Shown here: piece after piece, positions 1-64,000 of the stretch
Layout: every line of letters begins with the position of its first letter
Numbering within the stretch: the first letter of the stretch is position 1
Origin: Cryptosporangium phraense
Lineage (GTDB): Bacteria; Actinomycetota; Actinomycetes; Mycobacteriales; Cryptosporangiaceae
Assembly (NCBI RefSeq): GCF_006912135.1
Contig: NZ_VIRS01000017.1
Span: 124,001 to 188,000 of the forward strand
Length of the DNA: 64,000 nt
Direction of reading: 5' to 3'
Position numbers and translations under genes: made by a program
Notes under the pieces: model-generated
Seen by the model: the letters and a program-made list of their open reading frames with translations, nothing else
Told to the model about the DNA's origin: nothing
Database searches by the model: none

Positions 1-475
1 GGGCCAGGAACGAGTAGGCGGCGGCGACCGGCTCGGGCATCAGCCGCGGCTCGGCGATCCCCGCCATCCCGGCCGCCCGGGTCAGCACCCCGAGCCGCCG
101 CGACGCCCAGCTCACCGGGTGCGTCAGCGTGACCGTCGCGGGCGGACGCCCGGCCACCCGGGTGGCTTCGGCCAGCACGCGCGCGAGCACGGCCGCGATG
201 AGCTGGGTGACCGGCAGTTCGGCGTCCCCCAGCAGGACGGTGCCGTCGTCGATGCGTCGCTTCGGATTGGGTTCGAAGCGGTCGGGGCGCGAGCGCGCCG
301 CGTGGGCCGCGTCGCGGCCGGTCAGCAGCTGACCGCTCGGGTCGGCGAACACCGCGGACACCAGCAACGGCGAGCCGTCGAACAGGAGCGTCTCCGGCGG
401 ACCGTCGCCGCGGCGGAGCACCGCGACCGTGTTCGACGTGCCGAAGTCGATCCCGAGGGAAGGCGCGCCGGTCAT
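1..475 (-). CDS. Hsp70-family (DnaK-like) ATPase protein, N-terminal part; runs off the left edge
   Basis: Reading leftwards from an ATG at 475, the product starts MTGAPSLGIDFGTSNTVAVL and reaches EPVAAAYSFLA at the window edge, about 158 residues. DFGTSNT (residues 10-16) is the phosphate-1 loop of the actin/Hsp70 ATPase fold, and THPVSW and EPVAAA match the usual Hsp70 core positions. A TAGGTT box lies 7 nt before the ATG, so the mRNA is probably leaderless. The first 130 residues resemble the Hsp70-like protein at 41000-42376 (both carry NTVAVLR, LFDG or VFDG, DPSG and LTGRDA), so the two are paralogues. Such actinobacterial proteins are often not true chaperones and lack a canonical substrate-binding domain. 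The C-terminus is not visible here. Confidence 0.85.
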   Translation of the reverse strand, partial: MTGAPSLGIDFGTSNTVAVLRRGDGPPETLLFDGSPLLVSAVFADPSGQLLTGRDAAHAARSRPDRFEPNPKRRIDDGTVLLGDAELPVTQLIAAVLARVLAEATRVAGRPPATVTLTHPVSWASRRLGVLTRAAGMAGIAEPRLMPEPVAAAYSFLA

Positions 476-482
476 GCCGCGC

Positions 483-488
483 AACCTA
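483..488 (-). promoter_or_regulatory. -10 box (TAGGTT) of the Hsp70-like gene
   Basis: On the minus strand TAGGTT lies 7 nt upstream of the ATG at 475, the spacing expected of a leaderless actinobacterial promoter. It overlaps the stop codon of the upstream TetR gene. Confidence 0.4.
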
Positions 489-1082
489 GCGTCCGTCGTC
501 GTAGTGCGCCCCGCGAAGGGTCAGGTCGACGACCTCGGTGACGTACTCCTCGGCCTGCTCGATCATCTTCGGACGCAGCTCGGCCGGGGTCGCCACCACG
601 TGCATGAGCACCGCGCCGAACACGCTGTCGATGATCGCGGTCGGGTTGGCGTCGGCCGGGAGGTGGCCGGCCTCGATGGCGTCGCGGACCAGCTGACGGG
701 TCCGCCGCACGGCGGGCGTGATGACCTCGCGGTGGAACAGCTCGAGCAGCTCCGGATCCTGCGGAGCCTCGACGTAGAGCCGGAGCAGCGCGTTGCCGCC
801 CGGCGCGAGGTAGCGCTCGAGGCTGCTCAGCGCGGTCCGCAGCAGCGTGTCGCGGAGGCTCAGACCGTCGACCGGCGTCGGCGGCGGCTCGACCCGCGAC
901 ATGGCCGCGACGAGCAGCTCCCGGCGGTCCTTCCAGCGGCGGTAGAGCGAGTCGCGGCTGACGTCGGCGGCGCGGGCGACGGCCTCGAAGTTGAAACCGG
1001 CCCAGCCCTGGTCGCCGTAGATCGTGAGCGCGGCGGCCGCGATCCGCGCCTCGACGCCGGGGTCACGGGGCCGTCCGCGCAC
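486..1082 (-). CDS. TetR/AcrR family transcriptional regulator
   Basis: 198-residue repressor with an N-terminal TetR helix-turn-helix at about residues 12-58 (AAALTIYGDQGWAGFNFEAV then ARAADVSRDSLYRRW). The C-terminal ligand domain is variable and gives no clue to the effector. The GTG start at 1082 follows a short intergenic region shared with the divergent metallo-beta-lactamase gene, which contains an imperfect inverted repeat. This arrangement suggests that it represses the lactamase-fold gene and itself. The stop codon overlaps the probable promoter of the Hsp70-like gene. Confidence 0.9.
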   Translation of the reverse strand: MRGRPRDPGVEARIAAAALTIYGDQGWAGFNFEAVARAADVSRDSLYRRWKDRRELLVAAMSRVEPPPTPVDGLSLRDTLLRTALSSLERYLAPGGNALLRLYVEAPQDPELLELFHREVITPAVRRTRQLVRDAIEAGHLPADANPTAIIDSVFGAVLMHVVATPAELRPKMIEQAEEYVTEVVDLTLRGAHYDDGR

Positions 1083-1089
1083 TGATGTT

Positions 1090-1147
1090 CACCTCACACT
1101 CCGAATTGCCGACACAGATCGTCGGTATTATCGTCGGAGTGTAGGTG
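1090..1147. promoter_or_regulatory. candidate TetR operator/promoter region between divergent genes
   Basis: CACCTCACACTCCGA (1090-1104) is matched by the inverted TCGGAGTGTAGGTG (1134-1147) with one base missing. A shorter repeat CCGAC-N7-GTCGG lies inside at 1109-1125, next to a TATTAT -10-like box at 1126-1131. The layout suits a TetR operator controlling the divergent genes at 1082 and 1163. Confidence 0.45.
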
Positions 1148-1162
1148 AGCCCGAGGGAGACC

Positions 1163-2239
1163 GTGGTGGCAGCGAGCGGAATCGTCGTGCTGGGTACCGA
1201 GCAGCAGGCGGCCTGGGGGCGTCGAGAGCTGCCGCCGGTGGAGAAGCTGCCGGCCGGGCTGTGGTCGGTTCCGGTGCCGATCCCCGACAACCCGCTGCGC
1301 TACACGCTGACCTATCTCATTCCCGGCGACACCGGCGTGGTCGTCGTCGACCCGGGCTGGAACGACGACGAGACCTGGGCCGCGCTGCTGGCCGGGCTCG
1401 GCACCGCCGGTTTCGGGCTCGGCGACGTGATCGGCCTGGTCGCGACGCACGTCCACCCCGACCACCACGGGCTCTCGCTGCGGCTGCGGGCCGAGACCGG
1501 CGCCTGGATCGCGATGCACCCGGCCGAGCGCGACTCGATGCCGCAGCGCTTCGGCGTCACGACGCCGGAGAAGCGGCACGCGGGGATGACCCGGATCCTG
1601 CGGATCTCGGGTGCCTCCGACGAGGAGATCGACGGCCTCCTCGGCGGTGGTGACGGGCGCGGTGAGCCGGACTTCCGGATGGCCGAGCCGGACGTCCTCC
1701 TGGAGGACGGCGACCCGGTGCCGTTGCCGGGCCGGCGGATCCGCACCGTGTGGACGCCCGGGCACACGCCGGGCCACATCTGTCTGGCCGAAGAGGACGC
1801 GCGGCTGATCCTGACCGGCGACCACGTCCTGCCCCGGATCAGCCCCAACATCGGCCTCGGGCCGGTGCAGGACGCCGAGCCGCTGTCGGCGTTCCTGGCG
1901 TCGCTGTCCAAGGTGGCGGCCTACGACGACCACGACGTGCTGCCGGCGCACGAGTACCGGTTCCGGGGCCTGGCCGCCCGGACGTCCGAGCTGATCGCGC
2001 ACCACGAGGAGCGGTGCCGGGAGCTCGTCGCGGTCGTGCGGTCGGCCGGTGAGCCGACGATGTGGGAGACCGCGAAGGCGCTGACCTGGTCGCGGCCCTG
2101 GGAGGAGATCGGGCGGATGCGGTTCGCCGCCCTGGGCGAGACCGCGGCCCACGTCCAGTACCTGGTGCACCGGGGCGACCTGGCCTGGGCGCCCCCGGCC
2201 GTCCCGGACGGCCCGGCCCGCGTCCGCGTCGCCGCCTGA
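1163..2239 (+). CDS. metallo-beta-lactamase fold hydrolase
   Basis: Cytoplasmic MBL-fold hydrolase of about 358 residues. The metal-binding THVHPDHH motif is at about residues 95-102, followed by HTPGH near 201, the bridging Asp in LTGDHVL near 217 and a final His in LPAHEY near 261, so a dinuclear metal site should be intact. The C-terminal region (about 270-350) resembles the helical extension of glyoxalase II-like or SoxH-like hydrolases; the substrate is unknown. A GTG at 1145 is also in frame, but GAGGGAG at 1153-1159 favours GTG 1163 or 1166, and the upstream inverted repeat would then stay outside the gene. It is probably controlled by the divergent TetR regulator. Confidence 0.85.
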   Translation: MVAASGIVVLGTEQQAAWGRRELPPVEKLPAGLWSVPVPIPDNPLRYTLTYLIPGDTGVVVVDPGWNDDETWAALLAGLGTAGFGLGDVIGLVATHVHPDHHGLSLRLRAETGAWIAMHPAERDSMPQRFGVTTPEKRHAGMTRILRISGASDEEIDGLLGGGDGRGEPDFRMAEPDVLLEDGDPVPLPGRRIRTVWTPGHTPGHICLAEEDARLILTGDHVLPRISPNIGLGPVQDAEPLSAFLASLSKVAAYDDHDVLPAHEYRFRGLAARTSELIAHHEERCRELVAVVRSAGEPTMWETAKALTWSRPWEEIGRMRFAALGETAAHVQYLVHRGDLAWAPPAVPDGPARVRVAA

Positions 2240-2266
2240 CCCGGTCGGGCCTATCGGTCGGCGGCG
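2230..2266. terminator. hairpin between convergent genes
   Basis: CGCCGCCTGACC (2230-2241) pairs with GGTCGGCGGCG (2256-2266) with one bulge. It overlaps the end of the MBL gene and could stop transcription from both sides. Confidence 0.35.
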
Positions 2267-2868
2267 AGGCGGACGCCGAGGCCGATGAAGAGCGTGCCGG
2301 TCGCGGCGTCGATTCGGCGCCGGGCCGCGCGCCGACCGCGGAGCCAGCCGCCGATCCGGCCGGCCAGCACGCCGACCGCGCCGTCGACGATGAACTCGAG
2401 CACGATCAGGATCGCGCCGAGCACGGCGAACTGCAGCCAGACCCGCCCGAGCGACGGGTCGACGAACTGGGGCAGGAACGCGATCGTGAACGTGACCATC
2501 TTCGGGTTGAGCAGGTTCGTCATCAGCCCGTTGAGGTAGGCGCGGCGGCCCGAGACCGGCTCCGCGGACGGAAGGTCGCCGGACCCGCGCCGACGGATGA
2601 TCTGGACGCCCAGGTAGATCAGATAGATCCCGCCGACGACCCGGACGACCGTGAACGCGACCGGCACCGCCGCGAACAACGCGGTGAGCCCGGCCGCGGC
2701 CAGCGCGACGTGCACGGCCTCGCTGGTCGCCACCCCCGCGGTGGCGAGCAGCCCGGCCCGCGGGCCGCCGCGCATGCCGCAGCCGAGGATGTACAGCATG
2801 TCGGGCCCCGGCATCACCATCGCGACGAGCGTGGTGGCTGTGAACAGCACGAGCAGGTGAAAGGACAT
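2251..2868 (-). CDS. LysE/RhtB family amino-acid exporter
   Basis: 205-residue inner-membrane protein beginning MSFHLLVLFTATTLVAM, with the LysE-family signature MPGPDMLYIL near residues 18-28 and GGPRAGLLATAGVA after it. About six hydrophobic segments span the protein, which is the normal length for the family. Members export amino acids or their analogues; the substrate is not predictable from sequence. It is 12 bp downstream of the GNAT acetyltransferase gene and likely the last gene of that transcript. The GNAT is of the phosphinothricin-acetyltransferase type, so the two may act together against a toxic amino-acid-like compound, which is inference. Confidence 0.9.
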   Translation of the reverse strand: MSFHLLVLFTATTLVAMVMPGPDMLYILGCGMRGGPRAGLLATAGVATSEAVHVALAAAGLTALFAAVPVAFTVVRVVGGIYLIYLGVQIIRRRGSGDLPSAEPVSGRRAYLNGLMTNLLNPKMVTFTIAFLPQFVDPSLGRVWLQFAVLGAILIVLEFIVDGAVGVLAGRIGGWLRGRRAARRRIDAATGTLFIGLGVRLAADR

Positions 2869-2880
2869 GCCCGGAGCATG

Positions 2881-3360
2881 TCAGCTCACGGCCGGGCTGC
2901 GCCGCTCGATGAGCACGACGTCGCGCCACGTGCCGTGCCGCTGCCCGATCCGCTCCCGGGTGCCGACCACCCGGAAGCCGGCCGCGGCGTGCAGGGCCAG
3001 GCTCGCGGCGTTCTCCGGGAACACCCCCGACTGGAGCGTCCAGATACCGGCCTTCTCGGTCGAGGAGATCAGCGCGTCGAGCAGGGCACGACCGACGCCG
3101 CGGCCGGCGGCGTCCGGATGAACGTAGACCGAGTGTTCGGCGACGCCCGCGTAGGCCGGCCGTCCGGAGACGGGCGCGCAGGCGACCCAGCCGACCACCG
3201 ACCGTTCGACGAAGACGAACCGGTGCTCCGGCAGGCGCGCGGCCGAGAACGTCTCCCAGGACGGGACCGACGTCTCGAACGTGGCCAGCCCGGTCTCGAT
3301 ACCGAGCCGGTAGATCTCCAGGACGGCGGACGCGTGCGCCGGGGTCATCGAACGGATCAC
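2881..3360 (-). CDS. GNAT N-acetyltransferase, phosphinothricin-acetyltransferase-like
   Basis: 159-residue GNAT enzyme. EIYRLGIETGLATFET near residues 15-30 and the acetyl-CoA loop HPDAAGRGVGRALL near 81-94 are typical of the PAT/MddA group, which acetylates the amino group of methionine derivatives and phosphinothricin-like compounds. Late motifs FPENAASLALHAAAGFRVVG and GTWRDVVLIER fit the same group. The GTG start at 3360 overlaps the GntR stop by 4 bp, so it is translationally coupled to the permease-racemase-GntR operon upstream. The true substrate is unknown. Confidence 0.87.
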   Translation of the reverse strand: MIRSMTPAHASAVLEIYRLGIETGLATFETSVPSWETFSAARLPEHRFVFVERSVVGWVACAPVSGRPAYAGVAEHSVYVHPDAAGRGVGRALLDALISSTEKAGIWTLQSGVFPENAASLALHAAAGFRVVGTRERIGQRHGTWRDVVLIERRSPAVS

Positions 3361-4097
3361 GGAGCCGCGAACAATCCGGTCTCCGGGGGCAGGTCGGCGA
3401 TGGAGCTCTCCAGACGGTGATGGTGTTTCGCCGACAGATCGAGCAGGTCATCGGCGTCGCGGGCCACGAACGCGGCCAGCATCGCGTGGTGATCGGCGTG
3501 TAGCGCGGACCGCTCCTCGACGCCGATGTAGGCCATCGGGCGGCACGGCTCGGTGACGTTCCAGGCCGATTCCAGGACGTAGCGCAGCCGCTGCATGCCC
3601 GACGGCGCGAGCAGCGCCATGTGGAACCGGCGGCTCTCCCGGTGGTAGGCGGCCGAGTCGTCGTCGGTCACGGCCTGCTCCAGGGCCGTGAGTGCTTCGG
3701 TGGCCCGCGCGTCGTCCCGAGGGCCGGCCAGACCGACGGCGGCCGCCAGCGCGGCCGCCTCCAGCACCCGCCGGACGACGTACACCTCGCGGAGCTCGGC
3801 CAGCGTGAGCTGGGCGACCGCGTACCCGCCGCGCGGGCGATGGTCGACGAGACCTTCGCCGATCAGCGTCATCAGCGACTCGCGGACCGGGATCGGGCTG
3901 ACCGCGAACCGCTCCGCGACCTCGCCGACCGCGATCGGCGCGCCGGGCGGCACCTCGCCGGCCAGAATCACCCGGCGCAGCTCGTTGAGCACCTCGGCCT
4001 GCGACGCCCCCGGGATCGGGGCGACCTTGGAGGCGAAGTACGAGGAACGTCTCTTGGCCACCATGGATCCACGGTAGGCGTCGGCGGTTTCGTTCAC
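3357..4097 (-). CDS. GntR family regulator with FCD ligand-binding domain
   Basis: Winged-helix N-terminus (VLNELRRVILAGEVPPGAPI, then VAERFAVSPIPVRESLMTLI and GLVDHRPRGGYAVA) followed by an FCD all-helical domain with metal/ligand residues (R..FH, H.AML, KHHHRLES). The usual length is 220-250 residues; this start gives 246. GTG 4097 overlaps the racemase stop by 4 bp (GTGA); an in-frame ATG at 4064 (MVAKRRSSYF) is the alternative. FCD regulators sense small carboxylic acids. Lying inside the permease-racemase operon, it most likely controls that operon. Confidence 0.88.
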   Translation of the reverse strand: MNETADAYRGSMVAKRRSSYFASKVAPIPGASQAEVLNELRRVILAGEVPPGAPIAVGEVAERFAVSPIPVRESLMTLIGEGLVDHRPRGGYAVAQLTLAELREVYVVRRVLEAAALAAAVGLAGPRDDARATEALTALEQAVTDDDSAAYHRESRRFHMALLAPSGMQRLRYVLESAWNVTEPCRPMAYIGVEERSALHADHHAMLAAFVARDADDLLDLSAKHHHRLESSIADLPPETGLFAAP

Positions 4098-4813
4098 GTC
4101 AAAACGAAGGGCTCCATCAGCCCGGTGTAGGCCTTCGCCGGTGGTGGGGCGTACTCGAGCCGGGTGCTGGTCCGCAGGCCCAGCGCGACCAGGCTCTCGA
4201 CCATCTTCGTCGCGGCCGCGACCCCGTCGACGACCGGGACGCCGATCGACGCGCTGATCCGGGCGCACAGCTCGGCCATCCCGGCGCAGCCCAGCACGAT
4301 CACGTCGGCCTCGTCCTCGGCGACCGCCCGGCGGCACTCGTCGGTGATGCGTCGGAAAGCGTCCGGGGACTCCAGTTCGAGCACCGGGATCTCGCACGCT
4401 CGGACGCGCCGGCAGGCGTCCGCCAGACCGAAGCGGGAGGCGAGCTCCCAGGCGCGCCCGGCCGTCCGGCCCAGCGTCGTGACGACGCTGAACGTGCGGC
4501 CGAGCAGCACCGCGGTGCGCATCGCGCCCTCGGCGATGCCGATCACCGGGCCGGACGCGAGCTCGCGGGCCGCGTCGACCCCCGGGTCGCCGAAGCAGCC
4601 GACGACGTACCCGTCGGCGCCGCCGGCGCCGACGACCTGCAGGAGGCCGGGAACGGCGAGCGCCTCGTCGTAGTGGCTCTCGATCGAGGCCGGACCCATC
4701 GGAGAGGTCACGGCCTCGATCGTGGTGCCCGCCGCGGCCACGGCCGCGGCGCACACCCCCATCTGCTCGGTCATCGACGCGGTGGTGTTCGGGTTGACGA
4801 TGCGGATCAACAC
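4094..4813 (-). CDS. aspartate/glutamate/hydantoin racemase family protein
   Basis: 239 residues starting MLIRIVNPNTTASMT, the classic opening of hydantoin racemase and AroM-like enzymes. The two catalytic cysteines are present: Cys73 in VGCFGDPG and Cys176 in LGCAGMA. The family interconverts enantiomers of 5-substituted hydantoins, allantoin or related acids through a two-base cysteine mechanism. It follows the NCS1 permease by 10 bp and overlaps the GntR gene, so the operon probably imports and racemises a hydantoin-like compound. No hydantoinase or carbamoylase gene lies in the window, so the pathway here is partial. Confidence 0.9.
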   Translation of the reverse strand: MLIRIVNPNTTASMTEQMGVCAAAVAAAGTTIEAVTSPMGPASIESHYDEALAVPGLLQVVGAGGADGYVVGCFGDPGVDAARELASGPVIGIAEGAMRTAVLLGRTFSVVTTLGRTAGRAWELASRFGLADACRRVRACEIPVLELESPDAFRRITDECRRAVAEDEADVIVLGCAGMAELCARISASIGVPVVDGVAAATKMVESLVALGLRTSTRLEYAPPPAKAYTGLMEPFVLT

Positions 4814-4823
4814 GAAACGGTCC

Positions 4824-6329
4824 TCAGGCCGCGGGCACGGAGTTCGGGATCCGCGACTTCAGCGCGAAGTAGATCGCGAACGCGATGCCGGCTCCGATGA
4901 ACCAGCTGAACGCGGCCACGTCCGACGACGCGGTGAACACGATGATCACGCCGATCACCGCGGCGACCGCCGTCGCCAGGATGGCGACCGGGTTGTAGCC
5001 CTTGAGGTAGTGGTACCGCCCGCCGGGGCGCAGCGTGTAGAGGTCGTCCACGACGACCTGCTGCCGCTTGACCAGGTAGTAGTCCGCGATCAGGACGCCG
5101 TAGAGCGGACCGATGAACGCGCCCAGGACGTCCAGGGTGTAGTGGATCGTGTCGGGCGAGTTGTAGAGGTTCCACGGGGTGATCAGCACCGAGCCGACCG
5201 CGGCGATCATGCCGCCGGCCCGCCAGCTGATCCGCTGCGGCGAGACGTTGGAGAAGTCGAACGCCGGCGAGACGAAGTTCGCGACGATGTTGATGCCGAT
5301 CGTGGCGATCATGAACGTCAGCGCGCCGAGCACCACCGCGAACGTGCTGTCGAGCCGGGCGACGGTCTCCACCGGGTCGGTGAGCAGCTCGTTGAAGACC
5401 GGCCGGGTCGCCGCCGCGGTCACCACGACCAGGATCGCGAACACCAGGAAGTTGACCGGCAGCCCGAGGAAATTGCCCTTCTTCACCGCGCCGAACGTCT
5501 TGCCGTAGCGGGCGAAGTCGCCGTAGTTCAGCATCGGACCGGAGAAGTAGGAAACGACGAGCGCGATCGCGATGATCGTTTCCTGCCAGGCCGGCCAGCC
5601 GGTCAGCGTCTCGCCGCTCTCCGACAGGTTGAAGTCGAGATTCGACCAGCCCGCTTTCCAGACGAGGTAGGCGGCGAGCGCGAACATCACCAGATAGACG
5701 GCCGGGCCGCAGAAGTCGATGAATTTCTTGATCGCTTCCATGCCGCGCCAGAACACGATCGCCTGCAACACCCACATCACGCCGAATCCCGCCCAGCCGA
5801 GCGCGGAAAGGCCGAGGAAACCGTGCTGGTCGACGTCGGCCCAGGGGGCGAGGCCGTCGTCGAGGCGCAGGGCCACCACGATCAGCGCGGCCGAGGCCAG
5901 ATAGGTCTGGATGCCGTACCAGGCGACCGCGATCAGGCCCCGGATGATCGCCGGGATGTTGGCGCCGAGCACGCCGAACGGGATGCGGGAGGCGACCGGA
6001 TAGGGCGTTCCGGTGCGCTGGCTCGGGCGGGCGACCAGATTGCACAGGAAGTAGACGATCGTGATGCCGATCAGCAGCGCGATCAGTACCTGCCAGGCGA
6101 CCAGCCCGAGTGCGAACAGGCTCCCCGCGGTGAGATAGCCGCCGACACTGTGGACGTCGGACATCCAGAACGCGAAGAAGTTGTACGACGTCCAGCTCTG
6201 GTTCTTGAGTGGCGCGAGATCCTCGTTGGCCAGGCGTGGGTCGTAATCGGGTTTGATGATTCCGTCGCCGGCCGCGTGGCTGTGCGTTTCGGCGGGTAAT
6301 TCGGTCGGTGAGGCAGTCACTTCGCTCAT
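4824..6329 (-). CDS. NCS1 family nucleobase/hydantoin:cation symporter
   Basis: 501-residue membrane transporter with about 12 hydrophobic helices. After a hydrophilic N-terminal tail, NEDLAPLKNQSWTSYNFFAF and WMSDVHSVGGYLTAGSLFALGL (residues about 36-76) match the conserved first helix of the NCS1 family (Mhp1, PucI, FurD). The family imports allantoin, hydantoins, uracil or purines with Na+ or H+. It is the promoter-proximal gene of the operon with the racemase, GntR and GNAT genes. The ATG is preceded by GAGGAGCC, a good ribosome-binding site. Racemase linkage favours a hydantoin or allantoin-like substrate, which is inference. Confidence 0.92.
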   Translation of the reverse strand: MSEVTASPTELPAETHSHAAGDGIIKPDYDPRLANEDLAPLKNQSWTSYNFFAFWMSDVHSVGGYLTAGSLFALGLVAWQVLIALLIGITIVYFLCNLVARPSQRTGTPYPVASRIPFGVLGANIPAIIRGLIAVAWYGIQTYLASAALIVVALRLDDGLAPWADVDQHGFLGLSALGWAGFGVMWVLQAIVFWRGMEAIKKFIDFCGPAVYLVMFALAAYLVWKAGWSNLDFNLSESGETLTGWPAWQETIIAIALVVSYFSGPMLNYGDFARYGKTFGAVKKGNFLGLPVNFLVFAILVVVTAAATRPVFNELLTDPVETVARLDSTFAVVLGALTFMIATIGINIVANFVSPAFDFSNVSPQRISWRAGGMIAAVGSVLITPWNLYNSPDTIHYTLDVLGAFIGPLYGVLIADYYLVKRQQVVVDDLYTLRPGGRYHYLKGYNPVAILATAVAAVIGVIIVFTASSDVAAFSWFIGAGIAFAIYFALKSRIPNSVPAA

Positions 6330-6977
6330 GTGGGCTCCTCGGTCGTCCGTCGAGGAAGCACGCTAGGCCCGCGAAATTGCGCGCCTATTGCCGCGCGGAT
6401 ATATCTGCGAAAGCGGCGTCACCTGTACGAGCGACTGGCCGGCGTCGGGGCGGTCTTCCTGTGCGCGCAGGAGAAGAAGCCGGCCGCGCGGCCGTCGTCG
6501 GCCTGCGAGTTGGGCCGCCGGTCGCGAGCTGGCCCGGCTGGCTCGCGCGGTCGAGCGGGTCGAGCCGCATCGGGGCCGCTCACCCGGACGCTCGACTTCG
6601 TGGTCGCCGGGCACCCGGTTCGTGGCCACCGCGGTGCTGGTCGACGTCCACCGGATCGGTCTGCAACAGCCCGACACCCGGCGACGGCGGGTCACGGTCG
6701 GGAGAAGCGAGCCTCTCGGCTGCCGTGAACCTTCTTCGGGCGGCGCCCGTGTCAGCGTGGGATCCACCCAGCATGAGGGGCCACCGTGACCGTACTGACC
6801 CTGACGCCCGGCACGTTCCGGGCCGATCGCCGCACCGAGCTCGGCGCCCAGCCGCCGGTGACGCGGCCCCGTGTGTCACCACAGCACCAGGCCGCACCGG
6901 CCTACGGGCGGCCGGACGACGCGGTGCCCTACAGTCAGGGTCTGTCCCGCGACGCGGTGCCACGAGGGGAGCGGCGG
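6330..6977. other. 648-bp non-coding region upstream of divergent transporter and sigma genes
   Basis: No convincing gene. Near the permease start the region is less GC-rich, with a GATATATC palindrome at 6398-6405 that could hold the -10 region of the permease promoter and a GntR site. The rest shows only spurious reading frames. An in-frame upstream ATG at 6786 would lengthen the sigma factor by 64 residues, but that extension is unlike any sigma region. Confidence 0.4.
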
Positions 6978-7529
6978 ATGGTCCGAAGCGCTGGTCAGCG
7001 ACCCGGCCCGGCCGGTAACGAAGCGCTGATCCGGTCGCTGTTCGCCGAGCACGGACGAGCGCTGCTGGCTTACGTCACCCGCCTGACCGAAGACCGGGCC
7101 CTGGCCGAGGACATCGTCCAGGAGACGATCCTCCGGGCCTGGCGCAATCCCGACGTGATGGTGAACGGCAAGGGGTCGGTACGAGGATGGCTGCTCACCG
7201 TGGCCCGCAACATCGTGATCGACCACACCCGCGCCCGGGCGGCCCGCCCCACCGAGGTTCCCGAGGTGCCCTACAAGCCGCCGGTCGCCCGTGACCACGC
7301 CGACAACGTCGTCAATCAGATGGTCGTGATGGACGCGCTGGAGCAGCTGCCACCGGAGCACCGCGACGTCCTCATTCAGATCTACCTGCGGGGCCGCACC
7401 ATCAAGGAGGCGGCCGACGCTTTAGGAGTACCGGTCGGGACAGTGAAGAGCAGAACGTTCTACGCGCTGAGAACCTTGCGCGACACGTTCGGCGGCCGGG
7501 ACGCGGGCCTCGGGATGGTGACCCGGTGA
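6978..7529 (+). CDS. ECF RNA polymerase sigma factor, SigL-like
   Basis: 183-residue ECF sigma factor. Region 2 covers about residues 15-85 (SLFAEHGRALLAYVTRL, AEDIVQETILRAWRNP, GWLLTVARNIVIDHTRAR) and region 4 about 115-170 (LEQLPPEHRDVL, IKEAADALGVPVGTVKSRTF). The motif pattern and the C-terminus ending GMVTR resemble mycobacterial SigL. ATG 6978 was chosen because GAGGGGAG lies 6 nt upstream and the family starts here. The anti-sigma gene starts inside its stop codon (GTGA), so the two are coupled; release of the anti-sigma should free this factor for its regulon. Confidence 0.9.
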   Translation: MVRSAGQRPGPAGNEALIRSLFAEHGRALLAYVTRLTEDRALAEDIVQETILRAWRNPDVMVNGKGSVRGWLLTVARNIVIDHTRARAARPTEVPEVPYKPPVARDHADNVVNQMVVMDALEQLPPEHRDVLIQIYLRGRTIKEAADALGVPVGTVKSRTFYALRTLRDTFGGRDAGLGMVTR

Positions 7530-8230
7530 CCGCGCCGCACGGGCACGTCGACATCGCGGGCTACCTGTTCGGCCTGCTGGACCCGGTCGAGTACCGCCGG
7601 GTCGAAGAGCACCTCGCCACCTGCCCGGCCTGCCGGCACGAGGTGACGGTCCTGCGTGAGATCGAGGACGCGCTGGACGAGGTTCCGCCCGAGCTGTTCA
7701 TGGACGGACCGGATCCGGAAGCCGACCTGCTGCTGCAGCGCACGCTGCGGGCGGCGCGGGAGGAGTCCGCGGCCAAGCCCGGCCGCGGCCGATTTCTGAT
7801 CGCCGGGGCCGCCGCCGTCGTCGCGCTCGCCATCGGGATCGGTGGCGGTGTCGTCGTCGGACGCTCGGGTGAACCGCAGACCCCGATCGCCGGACCGTCC
7901 GCGTCGGCCACCGTTCCGGGCACGCGGACGGTCGCCGCGACCGACCCGTCGACCGGCGCGCACCTGACCGCGACCGTCGTCCCGGCCAGCGGCTGGGTGC
8001 ACGTGAACGCGCTGCTCAAGGGCATCAAGGCGGGCGAGGAGTGCCGGATGGTCGTGCGCGGGAAGGACGGTACGGAGAAGGAAGCGGGCAGCTGGGTGAT
8101 CTCGGAGAAGGCGGCCAACGCGGCCAACGGCTGGATGGTCACCGGCAACGCGGCGATCGCGCCCGATGACGTCGAGTCGGTCGAGATCGTCACCACCGCG
8201 GGGCGTCATCTGGTTACCGTCGAGGTGTGA
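7526..8230 (+). CDS. zinc-finger anti-sigma factor, membrane-anchored (RslA-like)
   Basis: 234 residues. The N-terminal anti-sigma zinc-finger is seen as His29, Cys33 and Cys36 in EEHLATCPACRHE, preceded by a helix with HVDIAGYLFGLLDPVEYRR. A single transmembrane helix is at about residues 91-112 (FLIAGAAAVVALAIGIGG), then an extracytoplasmic domain of about 120 residues. The HxxxCxxC form is the redox- or zinc-sensitive ZAS type. It starts at GTG 7526 overlapping the sigma stop and should hold the sigma factor inactive at the membrane. Confidence 0.88.
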   Translation: MTAPHGHVDIAGYLFGLLDPVEYRRVEEHLATCPACRHEVTVLREIEDALDEVPPELFMDGPDPEADLLLQRTLRAAREESAAKPGRGRFLIAGAAAVVALAIGIGGGVVVGRSGEPQTPIAGPSASATVPGTRTVAATDPSTGAHLTATVVPASGWVHVNALLKGIKAGEECRMVVRGKDGTEKEAGSWVISEKAANAANGWMVTGNAAIAPDDVESVEIVTTAGRHLVTVEV

Positions 8231-8976
8231 GCTCGACGTTTCGGGATGAACCGCCTGACCGGACCCTGCTCACGTTCGTGCTCGTGGTCGTCGCGTTCGG
8301 GGTGGTCGTAGCGTCGTGCGCCGGCGGGGTCGCCGGTCTCCAGCGGCTCTACGGCCGCCCGCCCGGGCCCGACGTCGGCAGCTCGTCGCTGGTGGCGGCC
8401 CGCACCGAGGCCGCCCGGCTGGTGGCCGCCGCGTCCGGCGCGATCACGCCGGCCGGCAGCGAACCGATCGACTCCGCACAGTACGACGCCTGCTTCCGCG
8501 GGTCGCGGGAGTTCATGCGCTGGGACCGCTTCTCCTGGCGCTGCGCGAGCCGGCACACCGCGGTGCGGTCGGTCGCGCTGACCAGCCTGCCGACCGCGAT
8601 CCGCGAGGCGCAGGCCGATCTGATCAGCGCCGGCTGGCACAAGGAGTACGACTACCTCGACCAGGAGATGACCGACCGGGTCCTGGCCGACCCGACCGTC
8701 ACCCCGCGCCCGTCGCCGTCGATCGCCCCGCTGGACGGGATCGTGCAGGCGGCCGGGTACTCGTTCGAGGGCACCCGGGTCGACCTCGGTTTCGGCCGCC
8801 CGGCGCCCGGCTTCGTCGCGTCCTGCCTGCGGTTCCAGGAGGTGCAGATCGAGTCGGTGACCCGGCCGTACTGGGTGCGGAAGGGCCCGGTGCTGCGGAC
8901 CGGGCGGCTCTACGCGGTCGGCCCGTCGACGTTGCTGCTGACCGTGACCGCCCAGCGCACCTGGTTCAGTCGCTGA
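8227..8976 (+). CDS. membrane-anchored protein of unknown function, third gene of the sigma operon
   Basis: 249 residues. One hydrophobic segment lies at about residues 13-36 (LLTFVLVVVAFGVVVASCAGG), then a hydrophilic extracytoplasmic part rich in Arg, Trp and Pro. VASC could be a lipobox, but the preceding residues look more like an uncleaved anchor. No family is recognised. The GTG start overlaps the anti-sigma stop by 4 bp, so it belongs to the sigma/anti-sigma operon and may be part of the signal input. Confidence 0.75.
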   Translation: MSSTFRDEPPDRTLLTFVLVVVAFGVVVASCAGGVAGLQRLYGRPPGPDVGSSSLVAARTEAARLVAAASGAITPAGSEPIDSAQYDACFRGSREFMRWDRFSWRCASRHTAVRSVALTSLPTAIREAQADLISAGWHKEYDYLDQEMTDRVLADPTVTPRPSPSIAPLDGIVQAAGYSFEGTRVDLGFGRPAPGFVASCLRFQEVQIESVTRPYWVRKGPVLRTGRLYAVGPSTLLLTVTAQRTWFSR

Positions 8977-9510
8977 CGTGGCCGGCCGGGGAGTCGCGGC
9001 GGCCTACCTGGGGTTTTGGCCGTGGCCCCGGTTTTGTCGTAGGGGTGGGGGAGGGTTTCCGGCATGAGCGAACTCGGCGGACCTCGCGATCTCCGGTGGC
9101 CGAATCGGTCCGGAAGACGAAGACTGGGGGCGTGAGGAGGTCGCAGCCGGGTTGCGCTGGTCGAACGTGGCTGGACCAGCCCCTCCGGCCAGAACTACTT
9201 CGTGGAGCCGCCCACCCATGACATCGGACCGCACTCCGAATGCGCACCTGACCCACGCGTCGAGCCCGACCCACCCCCGCCCGTTCGTGAACCCGCCCCG
9301 CTCGGCCCCGCCCCGGTCGACCTCGCGCTGGGCGTGCCACCCGGCGCGCGAAGGGGTAAGCCCGACTCTTCAGGAAGCAAGGCCGGAACTTCGGGAATCG
9401 GATGAACCAATCTTCGTCGTGCGACGTGCTCACCTGGTGAACTTCAGTCGCACCCACGCGGTGATTCCTGCCGAGCCCGCCCCGGACCCGACAGTTGAAG
9501 GTGGTGACCG
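8977..9510. other. 534-bp region before ribA without a convincing gene
   Basis: I see no FMN riboswitch signature upstream of ribA. One proline-rich frame at 9202-9405 (with EPDPPPPVREPAP) and an in-frame stretch ending in ATGA overlap with ribA (9152-9514) could be read, but neither has a ribosome-binding site or recognisable domain. I leave them unannotated. Confidence 0.35.
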
Positions 9511-10212
9511 ATGACCACGACCGCTCCGGCGACCGTTCGCGTCCTCGCACGAGCAAAGCTCCCGACCCGCCACGGCGTCTTCGACGCCGTGTGTTTCTCC
9601 GGCAGCGACGACGTCGAACACCTGGCCCTCTCCATCCGGACGCCTCTGGGCGGGACGTCGTTGAACGGGTCGCCCCTCGGCGAGCCGTCCGACGGCGAAC
9701 GGCCCGGCGACGGGCCGCTGGACGACGACCCGCCGATCGTCCGCGTGCACTCGGAGTGCCTGACCGGCGAGGCGCTCGGGTCCCAGCGCTGTGACTGCGG
9801 CCCGCAGCTCGACTCCGCGCTCCGCCTGGTCGCCGAGACCGGCCGGGGGATGGTTCTGTATCTGCGCGGGCACGAGGGCCGGGGCATCGGCCTGGCCCAG
9901 AAGATCCGGGCCTACGCGCTGCAGGAGGCCGGCCTGGACACGGTCGAGGCCAACCTCGAGCTCGGCGAGCCGGTCGATCGGCGCAGCTATGGCCCGGCGG
10001 CGGCGTACCTGCGCCAGATCGGCGTCGACTCGATCCGGCTGCTGACCAACAACCCCGACAAGGTGGCCGCGTTACGCGCGGCCGGGGTCCAGGTCGCCGA
10101 GGTGCTGCCGATGCCGGCCGCGCCGGTTCCGGCGAACGAGGCCTACCTGGCGACGAAGACCGAGCGGATGGGCCACCGCGGCCTCCGCCTCGGCGACGAG
10201 GGCCTGAGCTGA
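9511..10212 (+). CDS. ribA: GTP cyclohydrolase II
   Basis: 233-residue enzyme of riboflavin synthesis that opens GTP to 2,5-diamino-6-ribosylamino-pyrimidinone phosphate, formate and pyrophosphate. The zinc ligands are Cys83, Cys94 and Cys96 in HSECLTGEALGSQRCDCG, and LRGHEGRGIGLAQKI (about 118-132) and LTNNPDK are the substrate loops. It is a stand-alone RibA, not fused to RibB. Residues about 46-75 form a Gly/Pro/Asp-rich insert (GGTSLNGSPLGEPSDGERP and onward) not usual in the family. There are no other riboflavin genes nearby, so it may be a second, dispersed copy. Confidence 0.93.
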   Translation: MTTTAPATVRVLARAKLPTRHGVFDAVCFSGSDDVEHLALSIRTPLGGTSLNGSPLGEPSDGERPGDGPLDDDPPIVRVHSECLTGEALGSQRCDCGPQLDSALRLVAETGRGMVLYLRGHEGRGIGLAQKIRAYALQEAGLDTVEANLELGEPVDRRSYGPAAAYLRQIGVDSIRLLTNNPDKVAALRAAGVQVAEVLPMPAAPVPANEAYLATKTERMGHRGLRLGDEGLS

Positions 10213-10231
10213 GCCATCGCTAGGCCGAGGC

Positions 10232-10255
10232 GGCGCGTGGCGATGCCCACGCGCC
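10232..10255 (+). terminator. ribA terminator hairpin
   Basis: GGCGCGTGG (10232-10240) pairs perfectly with CCACGCGCC (10247-10255) around a 6-nt loop, 20 bp after the ribA stop. No T-run follows, as is common in high-GC actinomycetes. Confidence 0.5.
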
Positions 10256-10349
10256 GCTGCGGCCCCGCGCCGCTGCGGCCCCGCGCCGCTGCGGCCCCGC
10301 GCCGTGACGCGGCCCCGCGCCGTGACGCGGCCCCGCGCCGCTCGCGGCC
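10251..10349. repeat. short tandem repeat, 16/18-bp units
   Basis: Three identical 16-bp units GCGCCGCTGCGGCCCC (10251-10298) are followed by two identical 18-bp units GCGCCGTGACGCGGCCCC (10299-10334) and a partial unit GCGCCGCTCGCGGCC. It is non-coding and leads directly into the 47-bp repeats. Confidence 0.85.
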
Positions 10350-10356
10350 GGGCTTC

Positions 10357-10544
10357 GTGACGCTGCGCCGGTCGCGGTGCCGCGCCGGTCGCGGTCGGGT
10401 GCCGTGGTGCTGCGCCGTTCGCGGTGCCGCGCCGGTCGCGGTCGGGTGCCGTGACGCTGGGCCGTTCGCGGTCCTGCGCCGGTCGCGGTCGGGCGTCGTG
10501 GTGCTGCGTCGGTCGCGGCTCCGCGCCGGTCGCGGTTGGGCGTC
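10357..10544. repeat. four tandem 47-bp repeats
   Basis: Units at 10357-10403, 10404-10450, 10451-10497 and 10498-10544 begin GTGACGCTGC or GTGGTGCTGC and contain CGCGCCGGTCGCGGTCGGG near their ends. Every unit is exactly 47 bp, which is not a multiple of three, and the copies differ by scattered substitutions. Each unit contains two near copies of GCGCCGGTCGCGGT. There are no spacers, so it is not a CRISPR array. It ends about 50 bp before the DUF2889 gene. Confidence 0.85.
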
Positions 10545-10593
10545 GTGACGCGTATGAAGGATGGTGGTTCGTCCATGCAACCGAGGAGCGCCG

Positions 10594-11715
10594 ATGGCGT
10601 CCGTCTCCCTGCATCCGCGTCACGGAACCCACGCGCCGACCAGCGGCTCGCCCGGCCGACGGCCCGGGTCCGTGCGCCGGACGAGCACCGTCGACATGCT
10701 CCGCCCGGACGGGCTGACCGGCCGGGTCGTGGTCGACGCGCGCGCCCGCGACCGGAGCGACACGGCCGAGGCGATGACCCGCGTCTCGGCCGAGATCGAC
10801 TACCTGTCCGGGTGGACGCTGCTCTCGCTCTCGGCCGACCCGCCGGACGAGCGGCTCGCCGCGCTCACCGGGGCGTCCGCCGGCGGCGGGTTCCGCCGCC
10901 GGGTCCAGGAGACCCTTCCCGACCACTATGCGGACGCGACCCGCCTGCACCTGTTGCTCGACGACTTCCCGGTGGCCGCGCTGGTCAGCGGCGTCGCGCT
11001 GCACGCGGCGGGCATCGGGGCCCGGGGCGGCTCGGCCCGGGCGATGGCCCGGCAAGCCGACCTCTGCTCGGGCTGGCGCACCGACGGCACGATCATGATC
11101 GGCATCACCCGTGACGACGCGATCCCGATCGTCACCGGCCCCGAAGCGCCCCCGCTGACCGGCCCCGCCAACCCCGAAACCCCCGCCGGCCGCGAAACCC
11201 CCGCCGGCCGCGAAACCCCCGCCGGCCGCGAAACCCCCGCCGGCCGCGAAACCCCCGCCGGCCGCGAAACCCCCGCCGGCCCCGAAGACCCAGGCCCCGC
11301 AGACCCCGCAGCCTGGCACGACCTGCCGCCGCTGCCCGCCCACGCCGTCCGGCGCGCCCGGCGCCTCGACGTCTGGGCCGAGGACGGCGCCTGGCAACTC
11401 GACAGCCTCTACCGCGACTCGCACGTGGACGCCGACGGCCGCGAGACCGTGATCCACGAGTGGTCGCTGCGCGCCCGCGTCGACCCGGACGACTTCACGA
11501 TCCTGGCCATCGAGGCGATCCCGCGCGTGCTGCCGTGGACCGAGTGCCCGTCGGCCGGGGCCAGCGCCGCCCGCCTCACCGGCCTCGACGTCCGCGAACT
11601 ACGGCCGCTGGTCCGGCGCGAGTTCACCGGCATCTCGACCTGCACCCATCTCAACGACCAGATGCGCCAGCTCTCCGACGTCCCCGCGCTGGTGAGGTTT
11701 TCCGCACTGTCCTAG
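10594..11715 (+). CDS. DUF2889 domain protein with internal repeat tract
   Basis: 373 residues. The C-terminal region (about 240-373) carries LYRDSHVDADGRETVIHEWS, IEAIPRVLPWTECPSA and GISTCTHLNDQMRQLSD, which fit the DUF2889 family; its function is unknown. In the middle, six tandem copies of GRETPA form a Pro/Glu linker that separates an N-terminal part with LSGWTLLSLSADPPDERLAA. ATG 10594 was chosen because GAGGAG lies 5 nt upstream; an in-frame ATG at 10561 lacks such a site. No operon partners are evident. Confidence 0.8.
   Translation: MASVSLHPRHGTHAPTSGSPGRRPGSVRRTSTVDMLRPDGLTGRVVVDARARDRSDTAEAMTRVSAEIDYLSGWTLLSLSADPPDERLAALTGASAGGGFRRRVQETLPDHYADATRLHLLLDDFPVAALVSGVALHAAGIGARGGSARAMARQADLCSGWRTDGTIMIGITRDDAIPIVTGPEAPPLTGPANPETPAGRETPAGRETPAGRETPAGRETPAGRETPAGPEDPGPADPAAWHDLPPLPAHAVRRARRLDVWAEDGAWQLDSLYRDSHVDADGRETVIHEWSLRARVDPDDFTILAIEAIPRVLPWTECPSAGASAARLTGLDVRELRPLVRREFTGISTCTHLNDQMRQLSDVPALVRFSALS
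11176..11283 (+). repeat. six 18-bp in-frame tandem repeats
   Basis: The unit GAAACCCCCGCCGGCCGC recurs from 11176, five exact copies and a sixth whose last bases differ. It encodes ETPAGR repeats within the DUF2889 protein. Near-identical copies suggest recent expansion by slippage, so length may vary between strains. Confidence 0.9.
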
Positions 11716-11773
11716 TGCGGAACGCCTGGTCGAACGGGTGGTCGGCCCCATGGCCGGGCGCGGCCGGAATTTC

Positions 11774-11779
11774 TAGCGT
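11774..11779 (+). promoter_or_regulatory. -10 box (TAGCGT) of the DedA operon
   Basis: TAGCGT lies 7 nt before the DedA ATG, matching the leaderless pattern repeated in this window. Confidence 0.4.
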
Positions 11780-11786
11780 TCCCACC

Positions 11787-12422
11787 ATGACCTTTGTGGA
11801 TACCGGCGGCTGGGCCGTCGACCTGATGGACGCGCTCGGCGGGCCCGGCGCCGGCCTGGCGATCGCGGCCGAGAACCTGTTCCCACCCCTGCCGAGCGAG
11901 GTGATTCTGCCTTTGGCCGGCTTCGCGGCCTCGCGCGGTGAGCTGAGCCTGGCCGGCGCCCTGTTCTGGACGACGCTCGGCTCGCTGGCCGGCGCGCTGG
12001 TCCTCTACGGGATCGGCGCCTGGTTCGGACGTGACCGGATCCGCGCGATCGTGGCCCGCTTACCGCTGGTGAACCTGGCCGACGTCGACCGCACCGAGGC
12101 CTGGTTCGCTCGCCACGGCGGCAAGGCCGTGTTCTTCGGCCGGATGATCCCGATCTTCCGTAGCCTGATCTCGATCCCGGCCGGCGTCGAGCGGATGCCA
12201 CTGGGCCGGTTCGCGCTCTACACGACGCTCGGCAGTCTGCTCTGGAACACCGTGTTCGTGCTGGCCGGGTACGTCCTGGGTGAGCAGTGGTGGCGGGTCG
12301 AGCGGTACGCCGAGGTGTTCGAGTACGCGGTGATCGCGCTGGTGCTGGCCGCGGTCGGCTGGTTCGGAATCGGACGCTACCGGCGCTACCGGCAGCTCCG
12401 CCGGGGGACACTGGTCCGGTGA
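11787..12422 (+). CDS. DedA family membrane protein (VTT domain)
   Basis: 211-residue integral membrane protein. It has AAENLFPPLPSEVILPLAGF near residues 29-48, GSLAGALVLYGIGAWFGRDR near 64-84 and FFGRMIPIFRSLISIPAG near 114-131, the conserved DedA motifs including the Arg residues needed for lipid-carrier transport. Family members help flip polyprenyl phosphate or phospholipids. It starts at ATG 11787 and overlaps the histidine kinase by 4 bp, giving a DedA-kinase-regulator operon, so the two-component pair may respond to envelope state. Confidence 0.92.
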   Translation: MTFVDTGGWAVDLMDALGGPGAGLAIAAENLFPPLPSEVILPLAGFAASRGELSLAGALFWTTLGSLAGALVLYGIGAWFGRDRIRAIVARLPLVNLADVDRTEAWFARHGGKAVFFGRMIPIFRSLISIPAGVERMPLGRFALYTTLGSLLWNTVFVLAGYVLGEQWWRVERYAEVFEYAVIALVLAAVGWFGIGRYRRYRQLRRGTLVR

Positions 12423-13546
12423 CGTGGGGCATCCGGGCCGGGCGGATCGGGGTCGGCGTGGCGCTCGGTGCGGCGACCGGGCTGCTCGCCGCGGCTTTCC
12501 TGGTCGTCGCCGGTCTCGTGCTGCTCGGGACGGCCGGGCGCGGCTCGGCCCGGCTCGGGTCGGTGGCCGGTCGGCTGGCCGCGCTCGACCGGCGCCGGGT
12601 CGAGCGGTTCCTCGGCCCGGTGGCGGGCGCGAACAACGCGGTCGCCTACCTCGCCCTCCGGGTGCCGGTCGGGCTGTTCGGCGGGCTGCTGCTCGGGCTG
12701 CTGACCTGGGGTGCGGGGTCGGTCGCGGTGCTCTCGATCGGCTGGGTCGTCGGCTGGGAGCCCCTCGACGGTCTCGAGCCCTCTCCGTTCAACGTCGTCT
12801 ACCTGCTCGGGCTCGCGGCCGTGCTGGGGTTCCTCACCCTGTCGGGGATCGTGGCGTTCGCCCGCTTCGACCACTGGGTCGCCGAGCGGTTGCTCGGCCC
12901 CGGGTCGCGCGCCGTCTACGAGCAGCGGATCGCCGAGCTGTCCGTCGCCCGGGCCGCGGTCGTCACCGCCGTCGATGCCGAACGTCGGAGGATCGAACGG
13001 GATCTGCACGATGGCGTCCAGCAGAGGCTCGTCGCCGTAGGCATGCTGCTGGGGCGAGCCCGACGGCTCGACCCGGCCGACGCCCGGCAGGCCGACCTGC
13101 TGCGGCAGGCCCACGACGAGGCGGCCGACGCGCTCGTCGACCTGCGGGAGGTGTCCTGGCGGGTCTTCCCGGCCGCGCTCGACGCGGGCGGCCTGCCGGC
13201 CGCGCTGGAGACGGTCGCGGACCGGTCGCCGCTGCCGGTGATGCTGACGTTCGATCTGGACGAAAGGCCGGTGAGCGCCGTCGAGACCGTCGCGTACTTC
13301 GTGGTCAGCGAGGCGGTGACCAACGCGATCAAGCACGCCGGGGCGTCGGCGGTCGACGTCGCCGTGCGTCGGGCCGGAGGGACACTGCACGTCCGGGTCA
13401 CCGACGACGGGGCCGGCGGCGCCGAGCCGGCCGGCGGTGGGCTGACCGGCCTGCGTCAGCGGGTGGCGGCGCTCGACGGGCGGTTCGCGGTGTCCAGCCC
13501 GGCCGGCGGGCCGACGACGATCGAGGCGGTGCTGCCGTGCGGCTGA
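12419..13546 (+). CDS. sensor histidine kinase, NarL-type (HisKA_3)
   Basis: 375 residues. The N-terminal half has about four hydrophobic helices (about 8-38, 80-115 and 125-150). The dimerisation region contains ERRRIERDLHDGVQQRLVAV, with the phosphorylated His at about residue 196. The ATPase N-box SEAVTNAIKHAGAS is near 300 and GGGLTGLRQRVAALDG near 340. The GTG start at 12419 overlaps the DedA stop (GTGA). It should phosphorylate the response regulator encoded immediately downstream; the signal is unknown. Confidence 0.92.
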   Translation: MTWGIRAGRIGVGVALGAATGLLAAAFLVVAGLVLLGTAGRGSARLGSVAGRLAALDRRRVERFLGPVAGANNAVAYLALRVPVGLFGGLLLGLLTWGAGSVAVLSIGWVVGWEPLDGLEPSPFNVVYLLGLAAVLGFLTLSGIVAFARFDHWVAERLLGPGSRAVYEQRIAELSVARAAVVTAVDAERRRIERDLHDGVQQRLVAVGMLLGRARRLDPADARQADLLRQAHDEAADALVDLREVSWRVFPAALDAGGLPAALETVADRSPLPVMLTFDLDERPVSAVETVAYFVVSEAVTNAIKHAGASAVDVAVRRAGGTLHVRVTDDGAGGAEPAGGGLTGLRQRVAALDGRFAVSSPAGGPTTIEAVLPCG

Positions 13547-14181
13547 TGCTCGCGGAAGACTCAGCGCTGCTCCGGGTGGGGCTGGAACGCCTGGTCGCCG
13601 ACGAGGGCCACGAGGTCGTCGCCTCGGTGGGGGACGCCGACGCGCTGCTCGCCGCGGTCGCCGCCGGGCCGCCGGACGTCGTCGTGCTGGACGTGCGGAT
13701 GCCGCCGACGCACACCGACGAGGGGCTGCGGGCGGCGTTGCGCATCCGTGAGCGGTGGCCCGGGGTGGGCGTCCTCGTGCTGTCTCAATACGTCGAGAAG
13801 AACTACGCGGCGGAGCTGCTGGGCAGCACCGCCTCGGGCGTGGGGTACCTGCTGAAGGACCGGGTGATCCGGGTCGAGGAGTTCCTCGACGCGCTGACCC
13901 GGGTCGGCGACGGCGGAGCGGCGTTCGACCCGGAGGTCGTGCGCCAGTTGCTGGCCCGGCCGGCCCGCGTCGACCCGCTGGTCCGGCTCACCGCCCGGGA
14001 GCGGGAGGTGCTCGGGCGGATGGCCGAGGGCCAGACCAACGGGCGGATCGGCGCGGACCTGGTGATCTCCCAGTCCGCGGTCGAGAAGCACGTGAACGCG
14101 ATCTTCGAGAAGCTCGGGCTGTCGGCCGAGGGCGGCTACAGCCGACGAGTCCTCGCCGTCCTGCGGTACCTCAGTGCATGA
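13537..14181 (+). CDS. LuxR/NarL-type response regulator
   Basis: 214 residues. The receiver domain begins VRLMLAEDSALLRVGLERLV with acidic residues E7 and D8 and the phospho-acceptor Asp52 in VVVLDVRMPP. The LuxR-type helix-turn-helix is at about residues 147-200 (LTAREREVLGRMAEGQTNGR, SAVEKHVNAIFEKLGL). GTG 13537 gives the canonical N-terminus and a 10-bp overlap with the kinase gene; ATG 13546 would cut the first beta strand. It is the output of the DedA-linked two-component system and ends convergently with the thioesterase gene. Confidence 0.92.
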   Translation: MRLMLAEDSALLRVGLERLVADEGHEVVASVGDADALLAAVAAGPPDVVVLDVRMPPTHTDEGLRAALRIRERWPGVGVLVLSQYVEKNYAAELLGSTASGVGYLLKDRVIRVEEFLDALTRVGDGGAAFDPEVVRQLLARPARVDPLVRLTAREREVLGRMAEGQTNGRIGADLVISQSAVEKHVNAIFEKLGLSAEGGYSRRVLAVLRYLSA

Positions 14182-14896
14182 TCCGACGTAACTGGCGGGC
14201 CTGGGCGACGAGCGTTCCGTCGGCGGTGTGCAGCGTCGTGTCGTCCACGCACAGGTCGTCCGTCGCCCAGGCCGTGGACTGACGGAGCCGGAACCACGCG
14301 TCGGGCGCGGACGCGGCCGGGGTGAAGTGGGCGGTCAGCTCGGCGGTGGGGATCATGACCGGCGCGGTCAGCGTCGCGAACAGGCCCGGGGGAAGCGCGT
14401 CGAGCAGGATCGCGGCGACCTCCGGCGCACTGAACGCCCGATGACTGAACGCCGTACTCCGGAGCCGGATCCAGACGTCGAACGCCGGATCGGCCCCTCC
14501 GGCCAACGGCCGGGCCGCGTTGACCGGACGGATCTCGAAGTGCTGTCCGATCGGGACGAACGCGGCCGGCAGCTCGAGCAGCGGACACGCGTCGGGGGAG
14601 GGCGCGGGGGCGTCGGGAAGGAAGCCGCGGACCGGGCCGGGCGCGGTCCGGACCACCCGGACCAGGCCGGTGAGCGCCCGGCCGATCGAGGCCGACACCG
14701 TCGCGGTCCGGCCCGGGTGTACGACGGTCGCGTCGACGACGACCTCGTCCGGGCGGACCGGAGCGAAGTAGTGCGCGGTGACCGTCGCCGGGGTGCCCGG
14801 CACCAGGTCGGTCGCCGTCCGCAGCAGCGCGGCCAGCAGCACACCGCCGTGCACCCCGGCGAAGCCCAGCCAGGTCTCGTCCAGCTTCGTCGTCAC
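14171..14896 (-). CDS. acyl-CoA thioesterase-like double-hotdog protein
   Basis: 241 residues with two hotdog halves: WLGFAGVHGGVLLAALLRTA and VTAHYFAPVRPDEVVVDATV in the first, AELTAHFTPAASAPDAWFRL and DDTTLHTADGTLVAQARQLR in the second. This matches the TesB-related 4HBT_3 family, which hydrolyses acyl-CoA or acts as an acyl carrier. GTG 14896 overlaps the MFS stop by 4 bp, so it is co-translated with the exporter. The pair may handle an acylated or aromatic acid compound, which is inference. Confidence 0.82.
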   Translation of the reverse strand: MTTKLDETWLGFAGVHGGVLLAALLRTATDLVPGTPATVTAHYFAPVRPDEVVVDATVVHPGRTATVSASIGRALTGLVRVVRTAPGPVRGFLPDAPAPSPDACPLLELPAAFVPIGQHFEIRPVNAARPLAGGADPAFDVWIRLRSTAFSHRAFSAPEVAAILLDALPPGLFATLTAPVMIPTAELTAHFTPAASAPDAWFRLRQSTAWATDDLCVDDTTLHTADGTLVAQARQLRRIMH

Positions 14897-16293
14897 CGGG
14901 TCTCCGCCGCGACCACGCTCGGGGAGACCGCGGGTGTGCGGCGGGCCGTCGAGAGGCCGAGCGCGGCTCCGGCCGAGACCAGCGCGATCGCGGCGATCAC
15001 CCACCACGTGCGCTGGAAGGCCGCGTGGGCCTGCGCCCAGCCGACCGGCGAGCCCAGCACCGCGACCAGCACGCTGACCCCGATCACCGTGCCGACCTGG
15101 CGGCTCATGTTGACGATCGCGCTGCCGGTCGCCGACCGGGCCGGCGGCAGCGAGGCGGTCGCGGTGGCCAGGATTGTCGGCAGCGTCAGCCCGACTCCGA
15201 CCCCGCCGAGCAGCCAGCCCGGCAGCAGCTCGGTGAAGTAGGCGGGCGTCGGCCCGACCGAGGTCAGCATCAGCACGCTGCCGGCCGCCCAGAGCGCGCA
15301 CCCGATCGCCGCCAGCCATCCGGCCGGCACCCGCCGGATCAGCGCGGCCCCGCCGAGCGCGAACACCGGCACCATCAGGGGGCCGGGCGCCACCGCGAGC
15401 CCGGTCTTCACCGCCGAGTAGCCCCACACCTCCTGCAGGAACAGGATCCCGCCGAGCAGGCCGGCCGCGAACGCGGCGCTGAACAGCCAGATCGCCAGGT
15501 TGGCCCAGGCGTACGTCCGCACCCGGAACAGCGCCAGGTCGATCAGCGGCGACGGGTGGCGCGCGGTGTTCACCGCGAACCCGGTCAGCGCGACCGCCGC
15601 GACCGCGAACGACACCAGCACCCCGGTGCTGCCCCAGCCCCAGTCGTTCCCCTCGACCAGCGCCAGCGACAGCGCGCCGATCCCGACCGTCAGGACGGCC
15701 GCGCCGACCAGGTCGAGGTCGGTGTCCGGGTCCGGCACCCGGTAGTCCGGTACGGCGCGCAGCGCCGCAAAGACCAGGACCACACCCATGGGGACGTTGA
15801 TGAGGAAGATCCAGCGCCAGGACAGTTCGACGAGCAGCCCGCCGACGACCGGGCCGATCGCGGCGGCCAGGGCGTTGGTGGCCGCCCAGATCCGGACCGA
15901 GAACGCCCGCCGCTCGGCCGGGACCGCGTGCAGCAGCAGGCCCATGCTGGTCGGGGTCAGCGCGGCCGCGCCGATCGCCTGCACGACCCGGAACCCGACC
16001 AGCGCGGCGACCGAGGGGGCGAGCGCGCAGGCCGCGCTGGCCGCGGTGAACACGATCAGGCCGCCGACGAACGCCCGCCGGTTGCCGATCCGGTCGGCCC
16101 AGCGCCCGATCGGGATCAGCAGGGCCGCGTAGACGATCGCGTACCCGTTGAGGATCCAGCTCAGGTCGCCGAGCGAGTGCCCGGGGAAGCTCCGGCCGAT
16201 GTCGGCGAAGGCCACGTTGACGACGAACAGGTCGAGGCCGGCCAGGAACGGGGCTCCGCACAGGATCGCGAGCACCTGACTTGACTTCTGCAT
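14893..16293 (-). CDS. MFS transporter, DHA2 (EmrB/QacA-like) family
   Basis: 466 residues, about 14 transmembrane helices. LAGLDLFVVNVAFADIGRSF near residues 17-36, WILNGYAIVYAALLIPIGRW near 45-64 and ADRIGNRRAF after it are the helix 1 to motif A region of drug:H+ antiporters; GFRVVQAIGAAALTPTSMGL follows. It probably exports a toxic compound. The ATG at 16293 is divergent from the HxlR gene, and the intergenic region has the same TAGTCAGGG motif beside each start, pointing to HxlR control. Confidence 0.9.
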   Translation of the reverse strand: MQKSSQVLAILCGAPFLAGLDLFVVNVAFADIGRSFPGHSLGDLSWILNGYAIVYAALLIPIGRWADRIGNRRAFVGGLIVFTAASAACALAPSVAALVGFRVVQAIGAAALTPTSMGLLLHAVPAERRAFSVRIWAATNALAAAIGPVVGGLLVELSWRWIFLINVPMGVVLVFAALRAVPDYRVPDPDTDLDLVGAAVLTVGIGALSLALVEGNDWGWGSTGVLVSFAVAAVALTGFAVNTARHPSPLIDLALFRVRTYAWANLAIWLFSAAFAAGLLGGILFLQEVWGYSAVKTGLAVAPGPLMVPVFALGGAALIRRVPAGWLAAIGCALWAAGSVLMLTSVGPTPAYFTELLPGWLLGGVGVGLTLPTILATATASLPPARSATGSAIVNMSRQVGTVIGVSVLVAVLGSPVGWAQAHAAFQRTWWVIAAIALVSAGAALGLSTARRTPAVSPSVVAAETR

Positions 16294-16345
16294 AGTCAGG
16301 GACGCTACGGGGCTGGCTACGGTGATGTCTAGTCAGGGGTAGCCT
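16275..16345. promoter_or_regulatory. candidate HxlR operators and divergent promoters
   Basis: TAGTCAGGG occurs at 16293-16301, next to the TAGCGT -10 of the MFS gene (16302-16307, minus strand), and again at 16330-16338, directly before the TAGCCT -10 of the HxlR gene (16340-16345). CCTGACT at 16275-16281 forms an inverted repeat with AGTCAGG at 16294-16300. This suggests one regulator binding both promoters. Confidence 0.5.
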
Positions 16346-16352
16346 GGGCCAC

Positions 16353-16841
16353 ATGCCGATGACGCTCGAGGGTCCGCTGGCCGATCGCGCCCGCTGGCAG
16401 GCCGACGCCTGCTCGGTCGGCAAGGCGATGGACGTCGTCGGGACGCGGTCGGCGATGTTGCTGATCCGGGAGGCGTTCTACGGCACGACCCGGTTCGACG
16501 ATTTCGCGAGCCGGGTCGGGATCACCGACGCGATCGCGGCCGCGCGGCTCAAGGAGCTGGTGGCGGCCGGGATCTTCGCCAAGCGGCCGTATCGGGAGCC
16601 GGGCCAGCGCACGCGGTACGAGTACGTGCTGACGGAGATGGGGCAGGATCTGCTGCCTGCGCTGCTCGCGTTGATGCGGTGGGGGGACCGGTATCTGCAG
16701 GAGGGTGGGGAGGGGCCGGTGGACGTCGTGGCGGCTGAGACCGGCGAGCCGGTCGAGGTTTCGCCGCGCACGTCGGAGGGGGTCGCGGTGGACGCGGACG
16801 CGCTGAAGGTCCGCCTCAATCGCCGGCGGGCGCCTCGCTAG
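16353..16841 (+). CDS. HxlR family transcriptional regulator
   Basis: 162-residue winged-helix protein. ADACSVGKAMDVVGTRSAML near residues 13-32, FDDFASRVGITDAIAAARLK near 50-69 and YEYVLTEMGQDLLPALLALM near 91-110 are typical HxlR features, including the conserved N-terminal cysteine that often acts as a redox or electrophile sensor. TAGCCT lies 7 nt before ATG 16353, supporting this start in a leaderless mRNA. It is divergent from, and probably regulates, the MFS exporter and thioesterase. The 3' end overlaps the convergent BTAD gene by 26 bp. Confidence 0.9.
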   Translation: MPMTLEGPLADRARWQADACSVGKAMDVVGTRSAMLLIREAFYGTTRFDDFASRVGITDAIAAARLKELVAAGIFAKRPYREPGQRTRYEYVLTEMGQDLLPALLALMRWGDRYLQEGGEGPVDVVAAETGEPVEVSPRTSEGVAVDADALKVRLNRRRAPR

Positions 16842-17313
16842 CGCTGCCTTCCCCGGAGGCGGGGCCGGCCGCGCCGGCCGGGCCGGCCGCTGGGGCTGGG
16901 CTCGCGACTAGCTCGCGGAGCGTGCGTCGGTGCCAGAGCACCAGGTCAGGCCCCGGGTTGATGCCGAGTTCGGCGACGAGCCGCTCGCGGTAGTGGTCGT
17001 AGCGCGACAAAGCTTCGTCCACCGGCTCGATACGGAGGAGCTCGAGCAGCACCTCTTCGTCCCGGGGTAGCTCGTCGACCAGCGCGCAGAGCAGCGGCAA
17101 CGCCTGCGCGGGCTCTCCCAGCCGGGCGAGCGCCAGCGCCCGGGCCCGCACCAGCACCCGGTGCACGCCCTCGGCGTTGGGCTCGGTCGACGGCTCGGTC
17201 GACCACAGCGCCAACCCGGCCTCGGCCGCGTCCAGTGCCGCGGCGGGGTTCCCGCCCGCCGCTTCCCGGTCGGCCGTGTCCGCCAACTCGTGCAGCCTCG
17301 CGAGGTCGATCAC
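16816..17313 (-). CDS. stand-alone BTAD/TPR-like protein (SARP regulator fragment)
   Basis: 165 residues, mostly helical. LVRARALALARLGEPAQALP, DELPRDEEVLLELLRIEPVD and RERLVAELGINPGPDLVLWH with RRTLREL match the bacterial transcriptional activator domain of SARP/AfsR regulators. The DNA-binding OmpR-like domain that normally precedes it is absent, and the upstream DNA gives no remnant on this strand. The C-terminal 25 residues are Ala/Gly/Pro-rich. TAGGCT 6 nt before GTG 17313 suggests an expressed leaderless gene rather than decay. It may be a partner or decoy of full-length SARPs, or a plain TPR adaptor. Confidence 0.65.
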   Translation of the reverse strand: MIDLARLHELADTADREAAGGNPAAALDAAEAGLALWSTEPSTEPNAEGVHRVLVRARALALARLGEPAQALPLLCALVDELPRDEEVLLELLRIEPVDEALSRYDHYRERLVAELGINPGPDLVLWHRRTLRELVASPAPAAGPAGAAGPASGEGSASEAPAGD

Positions 17314-17319
17314 GCCCCG

Positions 17320-17325
17320 AGCCTA
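17320..17325 (-). promoter_or_regulatory. -10 box (TAGGCT) of the BTAD-only gene
   Basis: On the minus strand TAGGCT lies 6 nt before the GTG start, giving the leaderless promoter pattern. Confidence 0.35.
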
Positions 17326-17390
17326 GCCCCGATGCCTGCGGCGACCCGTGGGAGGCATGGCTGGGGGCGTGAGCGGGAACCGCTCCGGAC

Positions 17391-18224
17391 GTGAGCGAGC
17401 ATCCGCGGAGCGCACCGAACCAGTCCGGCGTCTCCCTCGATCTCAGGGACAAGAAAGCGCTGGTCACCGGGTCTACCCAAGGCATCGGGCACGCGATCGC
17501 GCGCGGGTTGGCGTCGGCCGGGGCACAGGTCGTGGTCAACGGCCGGTCGGCCGACCGGGTCGACGCGGCCGTGAAGCAGATCCGGGCCGACGTCCCCGGG
17601 GCCGACGTCCGCGGCGCCGCGGCCGACGTCACGACCGCCGAGGGAGCCGACGCGGTCCGCGACGCAGTGCCCGACCTGGACATCCTCGTCAACAACCTGG
17701 GCATCTTCGGGGCGAAGCCCGTGCTCGAGATCGACGACGACGAGTGGCGCCGGTACTTCGACGTCAACGTGCTGTCCGGCGTCCGGCTGACCCGCACGTT
17801 CCTCCCCGGGATGATCGAGCGCGGCTGGGGCCGGGTGATGTTCATCAGCAGCGACTCGTCGGTGGTCACGCCGGTCGAGATGGTGCACTACGGCATGACG
17901 AAGACCGCGCTTCTGGCGGTGTCGCGCGGGTTCGCGAAGGCCGCGGCCGGCACCGGCGTGACCGTCAACTCGGTGATCGCCGGTCCGACCCACACCGGCG
18001 GCGTCGAGGACTTCGTCGCCGAGCTGGTCGGCGACGATCTGCCGTGGGATGAAGCACAGGCGCGATTCATGCGCGAGCACCGCCCGCAGTCGCTGCTCGA
18101 GCGGCTGATCGAGCCCGAGGAGATCGCCCATATGGTCACGTACCTCGCGTCCGACCTGGCGTCGGCCACCACCGGCGGCGCGGTACGCGTCGACGGCGGG
18201 TACGTCGACTCCATCCTGCCCTAG
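17391..18224 (+). CDS. short-chain dehydrogenase/reductase
   Basis: 277-residue NAD(P)-dependent oxidoreductase. The cofactor motif is VTGSTQGIGHAIARGL (TGxxxGxG) at about residues 25-40. NNLG is near 103, the catalytic Ser in FISSDSSVV and the YGMTK motif follow at about 145-167, and the C-terminus ends GGAVRVDGGYVDSILP. The Gln-Gly-Ile glycine motif and NGRS after beta 2 suggest NADPH preference. The substrate is unknown. It is 20 bp upstream of the STAND gene, but that gene has its own leaderless promoter. Confidence 0.9.
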   Translation: MSEHPRSAPNQSGVSLDLRDKKALVTGSTQGIGHAIARGLASAGAQVVVNGRSADRVDAAVKQIRADVPGADVRGAAADVTTAEGADAVRDAVPDLDILVNNLGIFGAKPVLEIDDDEWRRYFDVNVLSGVRLTRTFLPGMIERGWGRVMFISSDSSVVTPVEMVHYGMTKTALLAVSRGFAKAAAGTGVTVNSVIAGPTHTGGVEDFVAELVGDDLPWDEAQARFMREHRPQSLLERLIEPEEIAHMVTYLASDLASATTGGAVRVDGGYVDSILP

Positions 18225-18232
18225 CCCCGCCG

Positions 18233-18238
18233 TAGGCT
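18233..18238 (+). promoter_or_regulatory. -10 box (TAGGCT) of the DUF4062-STAND gene
   Basis: TAGGCT is followed by 6 nt and GTG 18245, with no ribosome-binding site, so the mRNA is probably leaderless. Confidence 0.45.
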
Positions 18239-18244
18239 GACGCA

Positions 18245-21034
18245 GTGCGCGTCTTCATCAGCAGCACGTCCGCCGAGTCGGCCGACTATCGGCGGGCCGC
18301 TCTCGAGGTCTGCCGCCGTCTCGGCGGCGAGCCGGTCGACGCCTACCTCACACCCGACCCCGCCGAACGGCGGGCCGCCCTGCGCCGCTGCGATCTCCTC
18401 GTGCTGCTGGTCGGGGCCGACTTCGGAGACGGGCCGGAAGGCACGCACGCCTCGTACCTGGAGCTCGAGTACGAGTGGGCGGCCGCGCGCGAGCGTCCCC
18501 GCGTGCTGCCGTTCGCGGTCGGCACGTCCCCGCGCGACAGCGACGTCGGCCGCTTCGCGATCGTCCTGCGCACCCGCCACGGGCTGACCGAGACGCGCAC
18601 CGTCCCGGAGTTCCGCGCCGCGCTGCTGCGCGCGCTCGCCCCCTACGCCGGGGATCCGGTCCCGGCCCCGACCGTGCCGGCTCCGCCGGCCTTCCACGCG
18701 GTCCCGCCGTACGCGGGCAGCGCTCCGTTCACCGGCCGGGCCGACGCGTTGGCGACGCTCGACGTGTGGGGACGCTCGTCCGACCCGGTGCTCGTGGTCG
18801 AGTCGATCGGCGGCATCGGCAAGAGTGCGCTGACCTGGCACTGGGCCCAGCACCGGGCGCCTACGGTCATCGACGGGCTGCAGGGCCGGTTCTGGTGGAG
18901 CTTCTACGGGCAGTCGGCGTCGATCGTCCGGTTCCTGCGCGAGGTGCTGGTCTACGTCTCCGGGCGGTCACGGGAGGACGTCGGCCGCCTCGGGCGCACC
19001 GAACTCACCGAGGAGGTGCTGGCCGCCTTACGCGAGCGGCCCTACCTGATCGTGCTCGACGGGTTCGAGCGCCTGCTCACCGCGTACCACCGGTTCGACC
19101 CGTCGAAGCTGCGCGACGAGGACGTCGAGCCGGCCCGGCGGTCGCTGATCGAGCCGCACGCCGACGAGGTGATCCGGGCGCTCTGCTCGGCCGGTCCGTC
19201 GAAGGTGCTGATGAGCACCCGGCTGATCCCCGACGTCGTGGCCGGTCGGTTCGGCCGCCGCGCGGACGGCATCGCCCACCTGCGGCTTCCCGGTCTCACC
19301 GACGACGACACGGCCGCGCTGCTCGAGCGGCTCGGCGTCGAGGGCGACGCGCGCGAGTTCTTCTCCGGCCTCGACAACCACCCGCTGCTCGTCGGCATCG
19401 TCGCCGGGCTGGCCCGCGAGCACCCGGGCGGTCTGGCGGGCTGGCTCGCCGACCCCGAGGGCGGCGCGGGCCTGGGCCCGGACGACAAGGCCGACGCCGG
19501 CCTCGGCCCGGACAAGGGCCTGGCGCAGCGTCGCGCCCGGCTGCTCGACATCGCGCTCGCCGCCGCCCCCGCCCCGCACCGCCAGTTGCTCGGCTGGATC
19601 TCCGTGTTGCCGGGTGCGGTCGACTGGCCGACGATGGAGGCGATCAACCCGTTCCGCCCCATGAACGCCCGGGAATGGGCCGAGGAAGGCGCCGACAACG
19701 CCGACGCCCGGCTCGACGTCGCCCTGACCGATCTCGAAGACCGCGGCCTGCTCTGGTGGGACCGCTCGGACAACACCTACGACCTGCACCCGATCGTCCG
19801 CGCGTACGTACACGACACGCTGGAGGCACCGGAGCGAGTGGCGGCCAACGAGCGGATCCGTGATCACTTCCAGGCCCTCCCGCAGGAGGACCCGGCCGCC
19901 GCCACCAGCGTCGAAGACCTGCGCCAGACCCTCACGCTGTTCTACTCCCTGGTCGGCGCCGGGCAGCTCGCCGAGGCCGGCGTGGTCTGGTCCCGCGGCC
20001 TCGGCGACCCGCTGCTGATGAACCTGGGCGCGGCCACCACGGTCGTCGAGCTGCTCTCGCCGCTGGCCGCGGACGGCAGCCGCGCGGTCCGGGCCGACCT
20101 GGCGATCGCCTACTTCCTGCTCGGCCAGTACACGGTCGCGACCGCGCAGGACACCTCGCTGCTCGCCGACGCGCTGCTCGCGCGCAACGCCGAGGCGGTG
20201 GTCCGGAGCCTGGCCCGGCTCGCCGTCGATCTGGCGGCCGGCGGCTCCGAGATCGCCGCGGCCCGCATCCTCGAGCTCTACGCCGAGGTCCGCGACGCGG
20301 CCGGCGGCGGGAGCGCCAAGGCCGATCCGTGGTTGCTCGGCGAGCGCGGGATCGCCGCGATCCGCTGCGGCCGCACCGAGGACGGTCTCGCGCTGCTCGA
20401 CGAGGCCGACGAGGTCGCTGCTGCGCAGCGTTACTACCTCGAGCCCGGCTCGGTCGCCTACTGGCGGTGCGTGGCCGCGTTCACGACCGGTTCGCTCACC
20501 GACGACCAGCTGGACGCCACCGAGGCGCTGTCCGCCGAGTGGCGGCACCGCCGCCGGATGGCCGAGCTGCGGGCCGAGTGGCTGCTCCGGTCCGGTCGTC
20601 ATGCGGACGCTCTGGAGGCCGACGCCGCCGTCGAGCGCTTCGACCGGGACGCCGGACGGGAGACGGCCCCGGCGACGAGCGCGTATCTGCTGGCTCGGCT
20701 AGGGCGTCGCGAGGAGGCCGAGGAAGCGGTGTCCGACGCGCTCGAGCGGCTCGCCGGGTTGCACGCGGCCGCGCGTCCGCACTGCCGGGTCGGGCGGGCG
20801 CTGCTCGCGCTCGACCGTCGCACCGAGGCCGCCGACCAGGCCTGGCTCGCGTACCGGCAGGCCTGGCGCGACGGGCCGCCGATGGCCGACGACCTGGCCC
20901 TGCGTGACGCCCGCGAGCTGCTGGCCGAGCTCGGCGAACCGGAGCCGGAGCTGACGCCGACCGACCCGGCCTCGGTGCGGGTGCCGCTGGAGAAAGAGGT
21001 CCAGGCGTTCGTGCGGCGCCTCGAGGAGCGCTAG
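18245..21034 (+). CDS. DUF4062-STAND ATPase-TPR protein, candidate defence or signalling NTPase
   Basis: 929 residues. The N-terminal 90 are a DUF4062 domain: MRVFISSTSAESADYRRAAL, then CDLLVLLVGADFG and HASYLELEYEWAAARERP. A NACHT/NB-ARC-like ATPase follows, with Walker A GGIGKSALTWHW at about 189-200, Walker B YLIVLDGFERLL at about 264-275 and a sensor-like KVLMSTRLIP near 320. After a winged-helix region (LLWWDRSDNTYDLHPIVRAY near 500-520), residues 560-920 are helical repeats of TPR type. This effector-switch-sensor order is that of STAND proteins, several of which are anti-phage (Avs and bNACHT types). No partner genes are present, so it would act alone. Activity is unproven. Confidence 0.85.
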   Translation: MRVFISSTSAESADYRRAALEVCRRLGGEPVDAYLTPDPAERRAALRRCDLLVLLVGADFGDGPEGTHASYLELEYEWAAARERPRVLPFAVGTSPRDSDVGRFAIVLRTRHGLTETRTVPEFRAALLRALAPYAGDPVPAPTVPAPPAFHAVPPYAGSAPFTGRADALATLDVWGRSSDPVLVVESIGGIGKSALTWHWAQHRAPTVIDGLQGRFWWSFYGQSASIVRFLREVLVYVSGRSREDVGRLGRTELTEEVLAALRERPYLIVLDGFERLLTAYHRFDPSKLRDEDVEPARRSLIEPHADEVIRALCSAGPSKVLMSTRLIPDVVAGRFGRRADGIAHLRLPGLTDDDTAALLERLGVEGDAREFFSGLDNHPLLVGIVAGLAREHPGGLAGWLADPEGGAGLGPDDKADAGLGPDKGLAQRRARLLDIALAAAPAPHRQLLGWISVLPGAVDWPTMEAINPFRPMNAREWAEEGADNADARLDVALTDLEDRGLLWWDRSDNTYDLHPIVRAYVHDTLEAPERVAANERIRDHFQALPQEDPAAATSVEDLRQTLTLFYSLVGAGQLAEAGVVWSRGLGDPLLMNLGAATTVVELLSPLAADGSRAVRADLAIAYFLLGQYTVATAQDTSLLADALLARNAEAVVRSLARLAVDLAAGGSEIAAARILELYAEVRDAAGGGSAKADPWLLGERGIAAIRCGRTEDGLALLDEADEVAAAQRYYLEPGSVAYWRCVAAFTTGSLTDDQLDATEALSAEWRHRRRMAELRAEWLLRSGRHADALEADAAVERFDRDAGRETAPATSAYLLARLGRREEAEEAVSDALERLAGLHAAARPHCRVGRALLALDRRTEAADQAWLAYRQAWRDGPPMADDLALRDARELLAELGEPEPELTPTDPASVRVPLEKEVQAFVRRLEER

Positions 21035-22098
21035 GACACTTCGTCGACCAGGCCCCAGCTCAGCGCGGTCGCCGCGTCCAGCCGCTGCCCCGACAGGCCC
21101 AGCCAGGCCGTGCGCTGGCGTCCGATCCGGCGGGGCAGGCTGACCGTCCCGCCGGCGCCGGGCACCAGGCCGAGGCCGACTTCGGGTAGCCCGATCGACG
21201 TGTCCGGGGCGGCGACGACCCGTCCGGCGAATGCCGGAAGCTCGATGCCCGCCCCGAGGCAGGCGCCGTGCAGGTGGGCGGTGGCGCGCGCCGAGGCGGT
21301 GTGCAGGAGCCGGGCCGGGCTGCGGGTCAGGCGGGTCAGGTGGGCTCGGGCCGGGTCGGGGCGGCTCCCGAATTCGTCCAGGTCGCCGCCCGCGCAGAAG
21401 TCGGGGCCGTCGCCGCGTAGCTCGATCGTGAGGTCCCGGTCGGCCACGGCCAGCGCGAAGGCTTCGGCCAGCGCGTCGCGCATCGGCGCGTCGAGCGCGT
21501 TTCGCCGCTGCGGCCTGGCCAGCGTGACGTGCAGAATGTCCCCGTCCCGCTCGATCCGAACCCGCTCAGGGCCGCGCTCCGGCGGCTGGGCCGGGCGGGA
21601 TGCTCGCCAGCTCGCGAACTCGGCGCCGGACTGGAGCGTGGAGTACGTGGCCGACTCGGCGACCAGCCCGGCCGGCACGTCCGGCCCCTCCGAGCCGCGC
21701 AGCAGCAGCGCGAGCGACGTCGCCGCGACCGGGTTCCGCTCGGCGACCGCGGTCAACGCCGAAAGCCTCCCGGCCACGTCGCCGGTCACGTACGGGCGCG
21801 CGGCCGACCCGTCGTCAGTGAGCAGAACGTCGCCCAGCAGGAGCGGGACGTGACCCGCGCCGTCGAAGACGGCCGGGTCGGGCACGAGCAGCACCACGAC
21901 CGTGGGCAGAGCCCGCAGGTCGACCGCGGACCGGCTCGGATCGACGATCGCGGCGAGCCCGGCCGCGGACGCGCCGTCCGGGACCTCGACGGCCAGCACC
22001 GGAACACCGAGCGCGGCCGAGAACGTCTCCGCGGCCTTGGGATCGCCGAGCGCGTCGAGCAGGTCGCGGACCCCCAGTGTCACGGCCGATCCGGTCAC
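21031..22098 (-). CDS. enoyl-CoA hydratase/isomerase family protein with N-terminal extension
   Basis: 355 residues. The crotonase domain occupies about 175-355: VTLARPQRRNALDAPMRDAL, the oxyanion loop DFCAGGDLDEFG, then CLGAGIELPAF and IGLPEVGLGLVPGAGGTVSL, in which both catalytic glutamates are kept. The first 170 residues are not standard; VAERNPVAATSLALLLRGS suggests a degenerate crotonase-like half. It probably hydrates or isomerises an acyl-CoA. The ATG overlaps the MarR stop by 4 bp, so MarR and this enzyme form one transcript. It converges with the STAND gene with a 4-bp overlap. Confidence 0.85.
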   Translation of the reverse strand: MTGSAVTLGVRDLLDALGDPKAAETFSAALGVPVLAVEVPDGASAAGLAAIVDPSRSAVDLRALPTVVVLLVPDPAVFDGAGHVPLLLGDVLLTDDGSAARPYVTGDVAGRLSALTAVAERNPVAATSLALLLRGSEGPDVPAGLVAESATYSTLQSGAEFASWRASRPAQPPERGPERVRIERDGDILHVTLARPQRRNALDAPMRDALAEAFALAVADRDLTIELRGDGPDFCAGGDLDEFGSRPDPARAHLTRLTRSPARLLHTASARATAHLHGACLGAGIELPAFAGRVVAAPDTSIGLPEVGLGLVPGAGGTVSLPRRIGRQRTAWLGLSGQRLDAATALSWGLVDEVS

Positions 22099-22595
22099 GA
22101 CGACCGCCGCCGGGCCCGGGGCGCGGCCGACCGGGGCGGATCCGTGCGCATGTGGTCGCGCACCCGGGTGAGCGCGTCGCCGAGCGCGCTGACCTCGGCC
22201 CGGCTCAACGGATCGATCAGCAGCCGCCGGACGACCGCGACGTGGCCGCTCAGCACGGTCTCGATCCGCTCCCGCCCCTCCGCGGTCAGGCTCACGGTCG
22301 TGCTGCGCTCGTCCTCCGGCGACGGCGCGCGCACGACCAGCCCGGCGTTCTCGAGCAGCCCCGCCTGGTAGGTCAGCCCGCTCCGGCTGACCACCAGGCT
22401 GTCGGCCAGGTCGGTCATCCGCAGCTGACCGCCGGGCGTCTCCCGCAGCGCCATCAAGACCTTGAACTGGACGTTGGTGAGCCCGCCGTCCGTGCGGAGC
22501 TGCTGGTCGACCGCGTGTTGGAGCAGGCTGCTGACTTCCATCAGCGCGAAGAACGCCCCGAGCTCGGTGGGGTCGAGGCGTTCGGGGCTCGTCAT
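22095..22595 (-). CDS. MarR family transcriptional regulator
   Basis: 166-residue winged-helix repressor. LTNVQFKVLMALRETPGGQL, RMTDLADSLVVSRSGLTYQA and the wing APSPEDERSTTVSLTAEGRE are typical MarR elements. ATG 22595 is preferred over an in-frame TTG at 22619 because the latter falls inside a probable operator. It is divergent from the MDR oxidoreductase gene, with two palindromes in between, and is co-transcribed with the crotonase gene. It most likely represses both directions until a phenolic or electrophilic ligand binds. Confidence 0.9.
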   Translation of the reverse strand: MTSPERLDPTELGAFFALMEVSSLLQHAVDQQLRTDGGLTNVQFKVLMALRETPGGQLRMTDLADSLVVSRSGLTYQAGLLENAGLVVRAPSPEDERSTTVSLTAEGRERIETVLSGHVAVVRRLLIDPLSRAEVSALGDALTRVRDHMRTDPPRSAAPRARRRSS

Positions 22596-22612
22596 ACCCG
22601 CAAATTCTACTT

Positions 22613-22663
22613 GCTTCAAATTCGAAGCGTGCTACGGTCGAGCCGTGCTTCGAAATCGAAGCA
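22613..22663. promoter_or_regulatory. two MarR operators around the divergent promoter
   Basis: GCTTCAAATTCGAAGC (22613-22628) and the perfect palindrome TGCTTCGAAATCGAAGCA (22646-22663) share GCTTCNAANTCGAAGC. Their centres are 34 bp apart, about three helical turns. TACGGT at 22633-22638 between them is the likely -10 of the oxidoreductase gene, so binding would block it. Confidence 0.7.
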
Positions 22664-22683
22664 TCTCACACCAGGAGGATCTC

Positions 22684-23589
22684 ATGAAGGCAGTGCGTTA
22701 CTCGACCTACGGCGACCCGTCGGTGCTGACCTACGAGGACGCTCCGCGTCCCGCGCCCGGGGAGGGCCAGGTGCTCGTGCGCACCGCGGCGACCACGTTC
22801 AACCCGGTCGACGCGGCGATCCGGGCCGGTTACCTGCGGGAGTCGTTCCCGCTGACGCTGCCGCAGATCCCGGGCATCGAGGTGGCCGGCACGATCGTCG
22901 AGATCGGACCCGGCGTCGACCGGTTCGCGGCCGGCGACGCGGTGATCGGGGCCTTACCGATGAACGCCGACGGAGCGTCGGCCGAGTTCGTGGTCGCGGC
23001 CGCCGAACTGCTCGCGAAGGCCCCGTCGAGCGTGGCCCTGGCCGACGCGGCCGCGCTGCCGGTCGGGGCACTGACCGCGCAGCAGGCGCTGTTCGAGCAC
23101 GCGGACCTGCGGGCCGGGCAGCGGGTGCTGATCAACGGCGCCGGGGGATCGGTCGGTGGCTTCGCCGTGCAGCTCGCGGGCGCCGCCGGGGCGCACGTGA
23201 TCGCGACCGCGAGCCCGCGCAGCGCCGACCGGGTCCGCCGCTACGGCGCCGACGAGGTGATCGACTACACGACGACGCCGGTCACGGACGTCGCCCCGGT
23301 CGACGTGGTGCTGAATCTGGTCGCGGCCCCGGCCGACGCGCTGGCCGGGCTGGTGGCCCCGGGCGGGGTGTTCGTCAGCGCGACCACGCCGGCGCCCGAG
23401 TCGGTCCGGAGCGTCCAGATGTACCTGCGCGCCGACGCGGCCCAGCTGGCCGAGCTGGCCGCCCAGGTCGACCGCGGTGCGCTGGAGATCTTCGTCGGTG
23501 ACCAGCGGCCGCTCCCGGAGCTGGCGTCGGTGCACGAGCAGGCCGCGGCCGGCAAGCTCCCGGCCGGCAAGATCGTGCTGATCCCCTGA
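22684..23589 (+). CDS. NADP-dependent oxidoreductase, quinone-reductase-like MDR
   Basis: 301 residues, medium-chain reductase without zinc ligands. MKAVRYSTYGDPSVLTYEDA opens the GroES-like part, and the NADPH-binding motif INGAGGSVGGFAVQLAGAAG is near 144-163, followed by HVIATASPRSADRVRRYGAD. The C-terminus ends AAGKLPAGKIVLIP as in QOR-type enzymes. AGGAGG at 22673-22678 supports ATG 22684. It is under the divergent MarR regulator and probably reduces quinones or reactive enones. The nearby crotonase may share the regulon. Confidence 0.9.
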   Translation: MKAVRYSTYGDPSVLTYEDAPRPAPGEGQVLVRTAATTFNPVDAAIRAGYLRESFPLTLPQIPGIEVAGTIVEIGPGVDRFAAGDAVIGALPMNADGASAEFVVAAAELLAKAPSSVALADAAALPVGALTAQQALFEHADLRAGQRVLINGAGGSVGGFAVQLAGAAGAHVIATASPRSADRVRRYGADEVIDYTTTPVTDVAPVDVVLNLVAAPADALAGLVAPGGVFVSATTPAPESVRSVQMYLRADAAQLAELAAQVDRGALEIFVGDQRPLPELASVHEQAAAGKLPAGKIVLIP

Positions 23590-23679
23590 AGGACGTCTAG
23601 GCTTGCCGACCGGCATCCTGGAGGATGATCTCGGACCGCTGCTCACGCTGGCTCTGGTGCGCAAACGCCGCCTGGTTCA

Positions 23680-24140
23680 GGTCGCCATCGACCTAGCGCT
23701 CGACGACGTTGCGCCCGGCCTTGTCCGCGATCACCCGATCCGGCCGGGTGCGTGGCCGGCCCGGCCCGAGCCGTGCGACCCGGATGCCGTCGGGCAGAGA
23801 CAGCAGCGGGGGGCTTTCGCCGGTTTGGCCCGGGGCGAGCAGGCTACGCATCGGCAAGCCGCGGCCGTCGACGGCGAGGTGAATCGTGGTGCTCGAGCCC
23901 CTGCGGGACCGCCCGGTCCCTCGCCGTCGACGCTGAAGGCTTCGACGTCGATCCCGCGGCCGGCCCTGAGGGCGCAGCCCCCTTTCCGCGCCCCGGCCGC
24001 GTGCTGAGGCGGCAGGAGGAGTGGAAACGGCCGGCGTCGCTGGTGGATGAGGTCGCCGCGCCGGACACGCCGGGGTCGCTCCATCGGCAGTGGCGGCTGG
24101 TCGCGTCACCCGATCGGCGTCGAGCACGAAATCCACGGAC
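23680..24140 (-). pseudogene. IS5-family transposase remnant
   Basis: Fragments of a DDE transposase remain on the minus strand in different frames: QHAAGARKGG near 24000, GRSRRGSSTTIHLAVDGRGL near 23890 and GRPRTRPDRVIADKA near 23715, followed by GRNVVER and an immediate stop. The region between IADKA and GRNVVER, normally about 40 residues, is missing. The frame changes and deletion leave no functional enzyme. Boundaries are approximate and no terminal inverted repeats were found. It separates the MDR gene from the two-component system. Confidence 0.75.
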
Positions 24141-24142
24141 AT

Positions 24143-24814
24143 CTAATTCCAGCGATACTCCAGTTCCGGCCGGCCGGCTCGGCCGTAGCGGGCGGCTCGC
24201 GTCACCAGGCCGGCCTCCGTCAGATGTTCCAGGTACCGCCGCGCGGTGATCCGAGACATCCCGAGATCCTCGGCCAGCTCACTCGCCGAGATCGGCGCCT
24301 CCGAGCTCCGCAGCGCCCCGGTCACCGCGTCCAGCGACTCCGGACTCATCCCCTTCGGCAGCGCGGTCTGGCCGCGGCCGTGCAGCAGCGCCAGCGCCCG
24401 GTCGACCTCATGCTGGCCGGCCAGCACGCCACCCCCGGCGACCTGGGCCCGGTAGGCCGCGTACTGCTCGAGCTTGTCGGCGAACGACCCGAACACGAAC
24501 GGCTTGATCAGATACTGGACGATCCCCAGCGACACCGCCGAGCGGACCGTGTTCAGGTCCCGGGCCGAGGTCACCGCGATCACGTCGGCCCGGTGCCCAC
24601 CGGCTCGCATCCGCCGGCAGACGTCGAGTCCGTGCAGGTCGGGCAGGTTCATGTCGAGCAGCACCAGGTCGACGTCCACCCGGCCCAGCTCGCGCAGCGC
24701 GTCGGCGCCGGTCAGCGCCGTCGCCGCGACCGAGAACCCGGGCACCCGGCGGACGTAGTCGGCGTGGGCGTCGGCCGCGATCGGGTCGTCCTCGACGACG
24801 AGCACCGGGATCAC
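24143..24814 (-). CDS. CitB/DcuR-type response regulator
   Basis: 223 residues. The receiver domain has MIPVLVVEDDPIAADAHADY, phospho-acceptor Asp54 in LVLLDMNLPD and VTSARD. A linker with YLIKPFVFGSFADKLEQY leads to a C-terminal helix-turn-helix (ISASELAEDLGMSRITARRY, then EAGLVTRAARYG) as in DcuR, DpiA and MalR. Its start overlaps the sensor kinase stop by 4 bp. With the divergent dctA it forms a C4-dicarboxylate sensing system. Confidence 0.92.
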   Translation of the reverse strand: MIPVLVVEDDPIAADAHADYVRRVPGFSVAATALTGADALRELGRVDVDLVLLDMNLPDLHGLDVCRRMRAGGHRADVIAVTSARDLNTVRSAVSLGIVQYLIKPFVFGSFADKLEQYAAYRAQVAGGGVLAGQHEVDRALALLHGRGQTALPKGMSPESLDAVTGALRSSEAPISASELAEDLGMSRITARRYLEHLTEAGLVTRAARYGRAGRPELEYRWN

Positions 24815-26376
24815 CGCAGCGCCGCCCGGTCGCGCACCGGAAGCCGGACCGTGAACACCGCACCGGCGTCGTGGCTGACGTCGATCCGCCCGCCGTGCCG
24901 GTGCACGGCCTGCCCGACCAGCGCCAGCCCGAGACCGCGCCCGATCAGCCGCTCGTCGCTCTTCGTCGACCAGCCGCGCGCGAACGCTTCCTCGACCTGA
25001 TCGGCGTCCAGGCCGCTACCGGAGTCGGCCACCTGGAGCACCAGCTCGTCGCCGTCCAGCCACGCCCCCACCTCGGCCCGCCGCGGCGGCGGCGCGGCCA
25101 CCGCGGCGTCGACCGCGTTGTCGATCAGGTTGCCGACGATCGTCACCAGGTCGCGCGGGTCGGCGACGCCCAGCGGGACCTGGGCCTCCGGGTCCAGCAC
25201 CAGCTCGACCCCCCGCTCGTGGGCCTGCGCGACCTTGCCGAGCAGCAACGCGACCAGCACCGGCTCGTCCACCGACTCGACGACCCGGTCGGCGAGCTGC
25301 TGGGTGAGGGCCAGCTCGCCGGTCGCGAACTCCTGCGCCTCGGTGACCCGGCCGAGCCCGATCAGCGAGACGACCGTGTGCAGCCGGTTCGCCGCCTCGT
25401 GGGCCGCTGACCGGAGCGACTCGGCGAAGCCCCGCACCGAGTCCAGCTCGCCGGTCAGCGCCTGCAGGTCCGTGTGGTCGCGCAACGTGACGACGCTGCC
25501 GCCGCCGGCCGGGCGCTGGTTCACGACCAGCACGCGGTCGCCGGTCAGGTGGATCTCGTCGACCCGCTGCTCGCCGTCCGCCAGTAGGGCCAGCGTCGGG
25601 AACCCGTCGGCGCGCTGCCCGACGGCGTCGGCCGGGAGGTCGAGCAACCGTCGGGCCTCGTCGTTCACCAGCTGCACCCGTCCGGTGCGGTCGAGCAGCA
25701 GCAGTCCCTCGTGCACCGCGTGCAGCACCGCGTCGTAGTACTCGTACATCCGGCTCAGCTCACGCGGGCCCAGGTCGTGGGTCTGGCGCCGCAGGCGCCG
25801 GTTGACCAGCCAGGTGCCGGCCCCGGCGACGGCCAGGGCCAGGACCCCGGCGACGGCGAGCGTCCGCAGCTGGCCCTGCAGGCCGCGGTCGACGGCGCTC
25901 TCGACGATCCCGACGGCGACGAGCCCGCGGACGGTGCCGCCGACCGTGATCGGCACGACCGCGCGCTCCGACGGCCCGAGCGTGCCGGTGTAGGTCTCGG
26001 TGATGCTCTCGCCGCGCAGCGCGGCCGCGGTGTGGCCGAGGAACCTCCGGCCGATCTGGGTGGTGTCGGGGTGGCTGTAGCGGATCCCGGCCGGGCTCAT
26101 CACGACGACGAAGTCGGTGCCGGTCTCGTGCCGGACCTGCTCGGCGTAGGGCTGGAGCACGGTCGTCGGACGGGGCAGCGAGAGGGCGTCGCGGACCTCC
26201 GGGGTGGCGGCCACCGCGCGGGCGATCGACAGCGCCCGGGCCTGGGCGTTGTCGGCGGCCGCGTGCCGGGCCTGGAAGATCGCGGCACCCAGCCCGGCCG
26301 CGACGACCACGGTGATCACCGCGATCTGCAGCACGAACAACTGCCGGGCCAGGCTCCACTCTCTCCCGCGTAACAC
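24811..26376 (-). CDS. CitA/DcuS-type sensor histidine kinase
   Basis: 521 residues. A first membrane helix (QLFVLQIAVITVVVAAGLGA, about 12-31), an extracytoplasmic sCache/PASp domain to about 175 (GTDFVVVMSPAGIRYSHPDT, GRRFLGHTAAALRGES) and a second helix (LAVAGVLALAVAGAGTWLV) precede a PAS domain (HAVHEGLLLLDRTGRVQLVN). The histidine region SLRSAAHEAANRLHTVVSL is near 318-336, and the ATPase domain has VGNLIDNAVDAAVA and DSGSGLD. The periplasmic domain type binds citrate, malate or fumarate. GTG start at 26376. Confidence 0.92.
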   Translation of the reverse strand: MLRGREWSLARQLFVLQIAVITVVVAAGLGAAIFQARHAAADNAQARALSIARAVAATPEVRDALSLPRPTTVLQPYAEQVRHETGTDFVVVMSPAGIRYSHPDTTQIGRRFLGHTAAALRGESITETYTGTLGPSERAVVPITVGGTVRGLVAVGIVESAVDRGLQGQLRTLAVAGVLALAVAGAGTWLVNRRLRRQTHDLGPRELSRMYEYYDAVLHAVHEGLLLLDRTGRVQLVNDEARRLLDLPADAVGQRADGFPTLALLADGEQRVDEIHLTGDRVLVVNQRPAGGGSVVTLRDHTDLQALTGELDSVRGFAESLRSAAHEAANRLHTVVSLIGLGRVTEAQEFATGELALTQQLADRVVESVDEPVLVALLLGKVAQAHERGVELVLDPEAQVPLGVADPRDLVTIVGNLIDNAVDAAVAAPPPRRAEVGAWLDGDELVLQVADSGSGLDADQVEEAFARGWSTKSDERLIGRGLGLALVGQAVHRHGGRIDVSHDAGAVFTVRLPVRDRAALR

Positions 26377-26415
26377 CGTTGCGACCTCCCGTTGATGACC
26401 GCAATGTACAGAACA

Positions 26416-26429
26416 GTGACCGGGGTCAC
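26416..26429. promoter_or_regulatory. palindromic site upstream of dctA
   Basis: GTGACC-GG-GGTCAC is a perfect inverted repeat midway between the divergent kinase and dctA genes, a candidate binding site for the CitB/DcuR-type regulator. Confidence 0.4.
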
Positions 26430-26504
26430 TACGGACGTCATTCTGAGCGCCACCCGCTGCTGCTGCCGTGCCGCCGCTGACATCGCGCAGAAAGAAGGCG
26501 TTCC

Positions 26505-27914
26505 ATGTCGACCACCTCTGCCCCGCCGGGCAACGACGGTCCCCCGCCCGTGGACCCCGCCCCGGTGGACCCCGTCCCGCCCGCGCCCCGGCGCGACCGG
26601 ACCCACCTGCTCTACCTCGCGGTCATCGCCGCGGTGGTGCTCGGAGCCGCCGTCGGCCTGATCAAGCCGGACTGGGGCGTCGCGCTCAAGCCGCTCGGCG
26701 ACGGCTTCGTCAACCTGATCAAGATGATGATCGCGCCGGTCATCTTCTGCACGATCGTGCTCGGCATCGGCTCGATCCGCAGCGCCGCCAAGGTCGGCAA
26801 GGTCGGCGGGCTCACGCTCGTCTACTTCCTGATCATGTCGACGTTCGCGCTGGCCATCGGGCTGGTCGTCGGCAATCTGATCCACCCCGGCTCGGGGCTG
26901 GACCTCTCGGCCGCCAACCCGGACAGCGTCGCCAAGTACGTCCAGCAGGGCGAGGGCGACACGATCGAGTTCCTGCTCGGGATCATCCCGACGACGCTCG
27001 TGTCGTCGCTGACCGAGGGCGTCGTGCTGCAGGCGCTGCTGGTGGCGCTGCTCACCGGGTTCGCGATCCAGGCCATGGGCGAGACCGGGCAGAAGATCCT
27101 CACCGGCATCGGCTATTTCCAGAAGCTGGTCTTCCGGATCCTCAGCATGATCATGTGGGTCGCCCCGATCGGGGCGTTCGGCGCGATCGCCGCGGTCGTC
27201 GGCCAGACCGGCTGGAAGGCGCTGACCGCGCTGCTCCAGGTCATGCTGGGTTTCTACATCACGTGCATCATCTTCGTGTTCGCCATCCTCGGCCTGCTGC
27301 TCTGGTCGGTGGCGCGGATCAGCATCCTCGGGCTGTTCAGGTACCTGGCCCGGGAGTTCCTGCTGATCCTGTCGACGTCGTCCTCGGAGTCGGCGCTGCC
27401 CCGGCTGATCGCGAAGATGGAGCACTTCGGCGTCGAGCGGGGCACGGTCGGCATCGTGGTGCCGACCGGGTACTCGTTCAACCTGGACGGCACCGCGATC
27501 TACCTGACGATGGCGTCGCTGTTCATCGCCGACGCGATGGGCGACCCGCTGTCGATCACCGAGCAGCTCGGGCTGCTGGCGTTCATGATGATCGCCTCGA
27601 AGGGCGCGGCCGGGGTCACCGGCGCCGGCCTGGCGACGCTCGCCGGTTCGCTGCAGGCCCACAAGCCGGCGCTGGTCGACGGCGTCGGGCTGATCGTCGG
27701 CATCGACCGGTTCATGTCCGAGGCCCGGGCGCTGACGAACTTCGCCGGCAACTCGGTCGCGACCGTGCTGATCGGGGTGTGGACCGGCGGCTTCGACCGG
27801 GAGCAGGCCCAGCGGGTGCTGTCCGGTGAGGCACCGTTCGACGAGGCCACGATGCTCGACGACGGCCACGGCGGGTCCGCCGGGAAACGGGAGCTGGCCA
27901 CGGCGTCGTCGTAG
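26505..27914 (+). CDS. dctA: C4-dicarboxylate:cation symporter
   Basis: 469-residue transporter of the DAACS (glutamate/aspartate symporter) fold. GDGFVNLIKMMIAPVIFCTI near 64-83, the hairpin LSTSSSESALPRLIAKMEHF near 290-309, PTGYSFNLDGTAIYLTMASL near 322-341 and ASKGAAGVTGAGLATLAGSL near 367-386 are the conserved substrate and cation sites of DctA. It imports succinate, fumarate or malate. A Pro-rich 30-residue N-terminal tail precedes the first helix. AAGAAGG about 9 nt before ATG 26505 is a ribosome-binding site. It is divergent from the CitA-type sensor and regulator genes, which probably induce it. Confidence 0.95.
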   Translation: MSTTSAPPGNDGPPPVDPAPVDPVPPAPRRDRTHLLYLAVIAAVVLGAAVGLIKPDWGVALKPLGDGFVNLIKMMIAPVIFCTIVLGIGSIRSAAKVGKVGGLTLVYFLIMSTFALAIGLVVGNLIHPGSGLDLSAANPDSVAKYVQQGEGDTIEFLLGIIPTTLVSSLTEGVVLQALLVALLTGFAIQAMGETGQKILTGIGYFQKLVFRILSMIMWVAPIGAFGAIAAVVGQTGWKALTALLQVMLGFYITCIIFVFAILGLLLWSVARISILGLFRYLAREFLLILSTSSSESALPRLIAKMEHFGVERGTVGIVVPTGYSFNLDGTAIYLTMASLFIADAMGDPLSITEQLGLLAFMMIASKGAAGVTGAGLATLAGSLQAHKPALVDGVGLIVGIDRFMSEARALTNFAGNSVATVLIGVWTGGFDREQAQRVLSGEAPFDEATMLDDGHGGSAGKRELATASS

Positions 27915-27917
27915 GAC

Positions 27918-27959
27918 TCGATTCGCCGGTGCCGCCCCGGTCAGCCGCCGGCGAATCGA
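27918..27959 (+). terminator. dctA terminator hairpin
   Basis: TCGATTCGCCGG (27918-27929) and CCGGCGAATCGA (27948-27959) form a perfect 12-bp stem with an 18-nt loop, starting 3 bp after the dctA stop. Confidence 0.65.
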
Positions 27960-27982
27960 TCACGGCCGAAGGTCGGCCGTCG

Positions 27983-28019
27983 GTGGCACCCGGACTCGTC
28001 GCCTCGGTCCGGGTGCCAC
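27983..28019. terminator. second hairpin downstream of dctA
   Basis: GTGGCACCCGGAC (27983-27995) pairs perfectly with GTCCGGGTGCCAC (28007-28019), 13-bp stem and 11-nt loop. It ends 5 bp before the -10 box of the next gene, so it could instead be an operator for the CoA-transferase promoter. Confidence 0.45.
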
Positions 28020-28024
28020 TGCAC

Positions 28025-28030
28025 TACGGT
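28025..28030 (+). promoter_or_regulatory. -10 box (TACGGT) of the CoA-transferase gene
   Basis: TACGGT, then 6 nt, then GTG 28037: the same leaderless spacing as TACGGT before the thioesterase at 34112. Confidence 0.45.
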
Positions 28031-28036
28031 GAGCTG

Positions 28037-29182
28037 GTGTTTTCCGCGCGGTGCAGGCCCGGTGGCAGCACGTGCGCGGTCGAGACGTGGTTCCGGTGGG
28101 GGCTGGGCGACCTGACCGGGCCGGCCGAGGAGCCGGGCCTGGCGCCGGACGCGCCGGTGGCGGCCCGGGTCGAGGGGTTGGTGGCCTCGCTCCCGGCGGT
28201 GGATCCGGCGCACGTGCTGGCCGGGCGGGCCGGGCTGCAGGGCTGGGGACGGTCCGGCCGGATCTCGGCGAACGGCACCTGTCGGTTGCTGCGGGCGGCC
28301 GACGGGTGGGTGGCGGTGAACCTCTCCCGGCCCACCGACGTCGAGCTGGTCCCGGCGGTGCTCGAGGCCGAGATCGAGGGTGACCCGTGGGAGGCGCTCA
28401 CGTCCGCCGCCGCGGCCCGGCCCGCGGCCGAGCTGGCCGCCCGGGCCCAACTCCTCGGGATCCCGGCCGCGGTCCCCGCAAGCTCCGTCGGGCTTCCCCC
28501 ACTCACGATCCGGACGCTCCGCGAGCCGGCCGACGCGGCGGCGGGCTGGCGCGTCGTGCTGGATCTCTCGGCGATGTGGGCCGGCCCGTTGTGCGCGCAT
28601 CTGCTCGGACGGGCGGGCGCGCACGTCGTCAAGGTCGAGGACGTCCGCCGGCCGGACGGGGCCCGGTTCGGGCCGGCCGCGTTCTACGACGAACTGCACG
28701 CGGGACACGCGAGCGTCGTCCTCGACTTCGCGACCACGTCCGGACGGGACGCCCTGGCCGCGCTGGCCGAGGAGGCCGACGTCGTCGTCGAGAGCAGCCG
28801 CCCCCGGGCGCTGGCCCGGCTCGGCCTGCTCGCCGAGGAGTGGGTCGCCGCGCGTCCCGGCCGGACCTGGGTCTCGATCACCGGCTACGGCCGGGGCGAC
28901 CCCGAGCAGCGGGTCGCGTTCGGCGACGACGCCGCGGTCGCCGGCGGGCTGCTGGCCACCGACGGGCACGGCGGTCCGGTGTTCTGCGGCGACGCGATCG
29001 CCGACCCGTTGACCGGCCTGTACGCGGCCTCCGCGGCGTTGGACTCCGCTCGCGGGGGCGGCGGCCACCTGCTCGACGTCGCGATGGCCGGGGTCGCCGC
29101 CTGGGCGGCCCGCCCGGGCGACGGACCGCGGTACGCGCACGTCCGCGACGAGTCCGGGGTGCTCCGCCATGCTGATCCGTGA
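28037..29182 (+). CDS. family III CoA-transferase (CaiB/BaiF type)
   Basis: 381 residues with the chosen start. Two CoA-transferase III segments are visible: an N-terminal part with GRAGLQGWGRSGRISANGTC and a second part with VVLDLSAMWAGPLCAHLLGR, AGAHVVKVEDVRRPDGARFG, VVLDFATTSG and CGDAIADPLTGLYAASAALD, where the Asp of GDAIAD is the likely acyl-carrying residue. An upstream in-frame ATG at 27929 lies inside the dctA terminator stem, so GTG 28037 behind a TACGGT box is preferred. It overlaps the amidohydrolase gene by 14 bp. The acyl substrate is unknown. Confidence 0.83.
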   Translation: MFSARCRPGGSTCAVETWFRWGLGDLTGPAEEPGLAPDAPVAARVEGLVASLPAVDPAHVLAGRAGLQGWGRSGRISANGTCRLLRAADGWVAVNLSRPTDVELVPAVLEAEIEGDPWEALTSAAAARPAAELAARAQLLGIPAAVPASSVGLPPLTIRTLREPADAAAGWRVVLDLSAMWAGPLCAHLLGRAGAHVVKVEDVRRPDGARFGPAAFYDELHAGHASVVLDFATTSGRDALAALAEEADVVVESSRPRALARLGLLAEEWVAARPGRTWVSITGYGRGDPEQRVAFGDDAAVAGGLLATDGHGGPVFCGDAIADPLTGLYAASAALDSARGGGGHLLDVAMAGVAAWAARPGDGPRYAHVRDESGVLRHADP

Positions 29183-30497
29183 CGCCGAGGTCGACGGCGT
29201 CCCCGGGCTCGACGTCCGGATCGAGGCGCGGCGGATCGTCGACGTCGGACGGAGGCTGACCCGGCGCGCCGGTGAAGAGGTGCACGCCGCCGACGGCGGG
29301 GCGTTGATCCCGGGGCTGCACGACCACCACGTGCACCTGCGCGCCTGGGCCGCGACCCGCTGGTCGGTGCCGCTCGGAGACGTGCACGGGCCGGAGGCGT
29401 TCGACCGGCGCCTACGGACGGCGGCCGGGTCGGCTCCGGACGGCATCTGGCTCCGGGGCGTGGGCTGGCACGAGCGTGCGCACGGCGAGCTGGACCGCGC
29501 CCGGCTCGACGCGCTCACCGGCGGCCGCCCGGCCCGGGTCCAGCACCGCACCGGCGCGCTCTGGGTGCTGAACAGCGCCGCGCTCGCGCTGACCGGCGCC
29601 CCGGACGACGTGTCGGCCGCCACCGGCCGGCTGCACCGGCTCGACGACTGGCTCCGCGCCCGGGTCGCGGCGGTGGGGCCCGACCCGTTCCCGGCCGCGG
29701 TGCGCGCGCTCGGCGCCGAGGCCGCCGGGTACGGCGTCACCCGCTTCACCGACGCGACGCCCGGCCGCGACCGGGCCGAGACCGAGGCGCTGACCGGCCT
29801 CGGCCTTCCTCAGCTCCTGCGGCTGATGTCCCCGACCGGGGTCGGCCCCGGCCCGCAGAAGATCGTGCTCGACGACCCGACGCTGCCGCCGGTGGAGACG
29901 CTCGCCCGGACGATCCGGGGGATCCACCGCTCCGGGTCGGCGGTCGCGGTCCACTGTGTCACCGCGGAGCAGCTGGTGACGCTGGTCGCCGCGGTCGAGG
30001 AGGCCGGCCGCGTCGCCGGTGACCGGGTCGAACACGCGGGGATCGTGCCGCCGGGGTACGCGGACCGGCTGGCCGCGCTCGGGCTGGCCGTCGTGACGAA
30101 CCCGGGCTTCCTCGCCGACCGGGGCGACGCGTACCGCCGGGAGGTCCGGCCGCCGGAGCGGGACTGGCTCTACCCGGCCCGCTCGCTCCTCGACGCGGGC
30201 GTGACGCTCGCCGCCGCGACCGACGCTCCGTTCGGCCCGGCCGACCCGTGGATCGCGATCGCCGCCGCCGTGGATCGCCTCACCCCGGACGGTGAGGTCC
30301 TCGGCCCGCACGAGCGGATCTCGCCGTCCGAGGCGCTCGCGCTCTTCCACCGCGACCCCGACGGCGGTCCCGGCCGTGCCGGGGGCGCGGTCCGGCGGGT
30401 CGCGGTCGGTCAGCCGGCCGACGTCTGCCTGCTGCACGTTCCGCTGGACGTCGCCCTACGCGCACCGTCGTCGGAGAACGTGCGGACGACGTTCTGA
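29169..30497 (+). CDS. amidohydrolase family 3 protein
   Basis: 442-residue metal-dependent hydrolase of the TIM-barrel amidohydrolase superfamily. The metal-binding HDHHVHL motif is at residues 51-57, and later ligands are visible in AVHCVTAEQ near 258, DRVEHAGIVP near 284 and ATDAPFGPADPW near 352. The C-terminal GQPADVCLLHVPLD is the returning beta-sandwich strand. The YtcJ/AtzC-like family hydrolyses amides, imides or N-formyl groups. Its start lies 14 bp inside the CoA-transferase gene, so both are probably one operon for breaking down an unknown amide and activating the acid. Confidence 0.88.
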   Translation: MLIRDAEVDGVPGLDVRIEARRIVDVGRRLTRRAGEEVHAADGGALIPGLHDHHVHLRAWAATRWSVPLGDVHGPEAFDRRLRTAAGSAPDGIWLRGVGWHERAHGELDRARLDALTGGRPARVQHRTGALWVLNSAALALTGAPDDVSAATGRLHRLDDWLRARVAAVGPDPFPAAVRALGAEAAGYGVTRFTDATPGRDRAETEALTGLGLPQLLRLMSPTGVGPGPQKIVLDDPTLPPVETLARTIRGIHRSGSAVAVHCVTAEQLVTLVAAVEEAGRVAGDRVEHAGIVPPGYADRLAALGLAVVTNPGFLADRGDAYRREVRPPERDWLYPARSLLDAGVTLAAATDAPFGPADPWIAIAAAVDRLTPDGEVLGPHERISPSEALALFHRDPDGGPGRAGGAVRRVAVGQPADVCLLHVPLDVALRAPSSENVRTTF

Positions 30498-30499
30498 GG

Positions 30500-30558
30500 G
30501 CGGCACCTCCGTCGCGTCACGGGCAGACCCGCGCGACACGCCATTCGGAATCAACCAT
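30500..30558. repeat. 60-bp element related to one at 61548-61611
   Basis: Both copies share GCGGCACC, TCCGTCGC, GTCACGGG, CACGCC and GGAATCAA-CAT in the same order and spacing with small indels. The other copy lies just upstream of an IS982-type transposase remnant, so this may be a solo remnant of the same mobile element. It occupies the convergent gap between the amidohydrolase and MDR genes. Confidence 0.55.
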
Positions 30559-30580
30559 GAAGCGCGAGAGCGCCAGTGGC

Positions 30581-31513
30581 TTACGGCGTGACGATCAGGC
30601 GTTTGCCGCGGAGGTCGGTGCGTTGCCAGGCGGACTCGATGTCGGACAGCGGCACCACCTCGCGTTCGAAGACCAGTTCGCCGGAGCGCGTCCAGGCCAG
30701 GATCTGCTCGTAGACCTCGCCCATCCCGGCGCCGGACAGCCCCTTCGCGGCCCCGTAGACCTCGACGCCGGACGTCCGCAGGCTGTCGGCCCGCAGCGTG
30801 ACCGCGTTCCCGGCCGATTCCCCGATCTGGACCACCCGCGTCGGCTTCGCGAACGCGAACGACTCGGGCGTCAGTGCGCGGAACAGCACCTCGGCCGGCC
30901 GCCCCCACAGGTAGTCGAGCACCACGTCGTACGGCCCGGCCTCGACGAACGCCCGACGCAGGTCCTCGTCGGACACCGCCGTGTTGATCACCGCATCCGC
31001 CCCCGACGAGGCCAGAGCCTCGTCGTCGCGGCCGGTCGCCACGACCCGGCCCGCCCCCAGTAACCGCGCGATCTGCAGCGCCACCCGCCCGGCCACGCCG
31101 GTCGCACCCTGAACGAGCACGGTCTCGCCCGGCTGGAAACCGGCCGCGGTCCGCATCGCCATCCCGGTGAACGCCGTGGCCAGCGCCGGAGCGAGCGTGG
31201 CCTCGACGCCCTCGGGGATCGGCGCGTACGCGTCCACCGCGACCTTCTCGGCCAGCGCCCCGTACGGCGCCCGCACGTTGCCGAACCCCACGAGCGTGCC
31301 GTCGGGCAGCGTCCCGACCCCGTCGAAGCACGGGATCAGCGGGTACACCGGGTCGGTGCTCGTGTAGTGCTCGCCGGCCGCGACCGCCCGGTCGACGTTC
31401 TCCACCGCCACCGCCCGCACGTCGATGAGCACCTGGCCGTCGGCCGGCACCGGGTCGGGAAAGTCCTCGTAGACCGGCACGCCACCGCGCCGATGGATCA
31501 CCGCTGCCTTCAC
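30581..31513 (-). CDS. zinc-free MDR oxidoreductase (quinone reductase-like)
   Basis: 310 residues. VKAAVIHRRGGVPVYEDFPD opens the GroES-like domain and the NADPH motif VLVQGATGVAGRVALQIARL is near 140-159. No zinc-binding cysteines are seen. GTG 31513 is preferred to GTG 31522 because AGAGAGG then sits 8 nt upstream, as a ribosome-binding site should. It is divergent from a TetR gene, with a perfect palindrome at the promoter, and is likely induced by a compound that it reduces. Confidence 0.88.
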   Translation of the reverse strand: MKAAVIHRRGGVPVYEDFPDPVPADGQVLIDVRAVAVENVDRAVAAGEHYTSTDPVYPLIPCFDGVGTLPDGTLVGFGNVRAPYGALAEKVAVDAYAPIPEGVEATLAPALATAFTGMAMRTAAGFQPGETVLVQGATGVAGRVALQIARLLGAGRVVATGRDDEALASSGADAVINTAVSDEDLRRAFVEAGPYDVVLDYLWGRPAEVLFRALTPESFAFAKPTRVVQIGESAGNAVTLRADSLRTSGVEVYGAAKGLSGAGMGEVYEQILAWTRSGELVFEREVVPLSDIESAWQRTDLRGKRLIVTP

Positions 31514-31524
31514 CGGGAACACCT

Positions 31525-31568
31525 CTCTCTAACACTGTTAGAGAGACCGTACTCTAACGGTGGTAGAG
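31525..31568. promoter_or_regulatory. two TetR operator palindromes
   Basis: CTCTCTAACA-C-TGTTAGAGAG (31525-31545) is a perfect 21-bp palindrome. CTCTAACGGTGGTAGAG (31552-31568) is a weaker second copy. They fill the gap between the divergent MDR and TetR genes. Confidence 0.7.
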
Positions 31569-31576
31569 GAGGGAAG

Positions 31577-32164
31577 ATGGCGGTCACCCGGGATCGGCTC
31601 GTCGCCGAGGCGCTCGCACTGCTCGACGAGGGCGGGCTCGCCGCGGTGACGTTCCGCAAGCTCGCGCAGCGACTCGGCGTCCAGGCGCCGACGCTCTACT
31701 GGCACGTCAAGAACAAGGCCGCGCTGGTCACGGCTCTGGCCGAAGCGATTCTGGCCCCGGTCGAGCTGCCACCGCGCACGGACGAGGAGCGGTGGCAGGA
31801 CTGGTTGTCCGCCCTCGCGCAGCGGCTGCGCCGCGCGCTCCTCGCGCACCCCGACGGCGCGCAGGTCGTCTCCCAGGCCCAGCTCTCGCTGCGGATGGCC
31901 GAGATCTCCGAGACCGCCATGCGGACGCTCGCCGAGAGCGGCCTCTCGCTGCGGAACGCCCGGCTGACCGTGCTGGCGGTCGAGCGGTTCACGATCGGGC
32001 ACGTGCTGGAGGAACAGGCCGGCCCGCCGGACGTCGAGGGCTTCGATCTGGACGCGTACGCTGCCCGCTACCCGACCGTGGTGCGGGCGGTCGCCGACTA
32101 CTTCGAGCCCGGCCGCACGGTGGACGACCTGTTCACCGATACGTTGGGTGTGATCCTCAGCTGA
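31577..32164 (+). CDS. TetR family regulator with TetR-type C-terminal domain
   Basis: 195 residues. [20 protein letters not shown] and [20 protein letters not shown] form the helix-turn-helix; the [14 protein letters not shown] recognition region is that of the tetracycline-repressor subgroup. The C-terminal part has [20 protein letters not shown], as in TetR_C. GAGGAGGGA upstream supports ATG 31577. It probably represses the divergent MDR gene through the palindromes at 31525-31568. It overlaps the end of the convergent racemase gene by 8 bp. Confidence 0.9.
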
Positions 32165-33242
32165 GCCAGTCGGCCAGCACTTCCTCGTTGTGGGCGCCGG
32201 CGCCGGGCGGGGGCGTCGGCGTGCCCGGCGGCGTCCGGGAGAAGCGCGGGGCGGGGGCGGCCTGGGGCACGCCGTTGAGGTCGGCCACCGTGTTCCGCGC
32301 GGCCACGTGCGGATGCGACGACGCCTCGGCGAACGACAGCACCGGCGTCACGCACGCGTCGGTGCCCTCGAAAACCGCGGCCCACTCGTCCCGGGTGCGC
32401 GACCCGAACCGCTCGGTGAAGCGCTTGCGTATCGCCGGCCAGTTGGCCCGGTCGTCGCGCGAGGGCAGGTCGTCGATCTCCAGCCCGGCCAGCAGCGCGG
32501 TCCAGAACTGCGGCTCCAGCGCTCCGACCGACACGAACCGCCCGTCCGCGCACTCGTAGGTGTCGTACCAGGGCGCCCCGCCGTCGAGCAGGTTCGCGCC
32601 CCGCTCGTCCGTCCAAACTCCGGCGCCGCGGAACGACCAGAACATCTGGGACAGCAGCGTGGCCCCGTCGACCATCGCGGCGTCCACCACCTGGCCCTGA
32701 CCCGACCGCTCCCGCTCCCAGAGCGCCGACAAGATCCCGACGAGCAGCAGCATCGAGCCGCCGCCGAAGTCACCGACGAAGTTCAGCGGGGGCACCGGAC
32801 GCTCGCCGGCCCGGCCGATCGCGTGCAGCGCGCCGGTCAGCGAGATGTAGTTGATGTCGTGCCCGGCCCGCGACGCCCACGGCCCGTCCTGGCCCCATCC
32901 GGTCATCCGGGCGTAGACCAGCCGGGGGTTGATCGCCGCGCAGTCGTCGGGACCGATGCCCAGCCGCTCGGTGACGCCCGGCCGGTACCCCTCGAGCAGC
33001 ACGTCGGCCACCGCGATCAGCGATCTCACCCGCTCCAGGTCGTCGGCATCCTTGAGGTTGAGCGCGATCGACCGACGTCCACGAAGGAGCTGGTCGGAGG
33101 AGCCGACGGTCGGGTCGAAGCCCGGGACCGGGCGGTCGACGCGGACGACGTCCGCGCCGAGGTCGGCCAGGATCATCGCCGCGTGCGGACCGGGGCCGAT
33201 CCCGGCGAGCTCGAGCACGCGCAGCCCGGAGAGGGGACCCAT
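32157..33242 (-). CDS. alpha-methylacyl-CoA racemase-like CoA-transferase III
   Basis: 361 residues, normal for the family. [20 protein letters not shown] and [18 protein letters not shown] open the CoA-binding fold. The racemase catalytic pair is present: His at about 128 in [15 protein letters not shown] and Asp at about 157 in [13 protein letters not shown], matching His126/Asp156 of the M. tuberculosis enzyme (MCR). It should interconvert (R)- and (S)-2-methylacyl-CoA for beta-oxidation of branched chains such as sterol side chains. The ATG overlaps the crotonase stop by one base (TGATG), giving a crotonase-racemase operon. Confidence 0.92.
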
Positions 33243-34006
33243 CACCGGCCCTTCCACACTGGCGCGCGCTTCTCGGCGAACGCCCGCGAGCCCTCCTGGG
33301 CGTCCTCCGATCCCAGCACCGGAGCCACCAACGGCCCCTGCTTCGACCACAGCTCGGCGTCCGTCCAGTCCTGCGACTGCACGATGATCTGCTTGGTCGC
33401 GGCCACCGCGAGCGGCCCGTTCGCGGCGATCCGGGCGCCCAGGGCCTTGGCCGCCTCGAGTGCGCCGCCGGGCGTCGTCAGCTGGTTGACGAGGCCGAGC
33501 CGGTAGGCGTCGGACGCGGGCAGCGGGTCACCGGTGAGGGCGAGTTCCATCGCGACGGCGGGCGGGATCCGGCGGGGGAGGCGGACGAGGCCACCGGCCG
33601 CGGCGACCAGCCCACGCTTGACCTCGGGGATGCCGAACTTGGCGTCCTCGGCCGCGACGATCAGGTCGCAGGACAGCGCGATCTCGCAGCCGCCGGCCAG
33701 CGCCCAGCCCTCGACGGCGGCGATGATCGGCTTGCGCGGCGGGGTCATCGTGATGCCGCCGAACCCGCGCTTCTCGTCGTTCGGGTTCTCGCCCGCGACG
33801 AACGCCTTGAGGTCCATGCCCGCGCAGAACGTGCCGCCCGCGCCGGTGATGATGCCGATCGTCAGGTCGTCCCGCTCGTCCAGCTCGTCGAGGGCCGCGG
33901 AGACCCCGGCGGAGACCGCACCGTTGACCGCGTTCCGGGCCTGCGGCCGGTTGATCGTGATGACCGCAACGCCGTCGGCGTGCTCGACCAGTACCTCGTC
34001 GCTCAC
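33242..34006 (-). CDS. enoyl-CoA hydratase
   Basis: 254 residues. [20 protein letters not shown] opens the crotonase domain. The oxyanion-hole loop [16 protein letters not shown] is near 60-75 and the catalytic pair is in [20 protein letters not shown] and [20 protein letters not shown], with both glutamates kept. It is probably an acyl-CoA beta-oxidation hydratase. The GTG at 34006 follows a GGGG-containing ribosome-binding site. It is translated ahead of the methylacyl-CoA racemase and divergent from the acyl-CoA thioesterase, so the locus handles acyl-CoAs. Confidence 0.92.
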
Positions 34007-34099
34007 TGCACCCCAGCCCTTCGCCGTCGGAACCTCTCCTACCGACGAACCTAGCGGAGATCCGTGGTTCCGGTCACAGCTGACCGGAAGTCTGTCCGA

Positions 34100-34105
34100 T
34101 ACGGT
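34100..34105 (+). promoter_or_regulatory. -10 box (TACGGT) of the thioesterase gene
   Basis: TACGGT lies 6 nt before GTG 34112, the leaderless spacing seen elsewhere in the window. Confidence 0.45.
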
Positions 34106-34111
34106 TTCGGC

Positions 34112-34903
34112 GTGGAGCAGACCACGACCGACGCGTCGACGATCGTCGACCTCTTCACGCTCGAGCCGGTCGCGCCCGACCACTTCCGGGCGACGACGGT
34201 GATCGACGACCCCCACCCGATGTTCGGCGGTCAGCCGGTCGCGCAGGCGCTGCGCGCCGCCGGGCTGACCGTCCCCGAGGGCCGCCTGCCGCACTCGCTG
34301 CACGGCTACTTCCTGCGGGCCGGGGACGCCGGTCAGCCGACCGACTTCCGGGTGGACCGCGACCGCGACGGCGGCTCGTACTCGGCCCGCCGGGTGACCG
34401 CGCTCCAGCGCGACGAGGTCATCTTCACGATGTCGTGCTCGTTCACGACGACGGCCGACGGTCCGGACGTGGACGACGTCCCGGCGCCGGACGTGCCCGG
34501 CCCGGAGAACCCGGTCCCGATGGGGCGGATCGTCTCGATGGAGACCGCGCTGCCGCCGTACCCGTATCCGGGCAGCGCGTGGCCGACCCGGTACTGGGTC
34601 CGCTGCACGGCCGACCTCCCCGACGACCCGCTGCTGCACGCGTGCGTGCTGGCCTACGTCTCGGACGTCTCCAACGGCACCGCGGCCTACCACGACGAGA
34701 CCGCCAGGTCGGGCTCGAGCCTCGACCATGCGCTCTGGTTCCACCGGCCGGTCCGGATGGACGAGTGGGTGCTGATGGACCTGGTGCCGCACACGATCGC
34801 GCACGGGCGCGGGTTCTACAGCGGCACGATGCGGTCGGCGGACGGGGCGCTGGTGGCCTCGATCGCCCAGGAGTCCCTGTTCAGAAGCCGCCGAAAAACC
34901 TGA
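34112..34903 (+). CDS. acyl-CoA thioesterase II (TesB family)
   Basis: 263-residue double-hotdog thioesterase. DDPHPMFGGQPVAQALRAAG near 33-52, PHSLHGYFLRAGDAGQPTDF near 62-81 and DGGSYSARRVTALQRDEVIF near 88-107 are TesB hallmarks; the second hotdog has SSLDHALWFHRPVRMDEWVL and GRGFYSGTMRSADGALVASI. It hydrolyses acyl-CoA to free acid and CoA. GTG 34112 behind a TACGGT box was chosen over an in-frame start at 34064. It overlaps the convergent esterase-like gene by 23 bp. Confidence 0.92.
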   Translation: MEQTTTDASTIVDLFTLEPVAPDHFRATTVIDDPHPMFGGQPVAQALRAAGLTVPEGRLPHSLHGYFLRAGDAGQPTDFRVDRDRDGGSYSARRVTALQRDEVIFTMSCSFTTTADGPDVDDVPAPDVPGPENPVPMGRIVSMETALPPYPYPGSAWPTRYWVRCTADLPDDPLLHACVLAYVSDVSNGTAAYHDETARSGSSLDHALWFHRPVRMDEWVLMDLVPHTIAHGRGFYSGTMRSADGALVASIAQESLFRSRRKT

Positions 34904-35834
34904 TCCGGTCGTCCAGGGCCCGCTGGGAGACCGCGGCCTCGGGGGCCAGCAGGTCGAACGCGTGCGGCGCTCCCGGGTGCAGGTGCAGCTCGACCGTCGT
35001 GCCGACCCGGGCCAGCCGCGCCCCGAACGCGAGCGCCTCGTCCCGGAGCACGTCGAGCCCGGCGATCTCGAGGTAGGTCGGCGGCAGCCCGGCGACGTCC
35101 CCGGCCCGGGCCGGGGATGCGTACGGCGGGGTGTGGCCCGGTTCCTCGTCGAGCGGACGGCCGAGGACCGCGGCCCAGGCCGCCCGATTGTCGCGGTGCG
35201 ACCAGATCGTCTCCCGCCCGAGCAGCGGGTCGGCGTGGACCGTGCGGTCGTCCAGCATCGGCTGGATCAGCGCCTGCCCGGCCAGCGTCGGTCCGCCGCG
35301 GTCCCGTCCCAGCAGCACCGCGCCGGCCGCGATCCCCGCGCCTCCGCCGTCGCCGGCCACCGCGATCCGGCTCGGGTCCGCGCCGAGCTCACCGGCGTGC
35401 TTGGCCGCCCACACGACCGCCGCGTAGGCGTCTTCGACGCCGGCCGGGTACGGATGCTCCGGCGCCAGCCGGTACCCCACCACCAGCATGGGGACGCCGC
35501 TGGCAGCGGCGTAGTGGCGCATCAGCGGGTCGTAGAGCGCTGTGCTCCCGGCGATCATCCCGCCGCCGTGCAGGTAGACGACGAGACCGGTGGACGGCAT
35601 CCCGGCGCGCCGGTAGAGCCGGAGGGGTACCGGTGTTCCGTCGGCCGAGGGGGCGGTGTGCTCGGTGACGTCGACGTCGTCGGGGGTGGGGAGGCGCTCG
35701 AAGAGGGCGTGGTAGAGCGGGTCGAGCCCGGCCCGGACCGCGAGCGCGTCGGAGTGCCCGGGGCCATCGTCCGGGTCCGAGAGGGGCAGGGCCCCGAGCG
35801 CTGCACGAATCTCCGGATCGAGGCCCAGCGTCAT
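34881..35834 (-). CDS. alpha/beta hydrolase fold protein (HSL-like) lacking the nucleophile serine
   Basis: 317 residues of the hormone-sensitive-lipase type. The oxyanion motif LHGGG is at 89-92 and YRLAPEHPYPA at 121-131. Downstream are the acid in LDVLRDEA (about 261-265) and the histidine His291 in GAPHAFD. At the nucleophile elbow, where the family has GDSAGG, this protein reads GDGGGA (residues 161-166), so Gly163 replaces the catalytic serine. The codon is GGC and the reading frame is otherwise intact. It may be catalytically dead and act as a binding or regulatory protein. GGAGGTAACG precedes ATG 35834. Confidence 0.87.
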   Translation of the reverse strand: MTLGLDPEIRAALGALPLSDPDDGPGHSDALAVRAGLDPLYHALFERLPTPDDVDVTEHTAPSADGTPVPLRLYRRAGMPSTGLVVYLHGGGMIAGSTALYDPLMRHYAAASGVPMLVVGYRLAPEHPYPAGVEDAYAAVVWAAKHAGELGADPSRIAVAGDGGGAGIAAGAVLLGRDRGGPTLAGQALIQPMLDDRTVHADPLLGRETIWSHRDNRAAWAAVLGRPLDEEPGHTPPYASPARAGDVAGLPPTYLEIAGLDVLRDEALAFGARLARVGTTVELHLHPGAPHAFDLLAPEAAVSQRALDDRIRFFGGF

Positions 35835-35901
35835 CGTTACCTCCGGTATCTGCCGTTTTGCGCAGTTTATCGGGAGGCGGGATTGGCCCCAGGCGGGCGG
35901 G

Positions 35902-36876
35902 TCACCACCAGCCCTGGCGCTTGGTCCAGATCAGGAGCCAGCCCGACAACAACGCCATGGCCGTCAGGACCACCACCAGCGCAGGCCAGCTCGTCGCCTC
36001 GTTCACGATGATGTTCATCCCGAGCACCGACGAGATCGCCGTGACCGGCAGCGTCACCGCGGCAATCACCGCCAACCGCTCGGCCGCGACCGTCATCTTG
36101 GTGTTCGTCCGGGTCTGGTACAGCGCGATCACGCCCTGCAGGTAGTCGGACTGGGCCTCGGCCATCGCGGTGATCCGGCCGAACTGGTCGGACGCGTCGC
36201 CGACCAGCAGCTGACCCTCGTCGGACAGCACCCGGAGCCGCTCCAGGCGCCCGAACAGCTGCCGATCGAGCGACGCCATCGTCTGCACGGCCTGGAGCCC
36301 GTGCCGGACCCGGAACATCTCGTCCAGGAACGGCTCCGGGTTGCCGTGCATGGCCCCGCCGGTCACCTCGCGCTCCAGCTGCCACGTGTCGGTCGTCAGC
36401 GTCGAGACGTGGTGGGCCATCCGCCGGTTGAGGGCGGTGATCACCGCGTGCGCGATGTCGTACGACGACGTCGGCGTCCAGCGACCGGCGTCGACCTTCT
36501 CGAGCAGCGGCCCGGTCTCGACCAGCGCGAGTTCGGGCGACACCGCCGGGTTCAGCGGCCCGTGCACGGTGACCAGGTACTTCGGCCCGAGGAAGACGTC
36601 CAGCTCGATGTAGTGCACGTGACCGCCCGCGCCCAGCTCGGGCGCGTGCAGCACGAGGAAGACGTGGTCGGAGTAGACGTGCAGCTTGGGCGCCGGGTTC
36701 CGGCGCGCCGCGTCCTCGATCGCCTGGTGGTGGAAGCCGAAGACCTCCTCCAGTACCCGGGCGCCCTCGGCGTCGCCCGGCGGCACGTCGACCCAGACCA
36801 GATCGTTCCCGGCCAGCGCCTTCGGGAGGTCGTCCGCCGACTCCACGCCCGTCTCCCGGAACACTCGAACGTCCAT
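35902..36876 (-). CDS. corA: CorA family Mg2+/Co2+ transporter
   Basis: 324 residues. The large cytoplasmic funnel has EVFGFHHQAIEDAARRNPAP near 44-63 and YSDHVFLVLHAPEL after it. Two C-terminal transmembrane helices bracket the selectivity motif GMN in SSVLGMNIIVNEATSWPALV, and the protein ends in basic residues (TKRQGWW). The family forms homopentameric channels for Mg2+ uptake. It is divergent from the beta-phosphoglucomutase gene. Confidence 0.93.
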   Translation of the reverse strand: MDVRVFRETGVESADDLPKALAGNDLVWVDVPPGDAEGARVLEEVFGFHHQAIEDAARRNPAPKLHVYSDHVFLVLHAPELGAGGHVHYIELDVFLGPKYLVTVHGPLNPAVSPELALVETGPLLEKVDAGRWTPTSSYDIAHAVITALNRRMAHHVSTLTTDTWQLEREVTGGAMHGNPEPFLDEMFRVRHGLQAVQTMASLDRQLFGRLERLRVLSDEGQLLVGDASDQFGRITAMAEAQSDYLQGVIALYQTRTNTKMTVAAERLAVIAAVTLPVTAISSVLGMNIIVNEATSWPALVVVLTAMALLSGWLLIWTKRQGWW

Positions 36877-36948
36877 GTCCGGAAGCGTGGCACTGCTACG
36901 TGAACAGGAAGTTCACCAAGCATTCGAAGGCAAGACCGAACACCTGCC

Positions 36949-36954
36949 TAGCCT
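36949..36954 (+). promoter_or_regulatory. -10 box (TAGCCT) of the sugar phosphorylase operon
   Basis: TAGCCT, 6 nt, then ATG 36961 with no ribosome-binding site: leaderless pattern. Confidence 0.45.
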
Positions 36955-36960
36955 GGCGTC

Positions 36961-37710
36961 ATGGGAACGCTGGGATTACCGCCAACGGTTCGCGGCTGCC
37001 TGTTCGACCTCGACGGCGTGGTGACTCGCACCGCGGCACAGCACGCCCGGGCCTGGAAGCAGACGTTCGACACCTTCCTCGCCGAGGACGCCGAGCGGCG
37101 CGGGGTGCCGTTCGTGCCGTTCACGATCGAGGGTGACTACATCCGGTACGTCGACGGCCGGAAGCGCCTCGACGGCACCCGGGCCTTCCTCGAGTCGCGG
37201 GGCATCGAGCTGCCCGAGGGCACGCCGTCCGACGACGCCGGCACGGCCACCGTCTACGGGGTGTCCAACGCCAAGAACGCGCTGGTGCTGCACCTGATCG
37301 ACACCGAGGGCGTCGAGGTCTTCGACGACGCGGTCGACTACCTGCACGCGCTGCGCGACGCCGGCCTGCCCCGAGCGGTGGTCACGTCGTCCGCGAACGC
37401 CCAGCAGGTACTCAAGGTCACCGGGCTCACCGACCTGTTCGACCTGCGCGTCGACGCGATCCTCGCGGCCGAGAAGGGGCTGGCCGGCAAGCCCGCGCCC
37501 GACACGTTCCTGGCCGGCGCCGAGCTGCTCGGGCTCCGCCCGCACCAGGCCGCGGTGTTCGAGGATGCGCTGTCGGGTGTCGCGGCCGGGCGGGCCGGGC
37601 AGTTCGGGCTCGTCGTCGGCGTCGACCGGGTCGGGCAGGGCGCCGAGCTCAAGACGGCCGGGGCCGACGTCGTGGTGAAGGCGCTCACGGACCTCCTGGA
37701 GGACAGATGA
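36961..37710 (+). CDS. HAD family beta-phosphoglucomutase
   Basis: 249 residues. The nucleophile motif FDLDGVVTRTAAQHARAWKQ has the Asp pair DLD near 18-20, and the cap has YVDGRKRLDGTRAFLESRGI. AVVTSSANAQQVLKVTGLTD (motif II) and KGLAGKPAPDTFLAGAELLG with FEDALSGVAAGRAGQFGLVV complete the HAD set. It converts beta-glucose-1-phosphate to glucose-6-phosphate. It overlaps the GH65 gene by 4 bp, which is the partner that makes beta-glucose-1-phosphate. Confidence 0.93.
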   Translation: MGTLGLPPTVRGCLFDLDGVVTRTAAQHARAWKQTFDTFLAEDAERRGVPFVPFTIEGDYIRYVDGRKRLDGTRAFLESRGIELPEGTPSDDAGTATVYGVSNAKNALVLHLIDTEGVEVFDDAVDYLHALRDAGLPRAVVTSSANAQQVLKVTGLTDLFDLRVDAILAAEKGLAGKPAPDTFLAGAELLGLRPHQAAVFEDALSGVAAGRAGQFGLVVGVDRVGQGAELKTAGADVVVKALTDLLEDR

Positions 37711-40070
37711 TCGGATCCGGACCGTTCGAGATCGACCCCTGGTCGATCCGTGAGACCGGGCTCGACCTCGATCGCCTGCCGGCCAGCGAGTCGGTGTTCA
37801 CGCTGGCCAACGGGCACATCGGGTTACGCGGAAACCTCGACGAGGGCGACCCGCACGGGCTGCCGGGCACCTACCTGAACTCGTTCTGCGAGCTCCGCCC
37901 GCTGCCCTACGCCGAGGGCGGCTACGGCTACCCGGAGTCCGGGCAGGCGATCGTCAACGTCACCAACGGCAAGCTGATCCGGCTGCTGGTCGACGACGAG
38001 CCGCTCGACGTCCGCTACGGGCAGATCCGCTCGCACGAGCGGGTGCTGGACTTCCGTACCGGGATCCTGACCCGCCGGATGGACTGGGTCTCGCCGGCCG
38101 GAAAGGCGATCCGGATCGAGAGCGAGCGGCTGGTCTCGCTGGTCCAGCGGTCGGTCGCGGCGATCAGCTATTCGGTGACCGCGCTCGACCAGCCGGTGCA
38201 GCTCGTCGTGCAGTCCGAACTGTTCGCGAACGAGGAGCTGCCGGACTCGGAGAAGGACCCGCGGATCGAGTCCGCGCTGCCCCGCGTGCTGCACCCGGAG
38301 GTCCACACCAACGACACGACCAGCGCGACGCTCCTGCACAGCCTGAAGGGCACCGGGCTCCGGATGGCCGCGAGCATGGAGCACCTGATCGCCGGCCCGG
38401 CCGGAACCGAGACGCACTCCAGCAGCAGCGACAACATCGGCCGGACGACGGTCGTCTGCCGGCTGGCGCCGGGGCGCACGCTACGGATCACGAAGTTCCT
38501 GGCCTACGGCTGGTCGTCGCAGCGGTCGCTGCCGGCCCTGAACGACCAGGTCCGGGCCGCGCTCACGGCCGCCCGCTACTCCGGCTGGGACGGGCTGAAG
38601 GACGAACAGCGCGAGTACCTGGACGCGTTCTGGGAGAGCGCCGACGTCGAGATCGAGGGCGACGCCCAGCTCCAGCAGGCGGTCCGGTTCGGCCTGTTCC
38701 ACGTCCTGCAGGCCGGGGCCAGGGCCGAGGGCCGGGCGATCCCGGCCAAGGGCCTCACCGGCCCCGGCTACGACGGCCACACGTTCTGGGACACCGAGAC
38801 GTTCGTGCTGCCGATGCTCAGCCACACGCTCCCGGACGCGGCCGCGCACGCGCTGCAGTGGCGCCAGTCGACGCTCCCGCTCGCGGTGGAGCGCGCCGAG
38901 ACGCTCGGATTCGCCGGCGCGGCGTTCCCGTGGCGGACGATCCGCGGCCAGGAGTGCTCCGGCTACTGGCCCGCCGGGACGGCCGCGCTGCACGTCAACG
39001 CCGACATCGCGGACGCCGTGCTGCGTCACGTCAACGCGACCAACGACGACGAGTTCGAGCGCTCGACGGCCGTCGAACTACTCACCGCGACGGCGCGGCT
39101 GTGGAAGTCGGTGGGTCACCACGACCCGGCCGGCGGTTTCCGGATCGACGGCGTCACCGGTCCGGACGAGTACAGCGCGATCGCCGACAACAACCTCTTC
39201 ACGAACTTGATGGCCCAGCGCAACCTGCGCGGGGCCGCGGCCGCCTGCCGCCGCCACCCGGACGTGGCGAGCGAGCTCGGCGTCGACGACGAGGAGATCG
39301 CGGCCTGGGACGACGCGGCCGACGCGATGGTGCTGCCCTACGACGAGAAGCGCGGGGTGCACGCCCAGGCCGAGAACTTCACCAACCACGCGGTCTGGGA
39401 CTTCGCCGGTACGCCGGCCGACAAGTACCCGCTGCTGCTGCACTACCCGTACCTCGATCTGTACCGCAAACAGGTGGTCAAGCAGGCCGACCTGGTGCTG
39501 GCCATGCAGCTCTGCTCCGAGGCCTTCACCCCGGAGCAGAAGCAGCGCAACTTCGCCTACTACGAGCAGATCACCGTGCGTGACTCGTCGCTCTCGGCCG
39601 CGACCCAGGGCGTGATGGCGGCCGAGACCGGGCACCTCCAGCTGGCCTACGAGTACCTGTGCGAGACCGGCATGCTCGACCTGCACGACCTGGCCGGCAA
39701 CACCTCGCACGGGCTGCACATCGCGGCGCTGGCCGGGGTCTGGTCGGGCGTCGTCGCCGGGTTCGGCGGGATGCGCCACCTCGAGGCCGGCCTGTCGTTC
39801 TCGCCCCGGCTGCCGCAGGAGCTGTCCCGGATCACGTTCGCGATCCGCTGGCGCGGGCGCCGGCTGCGGGTCGAGATCACGCCCGAGCAGGCCTGGTACA
39901 GCCTGGCCGAGGGCGGCGAGATGGAGCTGCTGCACCACGGCGAACGGCTGACGGTTCCGGCCAACAGCGCGGTGCTGGCGGCGATCCCGCCGGCCGCGCC
40001 GGTCGAGCCGCTGCGCCAGCCGCCGGGGCGGGAGCCGCTGGTCCGGCGCCTGCGTGAAGCGCGCGAGTAG
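37707..40070 (+). CDS. glycoside hydrolase family 65 disaccharide phosphorylase
   Basis: 787 residues, full family length. The N-terminal super-sandwich has ESVFTLANGHIGLRGNLDEG and LPGTYLNSFCE. The alpha6/alpha6 barrel carries GHTFWDTETFVLPML, the general acid Glu at about 488 in GVTGPDEYSAIADNNLFTNL, KQADLVLAMQL and the phosphate-site region GNTSHGLHIAALAGVW. The family phosphorolyses trehalose, maltose, kojibiose or nigerose with inversion, giving beta-glucose-1-phosphate. Coupling with the beta-phosphoglucomutase supports a phosphorylase rather than a hydrolase; which disaccharide is not certain, though trehalose or maltose is likely. Confidence 0.92.
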   Translation: MIGSGPFEIDPWSIRETGLDLDRLPASESVFTLANGHIGLRGNLDEGDPHGLPGTYLNSFCELRPLPYAEGGYGYPESGQAIVNVTNGKLIRLLVDDEPLDVRYGQIRSHERVLDFRTGILTRRMDWVSPAGKAIRIESERLVSLVQRSVAAISYSVTALDQPVQLVVQSELFANEELPDSEKDPRIESALPRVLHPEVHTNDTTSATLLHSLKGTGLRMAASMEHLIAGPAGTETHSSSSDNIGRTTVVCRLAPGRTLRITKFLAYGWSSQRSLPALNDQVRAALTAARYSGWDGLKDEQREYLDAFWESADVEIEGDAQLQQAVRFGLFHVLQAGARAEGRAIPAKGLTGPGYDGHTFWDTETFVLPMLSHTLPDAAAHALQWRQSTLPLAVERAETLGFAGAAFPWRTIRGQECSGYWPAGTAALHVNADIADAVLRHVNATNDDEFERSTAVELLTATARLWKSVGHHDPAGGFRIDGVTGPDEYSAIADNNLFTNLMAQRNLRGAAAACRRHPDVASELGVDDEEIAAWDDAADAMVLPYDEKRGVHAQAENFTNHAVWDFAGTPADKYPLLLHYPYLDLYRKQVVKQADLVLAMQLCSEAFTPEQKQRNFAYYEQITVRDSSLSAATQGVMAAETGHLQLAYEYLCETGMLDLHDLAGNTSHGLHIAALAGVWSGVVAGFGGMRHLEAGLSFSPRLPQELSRITFAIRWRGRRLRVEITPEQAWYSLAEGGEMELLHHGERLTVPANSAVLAAIPPAAPVEPLRQPPGREPLVRRLREARE

Positions 40071-40073
40071 GAC

Positions 40074-40107
40074 GGGTGGCGCAGCCGCTTCGGCGGCTGT
40101 GCCACCC
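40074..40107 (+). terminator. terminator hairpin after GH65
   Basis: GGGTGGCGCAGCCGC and GCGGCTGTGCCACCC form a 15-bp stem with one mismatch and a TTCG loop, 3 bp after the stop codon. A strong rho-independent-like hairpin. Confidence 0.75.
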
Positions 40108-40115
40108 TACTCGGC

Positions 40116-40973
40116 GTGGGGGACCAAGACCTGCCGTCGCCGTTCGCCGTCGCCGACGCCGCGTCGCTCCGCGGTCAGTTCCTGACCCAGCTCGGTACCT
40201 GGCTCCGGCTCGGTGGGGCGCTGCTCGCCGTCGTCGGCGGTGCGGCCGTGTTCTCCGAGAGCCGGTTCGCGGTCCTCGCGGTCCTCGGCTTCGCCGTCGC
40301 CCTCGGCGGTGAGATTCTCCTGCTCGTGCGACGTCCCGAGCGCGACTGGTACCACGGCCGGGCGGTCGCCGAGTCCATGCGGACGCTCGGCTGGAAGTAC
40401 GCCGTGGGTGGCGCGCCGTTCGGCTCCGGCCCCTGTTCGTCCCAGCTGGACGCCCGGATCGACGCGGCCGTGCGGGTCGGGCGGGACGGCCTCGACCTGA
40501 CGTTCCGGGCCCCGGCCGCGACGACGGCGATGGACGCGATCCGCGCGCTGCCGTTCGCGCAGCGTCGCGAGCTGTACGGGCGCGACCGGATCGGCGTCCA
40601 GCGCGAGTGGTACGAGTCGAAGGCCGGGTGGAACCGGCGGCAGTCCCGGCGCTCGCGGCTGGCGCTCGTCGCCGGGGAGGCGATCGCGCTGGTGCTCGCG
40701 GCCGGCCGGGCAGCCGGGGCCTGGGATCTGGACTGGTCGGCGATCCTCGCGGTGCTGCTGGTCTCGGCCGGCACCTGGGTGGCGCTCAAGCGGTACGAGG
40801 AACTGGCCGTCGCCTACGGCGTCACGCTGACCGAGTTGGGGCTCGTCGCCGAGTCCGTGCGGGACGCCACCGAGGCCGAGTGGCCCCGGGTCGTCGCCGA
40901 CGCCGAGCTGGCGATCAGCCGCGAGCACACGCTCTGGCTGGCCGCCTGCGCCGACCCCGGGCATGCGCGCTGA
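40116..40973 (+). CDS. DUF4231 membrane protein
   Basis: 285 residues. Hydrophobic helix pairs lie at about 27-45 with 47-69 (LGGALLAVVGGAAVFSE, FAVLAVLGFAVALGGEILLL) and at about 185-215 (LALVAGEAIALVLAAGRAAG, AILAVLLVSAGTWVAL). Between them, ERDWYHGRAVAESMRTLGWK and YGRDRIGVQREWYESKAGWN match the DUF4231/SLATT-like arrangement. SLATT proteins are proposed pore-forming effectors of bacterial conflict systems, but this one lacks an obvious partner sensor. It is 26 bp upstream of the Hsp70-like gene on the same strand. GTG start. Confidence 0.75.
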   Translation: MGDQDLPSPFAVADAASLRGQFLTQLGTWLRLGGALLAVVGGAAVFSESRFAVLAVLGFAVALGGEILLLVRRPERDWYHGRAVAESMRTLGWKYAVGGAPFGSGPCSSQLDARIDAAVRVGRDGLDLTFRAPAATTAMDAIRALPFAQRRELYGRDRIGVQREWYESKAGWNRRQSRRSRLALVAGEAIALVLAAGRAAGAWDLDWSAILAVLLVSAGTWVALKRYEELAVAYGVTLTELGLVAESVRDATEAEWPRVVADAELAISREHTLWLAACADPGHAR

Positions 40974-40999
40974 CGGCGGAACTGCCAGGGTGGTCGGTT

Positions 41000-42376
41000 G
41001 TGGAGAGCACCTACCTGCTAGCGGTCGACCTCGGCGTGACGAACACGGTCGCGGTCTTACGCTCACCGGCCGGTAGGTCCACTCCGCTGGTCTTCGACGG
41101 CGACACGCTGCTGCCGTCCGGCGTCCTGCTCGACCCGTCCGGCGCGGTGCTCACCGGCCGGGACGCGATCGCCCGGTCGGCCGAGTTCCCCGACCGCTAC
41201 GAGCCCGCGCCCCGGTCCCGGGCCGCCGACGCCGTGCTGCGGCTCGGCGGCACCGAGACCACCCCGGCCGACCTGCTCAGCGGCGTCCTGGCGGCGGTCG
41301 GTTCGGCCGCGGCCGAGGTGGCCGGCTCGATCCCCGACACCGTGCTCACCCACCCCGTGCTCTGGCGCCGGTCGGAGGAGGGCGTCCTCCGCCGGGCCGC
41401 CGCCCAGGCCGGCTTTCCGAACGTCACGCTGCTCTCCGAGCCGATCGCGGCCGCGTCCGTGCTGCCGGTTCCGCTCGGCGCCCACGTCGTCGTGGTGGAC
41501 GTCGGGGCGCGCGGGTTCGAGGCCTCGGTCGTGCGCCACGAGGACGACGGATTACGCGTGCTGACCGTCGGCGGCGACACCACGATCGGCGGCCGCCGGA
41601 TCGACGCGGCGATCGCCGCCCACCTGGCCGGCACCGCGGGTCGTCAGCGCCGCGACGCCTGGCGCGCGATCGACCGTCCGCAGGATCCCGGGCAACGCCA
41701 GGTGCAGCGCGCCTTCTGGGACGACGTCCGGGCGGCCAAGGAGGCGCTGGCGTCGGCCGACCGGGTGCCGATCTCGGTGCCGGGCCTCTCCGCGAAGCAG
41801 ACGCTGACCCGGGCCGACCTGGAACGGTTCGCCCGGCCGCTGGTCGACCGGGTCGGACGGGTGACCGGCCGGGTGCTGCGCGAGGCCGGGCTGCGCCCCT
41901 ACGACGTCGACACGCTGCTGGTCATCGGCGGGGCCGCCCGGCTCCCGATGCTGGCGCCCGCGCTCTACCTGGCGCTGGGCGTCGAACCGGTGCTGGTGGA
42001 GCGTCCGGAGATCGTGATGGCGGTCGGAGCGCTGCGGCACACGGCCGCGCACGCCGGGGTCTCCGCGACGCGGGCGCGGCCGCCGGTGGTCGTCCCGGCC
42101 CCGCGGCGGGCGCCGTCGACCGGGGTTCCGGCGGCCGCGGCCCGGTGGGCGCGGGCCGCGACCCGGGGGATACGCCGTCCGATCGGGGCGCTGCCCGCCC
42201 CGCCGAAGCGGGCCGCGCTGACGAACTCCCACGAACCGGTCGACAGCCTGCCGGTGCTGCGCGAGCGCTCCGGACCGGCGCCCGCGCCGGCCAGCCGCTA
42301 CGGCTGGGCGTTGATTCTCGCGCCGATCATCGCGCTGCTGCTCGTCGTCGCCGTGCTGGTGCTTCTACAGCACTGA
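41000..42376 (+). CDS. Hsp70-like ATPase with C-terminal membrane anchor
   Basis: 458 residues. YLLAVDLGVTNTVAVLRSPA is the phosphate-1 region, LTHPVLWRRSEEGVLRRAAA and SEPIAAASVLPVPLGAHVVV with VDVGARGFEASVV are phosphate-2 features, and LLVIGGAARLPMLAPALYLA is the adenosine motif. The usual Hsp70 substrate-binding domain is replaced by a Pro/Ala/Arg-rich stretch (about 360-430) and one C-terminal transmembrane helix (WALILAPIIALLLVVAVLVL). In place of DLGTTNS it has DLGVTNT. It is a paralogue of the left-edge gene. GTG 41000 was chosen because it leads directly into the ATPase fold. Confidence 0.83.
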   Translation: MESTYLLAVDLGVTNTVAVLRSPAGRSTPLVFDGDTLLPSGVLLDPSGAVLTGRDAIARSAEFPDRYEPAPRSRAADAVLRLGGTETTPADLLSGVLAAVGSAAAEVAGSIPDTVLTHPVLWRRSEEGVLRRAAAQAGFPNVTLLSEPIAAASVLPVPLGAHVVVVDVGARGFEASVVRHEDDGLRVLTVGGDTTIGGRRIDAAIAAHLAGTAGRQRRDAWRAIDRPQDPGQRQVQRAFWDDVRAAKEALASADRVPISVPGLSAKQTLTRADLERFARPLVDRVGRVTGRVLREAGLRPYDVDTLLVIGGAARLPMLAPALYLALGVEPVLVERPEIVMAVGALRHTAAHAGVSATRARPPVVVPAPRRAPSTGVPAAAARWARAATRGIRRPIGALPAPPKRAALTNSHEPVDSLPVLRERSGPAPAPASRYGWALILAPIIALLLVVAVLVLLQH

Positions 42377-42403
42377 GGTCCCGCGCTTCCGCGCGGGACC
42401 TCA
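42374..42403. terminator. bidirectional terminator
   Basis: TGAGGTCCCGCGC (42374-42386) and GCGCGGGACCTCA (42391-42403) form a perfect 13-bp stem with a TTCC loop. It includes the stop codon of the Hsp70-like gene and faces the convergent DUF3349 gene. Confidence 0.75.
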
Positions 42404-42416
42404 GCCACCCAGCGAC

Positions 42417-42743
42417 CTATTCCGGAGCGTCGGCCAACGGCCAGCCGCCGGCGGCGAGCCGGGCCGAGACCCGGGCCACGTCCTCCGCGGACGCCTCGTC
42501 GAGGGTCGCCTGGCTGATCAGCTTCTCGACGTCGTCCGTGGTGATCTCCTCACCCTGGATCGCGAGCATCGACAGGTCGGACGCGATCTGACGCACCTCG
42601 TGCTCGGTCAGCTTGCGCCGGAGCAGCCCCAGCAGGACGACGTAGTCCTGCCGCGGAACCCCGGCGGGGTAGCCGGCGCGGAGCCATTCGAGCGCGCGGG
42701 TGAGGAAGTTCGAGCGGGTCTCGTTGCCGATGGGGGTCGTCAT
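42417..42743 (-). CDS. DUF3349 family protein
   Basis: 108 residues, small and helical: FLTRALEWLRAGYPAGVPRQ, DYVVLLGLLRRKLTEHEVRQ and ITTDDVEKLISQATLDEASA. This is the DUF3349 fold known from M. tuberculosis Rv0543c, next to the phosphate transporter gene pitA. The function is unknown. It ends the pitA operon, 3 bp after the membrane protein gene. Confidence 0.88.
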   Translation of the reverse strand: MTTPIGNETRSNFLTRALEWLRAGYPAGVPRQDYVVLLGLLRRKLTEHEVRQIASDLSMLAIQGEEITTDDVEKLISQATLDEASAEDVARVSARLAAGGWPLADAPE

Positions 42744-42746
42744 CGA

Positions 42747-43061
42747 TCAGCCCTTGTTCTCGATGGTCGGGTAGATGTGCTCGAAGCTCAGGACCTTCCC
42801 GAACCCGAACGCGATGATGTAGGTGATACCCAGCAACGCGATGAGTACCACCAGCGCGAAGCAGAGGATCCCGACGATCCGGCCGGCCGGGTGCGCGGCC
42901 GGAGCCGCGGTGCCGTCGGCGTGGACCTCGGCCTCGCCACCGGTGCCCCAGGCCATCGCCCGGATGCCGAACGCGAACAGCGTCGGCAGCCCGGCCCCCA
43001 GGATCAGGCCGATGAGCAGGACCTTCCAGGCCGCCTGGAGCGCAAGTGAAACGTTGTGCAT
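42747..43061 (-). CDS. small membrane protein of the pitA cluster (Rv0544c-like)
   Basis: 104 residues with two transmembrane helices: about 12-36 (VLLIGLILGAGLPTLFAFGI) and about 62-88 (RIVGILCFALVVLIALLGIT), joined by an acidic, Ala/Pro-rich loop. Gene order with pitA and DUF3349 matches the mycobacterial Rv0545c-Rv0544c-Rv0543c set, so the equivalence is by synteny and architecture. It may be an accessory subunit of the phosphate transporter. Confidence 0.8.
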   Translation of the reverse strand: MHNVSLALQAAWKVLLIGLILGAGLPTLFAFGIRAMAWGTGGEAEVHADGTAAPAAHPAGRIVGILCFALVVLIALLGITYIIAFGFGKVLSFEHIYPTIENKG

Positions 43062-43080
43062 GGGGGTTCGTCTCCCGGGA

Positions 43081-44331
43081 TCAGACGGACGCGGGGGTGC
43101 GGTCGGTGGTGGTGGGCTGGCCCTCTTCCCACTCCTCGTTCACGTTGCCGGCGTGGACCGGCTTGAGCCGCGAGCGGATGTACATGAACACGGCCGCGGC
43201 CAGGAGAAGGAGGAAGACCACGATCGCGCCGACCAGGCCGCCACCGAGGATGTCGCCGATGTACCACATCACCGCGCCGACGACCGCGGCGCTGGGCAGC
43301 GTGATCACCCAGGCGGCGACCATGCGGCCGGCCACCCGCCAGCGGACCGCGGCACCGCGCTTGCCGATGCCGGTGCCGAGGATCGACCCGGTGGCGACGT
43401 GCGTGGTCGAGAGCGCGAAGCCCAGGTGGCTGGAGACCAGGATGACCGCGGCCGAGGCGCCCTCGGCGGCCATGCCCTGCGGCGGGGCGATCTCGACCAG
43501 GCCCTTGCCGAGCGTGCGGATGATCCGCCAGCCGCCGAGGTAGGTGCCGGACGCGATCGCGAGCGCACAGGCGGCCTTGACCCAGAACGGGATGTTCTCG
43601 GTGTCGGTCCAGTGCCCGGACGCGATCAGCGCGAGCGTGATGACACCCATCGTCTTCTGGGCGTCGTTGGTGCCGTGGGCCAGCGAGACCAGCGAGGCCG
43701 AGCCGATCTGGCCCCAGCGGAAGCCGGTGTCGGTGTACCGCGCGGCGACGCCCTTGACGATCGCGTAGATCAGCCAGGTGCCGACCGCGGCGATGATGCA
43801 GGCGATGACGGGGGACAGCAGGGCAGGCAGGACGACCTTGCCGACCACGCCGTCGAGCTTGCTGCCGTCGCCGTTCCAGTTGACGCCGCTCCAGCCGAGG
43901 CCGGCGATCGTCGCGCCGATCAGGCCGCCGAACAGGGCGTGCGAGGAGCTCGACGGGAGGCCGAGCAGCCAGGTGGCGAGGTTCCAGATGATGCCGCCGG
44001 CGAGGCCGGCGAGCACGATGATGAGGAGCGCTTGCCCGCCGTCGGCGGTCAGTGCTTCCTTCGGCGTGCCGTCGTGATTTTGAATCTTGACCACGGCGTT
44101 GGTGACCGTCAGCGCAACTTCGACGGACAGGAACGCACCGATCAGGTTCAAGATCCCCGACAGCGCGACTGCAGTCTTGGGCTGCAGTGCCCCGGTGGCG
44201 ATGGACGTGGCCATCGCGTTTGCGGTGTCGTGAAAACCGTTCGTGAAGTCGAACCCTAACGCGACGATCACGACCAGCACGAGGACTACCGATGCAGCTG
44301 TCACGCGATCCAGATTGCGCGCGCCAACCAT
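43081..44331 (-). CDS. pitA: low-affinity inorganic phosphate transporter PitA
   Basis: 416 residues. The PiT signature GFDFTNGFHDTANAMATSIA is near 25-44 and its second copy SLVSLAHGTNDAQKTMGVIT near 205-224; GLPSSSSHALFGGLIGATIA and STTHVATGSILGTGIG complete the inverted repeat. It imports phosphate, usually as a metal-phosphate complex with a proton. It is the first gene of the three-gene cluster. A PHO-box-like direct repeat lies 37 bp upstream, suggesting PhoP control. Confidence 0.94.
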   Translation of the reverse strand: MVGARNLDRVTAASVVLVLVVIVALGFDFTNGFHDTANAMATSIATGALQPKTAVALSGILNLIGAFLSVEVALTVTNAVVKIQNHDGTPKEALTADGGQALLIIVLAGLAGGIIWNLATWLLGLPSSSSHALFGGLIGATIAGLGWSGVNWNGDGSKLDGVVGKVVLPALLSPVIACIIAAVGTWLIYAIVKGVAARYTDTGFRWGQIGSASLVSLAHGTNDAQKTMGVITLALIASGHWTDTENIPFWVKAACALAIASGTYLGGWRIIRTLGKGLVEIAPPQGMAAEGASAAVILVSSHLGFALSTTHVATGSILGTGIGKRGAAVRWRVAGRMVAAWVITLPSAAVVGAVMWYIGDILGGGLVGAIVVFLLLLAAAVFMYIRSRLKPVHAGNVNEEWEEGQPTTTDRTPASV

Positions 44332-44367
44332 CAGCCATCTAGGGCCGGACGTCTGAGTCCGACCAAT

Positions 44368-44389
44368 GTTCGCCTTCGGTTCACCTTCG
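44368..44389 (+). promoter_or_regulatory. PHO-box-like direct repeat upstream of pitA
   Basis: Two adjacent 11-nt units, GTTCGCCTTCG and GTTCACCTTCG, match the PhoP direct repeat unit known from Streptomyces (GTTCACC plus 4 nt). It reads away from pitA, so it may act by repression. The rest of the 44332-44598 gap holds only a small TTCCGC/GCGGAA hairpin near 44400. Confidence 0.6.
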
Positions 44390-44598
44390 TCCGGGAACTT
44401 CCGCGGACGCTGCGGAAACGACTGTTTGCCCGCGGGCGACCAGGGTTGAAACGTGGTGTTCCCTGGGCCTTCTTGCGCGCATCAGTGTGCTGACGGACAC
44501 GCCGTGCCGCTGCGCGCCGGGCAGTCCACGTTCACTGCCCGGCCATCTCGCGTTCCACTTCGGACCTCCTGGCCGGGGCGCCGCGCCGCTCGGATGAA

Positions 44599-46248
44599 TC
44601 AGCGGGGAGCCGGGGCTTCGCGGCCCTCGGTGAGGGTGGCGTCCTCGACGCCGACTCCGCCCGCCAGTTCGGCCAGCGGCGTCGCCTCCTCCGGGTCCCG
44701 GTCCGCCTTGGCCAGGTCGACGGTCGTCCGCAACTCGACCTTCGGCAGCGCGATCGCGGCGAGCACTCCCACGACGCCGATCACCGCGGCGATCAGGAAG
44801 ATGTGACCGGTGGCGTCGCCGTAGGCGGCCCGGACGATCTCCTGGAACGCGGGCGGCAGCGCCTTGAGGTCCAGCGTGCTGGTGTCCCCACCGGCCGCGG
44901 AAGCGGGCACCCCGGCCGCGGCCAGCTTGGCGGTGATGTCGGTGGTCACCTTCGAAGCCAGCACCGCGCCCAGCACCGAGACGCCGATCGTGCCGCCGAG
45001 CGACCGGAAGAACGTGATCGCCCCGCTGGCCGCGCCCAGGTCCGACAGCGCCACCGTGTTCTGGACGACCAGCACCAGGTTCTGCATCGACATGCCGACG
45101 CCGGTGCCGACCAGGAACATCCCGACGCCGACGATCACCAGGTTGGTCCGGTGGTCGATCGTCCCCAGGATCGCGAACCCGGCCACCAGCACGACCGTGC
45201 CCGCGATGATGTACGGCTTGATCTTGCCGGTCGCGGTGATCAGCCGTCCGGCGATCGTCGACGAGAGCAGGACGCCGGCCATCATCGGGATCGTCAGCAG
45301 GCCGGCCTCGGTGGGGGAGTACCCGCGGCCGATCTGGAAGTACTGACCGAGGAAGACCGCGCCACCGAACATCGCCATGCCGACCGCCAGGCTGGCGACG
45401 ATGGCCAGCGCCGGCGTCCGCTGGACGATCACCCGCAGCGGCACGACGGGTTCGCGCACCCGGCTCTCCACCCAGGTCGCGAACGCCAGCACGGCCAGAC
45501 CCGCGAGAACCATCACCGCGGTCGGCCACGACAGCCAGTCGAACGACGAGCCGACGAACGTCACCCAGATCAGCAGGATGCTCACGCCGCCGGCGATCAG
45601 GAACGCCCCGGCGTAGTCGATCGACACGTCCGCGCGCTTCACGACCGCGAGGTTCAGCGTCCGCTGCAGGACGGCGAGCGCGACGATCGCGATCGGGACG
45701 CCGATGAAGAAGCACCAGCGCCAGCCGAGCCAGTCCGTGTCGACGATCAGGCCGCCGAGCAGCGGGCCGCCGACCGTCGCCAGCGCCATCACCGCGCCGA
45801 GGTAGCCGTTGTAGCGGCCGCGCTCGCGCGGCGGGATCATCGCCGCCATCACGACCTGCACCAGCGCCTGCAGACCGCCCATGCCCAGGCCCTGGAACGC
45901 GCGCGCGGCGATCAGCTCAGCGGCGTTCTGCGCGAAACCGCAGATGATCGAGCCGATCACGAAGATCGTGATCGCGATCTGGACCAGCAGCTTCTTGCTG
46001 AACAGGTCGGCGAGCTTGCCCCAGATCGGCGTGGTCGCGGTCGCCGCGAGCAGCGACGCGGTCACCACCCACGTGTACTGCGACTGGCTGCCGTTCAGCG
46101 CGCCGATGATCGTCGGCAGTGCGGTCGAGACCACGGTCGCGCTGGTCATCGCGACGAACAGCACCAGCAGGAGGCCGGAGAGGGCCTCCAGGATCTGCCG
46201 GTGGGTCATCGCCTGGTTCTGCGGGGGTGAAGCGGTCGGCGCGGTCAT
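44599..46248 (-). CDS. MFS transporter, DHA2 (EmrB/QacA-like) family, 14 helices
   Basis: 549 residues. LLVLFVAMTSATVVSTALPT starts the first helix, WVVTASLLAATATTPIWGKL and ADLFSKKLLVQ hold motif A, and GLGMGGLQALVQVVMAAMIP with PPRERGRYNGYLGAVMALAT follows, as in EmrB. A cytoplasmic tail after the last helix is hydrophilic. It probably exports a drug or toxic metabolite. ATG 46248 follows GGAGGA by 9 nt; an upstream in-frame start at 46299 seems unlikely. It is divergent from a TetR gene that probably represses it. Confidence 0.92.
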   Translation of the reverse strand: MTAPTASPPQNQAMTHRQILEALSGLLLVLFVAMTSATVVSTALPTIIGALNGSQSQYTWVVTASLLAATATTPIWGKLADLFSKKLLVQIAITIFVIGSIICGFAQNAAELIAARAFQGLGMGGLQALVQVVMAAMIPPRERGRYNGYLGAVMALATVGGPLLGGLIVDTDWLGWRWCFFIGVPIAIVALAVLQRTLNLAVVKRADVSIDYAGAFLIAGGVSILLIWVTFVGSSFDWLSWPTAVMVLAGLAVLAFATWVESRVREPVVPLRVIVQRTPALAIVASLAVGMAMFGGAVFLGQYFQIGRGYSPTEAGLLTIPMMAGVLLSSTIAGRLITATGKIKPYIIAGTVVLVAGFAILGTIDHRTNLVIVGVGMFLVGTGVGMSMQNLVLVVQNTVALSDLGAASGAITFFRSLGGTIGVSVLGAVLASKVTTDITAKLAAAGVPASAAGGDTSTLDLKALPPAFQEIVRAAYGDATGHIFLIAAVIGVVGVLAAIALPKVELRTTVDLAKADRDPEEATPLAELAGGVGVEDATLTEGREAPAPR

Positions 46249-46354
46249 CGGCGCGCGTCCTCCAGAATCTGGGCCCTTGCTTGACTGATGCAACCGCACG
46301 ATACCTTCTCAACGGGAAAACTTGCACGCTGGGCAAGATCGCCGGAACGCGCGC

Positions 46355-46360
46355 TAAGCT
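46355..46360 (+). promoter_or_regulatory. -10 box (TAAGCT) of the TetR gene
   Basis: TAAGCT lies 7 nt before GTG 46368. Just upstream CTTGC-N7-GCAAG (about 46320-46336) is a small inverted repeat that may be the operator. Confidence 0.4.
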
Positions 46361-46367
46361 CACCGGC

Positions 46368-46964
46368 GTGGACGCCCCGGAAGGACTCCGCGAGCGGAAG
46401 AAGGCCGCCGCGCGACTCGCGCTGCACGAGGCGGCCGTGCGGCTGGCCCTCGAGCACGGGCTCGACCACGTCACGACCGAGGCGATCGCCGACGCCGCCG
46501 ACCTGTCCCGCCGGACGTTCTCGAACTACTTCGCCAGCAAGGAGGACGCGATCCTCGACGGCGACGTCGTCCGGCTGCAGGACTGGCTGGCGGCGCTGCG
46601 CGACCGGCCGCCGTCCGAGCCGCCCTGGCGCGCGCTGCGCGCGAGCCTCAACTCACTCACCGATCGCTGGCTCGACCCCGACCTGGCCCGGGTCACCGCG
46701 ATGCGCGCGCTGCGTCAGCACCCGTCGTTGCTGGCTCGCCAGTCGGCGATCTACGGCGCGTTCGAACGCGACGCGGCCGGCGTGCTGCTGGCCCGGTCCG
46801 GTGCGCACGCTCCGGACGACCGGCGGGCGGCCCGGGTGCAGGCGGCCGCGTTCCTGAGCGGGCTCCGCGTCGCGATGAATCTCTGGGTCGAGGAACCGGA
46901 CGTCCACCACCTGATGCCCACGCTCGACCAGGTCCTCGACCAGCTCGGCCGCGGGTTCGAGTGA
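46368..46964 (+). CDS. TetR family regulator of the MFS exporter
   Basis: 198 residues. RERKKAAARLALHEAAVRLA, LEHGLDHVTTEAIADAADLS and RRTFSNYFASKEDAI form the helix-turn-helix of the FrrA/AcrR type. The C-terminal domain (WRALRASLNSLTDRWLDPDL and onward) is the TetR_C_17 type often linked to DHA2 pumps. GTG 46368 is preferred because of the -10 box 7 nt upstream. It is divergent from the MFS gene and probably its repressor. A hairpin terminator follows. Confidence 0.9.
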   Translation: MDAPEGLRERKKAAARLALHEAAVRLALEHGLDHVTTEAIADAADLSRRTFSNYFASKEDAILDGDVVRLQDWLAALRDRPPSEPPWRALRASLNSLTDRWLDPDLARVTAMRALRQHPSLLARQSAIYGAFERDAAGVLLARSGAHAPDDRRAARVQAAAFLSGLRVAMNLWVEEPDVHHLMPTLDQVLDQLGRGFE

Positions 46965-46972
46965 CCGATCGG

Positions 46973-47000
46973 CCCGGCCGGGGCGCACGCCCCGGCCGGG
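46973..47000. terminator. bidirectional terminator hairpin
   Basis: CCCGGCCGGGGC (46973-46984) and GCCCCGGCCGGG (46989-47000) form a perfect 12-bp stem around a 4-nt loop, between the convergent TetR gene and the CU044_5270-type gene at 47007. Confidence 0.7.
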
Positions 47001-47006
47001 AACCGG

Positions 47007-48461
47007 TCACCGAACCGGCGTGAAACCGGTCGCGGTGCGGGTGAACCGCTGCGGCGCGGCGCCGGGTGACGTCTCCACCTGGAGCTGATTCGCCTTCAGG
47101 TCGACCTTCGGACCGGGCCCGCTGCCGACCAGCTCGACGAGCGCTGCCGGACCGGGAAACACGTCGGGCTGCCCCAGGAACGCGACGATCGCGTAGGTGA
47201 GCTGATCCGTCCGGCCCGGCTCGGTCGGCCGGATCCGGATGACGACCACCGCCGACTCCGGCATCGCGGAGTCCGCCGGCACGTGGACGACCGGGAACGC
47301 CCGCGTATCGACCTCGAACTGCAGCGGCCACTGGTCGTCCTTGGGCAGCTGGGCGACGCCGTTGACGAAGTGCGCGATCGGCCCGCCTCCGCCCGGGCGC
47401 CCGGCCGTGATCACCGGCCGCTTGCTGACGTCCAGCGGCAACTCCCAGTCCCCGTTCGCGAAGTCGACGTCCCGGATCGACGACGGCGCCGGAACCACCG
47501 CGGACTTCGCCGGTGCCGGCAGCGCGGCGAGCGGCACGACGGCCGGATCGAACGACGCCGCCGGCACGTCGCCCGGCTTCGCGGACGCCCCGAAAGCGAG
47601 GAACGTGCTCTCCACCGTCCCGGTCTTCACCGCCATCACCGCGCCGCTCTCCGGGTTGACCAGGATCCGGTCGGTGACCCCGCCGACCGTGAACCCGATG
47701 CCGGGCGAGTGCCGTCCCCGCCCGTCCACGCCGTCCCGGACGAGATACGCGCCGGGAATCCGGGTCGCGACGTCGTACACCCACCCGCGGATCACCGGAC
47801 TGGCCTGACCACCCAGCTTCAGCATCTGCGCGACCGCGGCCGACATCCGGAACGTGCCGTGTCCGTCGCGGTCGGCCTTCTCCAGTGCGGCCAGCAGGTC
47901 CTCGGGGCGCAACGTGCGGGCGGCCAGATCGAGCAGCTGGTAGTTCGGCCGTTCGATCATGGCCTGGAACACCGTCGTCTTCGGTGTGCCGGCGGGCAGG
48001 TCCACGTACGGGCGGAGGTCTCCGCTGCCGGTGCGGCCGAAGCTCTGCTTCTGACCGTTCGCCGAGTACCAGGACTCGCGGGTCGAGCCGCCGGAGGCCT
48101 CCCGGACGTAGATGAAGTCGTCCGGCCGGTAGCCGGGCAGCTGCCAGTCCCGGCCCTCCCGGTTCGAGGCCGCGGCCAGCAGGCTGCGCAGCTCGGCCAG
48201 CGACTTCGGGCCCGACCCGGCGGGTGTCACCGAGTTCGTCTCCCGGCCGAGGAACAGGCTCACTCCGGCGGTCAGGGCGACGACCAGCACCAGGGCGGCG
48301 GCAGTCAGCAGCGGGACGGCCCAGCCGCTGTTCCGGAACGTGCGGCGCGTCGTCAGCTGCGAGAGCAGCGCGTCCCGAGGTACCCCGGGCTCACGGTCGG
48401 CCGGTGCGGCCGGCAGCAGGGCCGCGACCTCGGCGATCTCGGCGTGTTCGGTGGTGTTCAT
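47007..48461 (-). CDS. CU044_5270-type membrane-anchored protein, third copy
   Basis: 484 residues. A cytoplasmic N-terminal segment (about 50 residues, MNTTEHAEIAEVAALLPAAP) precedes one transmembrane helix (about 51-72, AVPLLTAAALVLVVALTAGV) and a long extracytoplasmic region with DDFIYVREASGG, ESWYSANGQ and a Val/Pro-rich second half. The pattern of short cytoplasmic tail, helix and WY.ng motifs fits the CU044_5270 family encoded beside ECF sigma genes, presumably as anti-sigma or signal-sensing partner. The ATG overlaps the sigma stop by 4 bp. It is longer than copy two and similar to copy one. Confidence 0.72.
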   Translation of the reverse strand: MNTTEHAEIAEVAALLPAAPADREPGVPRDALLSQLTTRRTFRNSGWAVPLLTAAALVLVVALTAGVSLFLGRETNSVTPAGSGPKSLAELRSLLAAASNREGRDWQLPGYRPDDFIYVREASGGSTRESWYSANGQKQSFGRTGSGDLRPYVDLPAGTPKTTVFQAMIERPNYQLLDLAARTLRPEDLLAALEKADRDGHGTFRMSAAVAQMLKLGGQASPVIRGWVYDVATRIPGAYLVRDGVDGRGRHSPGIGFTVGGVTDRILVNPESGAVMAVKTGTVESTFLAFGASAKPGDVPAASFDPAVVPLAALPAPAKSAVVPAPSSIRDVDFANGDWELPLDVSKRPVITAGRPGGGGPIAHFVNGVAQLPKDDQWPLQFEVDTRAFPVVHVPADSAMPESAVVVIRIRPTEPGRTDQLTYAIVAFLGQPDVFPGPAALVELVGSGPGPKVDLKANQLQVETSPGAAPQRFTRTATGFTPVR

Positions 48462-49012
48462 CGGGCCTCCTGCCGGGCCGGCGCAACGGTGTCGCGGAGA
48501 TGGGCGCGCGCCCGGGACAGCCTCGAGCGCACGGTGCCGATCGGGATGCCGAGCGCTTCGGCGGTGGCGGCGTAGTCGAGCCCGGCGTAGACGCAGAGCG
48601 CGACGACCTCCCGCTCGGGCCGGCGCAGGGTCTCGAGCGCGGCCCGGACCGCGCGCCACTGGTCGAGGTCGTCGAGGTGCCCGACGAGCGCCTCGGCGAA
48701 GTCGGGCTCGGCCGGAACCCGCGGCAACCGGGCCAGCGCCGCCGCGTGGCGACGCCGGGCCCGGGCGGTGTTCCGCACGACGTTCGTCGCGATGCCGAGC
48801 AGCCAGGGCAGCAGCGTGCCGCCCTCGGCGTCGATGCGTTCCCGGCACCGCCAGGCCTCGAGGAACGTCAGCGAGACCGCGTCCTCGGCACCGGTCCAGT
48901 CACCGAGTAATCGGTAGGCGTGGTTGTAGACGGGGCGTGCGGCCGAGTCGAACAGCTCGCCGAAGGCGGCCGAGTCCCCGGCCCGCACGCGTTCCCGCAG
49001 AGTGGTCGTCAC
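48458..49012 (-). CDS. ECF sigma factor, copy B
   Basis: 184 residues. MTTTLRERVRAGDSAAFGEL, YNHAYRLLGDWTGAEDAVSL and TFLEAWRCRERIDAEGG form region 2; ETLRRPEREVVALCVYAGLD and TAEALGIPIGTVRSRLSRAR form region 4. It closely resembles the sigma factor at 49910-50500 through the whole length. The start GTGACGACCAC lies 9 nt after CTGTGGACAG, the same context as the CU044_5270-type gene at 52014. The partner gene follows with a 4-bp overlap. Confidence 0.92.
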   Translation of the reverse strand: MTTTLRERVRAGDSAAFGELFDSAARPVYNHAYRLLGDWTGAEDAVSLTFLEAWRCRERIDAEGGTLLPWLLGIATNVVRNTARARRRHAAALARLPRVPAEPDFAEALVGHLDDLDQWRAVRAALETLRRPEREVVALCVYAGLDYAATAEALGIPIGTVRSRLSRARAHLRDTVAPARQEAR

Positions 49013-49021
49013 GCCCTACTT

Positions 49022-49031
49022 CTGTCCACAG
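49022..49031 (-). promoter_or_regulatory. motif CTGTGGACAG before sigma copy B
   Basis: On the minus strand CTGTGGACAG is followed by 9 nt and the GTG start. The same decamer with the same spacing lies before the gene at 52014, so it may be a promoter or operator shared by these modules. Confidence 0.45.
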
Positions 49032-49049
49032 CCCGGGCACAGTTCCGAC

Positions 49050-49913
49050 TTATTTTGCCGGTGGCACTCCGGCGTACGGAACCAGGGCGGTGGAGACGAT
49101 CGCCGGCCCCGGTGGGCCGCCCGACGCCCCGTCCGATTCGGCGAGCAGCGACCCGTCGTCCGGATCGATGAGGATCACCTGCCGACCCAGGGTCAGCGCC
49201 GTGCCGGGCCGGCCGACGGCGTCGGAGACGCCGGTCCGGACGGTCACGCCCGGCACCCGCAGGGCCGCGCGGTAGAGCCAGGTGCGGACCGCCGGTGACG
49301 CCAGACCGCCGTTGCGCAGCATCAGCCGGACCTTGGCGAAGATCGCGTCGTTCCCGGACGCGGTTCGGCGGAGCTCGGCGTAGAGCGCCTCGTCGCCGTT
49401 CCCGCGCAGGCCCTGCGCACCCGACATGTACGTGTAGGTCGGGTACTTCACCGCGCTGACCACGTTCTGCGGTGCCCCCGCTTTCCACTGCGTGAGCAGC
49501 GGATCGGTGGTGCGCAGGCCCTTCGCGTCGAGGATCGCGCCCCGGCTCCCGCCGCCCTCGTTGACCCAGATCTCGGTCGTCCCGGCCGGGTCGGTGCCCG
49601 GTGTCGTCCGGGTCTGCACGTAGACGAAGTCGCTCGGGTTGAACCCCAGTTCCCGCGGCTTCACGGTCCGGTCGACGACGTCGAGCCGGGCGCGCAGGTC
49701 CTGGATCGGCTTCGCGTCGGCGACCGGCGCGGGCGGGTCCGACCGCAGGCCGGCGCCGGCCAGCGCGGCGATCGCGACGGTCGCGGCCACCGCCCCGGCG
49801 GCCAGCGCGGGCACCAGGAACCGGCGACGCCGCGCTACCGGCTCGGTGCGCGTGATCTCGGCCAGCAGGGCCGCCCGCCGCTGGTCGGCGTCGGGGAGCG
49901 GACAGTCGATCAC
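49050..49913 (-). CDS. CU044_5270-type membrane-anchored protein, second copy
   Basis: 287 residues. A cytoplasmic tail with CPLPDADQRRAALLAEITRT, then one transmembrane helix (about 37-57, FLVPALAAGAVAATVAIAAL), then an extracytoplasmic part with LGFNPSDFVYVQTRT, TEIWVNEGGG and TYTYMSGAQGLRG. It is shorter than the other two copies and lacks their C-terminal half. The GTG start overlaps the upstream sigma stop by 4 bp. Like the others it is probably the partner of that sigma factor. Confidence 0.72.
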   Translation of the reverse strand: MIDCPLPDADQRRAALLAEITRTEPVARRRRFLVPALAAGAVAATVAIAALAGAGLRSDPPAPVADAKPIQDLRARLDVVDRTVKPRELGFNPSDFVYVQTRTTPGTDPAGTTEIWVNEGGGSRGAILDAKGLRTTDPLLTQWKAGAPQNVVSAVKYPTYTYMSGAQGLRGNGDEALYAELRRTASGNDAIFAKVRLMLRNGGLASPAVRTWLYRAALRVPGVTVRTGVSDAVGRPGTALTLGRQVILIDPDDGSLLAESDGASGGPPGPAIVSTALVPYAGVPPAK

Positions 49914-50500
49914 CACGCCTCCTCGTGCGCGGCGACCGGGGGAACGGCCACGTCCCGGAGCCGGGCCCGGGCCCGGGACAGCCGCGACCGGACCGTGCCG
50001 ACCGGGATGTCCAGCGCCTCGGCCGTGGCGACGTAGTCCAGCTCGGCGTAGACGCAGAGCGCGAACACCTCGCGCTCGGGGCGGCGCAGCGCGCTCAGCG
50101 CCTGCTGGGCGGCCCGGGCCGAGTTCAGCACGTCGATCTTGTCGGCGACCTCGTCGGCGAAGTCGGGCTCGTCGCGCGGCTGGGGTAACCGGTCGAGTGC
50201 GGCCGCGTGCCGCCGCCGGGCCCGAGCGAGGTTGCGGGCCACGTTCGTCGCGATGCCGAGCAGCCACGGCACCAGCGGCCCGCCCTCCGGCTGCACCCGG
50301 TTCCGGCCCCGCCAGGCCTCGAGGAACGTCAGCGAGACCGTGTCCTCGGCCGCCGACCAGTCGCCGAGCAGCCGGTAGGCGTGGTTGTAGACGCGTCGGG
50401 CCCCGACGTCGAAGAGCTCGCCGAACGCGGCGGGGTCCCCGGCTCGGACGCGGTGGCGCAAGGATGTCGTCACAGGTGAAGTCCTATCGGGGGTATTCAC
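49910..50500 (-). CDS. ECF sigma factor, copy A
   Basis: 196 residues. TTSLRHRVRAGDPAAFGELF, YNHAYRLLGDWSAAEDTVSL and TFLEAWRGRNRVQPEGG are region 2; SALRRPEREVFALCVYAELD and TAEALDIPVGTVRSRLSRAR are region 4. GTG 50500 overlaps the upstream gene by 4 bp, but the internal GTG at 50473 aligns with the start of copy B (VTTSLRHRVRAGD against VTTTLRERVRAGD) and may be the original start. It is coupled to the CU044_5270-type gene at 49913. Confidence 0.9.
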   Translation of the reverse strand: MNTPDRTSPVTTSLRHRVRAGDPAAFGELFDVGARRVYNHAYRLLGDWSAAEDTVSLTFLEAWRGRNRVQPEGGPLVPWLLGIATNVARNLARARRRHAAALDRLPQPRDEPDFADEVADKIDVLNSARAAQQALSALRRPEREVFALCVYAELDYVATAEALDIPVGTVRSRLSRARARLRDVAVPPVAAHEEAW

Positions 50501-52014
50501 TTGGCGGGGGCGAAGCCGAGGCCGCTACGGGTGTACTTCTGCGGGGTGGCCCCGGGGTGCTCGGCGATCGAGAGCGTGTCGCCGTCGGTGGTGACGACCG
50601 GGCCCGGGCCGTTCCGGACGATCAGGACGATCGACTGCGGCCCCGGGAACAGCGGGCCCGGCGCACCGGAGAACAGGATCACCGCGTACTGCACGTCGGG
50701 CAGCGAGGACGTGATCGCGATCGTCACGACCGCGCAGTCGGCGCCCGGCTTCTTGGCCGCGTCCTCGTACTTCGGCCCGGTCGTCGGCCAGACGCCGTCC
50801 AGCTGGGCCTGGTTCGGCGTCAGGTACACCGGCTTGCCGATCGTCAGCTCGAGCTTCTTCCCGCGCTCGGTCAGCGTCACCCGGCCGTCGCGGAAGTCGG
50901 CGACCGGCCCGCCGGAGCCCGAGTCGAGGCCCGCGTCGACCACCGGCGCTCTCGAGACGTCGATCGGCACCTCGAACTTCAGGTTGCGGACGTCGACGTC
51001 ACGGATGTCGGCGGCCGGATCCCAGCTCGGCTTGCCCTGCGATACCTCGGGGACCTCGCTGGGCGACGGCGGTGGCGTGGCCTTCCGGATCGTCGTCGCG
51101 CCGACCTTGTCGACGATCCCGCCGAGCGAGATCGCGTCCGGCTTCCCGCCGGCCGGCAGCACGCCCTCGTAGCGCAGCGCGCCGGACGCCGGGTCGAACG
51201 CGATCATCTGCCGTCCGTAGGTGATCGCGGCGACGTGTTTCCCGGTGACGTCGACGACGTCCGGGTCGAAGCCGGCGCCGGGCACGAGCGCGGCCGCGTG
51301 GTAGAGCCAGGCCGCCGTCGGGGGTTCGGCCACCCCGGCCACCTGCAACAGCCGGCGGACCCGTGCGAAGACGTTCCCTTCGGGGTCGCCCTTGTCGTTC
51401 TTCGTCGCGTGCCGGATCGCCTCCAGCAGGTCGAGTGGCCCGGAGCGGCCCGCGTACGGATCGATCTTCGAGTACGTGGGCTGTTCGGCGGCGGTCTTCA
51501 GCGTCGACAGGATCAGGTTGCCGGTGACGCCGGACGGCTCCTCGGACATCGGGCCGCCGTCGATCCGGATGCTCGTCGTGCCGTGACCATCGGCCGGGAA
51601 CCACTGCTCGCGGGTCGCGAGGGCGCCACCGGCCGTCCGGACCCGGGCCTTCGTGTAGACGTAGTCGGAGTCGGGCTGGGACCAGTTCGGGGCCCGGTAC
51701 GACTTCACGGCCTTGTCGACGCGGGCCAGCAGCCCGTTCAGGCTGTCGTCGCGCAGCGCCGGGCGGGTCGGGGACGGCGCCCGGGCCGGGGCAGCGGTGG
51801 TCGTCGGGCGCCCGTCGGTCCGCGGCTCGAGCACCACCGCGCCGAGCACGACCGCGGCGACCGTGGCCGCGACCGCTCCGGCGGCCAGGAACGGGGGCAG
51901 CAGCCGACCGGTGCGCCGCACGGCCGGGGCTCGCTGCAGCTCCCGGAGGAGCGCGGCCCGGCGCTCGTCGGCGCCGGGCAGCGGAGCTTCACGGGCTGGC
52001 GGTGTGGTCGTCAC
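50497..52014 (-). CDS. CU044_5270-type membrane-anchored protein, first copy
   Basis: 505 residues. N-terminal tail with LPGADERRAALLRELQRAPA, one transmembrane helix near 40-60 (PFLAAGAVAATVAAVVLGAV) and a long extracytoplasmic region with SDYVYTKARVRTAGG, REQWFPADGHG and repeated VTGN, RDVDVRNL and FPGPQSIVLIV motifs that resemble the copy at 47007-48461. It has no sigma gene directly upstream, unlike the other two; sigma copy A follows it instead. Its start context CTGTGGACAG-N9-GTGACGACCAC equals that of sigma copy B. It is 26 bp after the sulfotransferase gene. Confidence 0.72.
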   Translation of the reverse strand: MTTTPPAREAPLPGADERRAALLRELQRAPAVRRTGRLLPPFLAAGAVAATVAAVVLGAVVLEPRTDGRPTTTAAPARAPSPTRPALRDDSLNGLLARVDKAVKSYRAPNWSQPDSDYVYTKARVRTAGGALATREQWFPADGHGTTSIRIDGGPMSEEPSGVTGNLILSTLKTAAEQPTYSKIDPYAGRSGPLDLLEAIRHATKNDKGDPEGNVFARVRRLLQVAGVAEPPTAAWLYHAAALVPGAGFDPDVVDVTGKHVAAITYGRQMIAFDPASGALRYEGVLPAGGKPDAISLGGIVDKVGATTIRKATPPPSPSEVPEVSQGKPSWDPAADIRDVDVRNLKFEVPIDVSRAPVVDAGLDSGSGGPVADFRDGRVTLTERGKKLELTIGKPVYLTPNQAQLDGVWPTTGPKYEDAAKKPGADCAVVTIAITSSLPDVQYAVILFSGAPGPLFPGPQSIVLIVRNGPGPVVTTDGDTLSIAEHPGATPQKYTRSGLGFAPAK

Positions 52015-52023
52015 ACTCCTTAG

Positions 52024-52033
52024 CTGTCCACAG
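52024..52033 (-). promoter_or_regulatory. motif CTGTGGACAG before the first CU044_5270-type gene
   Basis: Same decamer and same 9-nt distance to the start codon as at 49022-49031. It lies in the 26-bp gap behind the sulfotransferase gene. Confidence 0.45.
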
Positions 52034-52040
52034 GAGCCAC

Positions 52041-53198
52041 TCAGGTTCCGTGCGCGGACAGGTATTCCGTGAATCGCTCGTCGACCTCGGACGCGGTCAG
52101 CCCGAAATCGTCGAGCGTGTAGCGGTGTGCCGGACGGCGGGCGCCGGTGCGGCTCTCGGCGTGGATCTCGTCCATCGCGGTGCGGGCCGCGTCGGTGAGC
52201 TCGAGGCCGAAGTGCTCGTAGACCCGCGTCGCGGTGCCGAGCGGATCGGCGACGAACTCCTCGTACTCGACGTCGAAGAACTGGGCCGGGTCGTAGCGGG
52301 TCCGGTCGGCCCGGAACCGGTCGAGCCCGCGGGCCCACAGGTCGAGCTGATCCCGCCCCACCACCGAACCCCGGAACACCGTCGACCAGCCCTCGGTCGC
52401 CGCCTCGGCCAGGCTGCACACCGACGCCATCGCGGTCCGGGGCGCCCGGTGGGTCTGGATCACCAGCGCGTCCGGATAGGCGGCGAACAGCGCGTCGAGC
52501 GCGAACAGGTGACTCGGGTTCTTCAGCACCCAGCGTTTGCCGGCGTCCGGCAGGCCGATCAGCTGCAGGTTCCGCCGGTGCCGCCGGTACGCCGAGCCCC
52601 AGTCCTGCCCGGCCAGCCAGGCCGAGTAGCGGGGCAGGTGGGCCAGGCACTCGAACGAGATCGACTGCATCGACTGGCGAAGCAGCTGCCAGCACTCCTC
52701 GACCTGGTCGGCCGACATGTAGTGCAGCCCCATGAACTCCGGGTGCTCGACGTGGTGCTGCTCGAACGCGCTCGACAGCCGCTGGTAGAGCGGATCGGCG
52801 GCCCAGGTCTCCCGCGGCGGCCGGGGCTGCGGCATCTCGGTCAGCCACATCTCCAGCCCCTGGTGGGCCGGGTCGGCGGTGAGCAGACGGTGCAGCGCGG
52901 TGGTGCCGGTGCGGGGGAGACCGGTCACGAAGATCGGCCGCTCGATCGGCACCTTCGCGTACCCCGGGTTCGCCGCCCAGGACGCTTCCGACAACAGCCG
53001 GGCCACCAGCGCGCCCCGCAGGAACGCCCGGGTGACCGAGAAGCCCGCCGGGGTCAGCGCGGCCTCGGCCGCGTACGACTCCAGCAGCACCTGCAGGCCC
53101 TCGAGGTACTCGGAGTCCCCGAAGTCGGTGAGGCCGGTGATTCTGGTGGCCGAGGCGTGCAGGTCCTCGACCGTGCCGACCTTGTCGCGGACGACCAT
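52041..53198 (-). CDS. sulfotransferase (Sulfotransfer_3 type)
   Basis: 385 residues. The PAPS 5'-phosphosulfate loop FVTGLPRTGTTALHRLLTAD is at about 90-109. The 3'-phosphate-binding region VIQTHRAPRTAMASVCSLAE comes later, after VLKNPSHLFALDALFAAYPD, which is the usual pattern of actinobacterial stf-like enzymes. It should transfer the sulfuryl group from PAPS to a hydroxyl of an unknown acceptor. ATG 53198 overlaps the SDR stop by one base (TGATG). The PAPS-forming genes cysD and cysNC lie 2.5 kb away in divergent orientation. Confidence 0.9.
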   Translation of the reverse strand: MVVRDKVGTVEDLHASATRITGLTDFGDSEYLEGLQVLLESYAAEAALTPAGFSVTRAFLRGALVARLLSEASWAANPGYAKVPIERPIFVTGLPRTGTTALHRLLTADPAHQGLEMWLTEMPQPRPPRETWAADPLYQRLSSAFEQHHVEHPEFMGLHYMSADQVEECWQLLRQSMQSISFECLAHLPRYSAWLAGQDWGSAYRRHRRNLQLIGLPDAGKRWVLKNPSHLFALDALFAAYPDALVIQTHRAPRTAMASVCSLAEAATEGWSTVFRGSVVGRDQLDLWARGLDRFRADRTRYDPAQFFDVEYEEFVADPLGTATRVYEHFGLELTDAARTAMDEIHAESRTGARRPAHRYTLDDFGLTASEVDERFTEYLSAHGT

Positions 53199-53983
53199 CA
53201 GTGGTGCCACTCCCCACAGTTGACGTCGAGACACTGGCCGGTGATCGCCCGGGCCATCGGCGAGGCCAGGAACACCACCGCGTCGGCGATCTCGTCCGGT
53301 TCGGGCAGCCGGCGCAGGTCGAGCTCGGCCGCGGTCTCGTCGTAGACGTCCTGCTGGGTGATCCCGCGCTGCTCGCCGAGGTAGCTGAAGTACCACTGGA
53401 GGTTCGGCGCCCAGATGTAGCCGGGCGCGACCGTGTTGACCCGGATGCCCCGCGGCCCGACCTCGGTGGCCAGGCTCTGCGACATCGCCAGCAGGCTCGC
53501 CTTGGCCATCTTGTACGGCCCGAACGTCCGCCGGGAGTGGCGCAGCACCGCCGAGTTGATCATGACCACCGACGCCTCTCCGGCCGATTCCAGGGCGGGG
53601 AGGAACTTCCGGGTCAGGGCCAGCGTCCCGAGGACGTTCGTCTCCAGGCCGCGCCGCACGTCCTTCAGGTCGACGTCGGCGAAGTCGGCCAGCGGGGGGA
53701 TCGCGAACGCGTTGTTGACCAGCACGTCGGCGCGGCCGAAGGCCGAGAGCGTGGTCTCGACCAGCGCGGTGGTCTCCTCGTCCGACCGGATGTCGGCCCG
53801 GACCGTCACCGCCCGGCGGCCGAGCGCGGTGACCTCCTTCGCGACCTCGGCCAGCCGCGACTCGGTGCGCGCGGCCAGCACGACGTCGGCACCGGCCGCG
53901 GCCGCGCGCAGCGCGATCGACCGGCCGAGGCCCGGCCCGATCCCCGACACGACGACGACCTTGTCGTCGAGAAGACCCGTCAT
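53198..53983 (-). CDS. short-chain dehydrogenase/reductase
   Basis: 261 residues. The cofactor motif is SGIGPGLGRSIALRAAAAGA (Gly14, Gly18, Gly20), VLVNNAF is near 88 and the catalytic Ser and YKMAK are in INSAVLRHSRRTFGPYKMAK near 142-161. ITGQCLDVNCGEWHH ends the protein. It probably oxidises an alcohol or reduces a ketone on a hydrophobic substrate such as a steroid, in step with the neighbouring sulfotransferase; this is inference. The ATG overlaps the DUF1214 stop by 4 bp. Confidence 0.9.
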   Translation of the reverse strand: MTGLLDDKVVVVSGIGPGLGRSIALRAAAAGADVVLAARTESRLAEVAKEVTALGRRAVTVRADIRSDEETTALVETTLSAFGRADVLVNNAFAIPPLADFADVDLKDVRRGLETNVLGTLALTRKFLPALESAGEASVVMINSAVLRHSRRTFGPYKMAKASLLAMSQSLATEVGPRGIRVNTVAPGYIWAPNLQWYFSYLGEQRGITQQDVYDETAAELDLRRLPEPDEIADAVVFLASPMARAITGQCLDVNCGEWHH

Positions 53984-55170
53984 CCGAGCATCCGTTCCGC
54001 GGTGGCGGCCTGCCGGACCGCGATGCGATCGGCCCACGCCTCCGGCGTGATCCGCTGGTCCTCGTAGTAGGGGACGTGATCCTTCAGCTGTTCGACGGGT
54101 ACCAGCTCGACGCTCGGCCCGTCGGCCGCCGTCATCTCGCGGGACACCCGCTGCCAGCGGATCTGGACGAACCCCCGGTCGTGGCCGGTGCGCTCGATCC
54201 AGTTCGTCAGCCCGGGGTCCCGTTCGCTGATCACGAACCGGATCAGCCCGTCCGGGTCGGCCTTCGCCTGGTCGGTGGTGAGGCTGGTCTGGTGGTTCGC
54301 GTAGTCGAGCGAGACGTACCAGCGGCTGCCCAGCTGCAGGCCCTGGTAGGGCGCGTCCGACTTCGGCACGGTGACGACCATCGCGACGTCGTCGGGTAAC
54401 TCGTAGTGCCCGACCGACGAGTACTGGGTGGAGAGGCCGCCCGGCGTCAGGCGCGGCTCGGTCAGCGTGTTGACCGGCAGCTTCAGGTAGAACCACTCCG
54501 GGAACTGCAGCCAGGTGCGCAGCCGGGAGATCAGCATCTTGCCCGCGACCTCGTAGCGCTTGCGCATCTGCCCGGGGCCGATCGGCTCCGGCGCGTGCCC
54601 GAGCGTGTCGACGCGGTGGATGCGGATCTCGCCGCGCTTCTCGGTCGCCCAGTCGCTGTAGACCTCGCGGACCGCGAGCATCGTCGCGCCCGGGGCGAGC
54701 GTCACGTAGTTGCGCGCGGCCGGGCCGGGGCCGAAGCGCACCTCGAACGTGCCGTCGTCGGCGATGTCGATCGAGCGGTCGTCGAACGCCGACGGGCTGT
54801 CGGGCACCTCGGCGGCCGAGTAGTCGCCGGACAGCACCTGGAAGCTGAGGTCGCGGGTGCTGCCCCGGCGGCCGGTGACGACGTACTCGGCCTCCGGCCG
54901 CAGGTTCGCGTGGAAGTAGAGCGTGTCCGGGTTGTCGAGGCCCATCTTCGTGTACGGCCCGGTCGACTGCGCGAAGAACGGGAACTCGCGGTCGTAGGCC
55001 CAGGCCATGTGCAGCGACGCCTTGATGCTGCCGGCCAGGTAGTCGTACCCCTCGAGCAGGTCCTGCTCGGTGCGGACGTGGGGCGCGTCCGCGATGATCT
55101 TCTCGGCCTCGGCGATCGCGTCGGCGAACGGCTGGGTGAAACCGTAGAACTCGTTCTGATTATTGGTCAA
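53980..55170 (-). CDS. DUF1214 domain protein
   Basis: 396 residues. FAQSTGPYTKMGLDNPDTLY, YVVTGRRGSTRDLSFQVL, FEVRFGPGPAARNYVTLAPG and WYVSLDYANHQTSL match the DUF1214/DUF1254 beta-rich fold seen in many actinobacteria, whose reaction is unknown. No signal peptide is present. The start is TTG 55170, the only start near the reading frame opening, and it overlaps the SnoaL-like stop. The gene is within a tight SnoaL-DUF1214-SDR-sulfotransferase set. Confidence 0.82.
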   Translation of the reverse strand: MTNNQNEFYGFTQPFADAIAEAEKIIADAPHVRTEQDLLEGYDYLAGSIKASLHMAWAYDREFPFFAQSTGPYTKMGLDNPDTLYFHANLRPEAEYVVTGRRGSTRDLSFQVLSGDYSAAEVPDSPSAFDDRSIDIADDGTFEVRFGPGPAARNYVTLAPGATMLAVREVYSDWATEKRGEIRIHRVDTLGHAPEPIGPGQMRKRYEVAGKMLISRLRTWLQFPEWFYLKLPVNTLTEPRLTPGGLSTQYSSVGHYELPDDVAMVVTVPKSDAPYQGLQLGSRWYVSLDYANHQTSLTTDQAKADPDGLIRFVISERDPGLTNWIERTGHDRGFVQIRWQRVSREMTAADGPSVELVPVEQLKDHVPYYEDQRITPEAWADRIAVRQAATAERMLG

Positions 55171-55657
55171 CGGTGGCCCACCTGTTCGACGTCAGCCGGA
55201 ACTTGGGCAGGTCGTCCAGCGAGAGCGTCGCCTCGTAGGTGCGGTCGTACCCGGTGCGGCTGATCCGCCAGGCGCCGTCGGCCTCCCGGCGGTACGTGTC
55301 CTGGTAGAACGCGGCGCCCTGGATCACCAGCTGGTACTCCGGCGCGATGATCAGGTCGGTGAACGCCCAGGTGCCGGCCGCGGTGTCGCCGTTCACGGTG
55401 ATCTCCGGCTGCCCGGCGGCGTGAACGCTGATCAGCTGCGGCCCGAGGTTCTCGCGCATGAACCCGAGGATCGCGGCCCGGCCCTCCAGGAGGAGCCGGT
55501 CGCCCATGGCGGGCGTCCCGTAGTCGGCGACCGCGTCCTCGGTCAGCGTGTCGGCGAGGCCGTCCCAGTCCTTCTGGTCGACGCTGCGCAGGTAGCGGTA
55601 CTTGAGCTGGCGGAGGTCCTCCAGCGTGAGCAGGTGTTCCAGCGTGCGGCTCTCCAT
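55160..55657 (-). CDS. SnoaL-like (NTF2 fold) protein
   Basis: 165 residues. LRQLKYRYLRSVDQKDWDGL, FTDLIIAPEYQLVIQGAAFY and YRREADGAWRISRTGYDRTY form the NTF2-like cone. The family includes ketosteroid isomerase-like enzymes and polyketide cyclases; conserved residues are too few to tell which. ATG 55657 is the first gene of the minus-strand operon and is divergent from cysD. The intergenic region of 57 bp contains AGAAC-CT-GTTCT (about 55691-55702), a possible operator. Confidence 0.82.
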   Translation of the reverse strand: MESRTLEHLLTLEDLRQLKYRYLRSVDQKDWDGLADTLTEDAVADYGTPAMGDRLLLEGRAAILGFMRENLGPQLISVHAAGQPEITVNGDTAAGTWAFTDLIIAPEYQLVIQGAAFYQDTYRREADGAWRISRTGYDRTYEATLSLDDLPKFRLTSNRWATVDQ

Positions 55658-55714
55658 GGGCTCAGCGTGCCGCTTTCCTGGATTTCGCACAAGAACCTGT
55701 TCTACTTTGAGGCC

Positions 55715-56620
55715 ATGACCGTGTCCTATGAGCTGACCCATCTGCAGGGCCTGGAAGCCGAAGCGGTCCACATCGTCCGGGAGGTCGCGGCGACGTTCGA
55801 GCGTCCGGTGCTGCTGTTCTCCGGCGGCAAGGACTCGGTCGTGATGCTGCACCTGGCGACCAAGGCGTTCTGGCCCGCTCCGGTGCCGTTCCCGGTGCTG
55901 CACATCGACACCGGCCATAACTTCGACGAGGTTCTGTCCTTCCGGGATCTGGCCGTCGAGCGCGCCGGCGTCCGGTTGATCGTCGGACGGGTCCAGGACG
56001 ACATCGACTCGGGCGCCGTCGCCGACGATCCCGTCGCCGGGCGCAACCGTCTCCAGACGACGACCCTCCTGCGGACGATCGGCGAGCACCGTTTCGACGC
56101 GGTGTTCGGTGGGGCTCGGCGGGACGAGGAGAAGGCGCGCGCGAAGGAGCGGGTGTTCAGCTTCCGCGACCGGTACGGGCAGTGGGACCCGCGCGGGCAG
56201 CGTCCCGAGCTCTGGAACCTCTACAACGGCAGGCACAAGCCCGGCGAGCACATCCGGGTGTTCCCGCTCTCGAACTGGACCGAGCTCGACATCTGGCGCT
56301 ACATCCGGGACGAGGGCATCGAGCTGCCGCCGCTCTACTACGCGCACCGGCGTCCGGTCGTGGCCCGGGACGGGATGCTGCTGGCCGTCACCCGGTTCCT
56401 TCCACTGCTCGCCGGTGAGGAACCGGTTTCCTCGCTCGTTCGATTCCGCACGGTCGGGGACGCGACCTGCACCGGCTGCGTGGAGTCGGCCGCGGCCACG
56501 CCGGACGACGTCGTGGCCGAGGTGGCGGCAACGCGGGTCACCGAGCGCGGCGCGACCCGGGCCGACGACCGCATCTCCGCGGCCGGCATGGAGGACCGCA
56601 AGCGGGAGGGCTACTTCTAA
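55715..56620 (+). CDS. cysD: sulfate adenylyltransferase subunit 2
   Basis: 301 residues, full length. The PP-loop SGGKDSVVMLHLATKAFWPA is at 36-55, VLHIDTGHNFDEVLSFRD near 62-79 and FGGARRDEEKARAKERVFSF near 130-149, all diagnostic of CysD. It activates sulfate with ATP to adenosine 5'-phosphosulfate, driven by GTP hydrolysis in CysN. The C-terminus ends EDRKREGYF as expected. cysNC starts immediately after the stop. Sulfite-forming cysH and cysI are absent from the window. Confidence 0.96.
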   Translation: MTVSYELTHLQGLEAEAVHIVREVAATFERPVLLFSGGKDSVVMLHLATKAFWPAPVPFPVLHIDTGHNFDEVLSFRDLAVERAGVRLIVGRVQDDIDSGAVADDPVAGRNRLQTTTLLRTIGEHRFDAVFGGARRDEEKARAKERVFSFRDRYGQWDPRGQRPELWNLYNGRHKPGEHIRVFPLSNWTELDIWRYIRDEGIELPPLYYAHRRPVVARDGMLLAVTRFLPLLAGEEPVSSLVRFRTVGDATCTGCVESAAATPDDVVAEVAATRVTERGATRADDRISAAGMEDRKREGYF

Positions 56621-58423
56621 ATGAAGTCATTGCGGATCGCGACCGCCGGTTCGGTCGACGACGGAAAGTCCACGCTGGTCGGGCGGTTGCTGTACGACTC
56701 CAAGGCGACGTTCACCGACCAGCTCGCCGCGGTCGAGCAGGCCAGCCGCGACCGGGGCGAGGAGCTGAACCTCGCCCTGCTCACCGACGGCCTGCGGGCC
56801 GAGCGTGAGCAGGGCATCACGATCGACGTCGCCTACCGCTACTTCGCGACGCCCAAGCGCTCGTTCGTCATCGCCGACACTCCGGGGCACATCCAGTACA
56901 CCCGGAACATGGTGACCGGGGCGTCGACCGCGGACCTGGCGCTGATCCTGGTCGACGCGTCGCTGGGGCTCACCGAGCAGTCCCGGCGGCACGCGTTCCT
57001 GGCCAGCCTGCTCGGCGTCCCGCACGTCGTGCTGTGCGTCAACAAGATGGACCTGGTCGGGTACACGGCCGAGCGGTTCGAGCAGATCAGCGCCGACTTC
57101 GAGCGGTTCGCGGCCCGGCTCGACGTCCACGATCTGTCGGTGATCCCGGTCTCGGCGCTGCACGGCGACAACGTCGTCCACCGGAGCGCGGCGATGCCCT
57201 GGTACGAGGGGCTGCCACTGCTGCACCACCTCGAGCAGGTGCACGTCGCCTCCGACCGGAACCTGATCGACGCCCGCTTCCCGGTGCAGTACGTCGTGCG
57301 GTCGCCGAGCTTCCGCGGGTACGCCGGCACGTTGGCCGGCGGCGTGATGCGTCCGGGTGACGAGGTCGTGGCGCTGCCGTCGGGGTTCACGACCACCGTC
57401 CGGGCGATCTGGGCGCCGGGAGGCGTCCGCCTGGACGAAGCGTTCGCACCGCAGGCGGTGACCCTGCAGCTCGCCGACGACCTCGACGTCGGGAGGGGAG
57501 ACCTGCTGTGCCGGCCGGGAAACCGGCCGCACGTCGGGTCCGACCTGGACGCGATGCTCTGCTGGTTCGGCGAGCGCAGCGGGCTGTCGGTCGGTGGGCG
57601 GTACGTGCTGCGGCACACGACCGCGGAGACCCGCGTGCGGGTGACCGCGCTGGAGTACCGGCTGGACGTGAACACGCTGCACCGGGATCCGGACGCTACG
57701 GACCTCACGCTCAACCAGATCGGACGGGCGCGGCTGCACGCGCAGCGGCCGGTGCTGTTCGACGCGTACCGGCGGAACCGGGCGACCGGTGGGTTCATCC
57801 TGGTGGACGAGGTCTCGAACGAGACGGTGGCGGCCGGGATGATCACCGGGCCCTCGGTGCGGTCGTCGTCGGTGTCGTGGCACTCCTCCGGCGTGTCTCG
57901 ATCGGACCGGTCGTCGTCCGGCGCGACGGTCTGGCTGACCGGGCTGCCGGCCTCGGGGAAGTCGTCGGTGGCGGTGGAGCTCGAGCGCCGGTTGGTGGCC
58001 GCCGGGCGGCCGGCGTACCTGTTGGACGGCGACAACCTGCGCCACGGACTGACGTCCGACCTGGGCTTCGGTCCGGCGGACCGGTCGGAGAACGTCCGCC
58101 GCGTCGGTGAGGTCGCCAAGCTCTTCGCGGACGCCGGAGTGGTGGCGGTGGTGTCGCTCGTGTCGCCGTATCGTGCGGATCGGGACGCCGTCCGGGCGCT
58201 GCACCGGGCCGCGGACCTGCCGTTCGTCGAGGTGTTCGTGGACACGCCGGTCGAGGTGTGCGCCGAGCGGGATCCGAAGGGGCTGTACGCGCGGGGGGAG
58301 CCGGGGCTGACCGGGGTGTCGGCCCCGTACGAGCCGCCGCAGGCGGCCGAGCTGGTGCTACGCCCCGCCGACGGCGACCCGGTGACGACCGCCGGGCTCA
58401 TCGCGGAGCTGCTGACCGGCTGA
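56621..58423 (+). CDS. cysNC: bifunctional sulfate adenylyltransferase subunit 1/adenylylsulfate kinase
   Basis: 600 residues. The CysN GTPase has the P-loop GSVDDGKSTLVGRLLYDSK at about 10-28, DTPGHIQYTRNMVTGAS near 86-102 and NKMD near 142. The C-terminal APS kinase begins near 435, with P-loop TGLPASGKSSVAVELERRLV and LLDGDNLRHGLTSDLGFGPA. The two steps give ATP plus sulfate to APS and then PAPS. Their fusion in one chain is common in mycobacteria. Divergence from the sulfotransferase operon suggests that PAPS feeds sulfation rather than cysteine synthesis. Confidence 0.96.
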   Translation: MKSLRIATAGSVDDGKSTLVGRLLYDSKATFTDQLAAVEQASRDRGEELNLALLTDGLRAEREQGITIDVAYRYFATPKRSFVIADTPGHIQYTRNMVTGASTADLALILVDASLGLTEQSRRHAFLASLLGVPHVVLCVNKMDLVGYTAERFEQISADFERFAARLDVHDLSVIPVSALHGDNVVHRSAAMPWYEGLPLLHHLEQVHVASDRNLIDARFPVQYVVRSPSFRGYAGTLAGGVMRPGDEVVALPSGFTTTVRAIWAPGGVRLDEAFAPQAVTLQLADDLDVGRGDLLCRPGNRPHVGSDLDAMLCWFGERSGLSVGGRYVLRHTTAETRVRVTALEYRLDVNTLHRDPDATDLTLNQIGRARLHAQRPVLFDAYRRNRATGGFILVDEVSNETVAAGMITGPSVRSSSVSWHSSGVSRSDRSSSGATVWLTGLPASGKSSVAVELERRLVAAGRPAYLLDGDNLRHGLTSDLGFGPADRSENVRRVGEVAKLFADAGVVAVVSLVSPYRADRDAVRALHRAADLPFVEVFVDTPVEVCAERDPKGLYARGEPGLTGVSAPYEPPQAAELVLRPADGDPVTTAGLIAELLTG

Positions 58424-58442
58424 TCACACGTGCGGTCACACG

Positions 58443-58470
58443 GTTTCACCCGATTCTCGCCGGGTGAAAC
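58443..58470. terminator. hairpin after cysNC
   Basis: GTTTCACCC (58443-58451) and GGGTGAAAC (58462-58470) form a perfect 9-bp stem with a 10-nt loop, 19 bp after the stop. It also overlaps the GTG of the broken PASTA gene. Confidence 0.5.
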
Positions 58471-59056
58471 GACTACTGCTCCTGGCCGCCGTGATCCCGA
58501 TCCTGCTCTTCGGGACGCCGGCCGCGGCCACTGTGCCCACAGCGCCCACCGCGACGCTGTCCGCCGTCAGCATCACGTTCACGACCGGCGACGATGACAA
58601 GAACGGCAAAACGCTGCTGCTGATGCAGCTGGTCTAAAGGGTGTCACCACCGCGGCCGATCTGCGAACCGGGTACTTCTAGCTGGCGTTCCAGCCCCCTG
58701 GCACCGACACGTGGCATTTCAGCTACTCGATGCAGCTGACGTTCTCGGACGGCACCACCTACGTGTTCGGAGAGAAGACCCGGACGCTGACCGAGAAGAT
58801 CGTCCACCAGCAGACCCCGTTCACGACGGTGTCGCAGACCAAGGTGCCGAACGTCATCGATCAGACCGAGGCCGCGGCTAAGGCGTCCGTGCGGGCGGCG
58901 GGGCTCGTACCGGGCCGGGTCACGCACGAGGTCGATGCACGCTGCGAGCACGTCGGCGTGGTGCTGCGGGAAGTTCCCGGCCCCGGGGCGACCGTCGACA
59001 ACGGCAGTGCGGTCGATCTCGTGATCGGCGACGAACCGAAGACGGCATGCCCATGA
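58464..59056 (+). pseudogene. disrupted secreted PASTA-type protein
   Basis: GTG 58464 opens a signal peptide (KRLLLLAAVIPILLFGTPAA) and a segment SAVSITFTTGDDDKNGKTLL that ends at a TAA near 58635. The homologous continuation LRTGYF then meets a second stop (TAG near 58679) in another frame, and the rest, LTFSDGTTYVFGEKTRTLTE to VIGDEPKTACP, stays open to 59056. The protein aligns throughout with the intact neighbour at 59053-59610. At least one frameshift and one nonsense codon break it. Confidence 0.8.
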
Positions 59057-59610
59057 AGGCGCTGGTGATGGCGGTCGTTGTACTGGCGCTGGTGCTGATC
59101 GGACGACCGGCCGCGGCCGCGACGCCGACCGCCGTCCTCACCTCGGCGAGCGTCACGTTCACGACGACGGACGAGGACAAGGACGGCGACACGGCGGTCT
59201 ACCTGGAGTTGAAGACCGGGGACGGGCGGCAGGCCGGCTGGCTCACCGGCTTCTACGGTCGTTTCGACGACGGGTCGGTGCACGGGCCGCTCACGTTCTC
59301 CGACGGCACCTCGTACGTGCTGGCCGAGAAGAACCGCAGCCTGAGCGAGTCGAACCGGGCCCTGACCGCGTCGTTCGCACCGGTGTCCCAGGTGAGGGTG
59401 CCGAACGTGATCGGGCAGACCGAGGCCGCGGCGAAGGCGGCCGTGCGAGCGGCGGGACTGACCCCGGGTGCGGTCACTCACGAGGTCGATCCGCGCTGCG
59501 AGCACGTCGGCGTGGTGCATCGCGAGATCCCGGGCGCCGGTGCGCTTGTCGACGGCGGTTCCGTGGTCGTGCTCGTCATCGGCGACGAGCCGAAGACGCA
59601 CTGCCCTTAG
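59053..59610 (+). CDS. secreted protein with a PASTA-like domain
   Basis: 185 residues. A signal peptide (KALVMAVVVLALVLIGRPAA) with an AAA-type cleavage site is followed by a beta-rich region (VTFTTTDEDKDGDTAVYLEL) and one PASTA-like repeat: VPNVIGQTEAAAKAAVRAAG, LTPGAVTHEVDPRC and VDGGSVVVLVIGDEP. PASTA domains bind muropeptides or beta-lactams. It lies just after a broken duplicate, with the ATG overlapping its stop. Two cysteines (about 154 and the penultimate residue) may form a disulfide. Its partner is unknown. Confidence 0.83.
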   Translation: MKALVMAVVVLALVLIGRPAAAATPTAVLTSASVTFTTTDEDKDGDTAVYLELKTGDGRQAGWLTGFYGRFDDGSVHGPLTFSDGTSYVLAEKNRSLSESNRALTASFAPVSQVRVPNVIGQTEAAAKAAVRAAGLTPGAVTHEVDPRCEHVGVVHREIPGAGALVDGGSVVVLVIGDEPKTHCP

Positions 59611-60476
59611 CGCAGGTGGACGGATGCCCAGTCGGCGAGGGTGCGGGGGGTGAGGCCCTGGGCGTGGGCGAATTCGGGGCGGGCCGGGGCCGGGTGGTCG
59701 GTCGAGTAGCGCTGGGCGCGGGCGAAATGCTCCGCCGGCCCCTCGCCCTCGGCGGGCAGCGCGATCTCGGTGCCGAGCACGTCCGAGAGGATCTTCGCGA
59801 CCTCGCGCATCGACAGCCGGTCGCCGGCCAGCTCGAGCTCGACGCCGTCGAAGCGGGCCGGGTCGGCGAACGCGGCCGCGGCGGCCGCGCCGATGTCGTC
59901 GGTGGCGATCCAGGGCTGGGGCACGTCCGGGTCGTGCGCGACCAGCAGCCGGTCGTCGGTGCCGTTGGCGAAGTAGAACGACGGCCGGATCAGGTTCTCC
60001 ATGAACGTCGACGGGCGCAGGATCGTCCAGTGCTCGACGCCGGACGTCCGGACGAAGTCTTCGATCTGGGCCTTCGTGCGCCAGTAGTGCGGCATGTGCT
60101 CGCCGTACTTCTCAGGGTCGGGCAACGGGCGGCCGGTGCCGGAGACCGACGTGTGCACGATCTGCTCGACGCCGGTCCGCACGGCCGCGTCCACGAGGTT
60201 GCGGCCGTGGCGGACCTCGGCGTCGCCCAGCAGGTTCTCCAGGTCGGGAAGCTGCACCGAGAACACGCCCCGGACGCCGTCCGCGGCCGCGCGCAGCGAC
60301 GCGGGGTCGTCGTAGTCGGTGGCGACCACCTCGGCGTCGGCGTCGGCGAGCGCCCGGGCCCGCGGGTGGTCGGGGTCGCGGACCAGCGCGCGGACCGGCG
60401 TGCCCTGCGCGAGCAGGGCTCGGGTCGCGGCGCTGCCCTGGCGGCCGGTGGCGCGGGCGACGAGAACTGGACGCAT
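59607..60476 (-). CDS. NmrA-like NAD(P)-binding protein
   Basis: 289 residues, atypical SDR. MRPVLVARATGRQGSAATRA replaces the first Gly of the usual GATGxxG motif with Arg. VRALVRDPDHPRARALADAD, VFSVQLPDLENLLGDAEVRH and LRPSTFMENLIRPSFYFANG are the family's later motifs. NmrA and HSCARG proteins sense the NADP ratio or act as NAD(P)H-quinone oxidoreductase; catalytic Tyr is not conserved. AGGGAGGAAC before ATG 60476 fits. It is divergent from a TetR gene, with an inverted repeat in between. Confidence 0.88.
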   Translation of the reverse strand: MRPVLVARATGRQGSAATRALLAQGTPVRALVRDPDHPRARALADADAEVVATDYDDPASLRAAADGVRGVFSVQLPDLENLLGDAEVRHGRNLVDAAVRTGVEQIVHTSVSGTGRPLPDPEKYGEHMPHYWRTKAQIEDFVRTSGVEHWTILRPSTFMENLIRPSFYFANGTDDRLLVAHDPDVPQPWIATDDIGAAAAAAFADPARFDGVELELAGDRLSMREVAKILSDVLGTEIALPAEGEGPAEHFARAQRYSTDHPAPARPEFAHAQGLTPRTLADWASVHLR

Positions 60477-60496
60477 GTGTTCCTCCCTGAGCGGTT

Positions 60497-60556
60497 CGAA
60501 ACGGGGTGGCCCTCCGTTTCTCGCTGGGTACGATACGGGGGCCCACCCCGTTTTCG
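60497..60556. promoter_or_regulatory. inverted repeat between divergent NmrA and TetR genes
   Basis: CGAAACGGGGTGG (60497-60509) and CCACCCCGTTTTCG (60543-60556) are inverted, with one extra T. GATACG between them may be part of the TetR gene promoter. It is a candidate TetR operator. Confidence 0.5.
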
Positions 60557-60571
60557 TCAAGAGGGGCTCGA

Positions 60572-61102
60572 ATGGTGCGTGCGGACCAGGCGCGGAACCG
60601 GGCGGCGCTGATCGCGGCCGCGGCCGACGTCATCGCCGTGGACGGGGCCGACGCGTCGCTGGAGGAGATCGCCCGCCGGGCCGGGGTCGGCTCGGCGACG
60701 CTGCACCGGCACTTCCCGTCCCGGCGGGCGCTGTGGGAGGCGGTGTTCCACGACCGGGTCGTCGGGCTCTGCGTCCGGGCGGGCGAGCTCTCCGACGACC
60801 AGGACGGGCTGGTCACCTGGCTCGGGGAGCTGGCGGCGTACTCCGCGTCGGCCCGCGGGCTGGCGTTGGCCCTGCTGGAGAGCCCGGGTGGGATCGCCGC
60901 CGAGGACACCTGCCACGGCCTCATGCGCGACGCCGCCGGCGGTCTGCTCGAGCGCGCGACCGCGGCCGGGACGGTCCGGCCCGGAGTCGACGTCGACGAC
61001 CTGCTGCGGCTGGTGAGCGCGATTTCGTTCGCCACCGAGGGGGACGAGCCGGGCGCGGCGAGGCTCCTCGATCTCGCCGTCCGCGGGCTGGCCCGGGTCT
61101 AG
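60572..61102 (+). CDS. TetR family transcriptional regulator
   Basis: 176 residues. MVRADQARNRAALIAAAADV, LEEIARRAGVGSATLHRHFP and SRRALWEAVFHDRVVGLC form the DNA-binding domain, and the C-terminal part (GELSDDQDGLVTWLGELAAY) is the SbtR-like type. GAGGGG precedes ATG 60572. It is divergent from the NmrA gene and probably represses it. An upstream in-frame start at 60506 would overlap the operator. Confidence 0.9.
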   Translation: MVRADQARNRAALIAAAADVIAVDGADASLEEIARRAGVGSATLHRHFPSRRALWEAVFHDRVVGLCVRAGELSDDQDGLVTWLGELAAYSASARGLALALLESPGGIAAEDTCHGLMRDAAGGLLERATAAGTVRPGVDVDDLLRLVSAISFATEGDEPGAARLLDLAVRGLARV

Positions 61103-61104
61103 AT

Positions 61105-61538
61105 GGTTGATTGCGATGTTCAGTGGTCGTAGGCGGTCAGCGATCGGGTGGCCGGTAGGGGTGCAGACCAGAGGCGGGCGCAGGTCCCAGAACCATCGGG
61201 AGTGTGACGCGTAGTAGCCGTAGTGGGCGTAGCCGGCCAGATCGGAGCTCCCGGGAGGCGCCGCAGCGGAGTCGGCCAGCCACAGGTCGCCGTGCCGGAA
61301 CGTGGTGTCGCGGGCTGATTCCCGCTGCATCCGGGCTAGCAGGCCACCCGCGGCGCGCAGGCGGGCGGTGACCAGGCGCAGCCGGCGACGTTCGGAGGTG
61401 ACCCGGAGCAGGGGCTGCGCTGTTGCGGCGGTCAGCAGCTGCTCGTCGGAGAACACCGCCGGACGGCCGGCGGCGGGGCACCCGATCATCGATCCCTACG
61501 CAGAGTGCGGTCAGGAGGGTGTCGAGGTCTTCGGTCAC
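61105..61538 (-). pseudogene. IS982-family transposase remnant, frameshifted and truncated
   Basis: The minus-strand start TEDLDTLLTALCVGIDDRVP (61538 leftwards) matches the N-terminus of IS982-type transposases. After a frame change come VFSDEQLLTAATAQPLLRV, DLWLADSAAAPPGSSDLAGY and AHYGYYASHSRWFWDLRPPL with VCTPTGHPIA, which are conserved blocks up to the mid-catalytic region. The C-terminal half is gone, replaced by unrelated sequence before the TetR end. It cannot be active. A related 60-bp element lies just upstream. Confidence 0.8.
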
Positions 61539-61547
61539 ACGCAGACC

Positions 61548-61611
61548 AGCGGCACCCTCCGTCGCACGTCACGGGGTCAACCACGCCGCCACGCCGTCAG
61601 GAATCAATCAT
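61548..61611. repeat. 60-bp element shared with 30500-30558
   Basis: It lies 10 bp upstream of the IS982-type transposase remnant start, so it may be the leader or terminal segment of that element. Shared blocks are GCGGCACC, TCCGTCGC, GTCACGGG, CACGCC and GGAATCAA-CAT. The remainder of the gap to 61660 shows nothing else. Confidence 0.55.
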
Positions 61612-61660
61612 CCAGCGGGCTCTGGACAGATCGGCGTGAGATGCGTCATGCTCGGTCGCG

Positions 61661-61676
61661 GCATACTGCATACAGT
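61661..61676 (+). promoter_or_regulatory. putative operator/-10 upstream of the MFS oxalate gene
   Basis: GCATACTGCATAC (61661-61673) runs into TACAGT (61671-61676), a possible -10 box. The 13-mer recurs, inverted and with one change, before frc (GTATGCAATATGC at 63204-63216). Such ATAC/GTAT motifs are typical of GntR-FCD binding sites. Confidence 0.5.
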
Positions 61677-61689
61677 AGGCAGGTGTGCG

Positions 61690-63075
61690 ATGGAGCATTC
61701 GCTGGTGACCGACGTCCACGGCCGGCAGTACCGGGTCGGCGAGAGTGCCACTGATCTGACCGGACGGTCCCGGGCCTGGATGGTGCGGGCCCCGCAGGCC
61801 GCGATGGCGGCGGCGGGCCTGTTGCAGTACGGCGCGGCGGCGGTGCTCCCGGTGCTCGGCCGGGGGCGGGCCGAGGCACTGTGGTTGCTCGGGGTGTGGG
61901 TGGTGTGTCAGGCCGGGGTCGCGGTTCCGGCGACGTGGCTCTACCGGCGGTTCGGGGCTCGGCTGCTGGTGCCGGCCGGGGTCTGCTGTGCGGTGGGGTT
62001 GGCGGCGCTGGCTCACGGGGGGTCGTTCGGGGTTCTTCTGGCCGGGTACTCGCTGCTCGGTGGGGTGGGGGCGGGGCTGACGTACGCGGTGTGCGTGGGT
62101 GCGGTCACCGAGTGGTTCCCGGAGCGCATCGCGGGGGCCACCGGGGCGGTGAGCGGCGCGTTCGGGTACGGCTCGGTGCCGTTCGTCCTGGCCGCGGCGT
62201 GGGCCTTCGGCCCCTCCGCGACCGGCTCGGCCGCGAGCGGCGGGGTCCACTCGGCCGCGGGCGGCGGGGTCCACTCGGCCGCGGGCGGCGGGGTCCACTC
62301 GGCCGCGGGCGGCGCGGGCGTCCTCCTGCTCGACTCGGCGGCGGTGGTCGTCGGGTTGGCGGTGGTCGGGGCCGGGCTGATCCTGCGACGGCCGCCCGCG
62401 CACTGGTGGCCGGCTCAGCTCGATCCTCGCCTGTGGGCGATCGACCGGCGGCTCAACCGGAGCATCCCGCGGAACGCGCCGGCGATCCGGGCGTTCGGCC
62501 CGGCCGAGGCCCTGCGGACCGGCGCGCTCCCCTCGATGTGGCTGGTCGTCGGCGTGATCGCGGCGATGGCCCTGTTCGATCTCGGGTACCTGGCGACGTC
62601 CGGCGCCGGAGTCGCGGTCCCGATCGCCGTGCTCGCGCTGGCCACCGGCGCCGGGCGGGTCGTCACCGGGCGGCTGTCCGACCGGCTCGGGCGGCGCCGG
62701 ATGCTGGTCGCGGCCCTGCTGCTGGGCGGCCTCGGTCAGCTGGGGATCGCCGCCGACGGCCCGGTGCAGCTCGCGTCGGCAGCGGTGGCCGGAGCGGGCA
62801 CCGGAGCGGGGTACTCACTGCTGGTCGGCCTGGTCCGCGACTGGTTCGGCGACGAGGCCACGCTGCCCAACTACGGCCTCGTCTACAGCGGCAAAGCCGC
62901 CGGGGGAGCAGTCGGCCTCCTTCTGGTGGCGGCCGCCCCACCGTCCGCGAGCCTCCCCGCCGACGGCGGAACGGCCACCTTCGCGCTGGCCGCCGCACTG
63001 GGAATCGCCGGCGCCGTCGCCGCGGCCAGACTCCGCCGCCCCGGCCACCCCCAACTCCGCCTCCCCGGCCGCTGA
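61690..63075 (+). CDS. MFS transporter, oxalate/formate antiporter-like (OFA) family
   Basis: 461 residues with about 12 helices. AWMVRAPQAAMAAAGLLQYG opens the first helix, and WLYRRFGARLLVPAGV, GAGLTYAVCVGAVTEWFPER, FGYGSVPFVL and GRLSDRLGRRRMLVA follow the OFA and MFS pattern. The central loop has three GGVHSAAG repeats. The ATG follows a weak AGGTG site. frc follows 170 bp downstream on the same strand, and formate/oxalate exchange is the usual role beside it; substrate assignment rests on this neighbour. Confidence 0.85.
   Translation: MEHSLVTDVHGRQYRVGESATDLTGRSRAWMVRAPQAAMAAAGLLQYGAAAVLPVLGRGRAEALWLLGVWVVCQAGVAVPATWLYRRFGARLLVPAGVCCAVGLAALAHGGSFGVLLAGYSLLGGVGAGLTYAVCVGAVTEWFPERIAGATGAVSGAFGYGSVPFVLAAAWAFGPSATGSAASGGVHSAAGGGVHSAAGGGVHSAAGGAGVLLLDSAAVVVGLAVVGAGLILRRPPAHWWPAQLDPRLWAIDRRLNRSIPRNAPAIRAFGPAEALRTGALPSMWLVVGVIAAMALFDLGYLATSGAGVAVPIAVLALATGAGRVVTGRLSDRLGRRRMLVAALLLGGLGQLGIAADGPVQLASAAVAGAGTGAGYSLLVGLVRDWFGDEATLPNYGLVYSGKAAGGAVGLLLVAAAPPSASLPADGGTATFALAAALGIAGAVAAARLRRPGHPQLRLPGR
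62239..62310 (+). repeat. three in-frame 24-bp tandem repeats
   Basis: GGCGGGGTCCACTCGGCCGC-GGGC recurs three times (62239, 62263, 62287), coding GGVHSAAG. It lies in a loop of the MFS protein between helices six and seven. The copies are nearly identical, so it is a recent expansion. Confidence 0.88.
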
Positions 63076-63199
63076 CGACCCCGGCCCACGCCCGCAACCC
63101 GCGCCCCGAGCCACAACCCCGCGGCCACCGCCCCACCAGCACTTCTCTGTTCACTCTGGACAACCGATGTGATCTAGGCCACCATACTGGATCACGTCA

Positions 63200-63216
63200 T
63201 ACGGTATGCAATATGC
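63200..63216 (+). promoter_or_regulatory. putative operator/-10 upstream of frc
   Basis: TACGGT (63200-63205) overlaps GTATGCAATATGC (63204-63216), the inverted form of the site before the MFS gene with 12 of 13 bases shared. Binding would cover a -10 box about 40 bp before the frc ATG. Confidence 0.5.
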
Positions 63217-63244
63217 AGGCGCCCGACGACGCAGGAGGACGACG

Positions 63245-64000
63245 ATGGGTAAGGCACTCGAGGGCATCCGGATCCTCGACATGACTCACGTCCAGTCAGG
63301 ACCCTCGGCCACGCAACTACTCGCCTGGCTCGGCGCAGACGTCATCAAGCTCGAAGCCCCCGGCAAAGGCGACATCACCCGCCAGCAACTCCGCGACCTC
63401 CCCGACGTCGACTCCCTGTACTTCACGATGCTCAACTGCAACAAGCGCAGCATCACGGTCAACATGAAGTCCGACGAGGGCAAAGAGGTCTTCACCCGCC
63501 TGGTCCAGGAATCGGACGTGCTCGTCGAGAACTTCGGTCCCGGCGTCGTCGACCGCTTCGGCTTCGCCTGGGAGCGCCTGCAGGAGCTCAACCCGCGCCT
63601 GGTCTACGCGTCGATCAAGGGCTTCGGCCCCGGCCGGTACGCGGGCTTCAAGGCCTACGAGGTCGTCGCGCAGGCGATGGGCGGCTCGATGAGCACCACC
63701 GGCGACGAGGACGGCCCGCCGACCGCGACCGGCGCCCAGATCGGCGACTCCGGCACCGGCGTCCACCTGGTCGCGGGCATCCTGGCCGCGCTGCTGCAGC
63801 GCACCACCACCGGCCGCGGCCAGCGGGTCCAGGTCGCGATGCAGGACGCGGTGCTCAACCTCTGCCGGGTGAAGCTCCGCGACCAGCAGCGGCTGGCCCA
63901 CGGACCCCTCGGCGAGTACCCGAACGACAACTTCGGCGACGAGGTCCCGCGCTCCGGCAACGCGTCCGGGGGTGGCCAGCCCGGCTGGGCGGTCAAGTGC
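63245..64000 (+). CDS. frc: formyl-CoA:oxalate CoA-transferase, N-terminal part; runs off the right edge
   Basis: 252 residues are visible. [60 protein letters not shown] and [20 protein letters not shown] follow Oxalobacter Frc almost block by block. The catalytic Asp168 in IGDSGTG corresponds to Asp169. The glycine loop over the active site reads SGGGQPGW where Oxalobacter has GGGGQPGW. The enzyme moves CoA from formyl-CoA to oxalate, making oxalyl-CoA for decarboxylation. AGGAGG about 6 nt before ATG supports the start. Oxalyl-CoA decarboxylase would be expected nearby, outside this window. Confidence 0.93.

Follow-up and report, generated by a model that had tools for sequence, protein, structure and literature searches.

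CU044_5270-type proteins adjoin ECF sigma factors in many actinomycetes. At loci of this type (for instance the triple tandem L099 and the sigma-partner-partner locus L100), as at the locus described here, a sigma gene is followed by a gene for a single-pass membrane partner, usually with a 4-bp overlap, and local tandem copies occur. Every module of the triple array L099 is complete, whereas the leading module of the array described here lacks a sigma gene, and its partner stands on a promoter-like element. In Bacillus subtilis, sigma M is restrained by YhdL and YhdK, and loss of this restraint is lethal, according to part of PMC6827917. Sigma M resembles sigma factor B, as its control is proposed below, in being one ECF sigma factor under more than one membrane protein; however, YhdL and YhdK form one complex (PMC6827917, same part), which partners B and C may or may not do.

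The class II anti-sigma factor CnrY has a short zinc-free cytoplasmic tail with one or two helices (part of PMC7406223). The tails of the partners are likewise short and zinc-free, with no sequence relation shown; models predict only one tail helix in partners B and C, while class II (CnrY type) is marked by two short helices which bind sigma regions 4 and 2. Paralogous sigma/anti-sigma pairs whose outside domains diverged for different inputs are described for SigI/RsgI of Clostridium thermocellum in part of PMC12203970. The present locus also comprises paralogous pairs, but SigI and RsgI belong to different sigma and anti-sigma families, and their substrate-sensing domains serve the control of the cellulosome.

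As a whole, the following explanation fits the locus best, and we assign it a probability of roughly 60%. The cluster is a local tandem expansion, within the genus, of one module of ECF sigma factor and membrane partner. Partner C would be what remains of a module that has lost its sigma gene, and would now begin directly behind the promoter that drove the lost sigma. The partners would most likely be anti-sigma factors which cross the membrane once and carry a short tail without zinc, and both sigma factors would most likely recognise the element GGAAC-N14/15-GGACAG as a promoter. The gene order, the homologies, the local origin, the conservation of the element and the states of decay in relatives are observed, whereas the anti-sigma action, the function as promoter and the binding of sigma B by partner C are inferred.

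Gene order and homology

In the window, the whole stretch of 64,000 nucleotides analysed here, five genes on the minus strand follow each other in the order partner C, sigma B, partner B, sigma A and partner A. Partner C (50497..52014, 505 aa) consists of a short cytoplasmic tail, one transmembrane (TM) helix, the ectodomain shared by the partners and an extra C-terminal beta domain. Behind it lie ECF sigma factor B (49910..50473), partner B (49050..49913, 287 aa; short tail, one TM helix and the shared ectodomain only), ECF sigma factor A (48458..49012, 184 aa) and partner A (47007..48461, 484 aa; tail, one TM helix, shared ectodomain and an extra C-terminal domain). Upstream of the five genes, and outside the switch, lies a sulfotransferase gene (52041..53342, minus strand) whose constant position anchors the site by synteny in this genome (G000) and in G001, G002 and G003. 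Partner C, the first of the five, is thus indeed without a sigma gene of its own, as stated in the preliminary description.

The same description had all genes coupled by 4-bp overlaps except for one 37-bp gap. Two overlaps (sigma B/partner B and sigma A/partner A) and the gap of 37 bp between partner B and sigma A stand; the third overlap, between partner C and sigma B, is probably not real. Sigma B most likely starts with the GTG at 50473 rather than at 50500: the conserved sigma N-terminus begins there (VTTSLRHRVRAGD in sigma B versus VTTTLRERVRAGD in sigma A), and in the sister genome G001 a promoter-like element fills the stretch upstream of the equivalent start. A start at 50473 leaves a gap of 23 bp between partner C and sigma B. 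At 39 surveyed loci outside the window, 41 of 44 partner genes (the three window partners left out) lie directly behind a sigma gene, and 27 of these 41 overlap it by 4 bp, depending on the start chosen. A partner without its own upstream sigma is therefore an exception.

Sigma A and sigma B, which had been described as highly similar, share 73% identity over 178 aa. Both proteins (184 aa for A, 187–196 aa for B) contain the Pfam domains Sigma70_r2 and Sigma70_r4_2 above cut-off and no other domain was found in them; they consist of regions 2 and 4 only, as is characteristic of ECF (group IV sigma-70) factors. The three partners are of one type, as proposed earlier, since all pairs are homologous: A and C with 30% identity over 449 columns (E 1e-36), B and C with 33% (E 4e-23), and A and B with 32% (E 5e-15). 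The earlier view that they carry three different extracytoplasmic domains holds in part. A domain of about 190 aa is common to all three, but an extra C-terminal domain of about 160 aa is present in A and C and absent in B. Apart from genus relatives, this extra domain was found in one of 296 sampled genomes of the class, which is the own genome.

The NCBIfam model NF038083 (CU044_5270) scores 74.7 bits with partner B and 79.2 bits with partner C, both below the curated cut-off of 100; partner A was not listed by hmmscan and reached 60.5 bits in the genome search. At E values up to 0.01 the model matches 27 of the 28 proteins of alignment A3. The partners are homologous to accepted CU044_5270 members and are placed with them in the tree (46 partners) and in alignment A2. 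Judged by sequence, they are CU044_5270 relatives in a broad sense, outside the curated core; the label CU044_5270-type is borne out by homology and tree position but not by the curated score of 100 bits. The usual place directly behind a sigma gene, which is not part of the curated model, applies to A and B and not to C.

Local origin of the array and its decay in related species

The same set of five neighbour genes, the sulfotransferase gene being the last, flanks the site in all four congeneric genomes. Behind the sulfotransferase gene, G000 carries all five genes; G001 carries partner C, sigma B and partner B together with a deletion relic of sigma A/partner A; G002 carries a sigma/partner relic with the element before the decayed sigma; and G003 carries neither sigma nor partner, only GGAACCTGTCC. 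At this position, three related species show partial or complete decay of the array, and the four genomes together display growth and decay of an array of sigma and putative anti-sigma factors. All three relics, of which G001 has one and G002 two, lack sigma region 4 and most of the partner, a joint loss which would be expected if free sigma were harmful.

Trees revealed that the copies belong together. Eight genus partners of the sigma subgroup (the three window partners, two of the G001 site, L046, L047 and L048) form one clade (100/99), and A, B and C group together inside it (94/85); L052, L102 and L104, three other partners from genus genomes, stand elsewhere in the partner tree, from which L107 was left out because its frameshifted sigma reads into the partner. 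The sigmas fall into a genus group (90/92) in which the long-branch row L055 is also drawn. The sigma tree, from which four second sigma matches and any sigmas not longer than 90 aa were left out, does not resolve a sister relation of sigma A and sigma B. In DNA comparisons, the sigmas and sigma relics of the site, five in all, are 73–85% alike, with 8 of 10 pairs reaching at least 76%; pairing them with the four sigmas closest to them at other places in the genus gave 69–74% in 20 of 20 pairs. The window copies group within the genus; an origin from distant sources, which the preliminary description had named as speaking against its proposal of a local duplication with loss of one sigma, was not seen. 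This proposal is supported by the trees, by synteny in the four genomes and by the promoter-like element before partner C.

The element before partner C in G001 and that before the sigma relic in G002 lie at the same syntenic spot and share GGGAACCTGTCC and GGACAGGACAGGA. Partner C, sigma A and the G002 sigma all begin with GTGACGACCAC, although this identity of the first codons is short and MTT or MST starts also occur in other partners. The G002 sigma relic, whose similarity is 85% with sigma A and 80% with sigma B, may represent an unduplicated ancestor or the remainder of a whole array rather than the lost sigma.

A rather unlikely, though plausible, alternative is that partner C never had a sigma of its own and that the array acquired another partner copy behind the sigma promoter, through insertion or conversion, so that it grew by partner duplication and not by sigma loss. 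A sigma-partner-partner order does exist at L100, the G002 relic is readable as an ancestral single module, and partners C and B group, if weakly (86/38). However, the second partner at L100 lies downstream and, by eye, has no tail motif, unlike partner C. Partner C is found at the distance from the element that is typical of a sigma, in the syntenic position which the sigma takes in G002, and the 41 of 44 partners that follow a sigma likewise argue for loss of a sigma gene before C.

Ectodomains and evolution of partner C

In the sigma E pathway, represented by RseA-RseB and MucA-MucB, RseB is a separate periplasmic protein. At the present locus, an RseB-like domain would be part of the anti-sigma factor itself. 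Among the VIA structure rows obtained with the model of the partner B ectodomain, 21 of 31 were LolA, LolB, RseB, MucB, LprG, LprF or VioE, with 3m4w, 2v42 and 6in8 as the structures for comparison with RseA-RseB/MucA-MucB. The matches were weak (Z 2.3–4.2, rmsd 4.4–6.5, 105–127 aligned), and the predicted domain can be likened only weakly to the LolA/RseB superfamily. Foldseek searches with the models of partners B and C gave no match at E up to 0.001, no LolA-type Pfam family matched in 28 members, and a PDB sequence search with the partner profile yielded nothing convincing (best E 0.071). If true, a LolA/RseB fold of the outside domain would link the sigmas to envelope lipids. For the C-terminal domain of partner C, proteins of the beta-propeller type were matched at a middling level (Z up to 8.0), a likeness which may reflect only a common arrangement.

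The rate of evolution of the partner C ectodomain is about double that of control partners. Between G000 and G001 the dN/dS of this ectodomain (Nei-Gojobori, pairwise alignments) is 1.12 (bootstrap 0.85–1.45), a value to be read only in comparison with controls because strong GC bias probably lowers dS. There is no codon-position bias or constraint in this domain and C may therefore be drifting. Partner C could thus be on its way out, with a neutrally drifting ectodomain and a gene which only carries transcription into sigma B, as other modules of the subgroup in the genus are already relics. We consider this unlikely, since tail and TM helix are constrained (dN/dS 0.36, bootstrap 0.19–0.60), 14 of 16 gaps in the DNA alignment of partner C are multiples of three while the remaining two, of 1 and 5, sum to 6, and the frame reaches the conserved C-terminus in both species.

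Putative anti-sigma role, promoter-like element and proposed circuit

The partners possess one TM helix and a tail with a median length of 58 aa in which a charged helix is conserved. In the proposed mechanism, this short tail would tether the sigma to the membrane, with its release governed by the outside domain. A zinc (ZAS) class I anti-sigma factor was rejected, as the motif Hx3Cx2C occurs in 0 of 47 tails (searched over the 60 residues in front of the best hydrophobic segment). Matches of the anti-sigma profile NF052375 to partners A (20.3 bits) and B (17.9 bits) are weak with respect to its cut-off of 100, and at E up to 0.01 it finds 5 of 28 partners; it was dismissed as proof of anti-sigma function, also because of matches in 7 of 14 control genomes. 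The absence of a first tail helix is not peculiar to B and C, since by eye the Jiangella and Microbispora partners are also without a clear one. That the partners are merely co-expressed membrane proteins or sigma activators appears improbable: although no anti-sigma family reaches its cut-off in the partners, no Pfam family matches the three of them and a literature search by the name CU044_5270 found no paper naming it, the position behind sigma, the topology, the conserved charged tail helix and the fact that sigma and partner were lost together in three relics, as the anti-sigma reading predicts, argue against it.

The promoter-like element lies 8–9 nt from the start codon. P1 (GGAAC-N15-GGACAG, 52024..52049, minus strand) is located 9 nt before the start of partner C, its -35-like box overlapping the 3' end of the sulfotransferase gene, and P2 (GGAAC-N14-GGACAG, 49022..49046, minus strand) 9 nt before the start of sigma A, inside the 37-bp gap. 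Within the genus the element precedes 10 of the 11 sigma-cluster starts examined, at a distance of 9 nt in nine cases and 8 nt in one; the exception is sigma B of G000. Followed by a start codon 7–11 nt on, it occurs at only two distinct places in the whole G000 genome, P1 and P2. Among 511,760 placements scored with a matrix derived from 10 sites outside the genus, P1 and P2 ranked highest, and one further placement scored equally. One DNA-recognition segment, GTVRSRLSRARA, is identical in sigma A and sigma B, which together with the same element before partner C and sigma A favours the overlapping regulons for which the preliminary description had proposed several inputs.

If, as is most likely, both sigmas recognise the element, they would activate P1 (partner C, then sigma B, then partner B) and P2 (sigma A, then partner A), that is, their own genes. 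Sigma B of G000, without an element of its own, would be made from the partner C transcript and hence stand between two partners, and C, which presumably binds sigma B, and B would both restrain it. One sigma between two different partners is a natural case for the question whether anti-sigma factors combine as inputs. It is conceivable but quite doubtful that C and B both hold sigma B in such a way that release needs both signals, their tails being of the same short type and their fast-changing RseB/LolA-like outside domains different. Partner C, made first from the promoter inherited from the lost sigma, would then be a built-in brake, and the fast change of its ectodomain would point to an envelope or lipid signal that itself shifts quickly, or to an antagonist.

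Genome-wide, GGAACN{14,15}GGACAG was found at 14 places in G000, 17 in G001, 35 in G002 and 18 in G003, with 5, 0, 3 and 4 places for the respective backward controls. Other than the cluster sites, no place in G000 could be tied to a gene start and therefore no regulon target outside the cluster is named. Scans of the DNA for sigma-70-type promoters and terminators gave nothing above chance. No element was readable for the Jiangella sigmas, L053, L054 and more distant sigma clades; the element is seen in several families and gives this sigma clade a promoter consensus that can be tested. In the window, GGAAC-N14/15-GGACAG has three matches, with 0.03 expected, the third being located at 32630–32654 on the plus strand.

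Arrangement and occurrence of the sigma/partner genes

In the Cryptosporangium phraense genome (8.46 Mb), the window covers positions 124001-188000 of contig NZ_VIRS01000017.1, and its cluster is arranged on the minus strand in the order pC, sigma B, pB, sigma A and pA, where pA (484 aa), pB (287 aa) and pC (505 aa) are partner proteins of the CU044_5270 type (NF038083) and sigma A (184 aa) and sigma B are ECF sigma factors. The sigma factors share 73% identity and the partners about 30–33% pairwise; the sigma B/pB and sigma A/pA gene pairs overlap by 4 bp each. The sigma B start at 50500 assumed in the preliminary description is probably too far upstream. A start at 50473 is preferred, because the conserved N-terminus VTTSLRHRVRAGD begins there and a promoter-like element lies upstream of it in the sister genome; the spacings are then 23 bp between pC and sigma B and 37 bp between pB and sigma A. 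At E up to 0.001, sigma B has 55 matches in this genome and NF038083 has 17, and several of them are adjacent sigma/partner pairs.

A CU044_5270 match was detected in 83 of 296 sampled genomes of the class (E up to 1e-12). Judged by coordinates among the matches listed, at least four of these 83 (C. phraense, G210, G245 and G265) carry at least two matches inside a 5-kb stretch. The partner lies directly behind a sigma gene for 41 of 44 partner genes (39 fetched and annotated loci), with a 4-bp overlap in 27 of the 41, depending on the start chosen. The three exceptions are the pC orthologue of the sister genome, the second partner of locus L100, which is arranged sigma-partner-partner, and L107, which has a frameshifted sigma gene. 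The tail of this second partner (L100:3945-4955) appeared by eye to lack the LPxxR-helix motif of the first. At L107:1673-3813, the sigma gene lies in two frames, and its second part and the intact partner occupy a single open frame, reflecting a frameshift or a sequencing error. Three complete tandem modules are present in L099 (L099:3869-9486); two of their three sigma factors are sisters (100/98, sigma tree), and local duplication therefore recurs in this family. A literature search for the name CU044_5270 found no paper.

Origin of the copies and decay in related genomes

The partner tree (46 rows) placed the eight genus partners of this sigma subgroup in one clade (100/99), and pA, pB and pC clustered at 94/85. 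Partners B and C paired with their sister-genome orthologues at 100/99 and 100/98, respectively, and three further partners from genomes of the genus (L052, L102, L104) were placed elsewhere. The matching sigma factors grouped together at 90/92 in the sigma tree (50 rows) with an unsettled inner order, and one long-branch row of C. phraense fell among them. The copies thus do not come from distant sources, the outcome named beforehand as speaking against local duplication. The observation itself holds, and the main conclusion drawn from it, duplication together with loss of one sigma gene, is supported though not proven.

The promoter-like elements before C in the sister genome and before a sigma remnant in the congener G002 have GGGAACCTGTCC and GGACAGGACAGGA in common and occupy the same place behind a sulfotransferase gene. 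Moreover, pC, sigma A and the G002 sigma all begin with GTGACGACCAC. On the simplest reading of these sequences, a sigma gene was deleted and pC shifted into the position of its start. Similarity of the G002 sigma is about the same to sigma A (85%), sigma B (80%) and sigma B of the sister genome (82%), and the G002 sigma may therefore also be the unduplicated ancestor; C would in that case be an additional copy of a partner that came to lie behind the promoter of this ancestor.

Five neighbouring genes, the last being the sulfotransferase gene, flank the site in C. phraense, the sister genome and the congeners G002 and G003. The sister genome has intact pC, sigma B and pB and a sigma A/pA relic with a junction between sigma codon ~131 and partner residue ~321, which lie in different frames. 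The single relic of G002 comprises sigma codons 1 to about 93, the partner tail with its TM helix and the last ~27 partner codons; in G003, neither sigma nor partner is present and GGAACCTGTCC remains. At a second G002 locus (L050:8199-8930), sigma region 2 is fused in frame to a partner C-terminal domain without TM helix, and its G003 counterpart L047 is an intact pair. All three relics (one in the sister genome, two in G002) have lost sigma region 4 jointly with the greater part of the partner. Such joint loss, seen here in only a few cases, would be expected if an unrestrained sigma were harmful, as reported for sigma M without YhdL (PMC6827917).

A promoter-like element before the sigma clusters

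Eleven sigma-cluster starts were examined in the genus, and the element GGAAC (or GTAAC)-N14/15-GGACAG (or GGCCAG, GGACAC) precedes all but one of them. These ten are the window starts of pC (P1, 52024..52049, minus strand) and sigma A (P2, 49022..49046, minus strand), the sister-genome starts of C, sigma B and the sigma A relic, and those of L046, L047, L048, L050 and L051. The start without such an element is that of sigma B in the window. Nine of the elements lie 9 nt from the start codon and one lies 8 nt from it, and this constancy suggests that transcripts from the element would be leaderless.

The window holds three matches, compared with 0.03 expected from shuffles. When a start codon 7-11 nt downstream is required, the element occurs at two distinct places in the whole C. 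phraense genome, both in the cluster, and at four in the sister genome, three of them in the cluster. There are six such places in G002 (one at the relic), three in G003 (none at the sigma loci studied) and four in G004 from another genus (one just before sigma gene L049); reversed-pattern controls gave 3, 0, 0, 0 and 1, respectively. Outside the genus, the element was readable by eye in the same sigma clade at L049, L100, L101, L105, L106, five Streptomyces loci, L060, L111 and L112. A matrix from ten outside-genus sites ranked P1 and P2 at the top of 511,760 window placements, tied with 32630 (+). This third exact GGAAC-N14-GGACAG match (32630-32654, +) has no linked start codon. Outside the genus, upstream of the sigma genes of L100, L111, L060, L112 and L105, the promoter's -35-like box is adjoined by a GTGA-N6-TCAC-like palindrome, which resembles a CRP-type site and is clearest in L100 (GTGACCCGGGTCAC).

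The region 4 segment GTVRSRLSRARA is identical in sigma A and sigma B, which speaks in favour of a single promoter class for the two. We infer the functional part of the sigma/partner switch: sigma B, having no own element, would rely on P1, and pC would therefore be made together with sigma B.

Structure and divergence of the partners

The partners (47 proteins) combine an outside domain with one TM helix and a tail, for which the median length is 58 aa; no zinc motif was found in these tails. The tails of pB and pC fall within the range of domains below 50 residues, which an anti-sigma domain classification put aside as possible class II (PMC7406223).

The pB model (mean pLDDT 82.8) has a tail helix at 9-22, a TM region of low confidence and an ectodomain at 67-278; that of pC (mean pLDDT 70.1) has a tail helix at 13-27 and an extra mostly-beta domain at about 346-503. 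Foldseek gave no match for the pB ectodomain at E up to 0.001. A second structure comparison returned the LolA/RseB/LprG type in 21 of 31 rows (Z at most 4.2), or 20 without VioE, which we take to belong to this type by its fold. A LolA/RseB/LprG-like pB ectodomain is thus a lead only.

Between C. phraense and the sister genome, dN/dS was 0.24 for sigma B, 0.72 for pB, 0.89 for pC and 0.30 for the sulfotransferase, compared with 0.13-0.43 for eight other sigma pairs and 0.40-0.63 for eight other partner pairs. The pC tail and TM helix gave 0.36 (bootstrap 0.19-0.60) and its ectodomain 1.12 (0.85-1.45), versus 0.48-0.63 for three control ectodomains. In the pC DNA alignment, the length of 14 of the 16 gaps is divisible by three, and the remaining two sum to six. 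Partner C therefore retains its frame while its outside domain is changing rapidly, by relaxed constraint or diversifying selection, which two species do not distinguish. Among 28 aligned partners, one showed a weak FG-GAP match (E 0.0039), and the C-terminal domain of L048 contains a GDVTGDGLTDVVV stretch.
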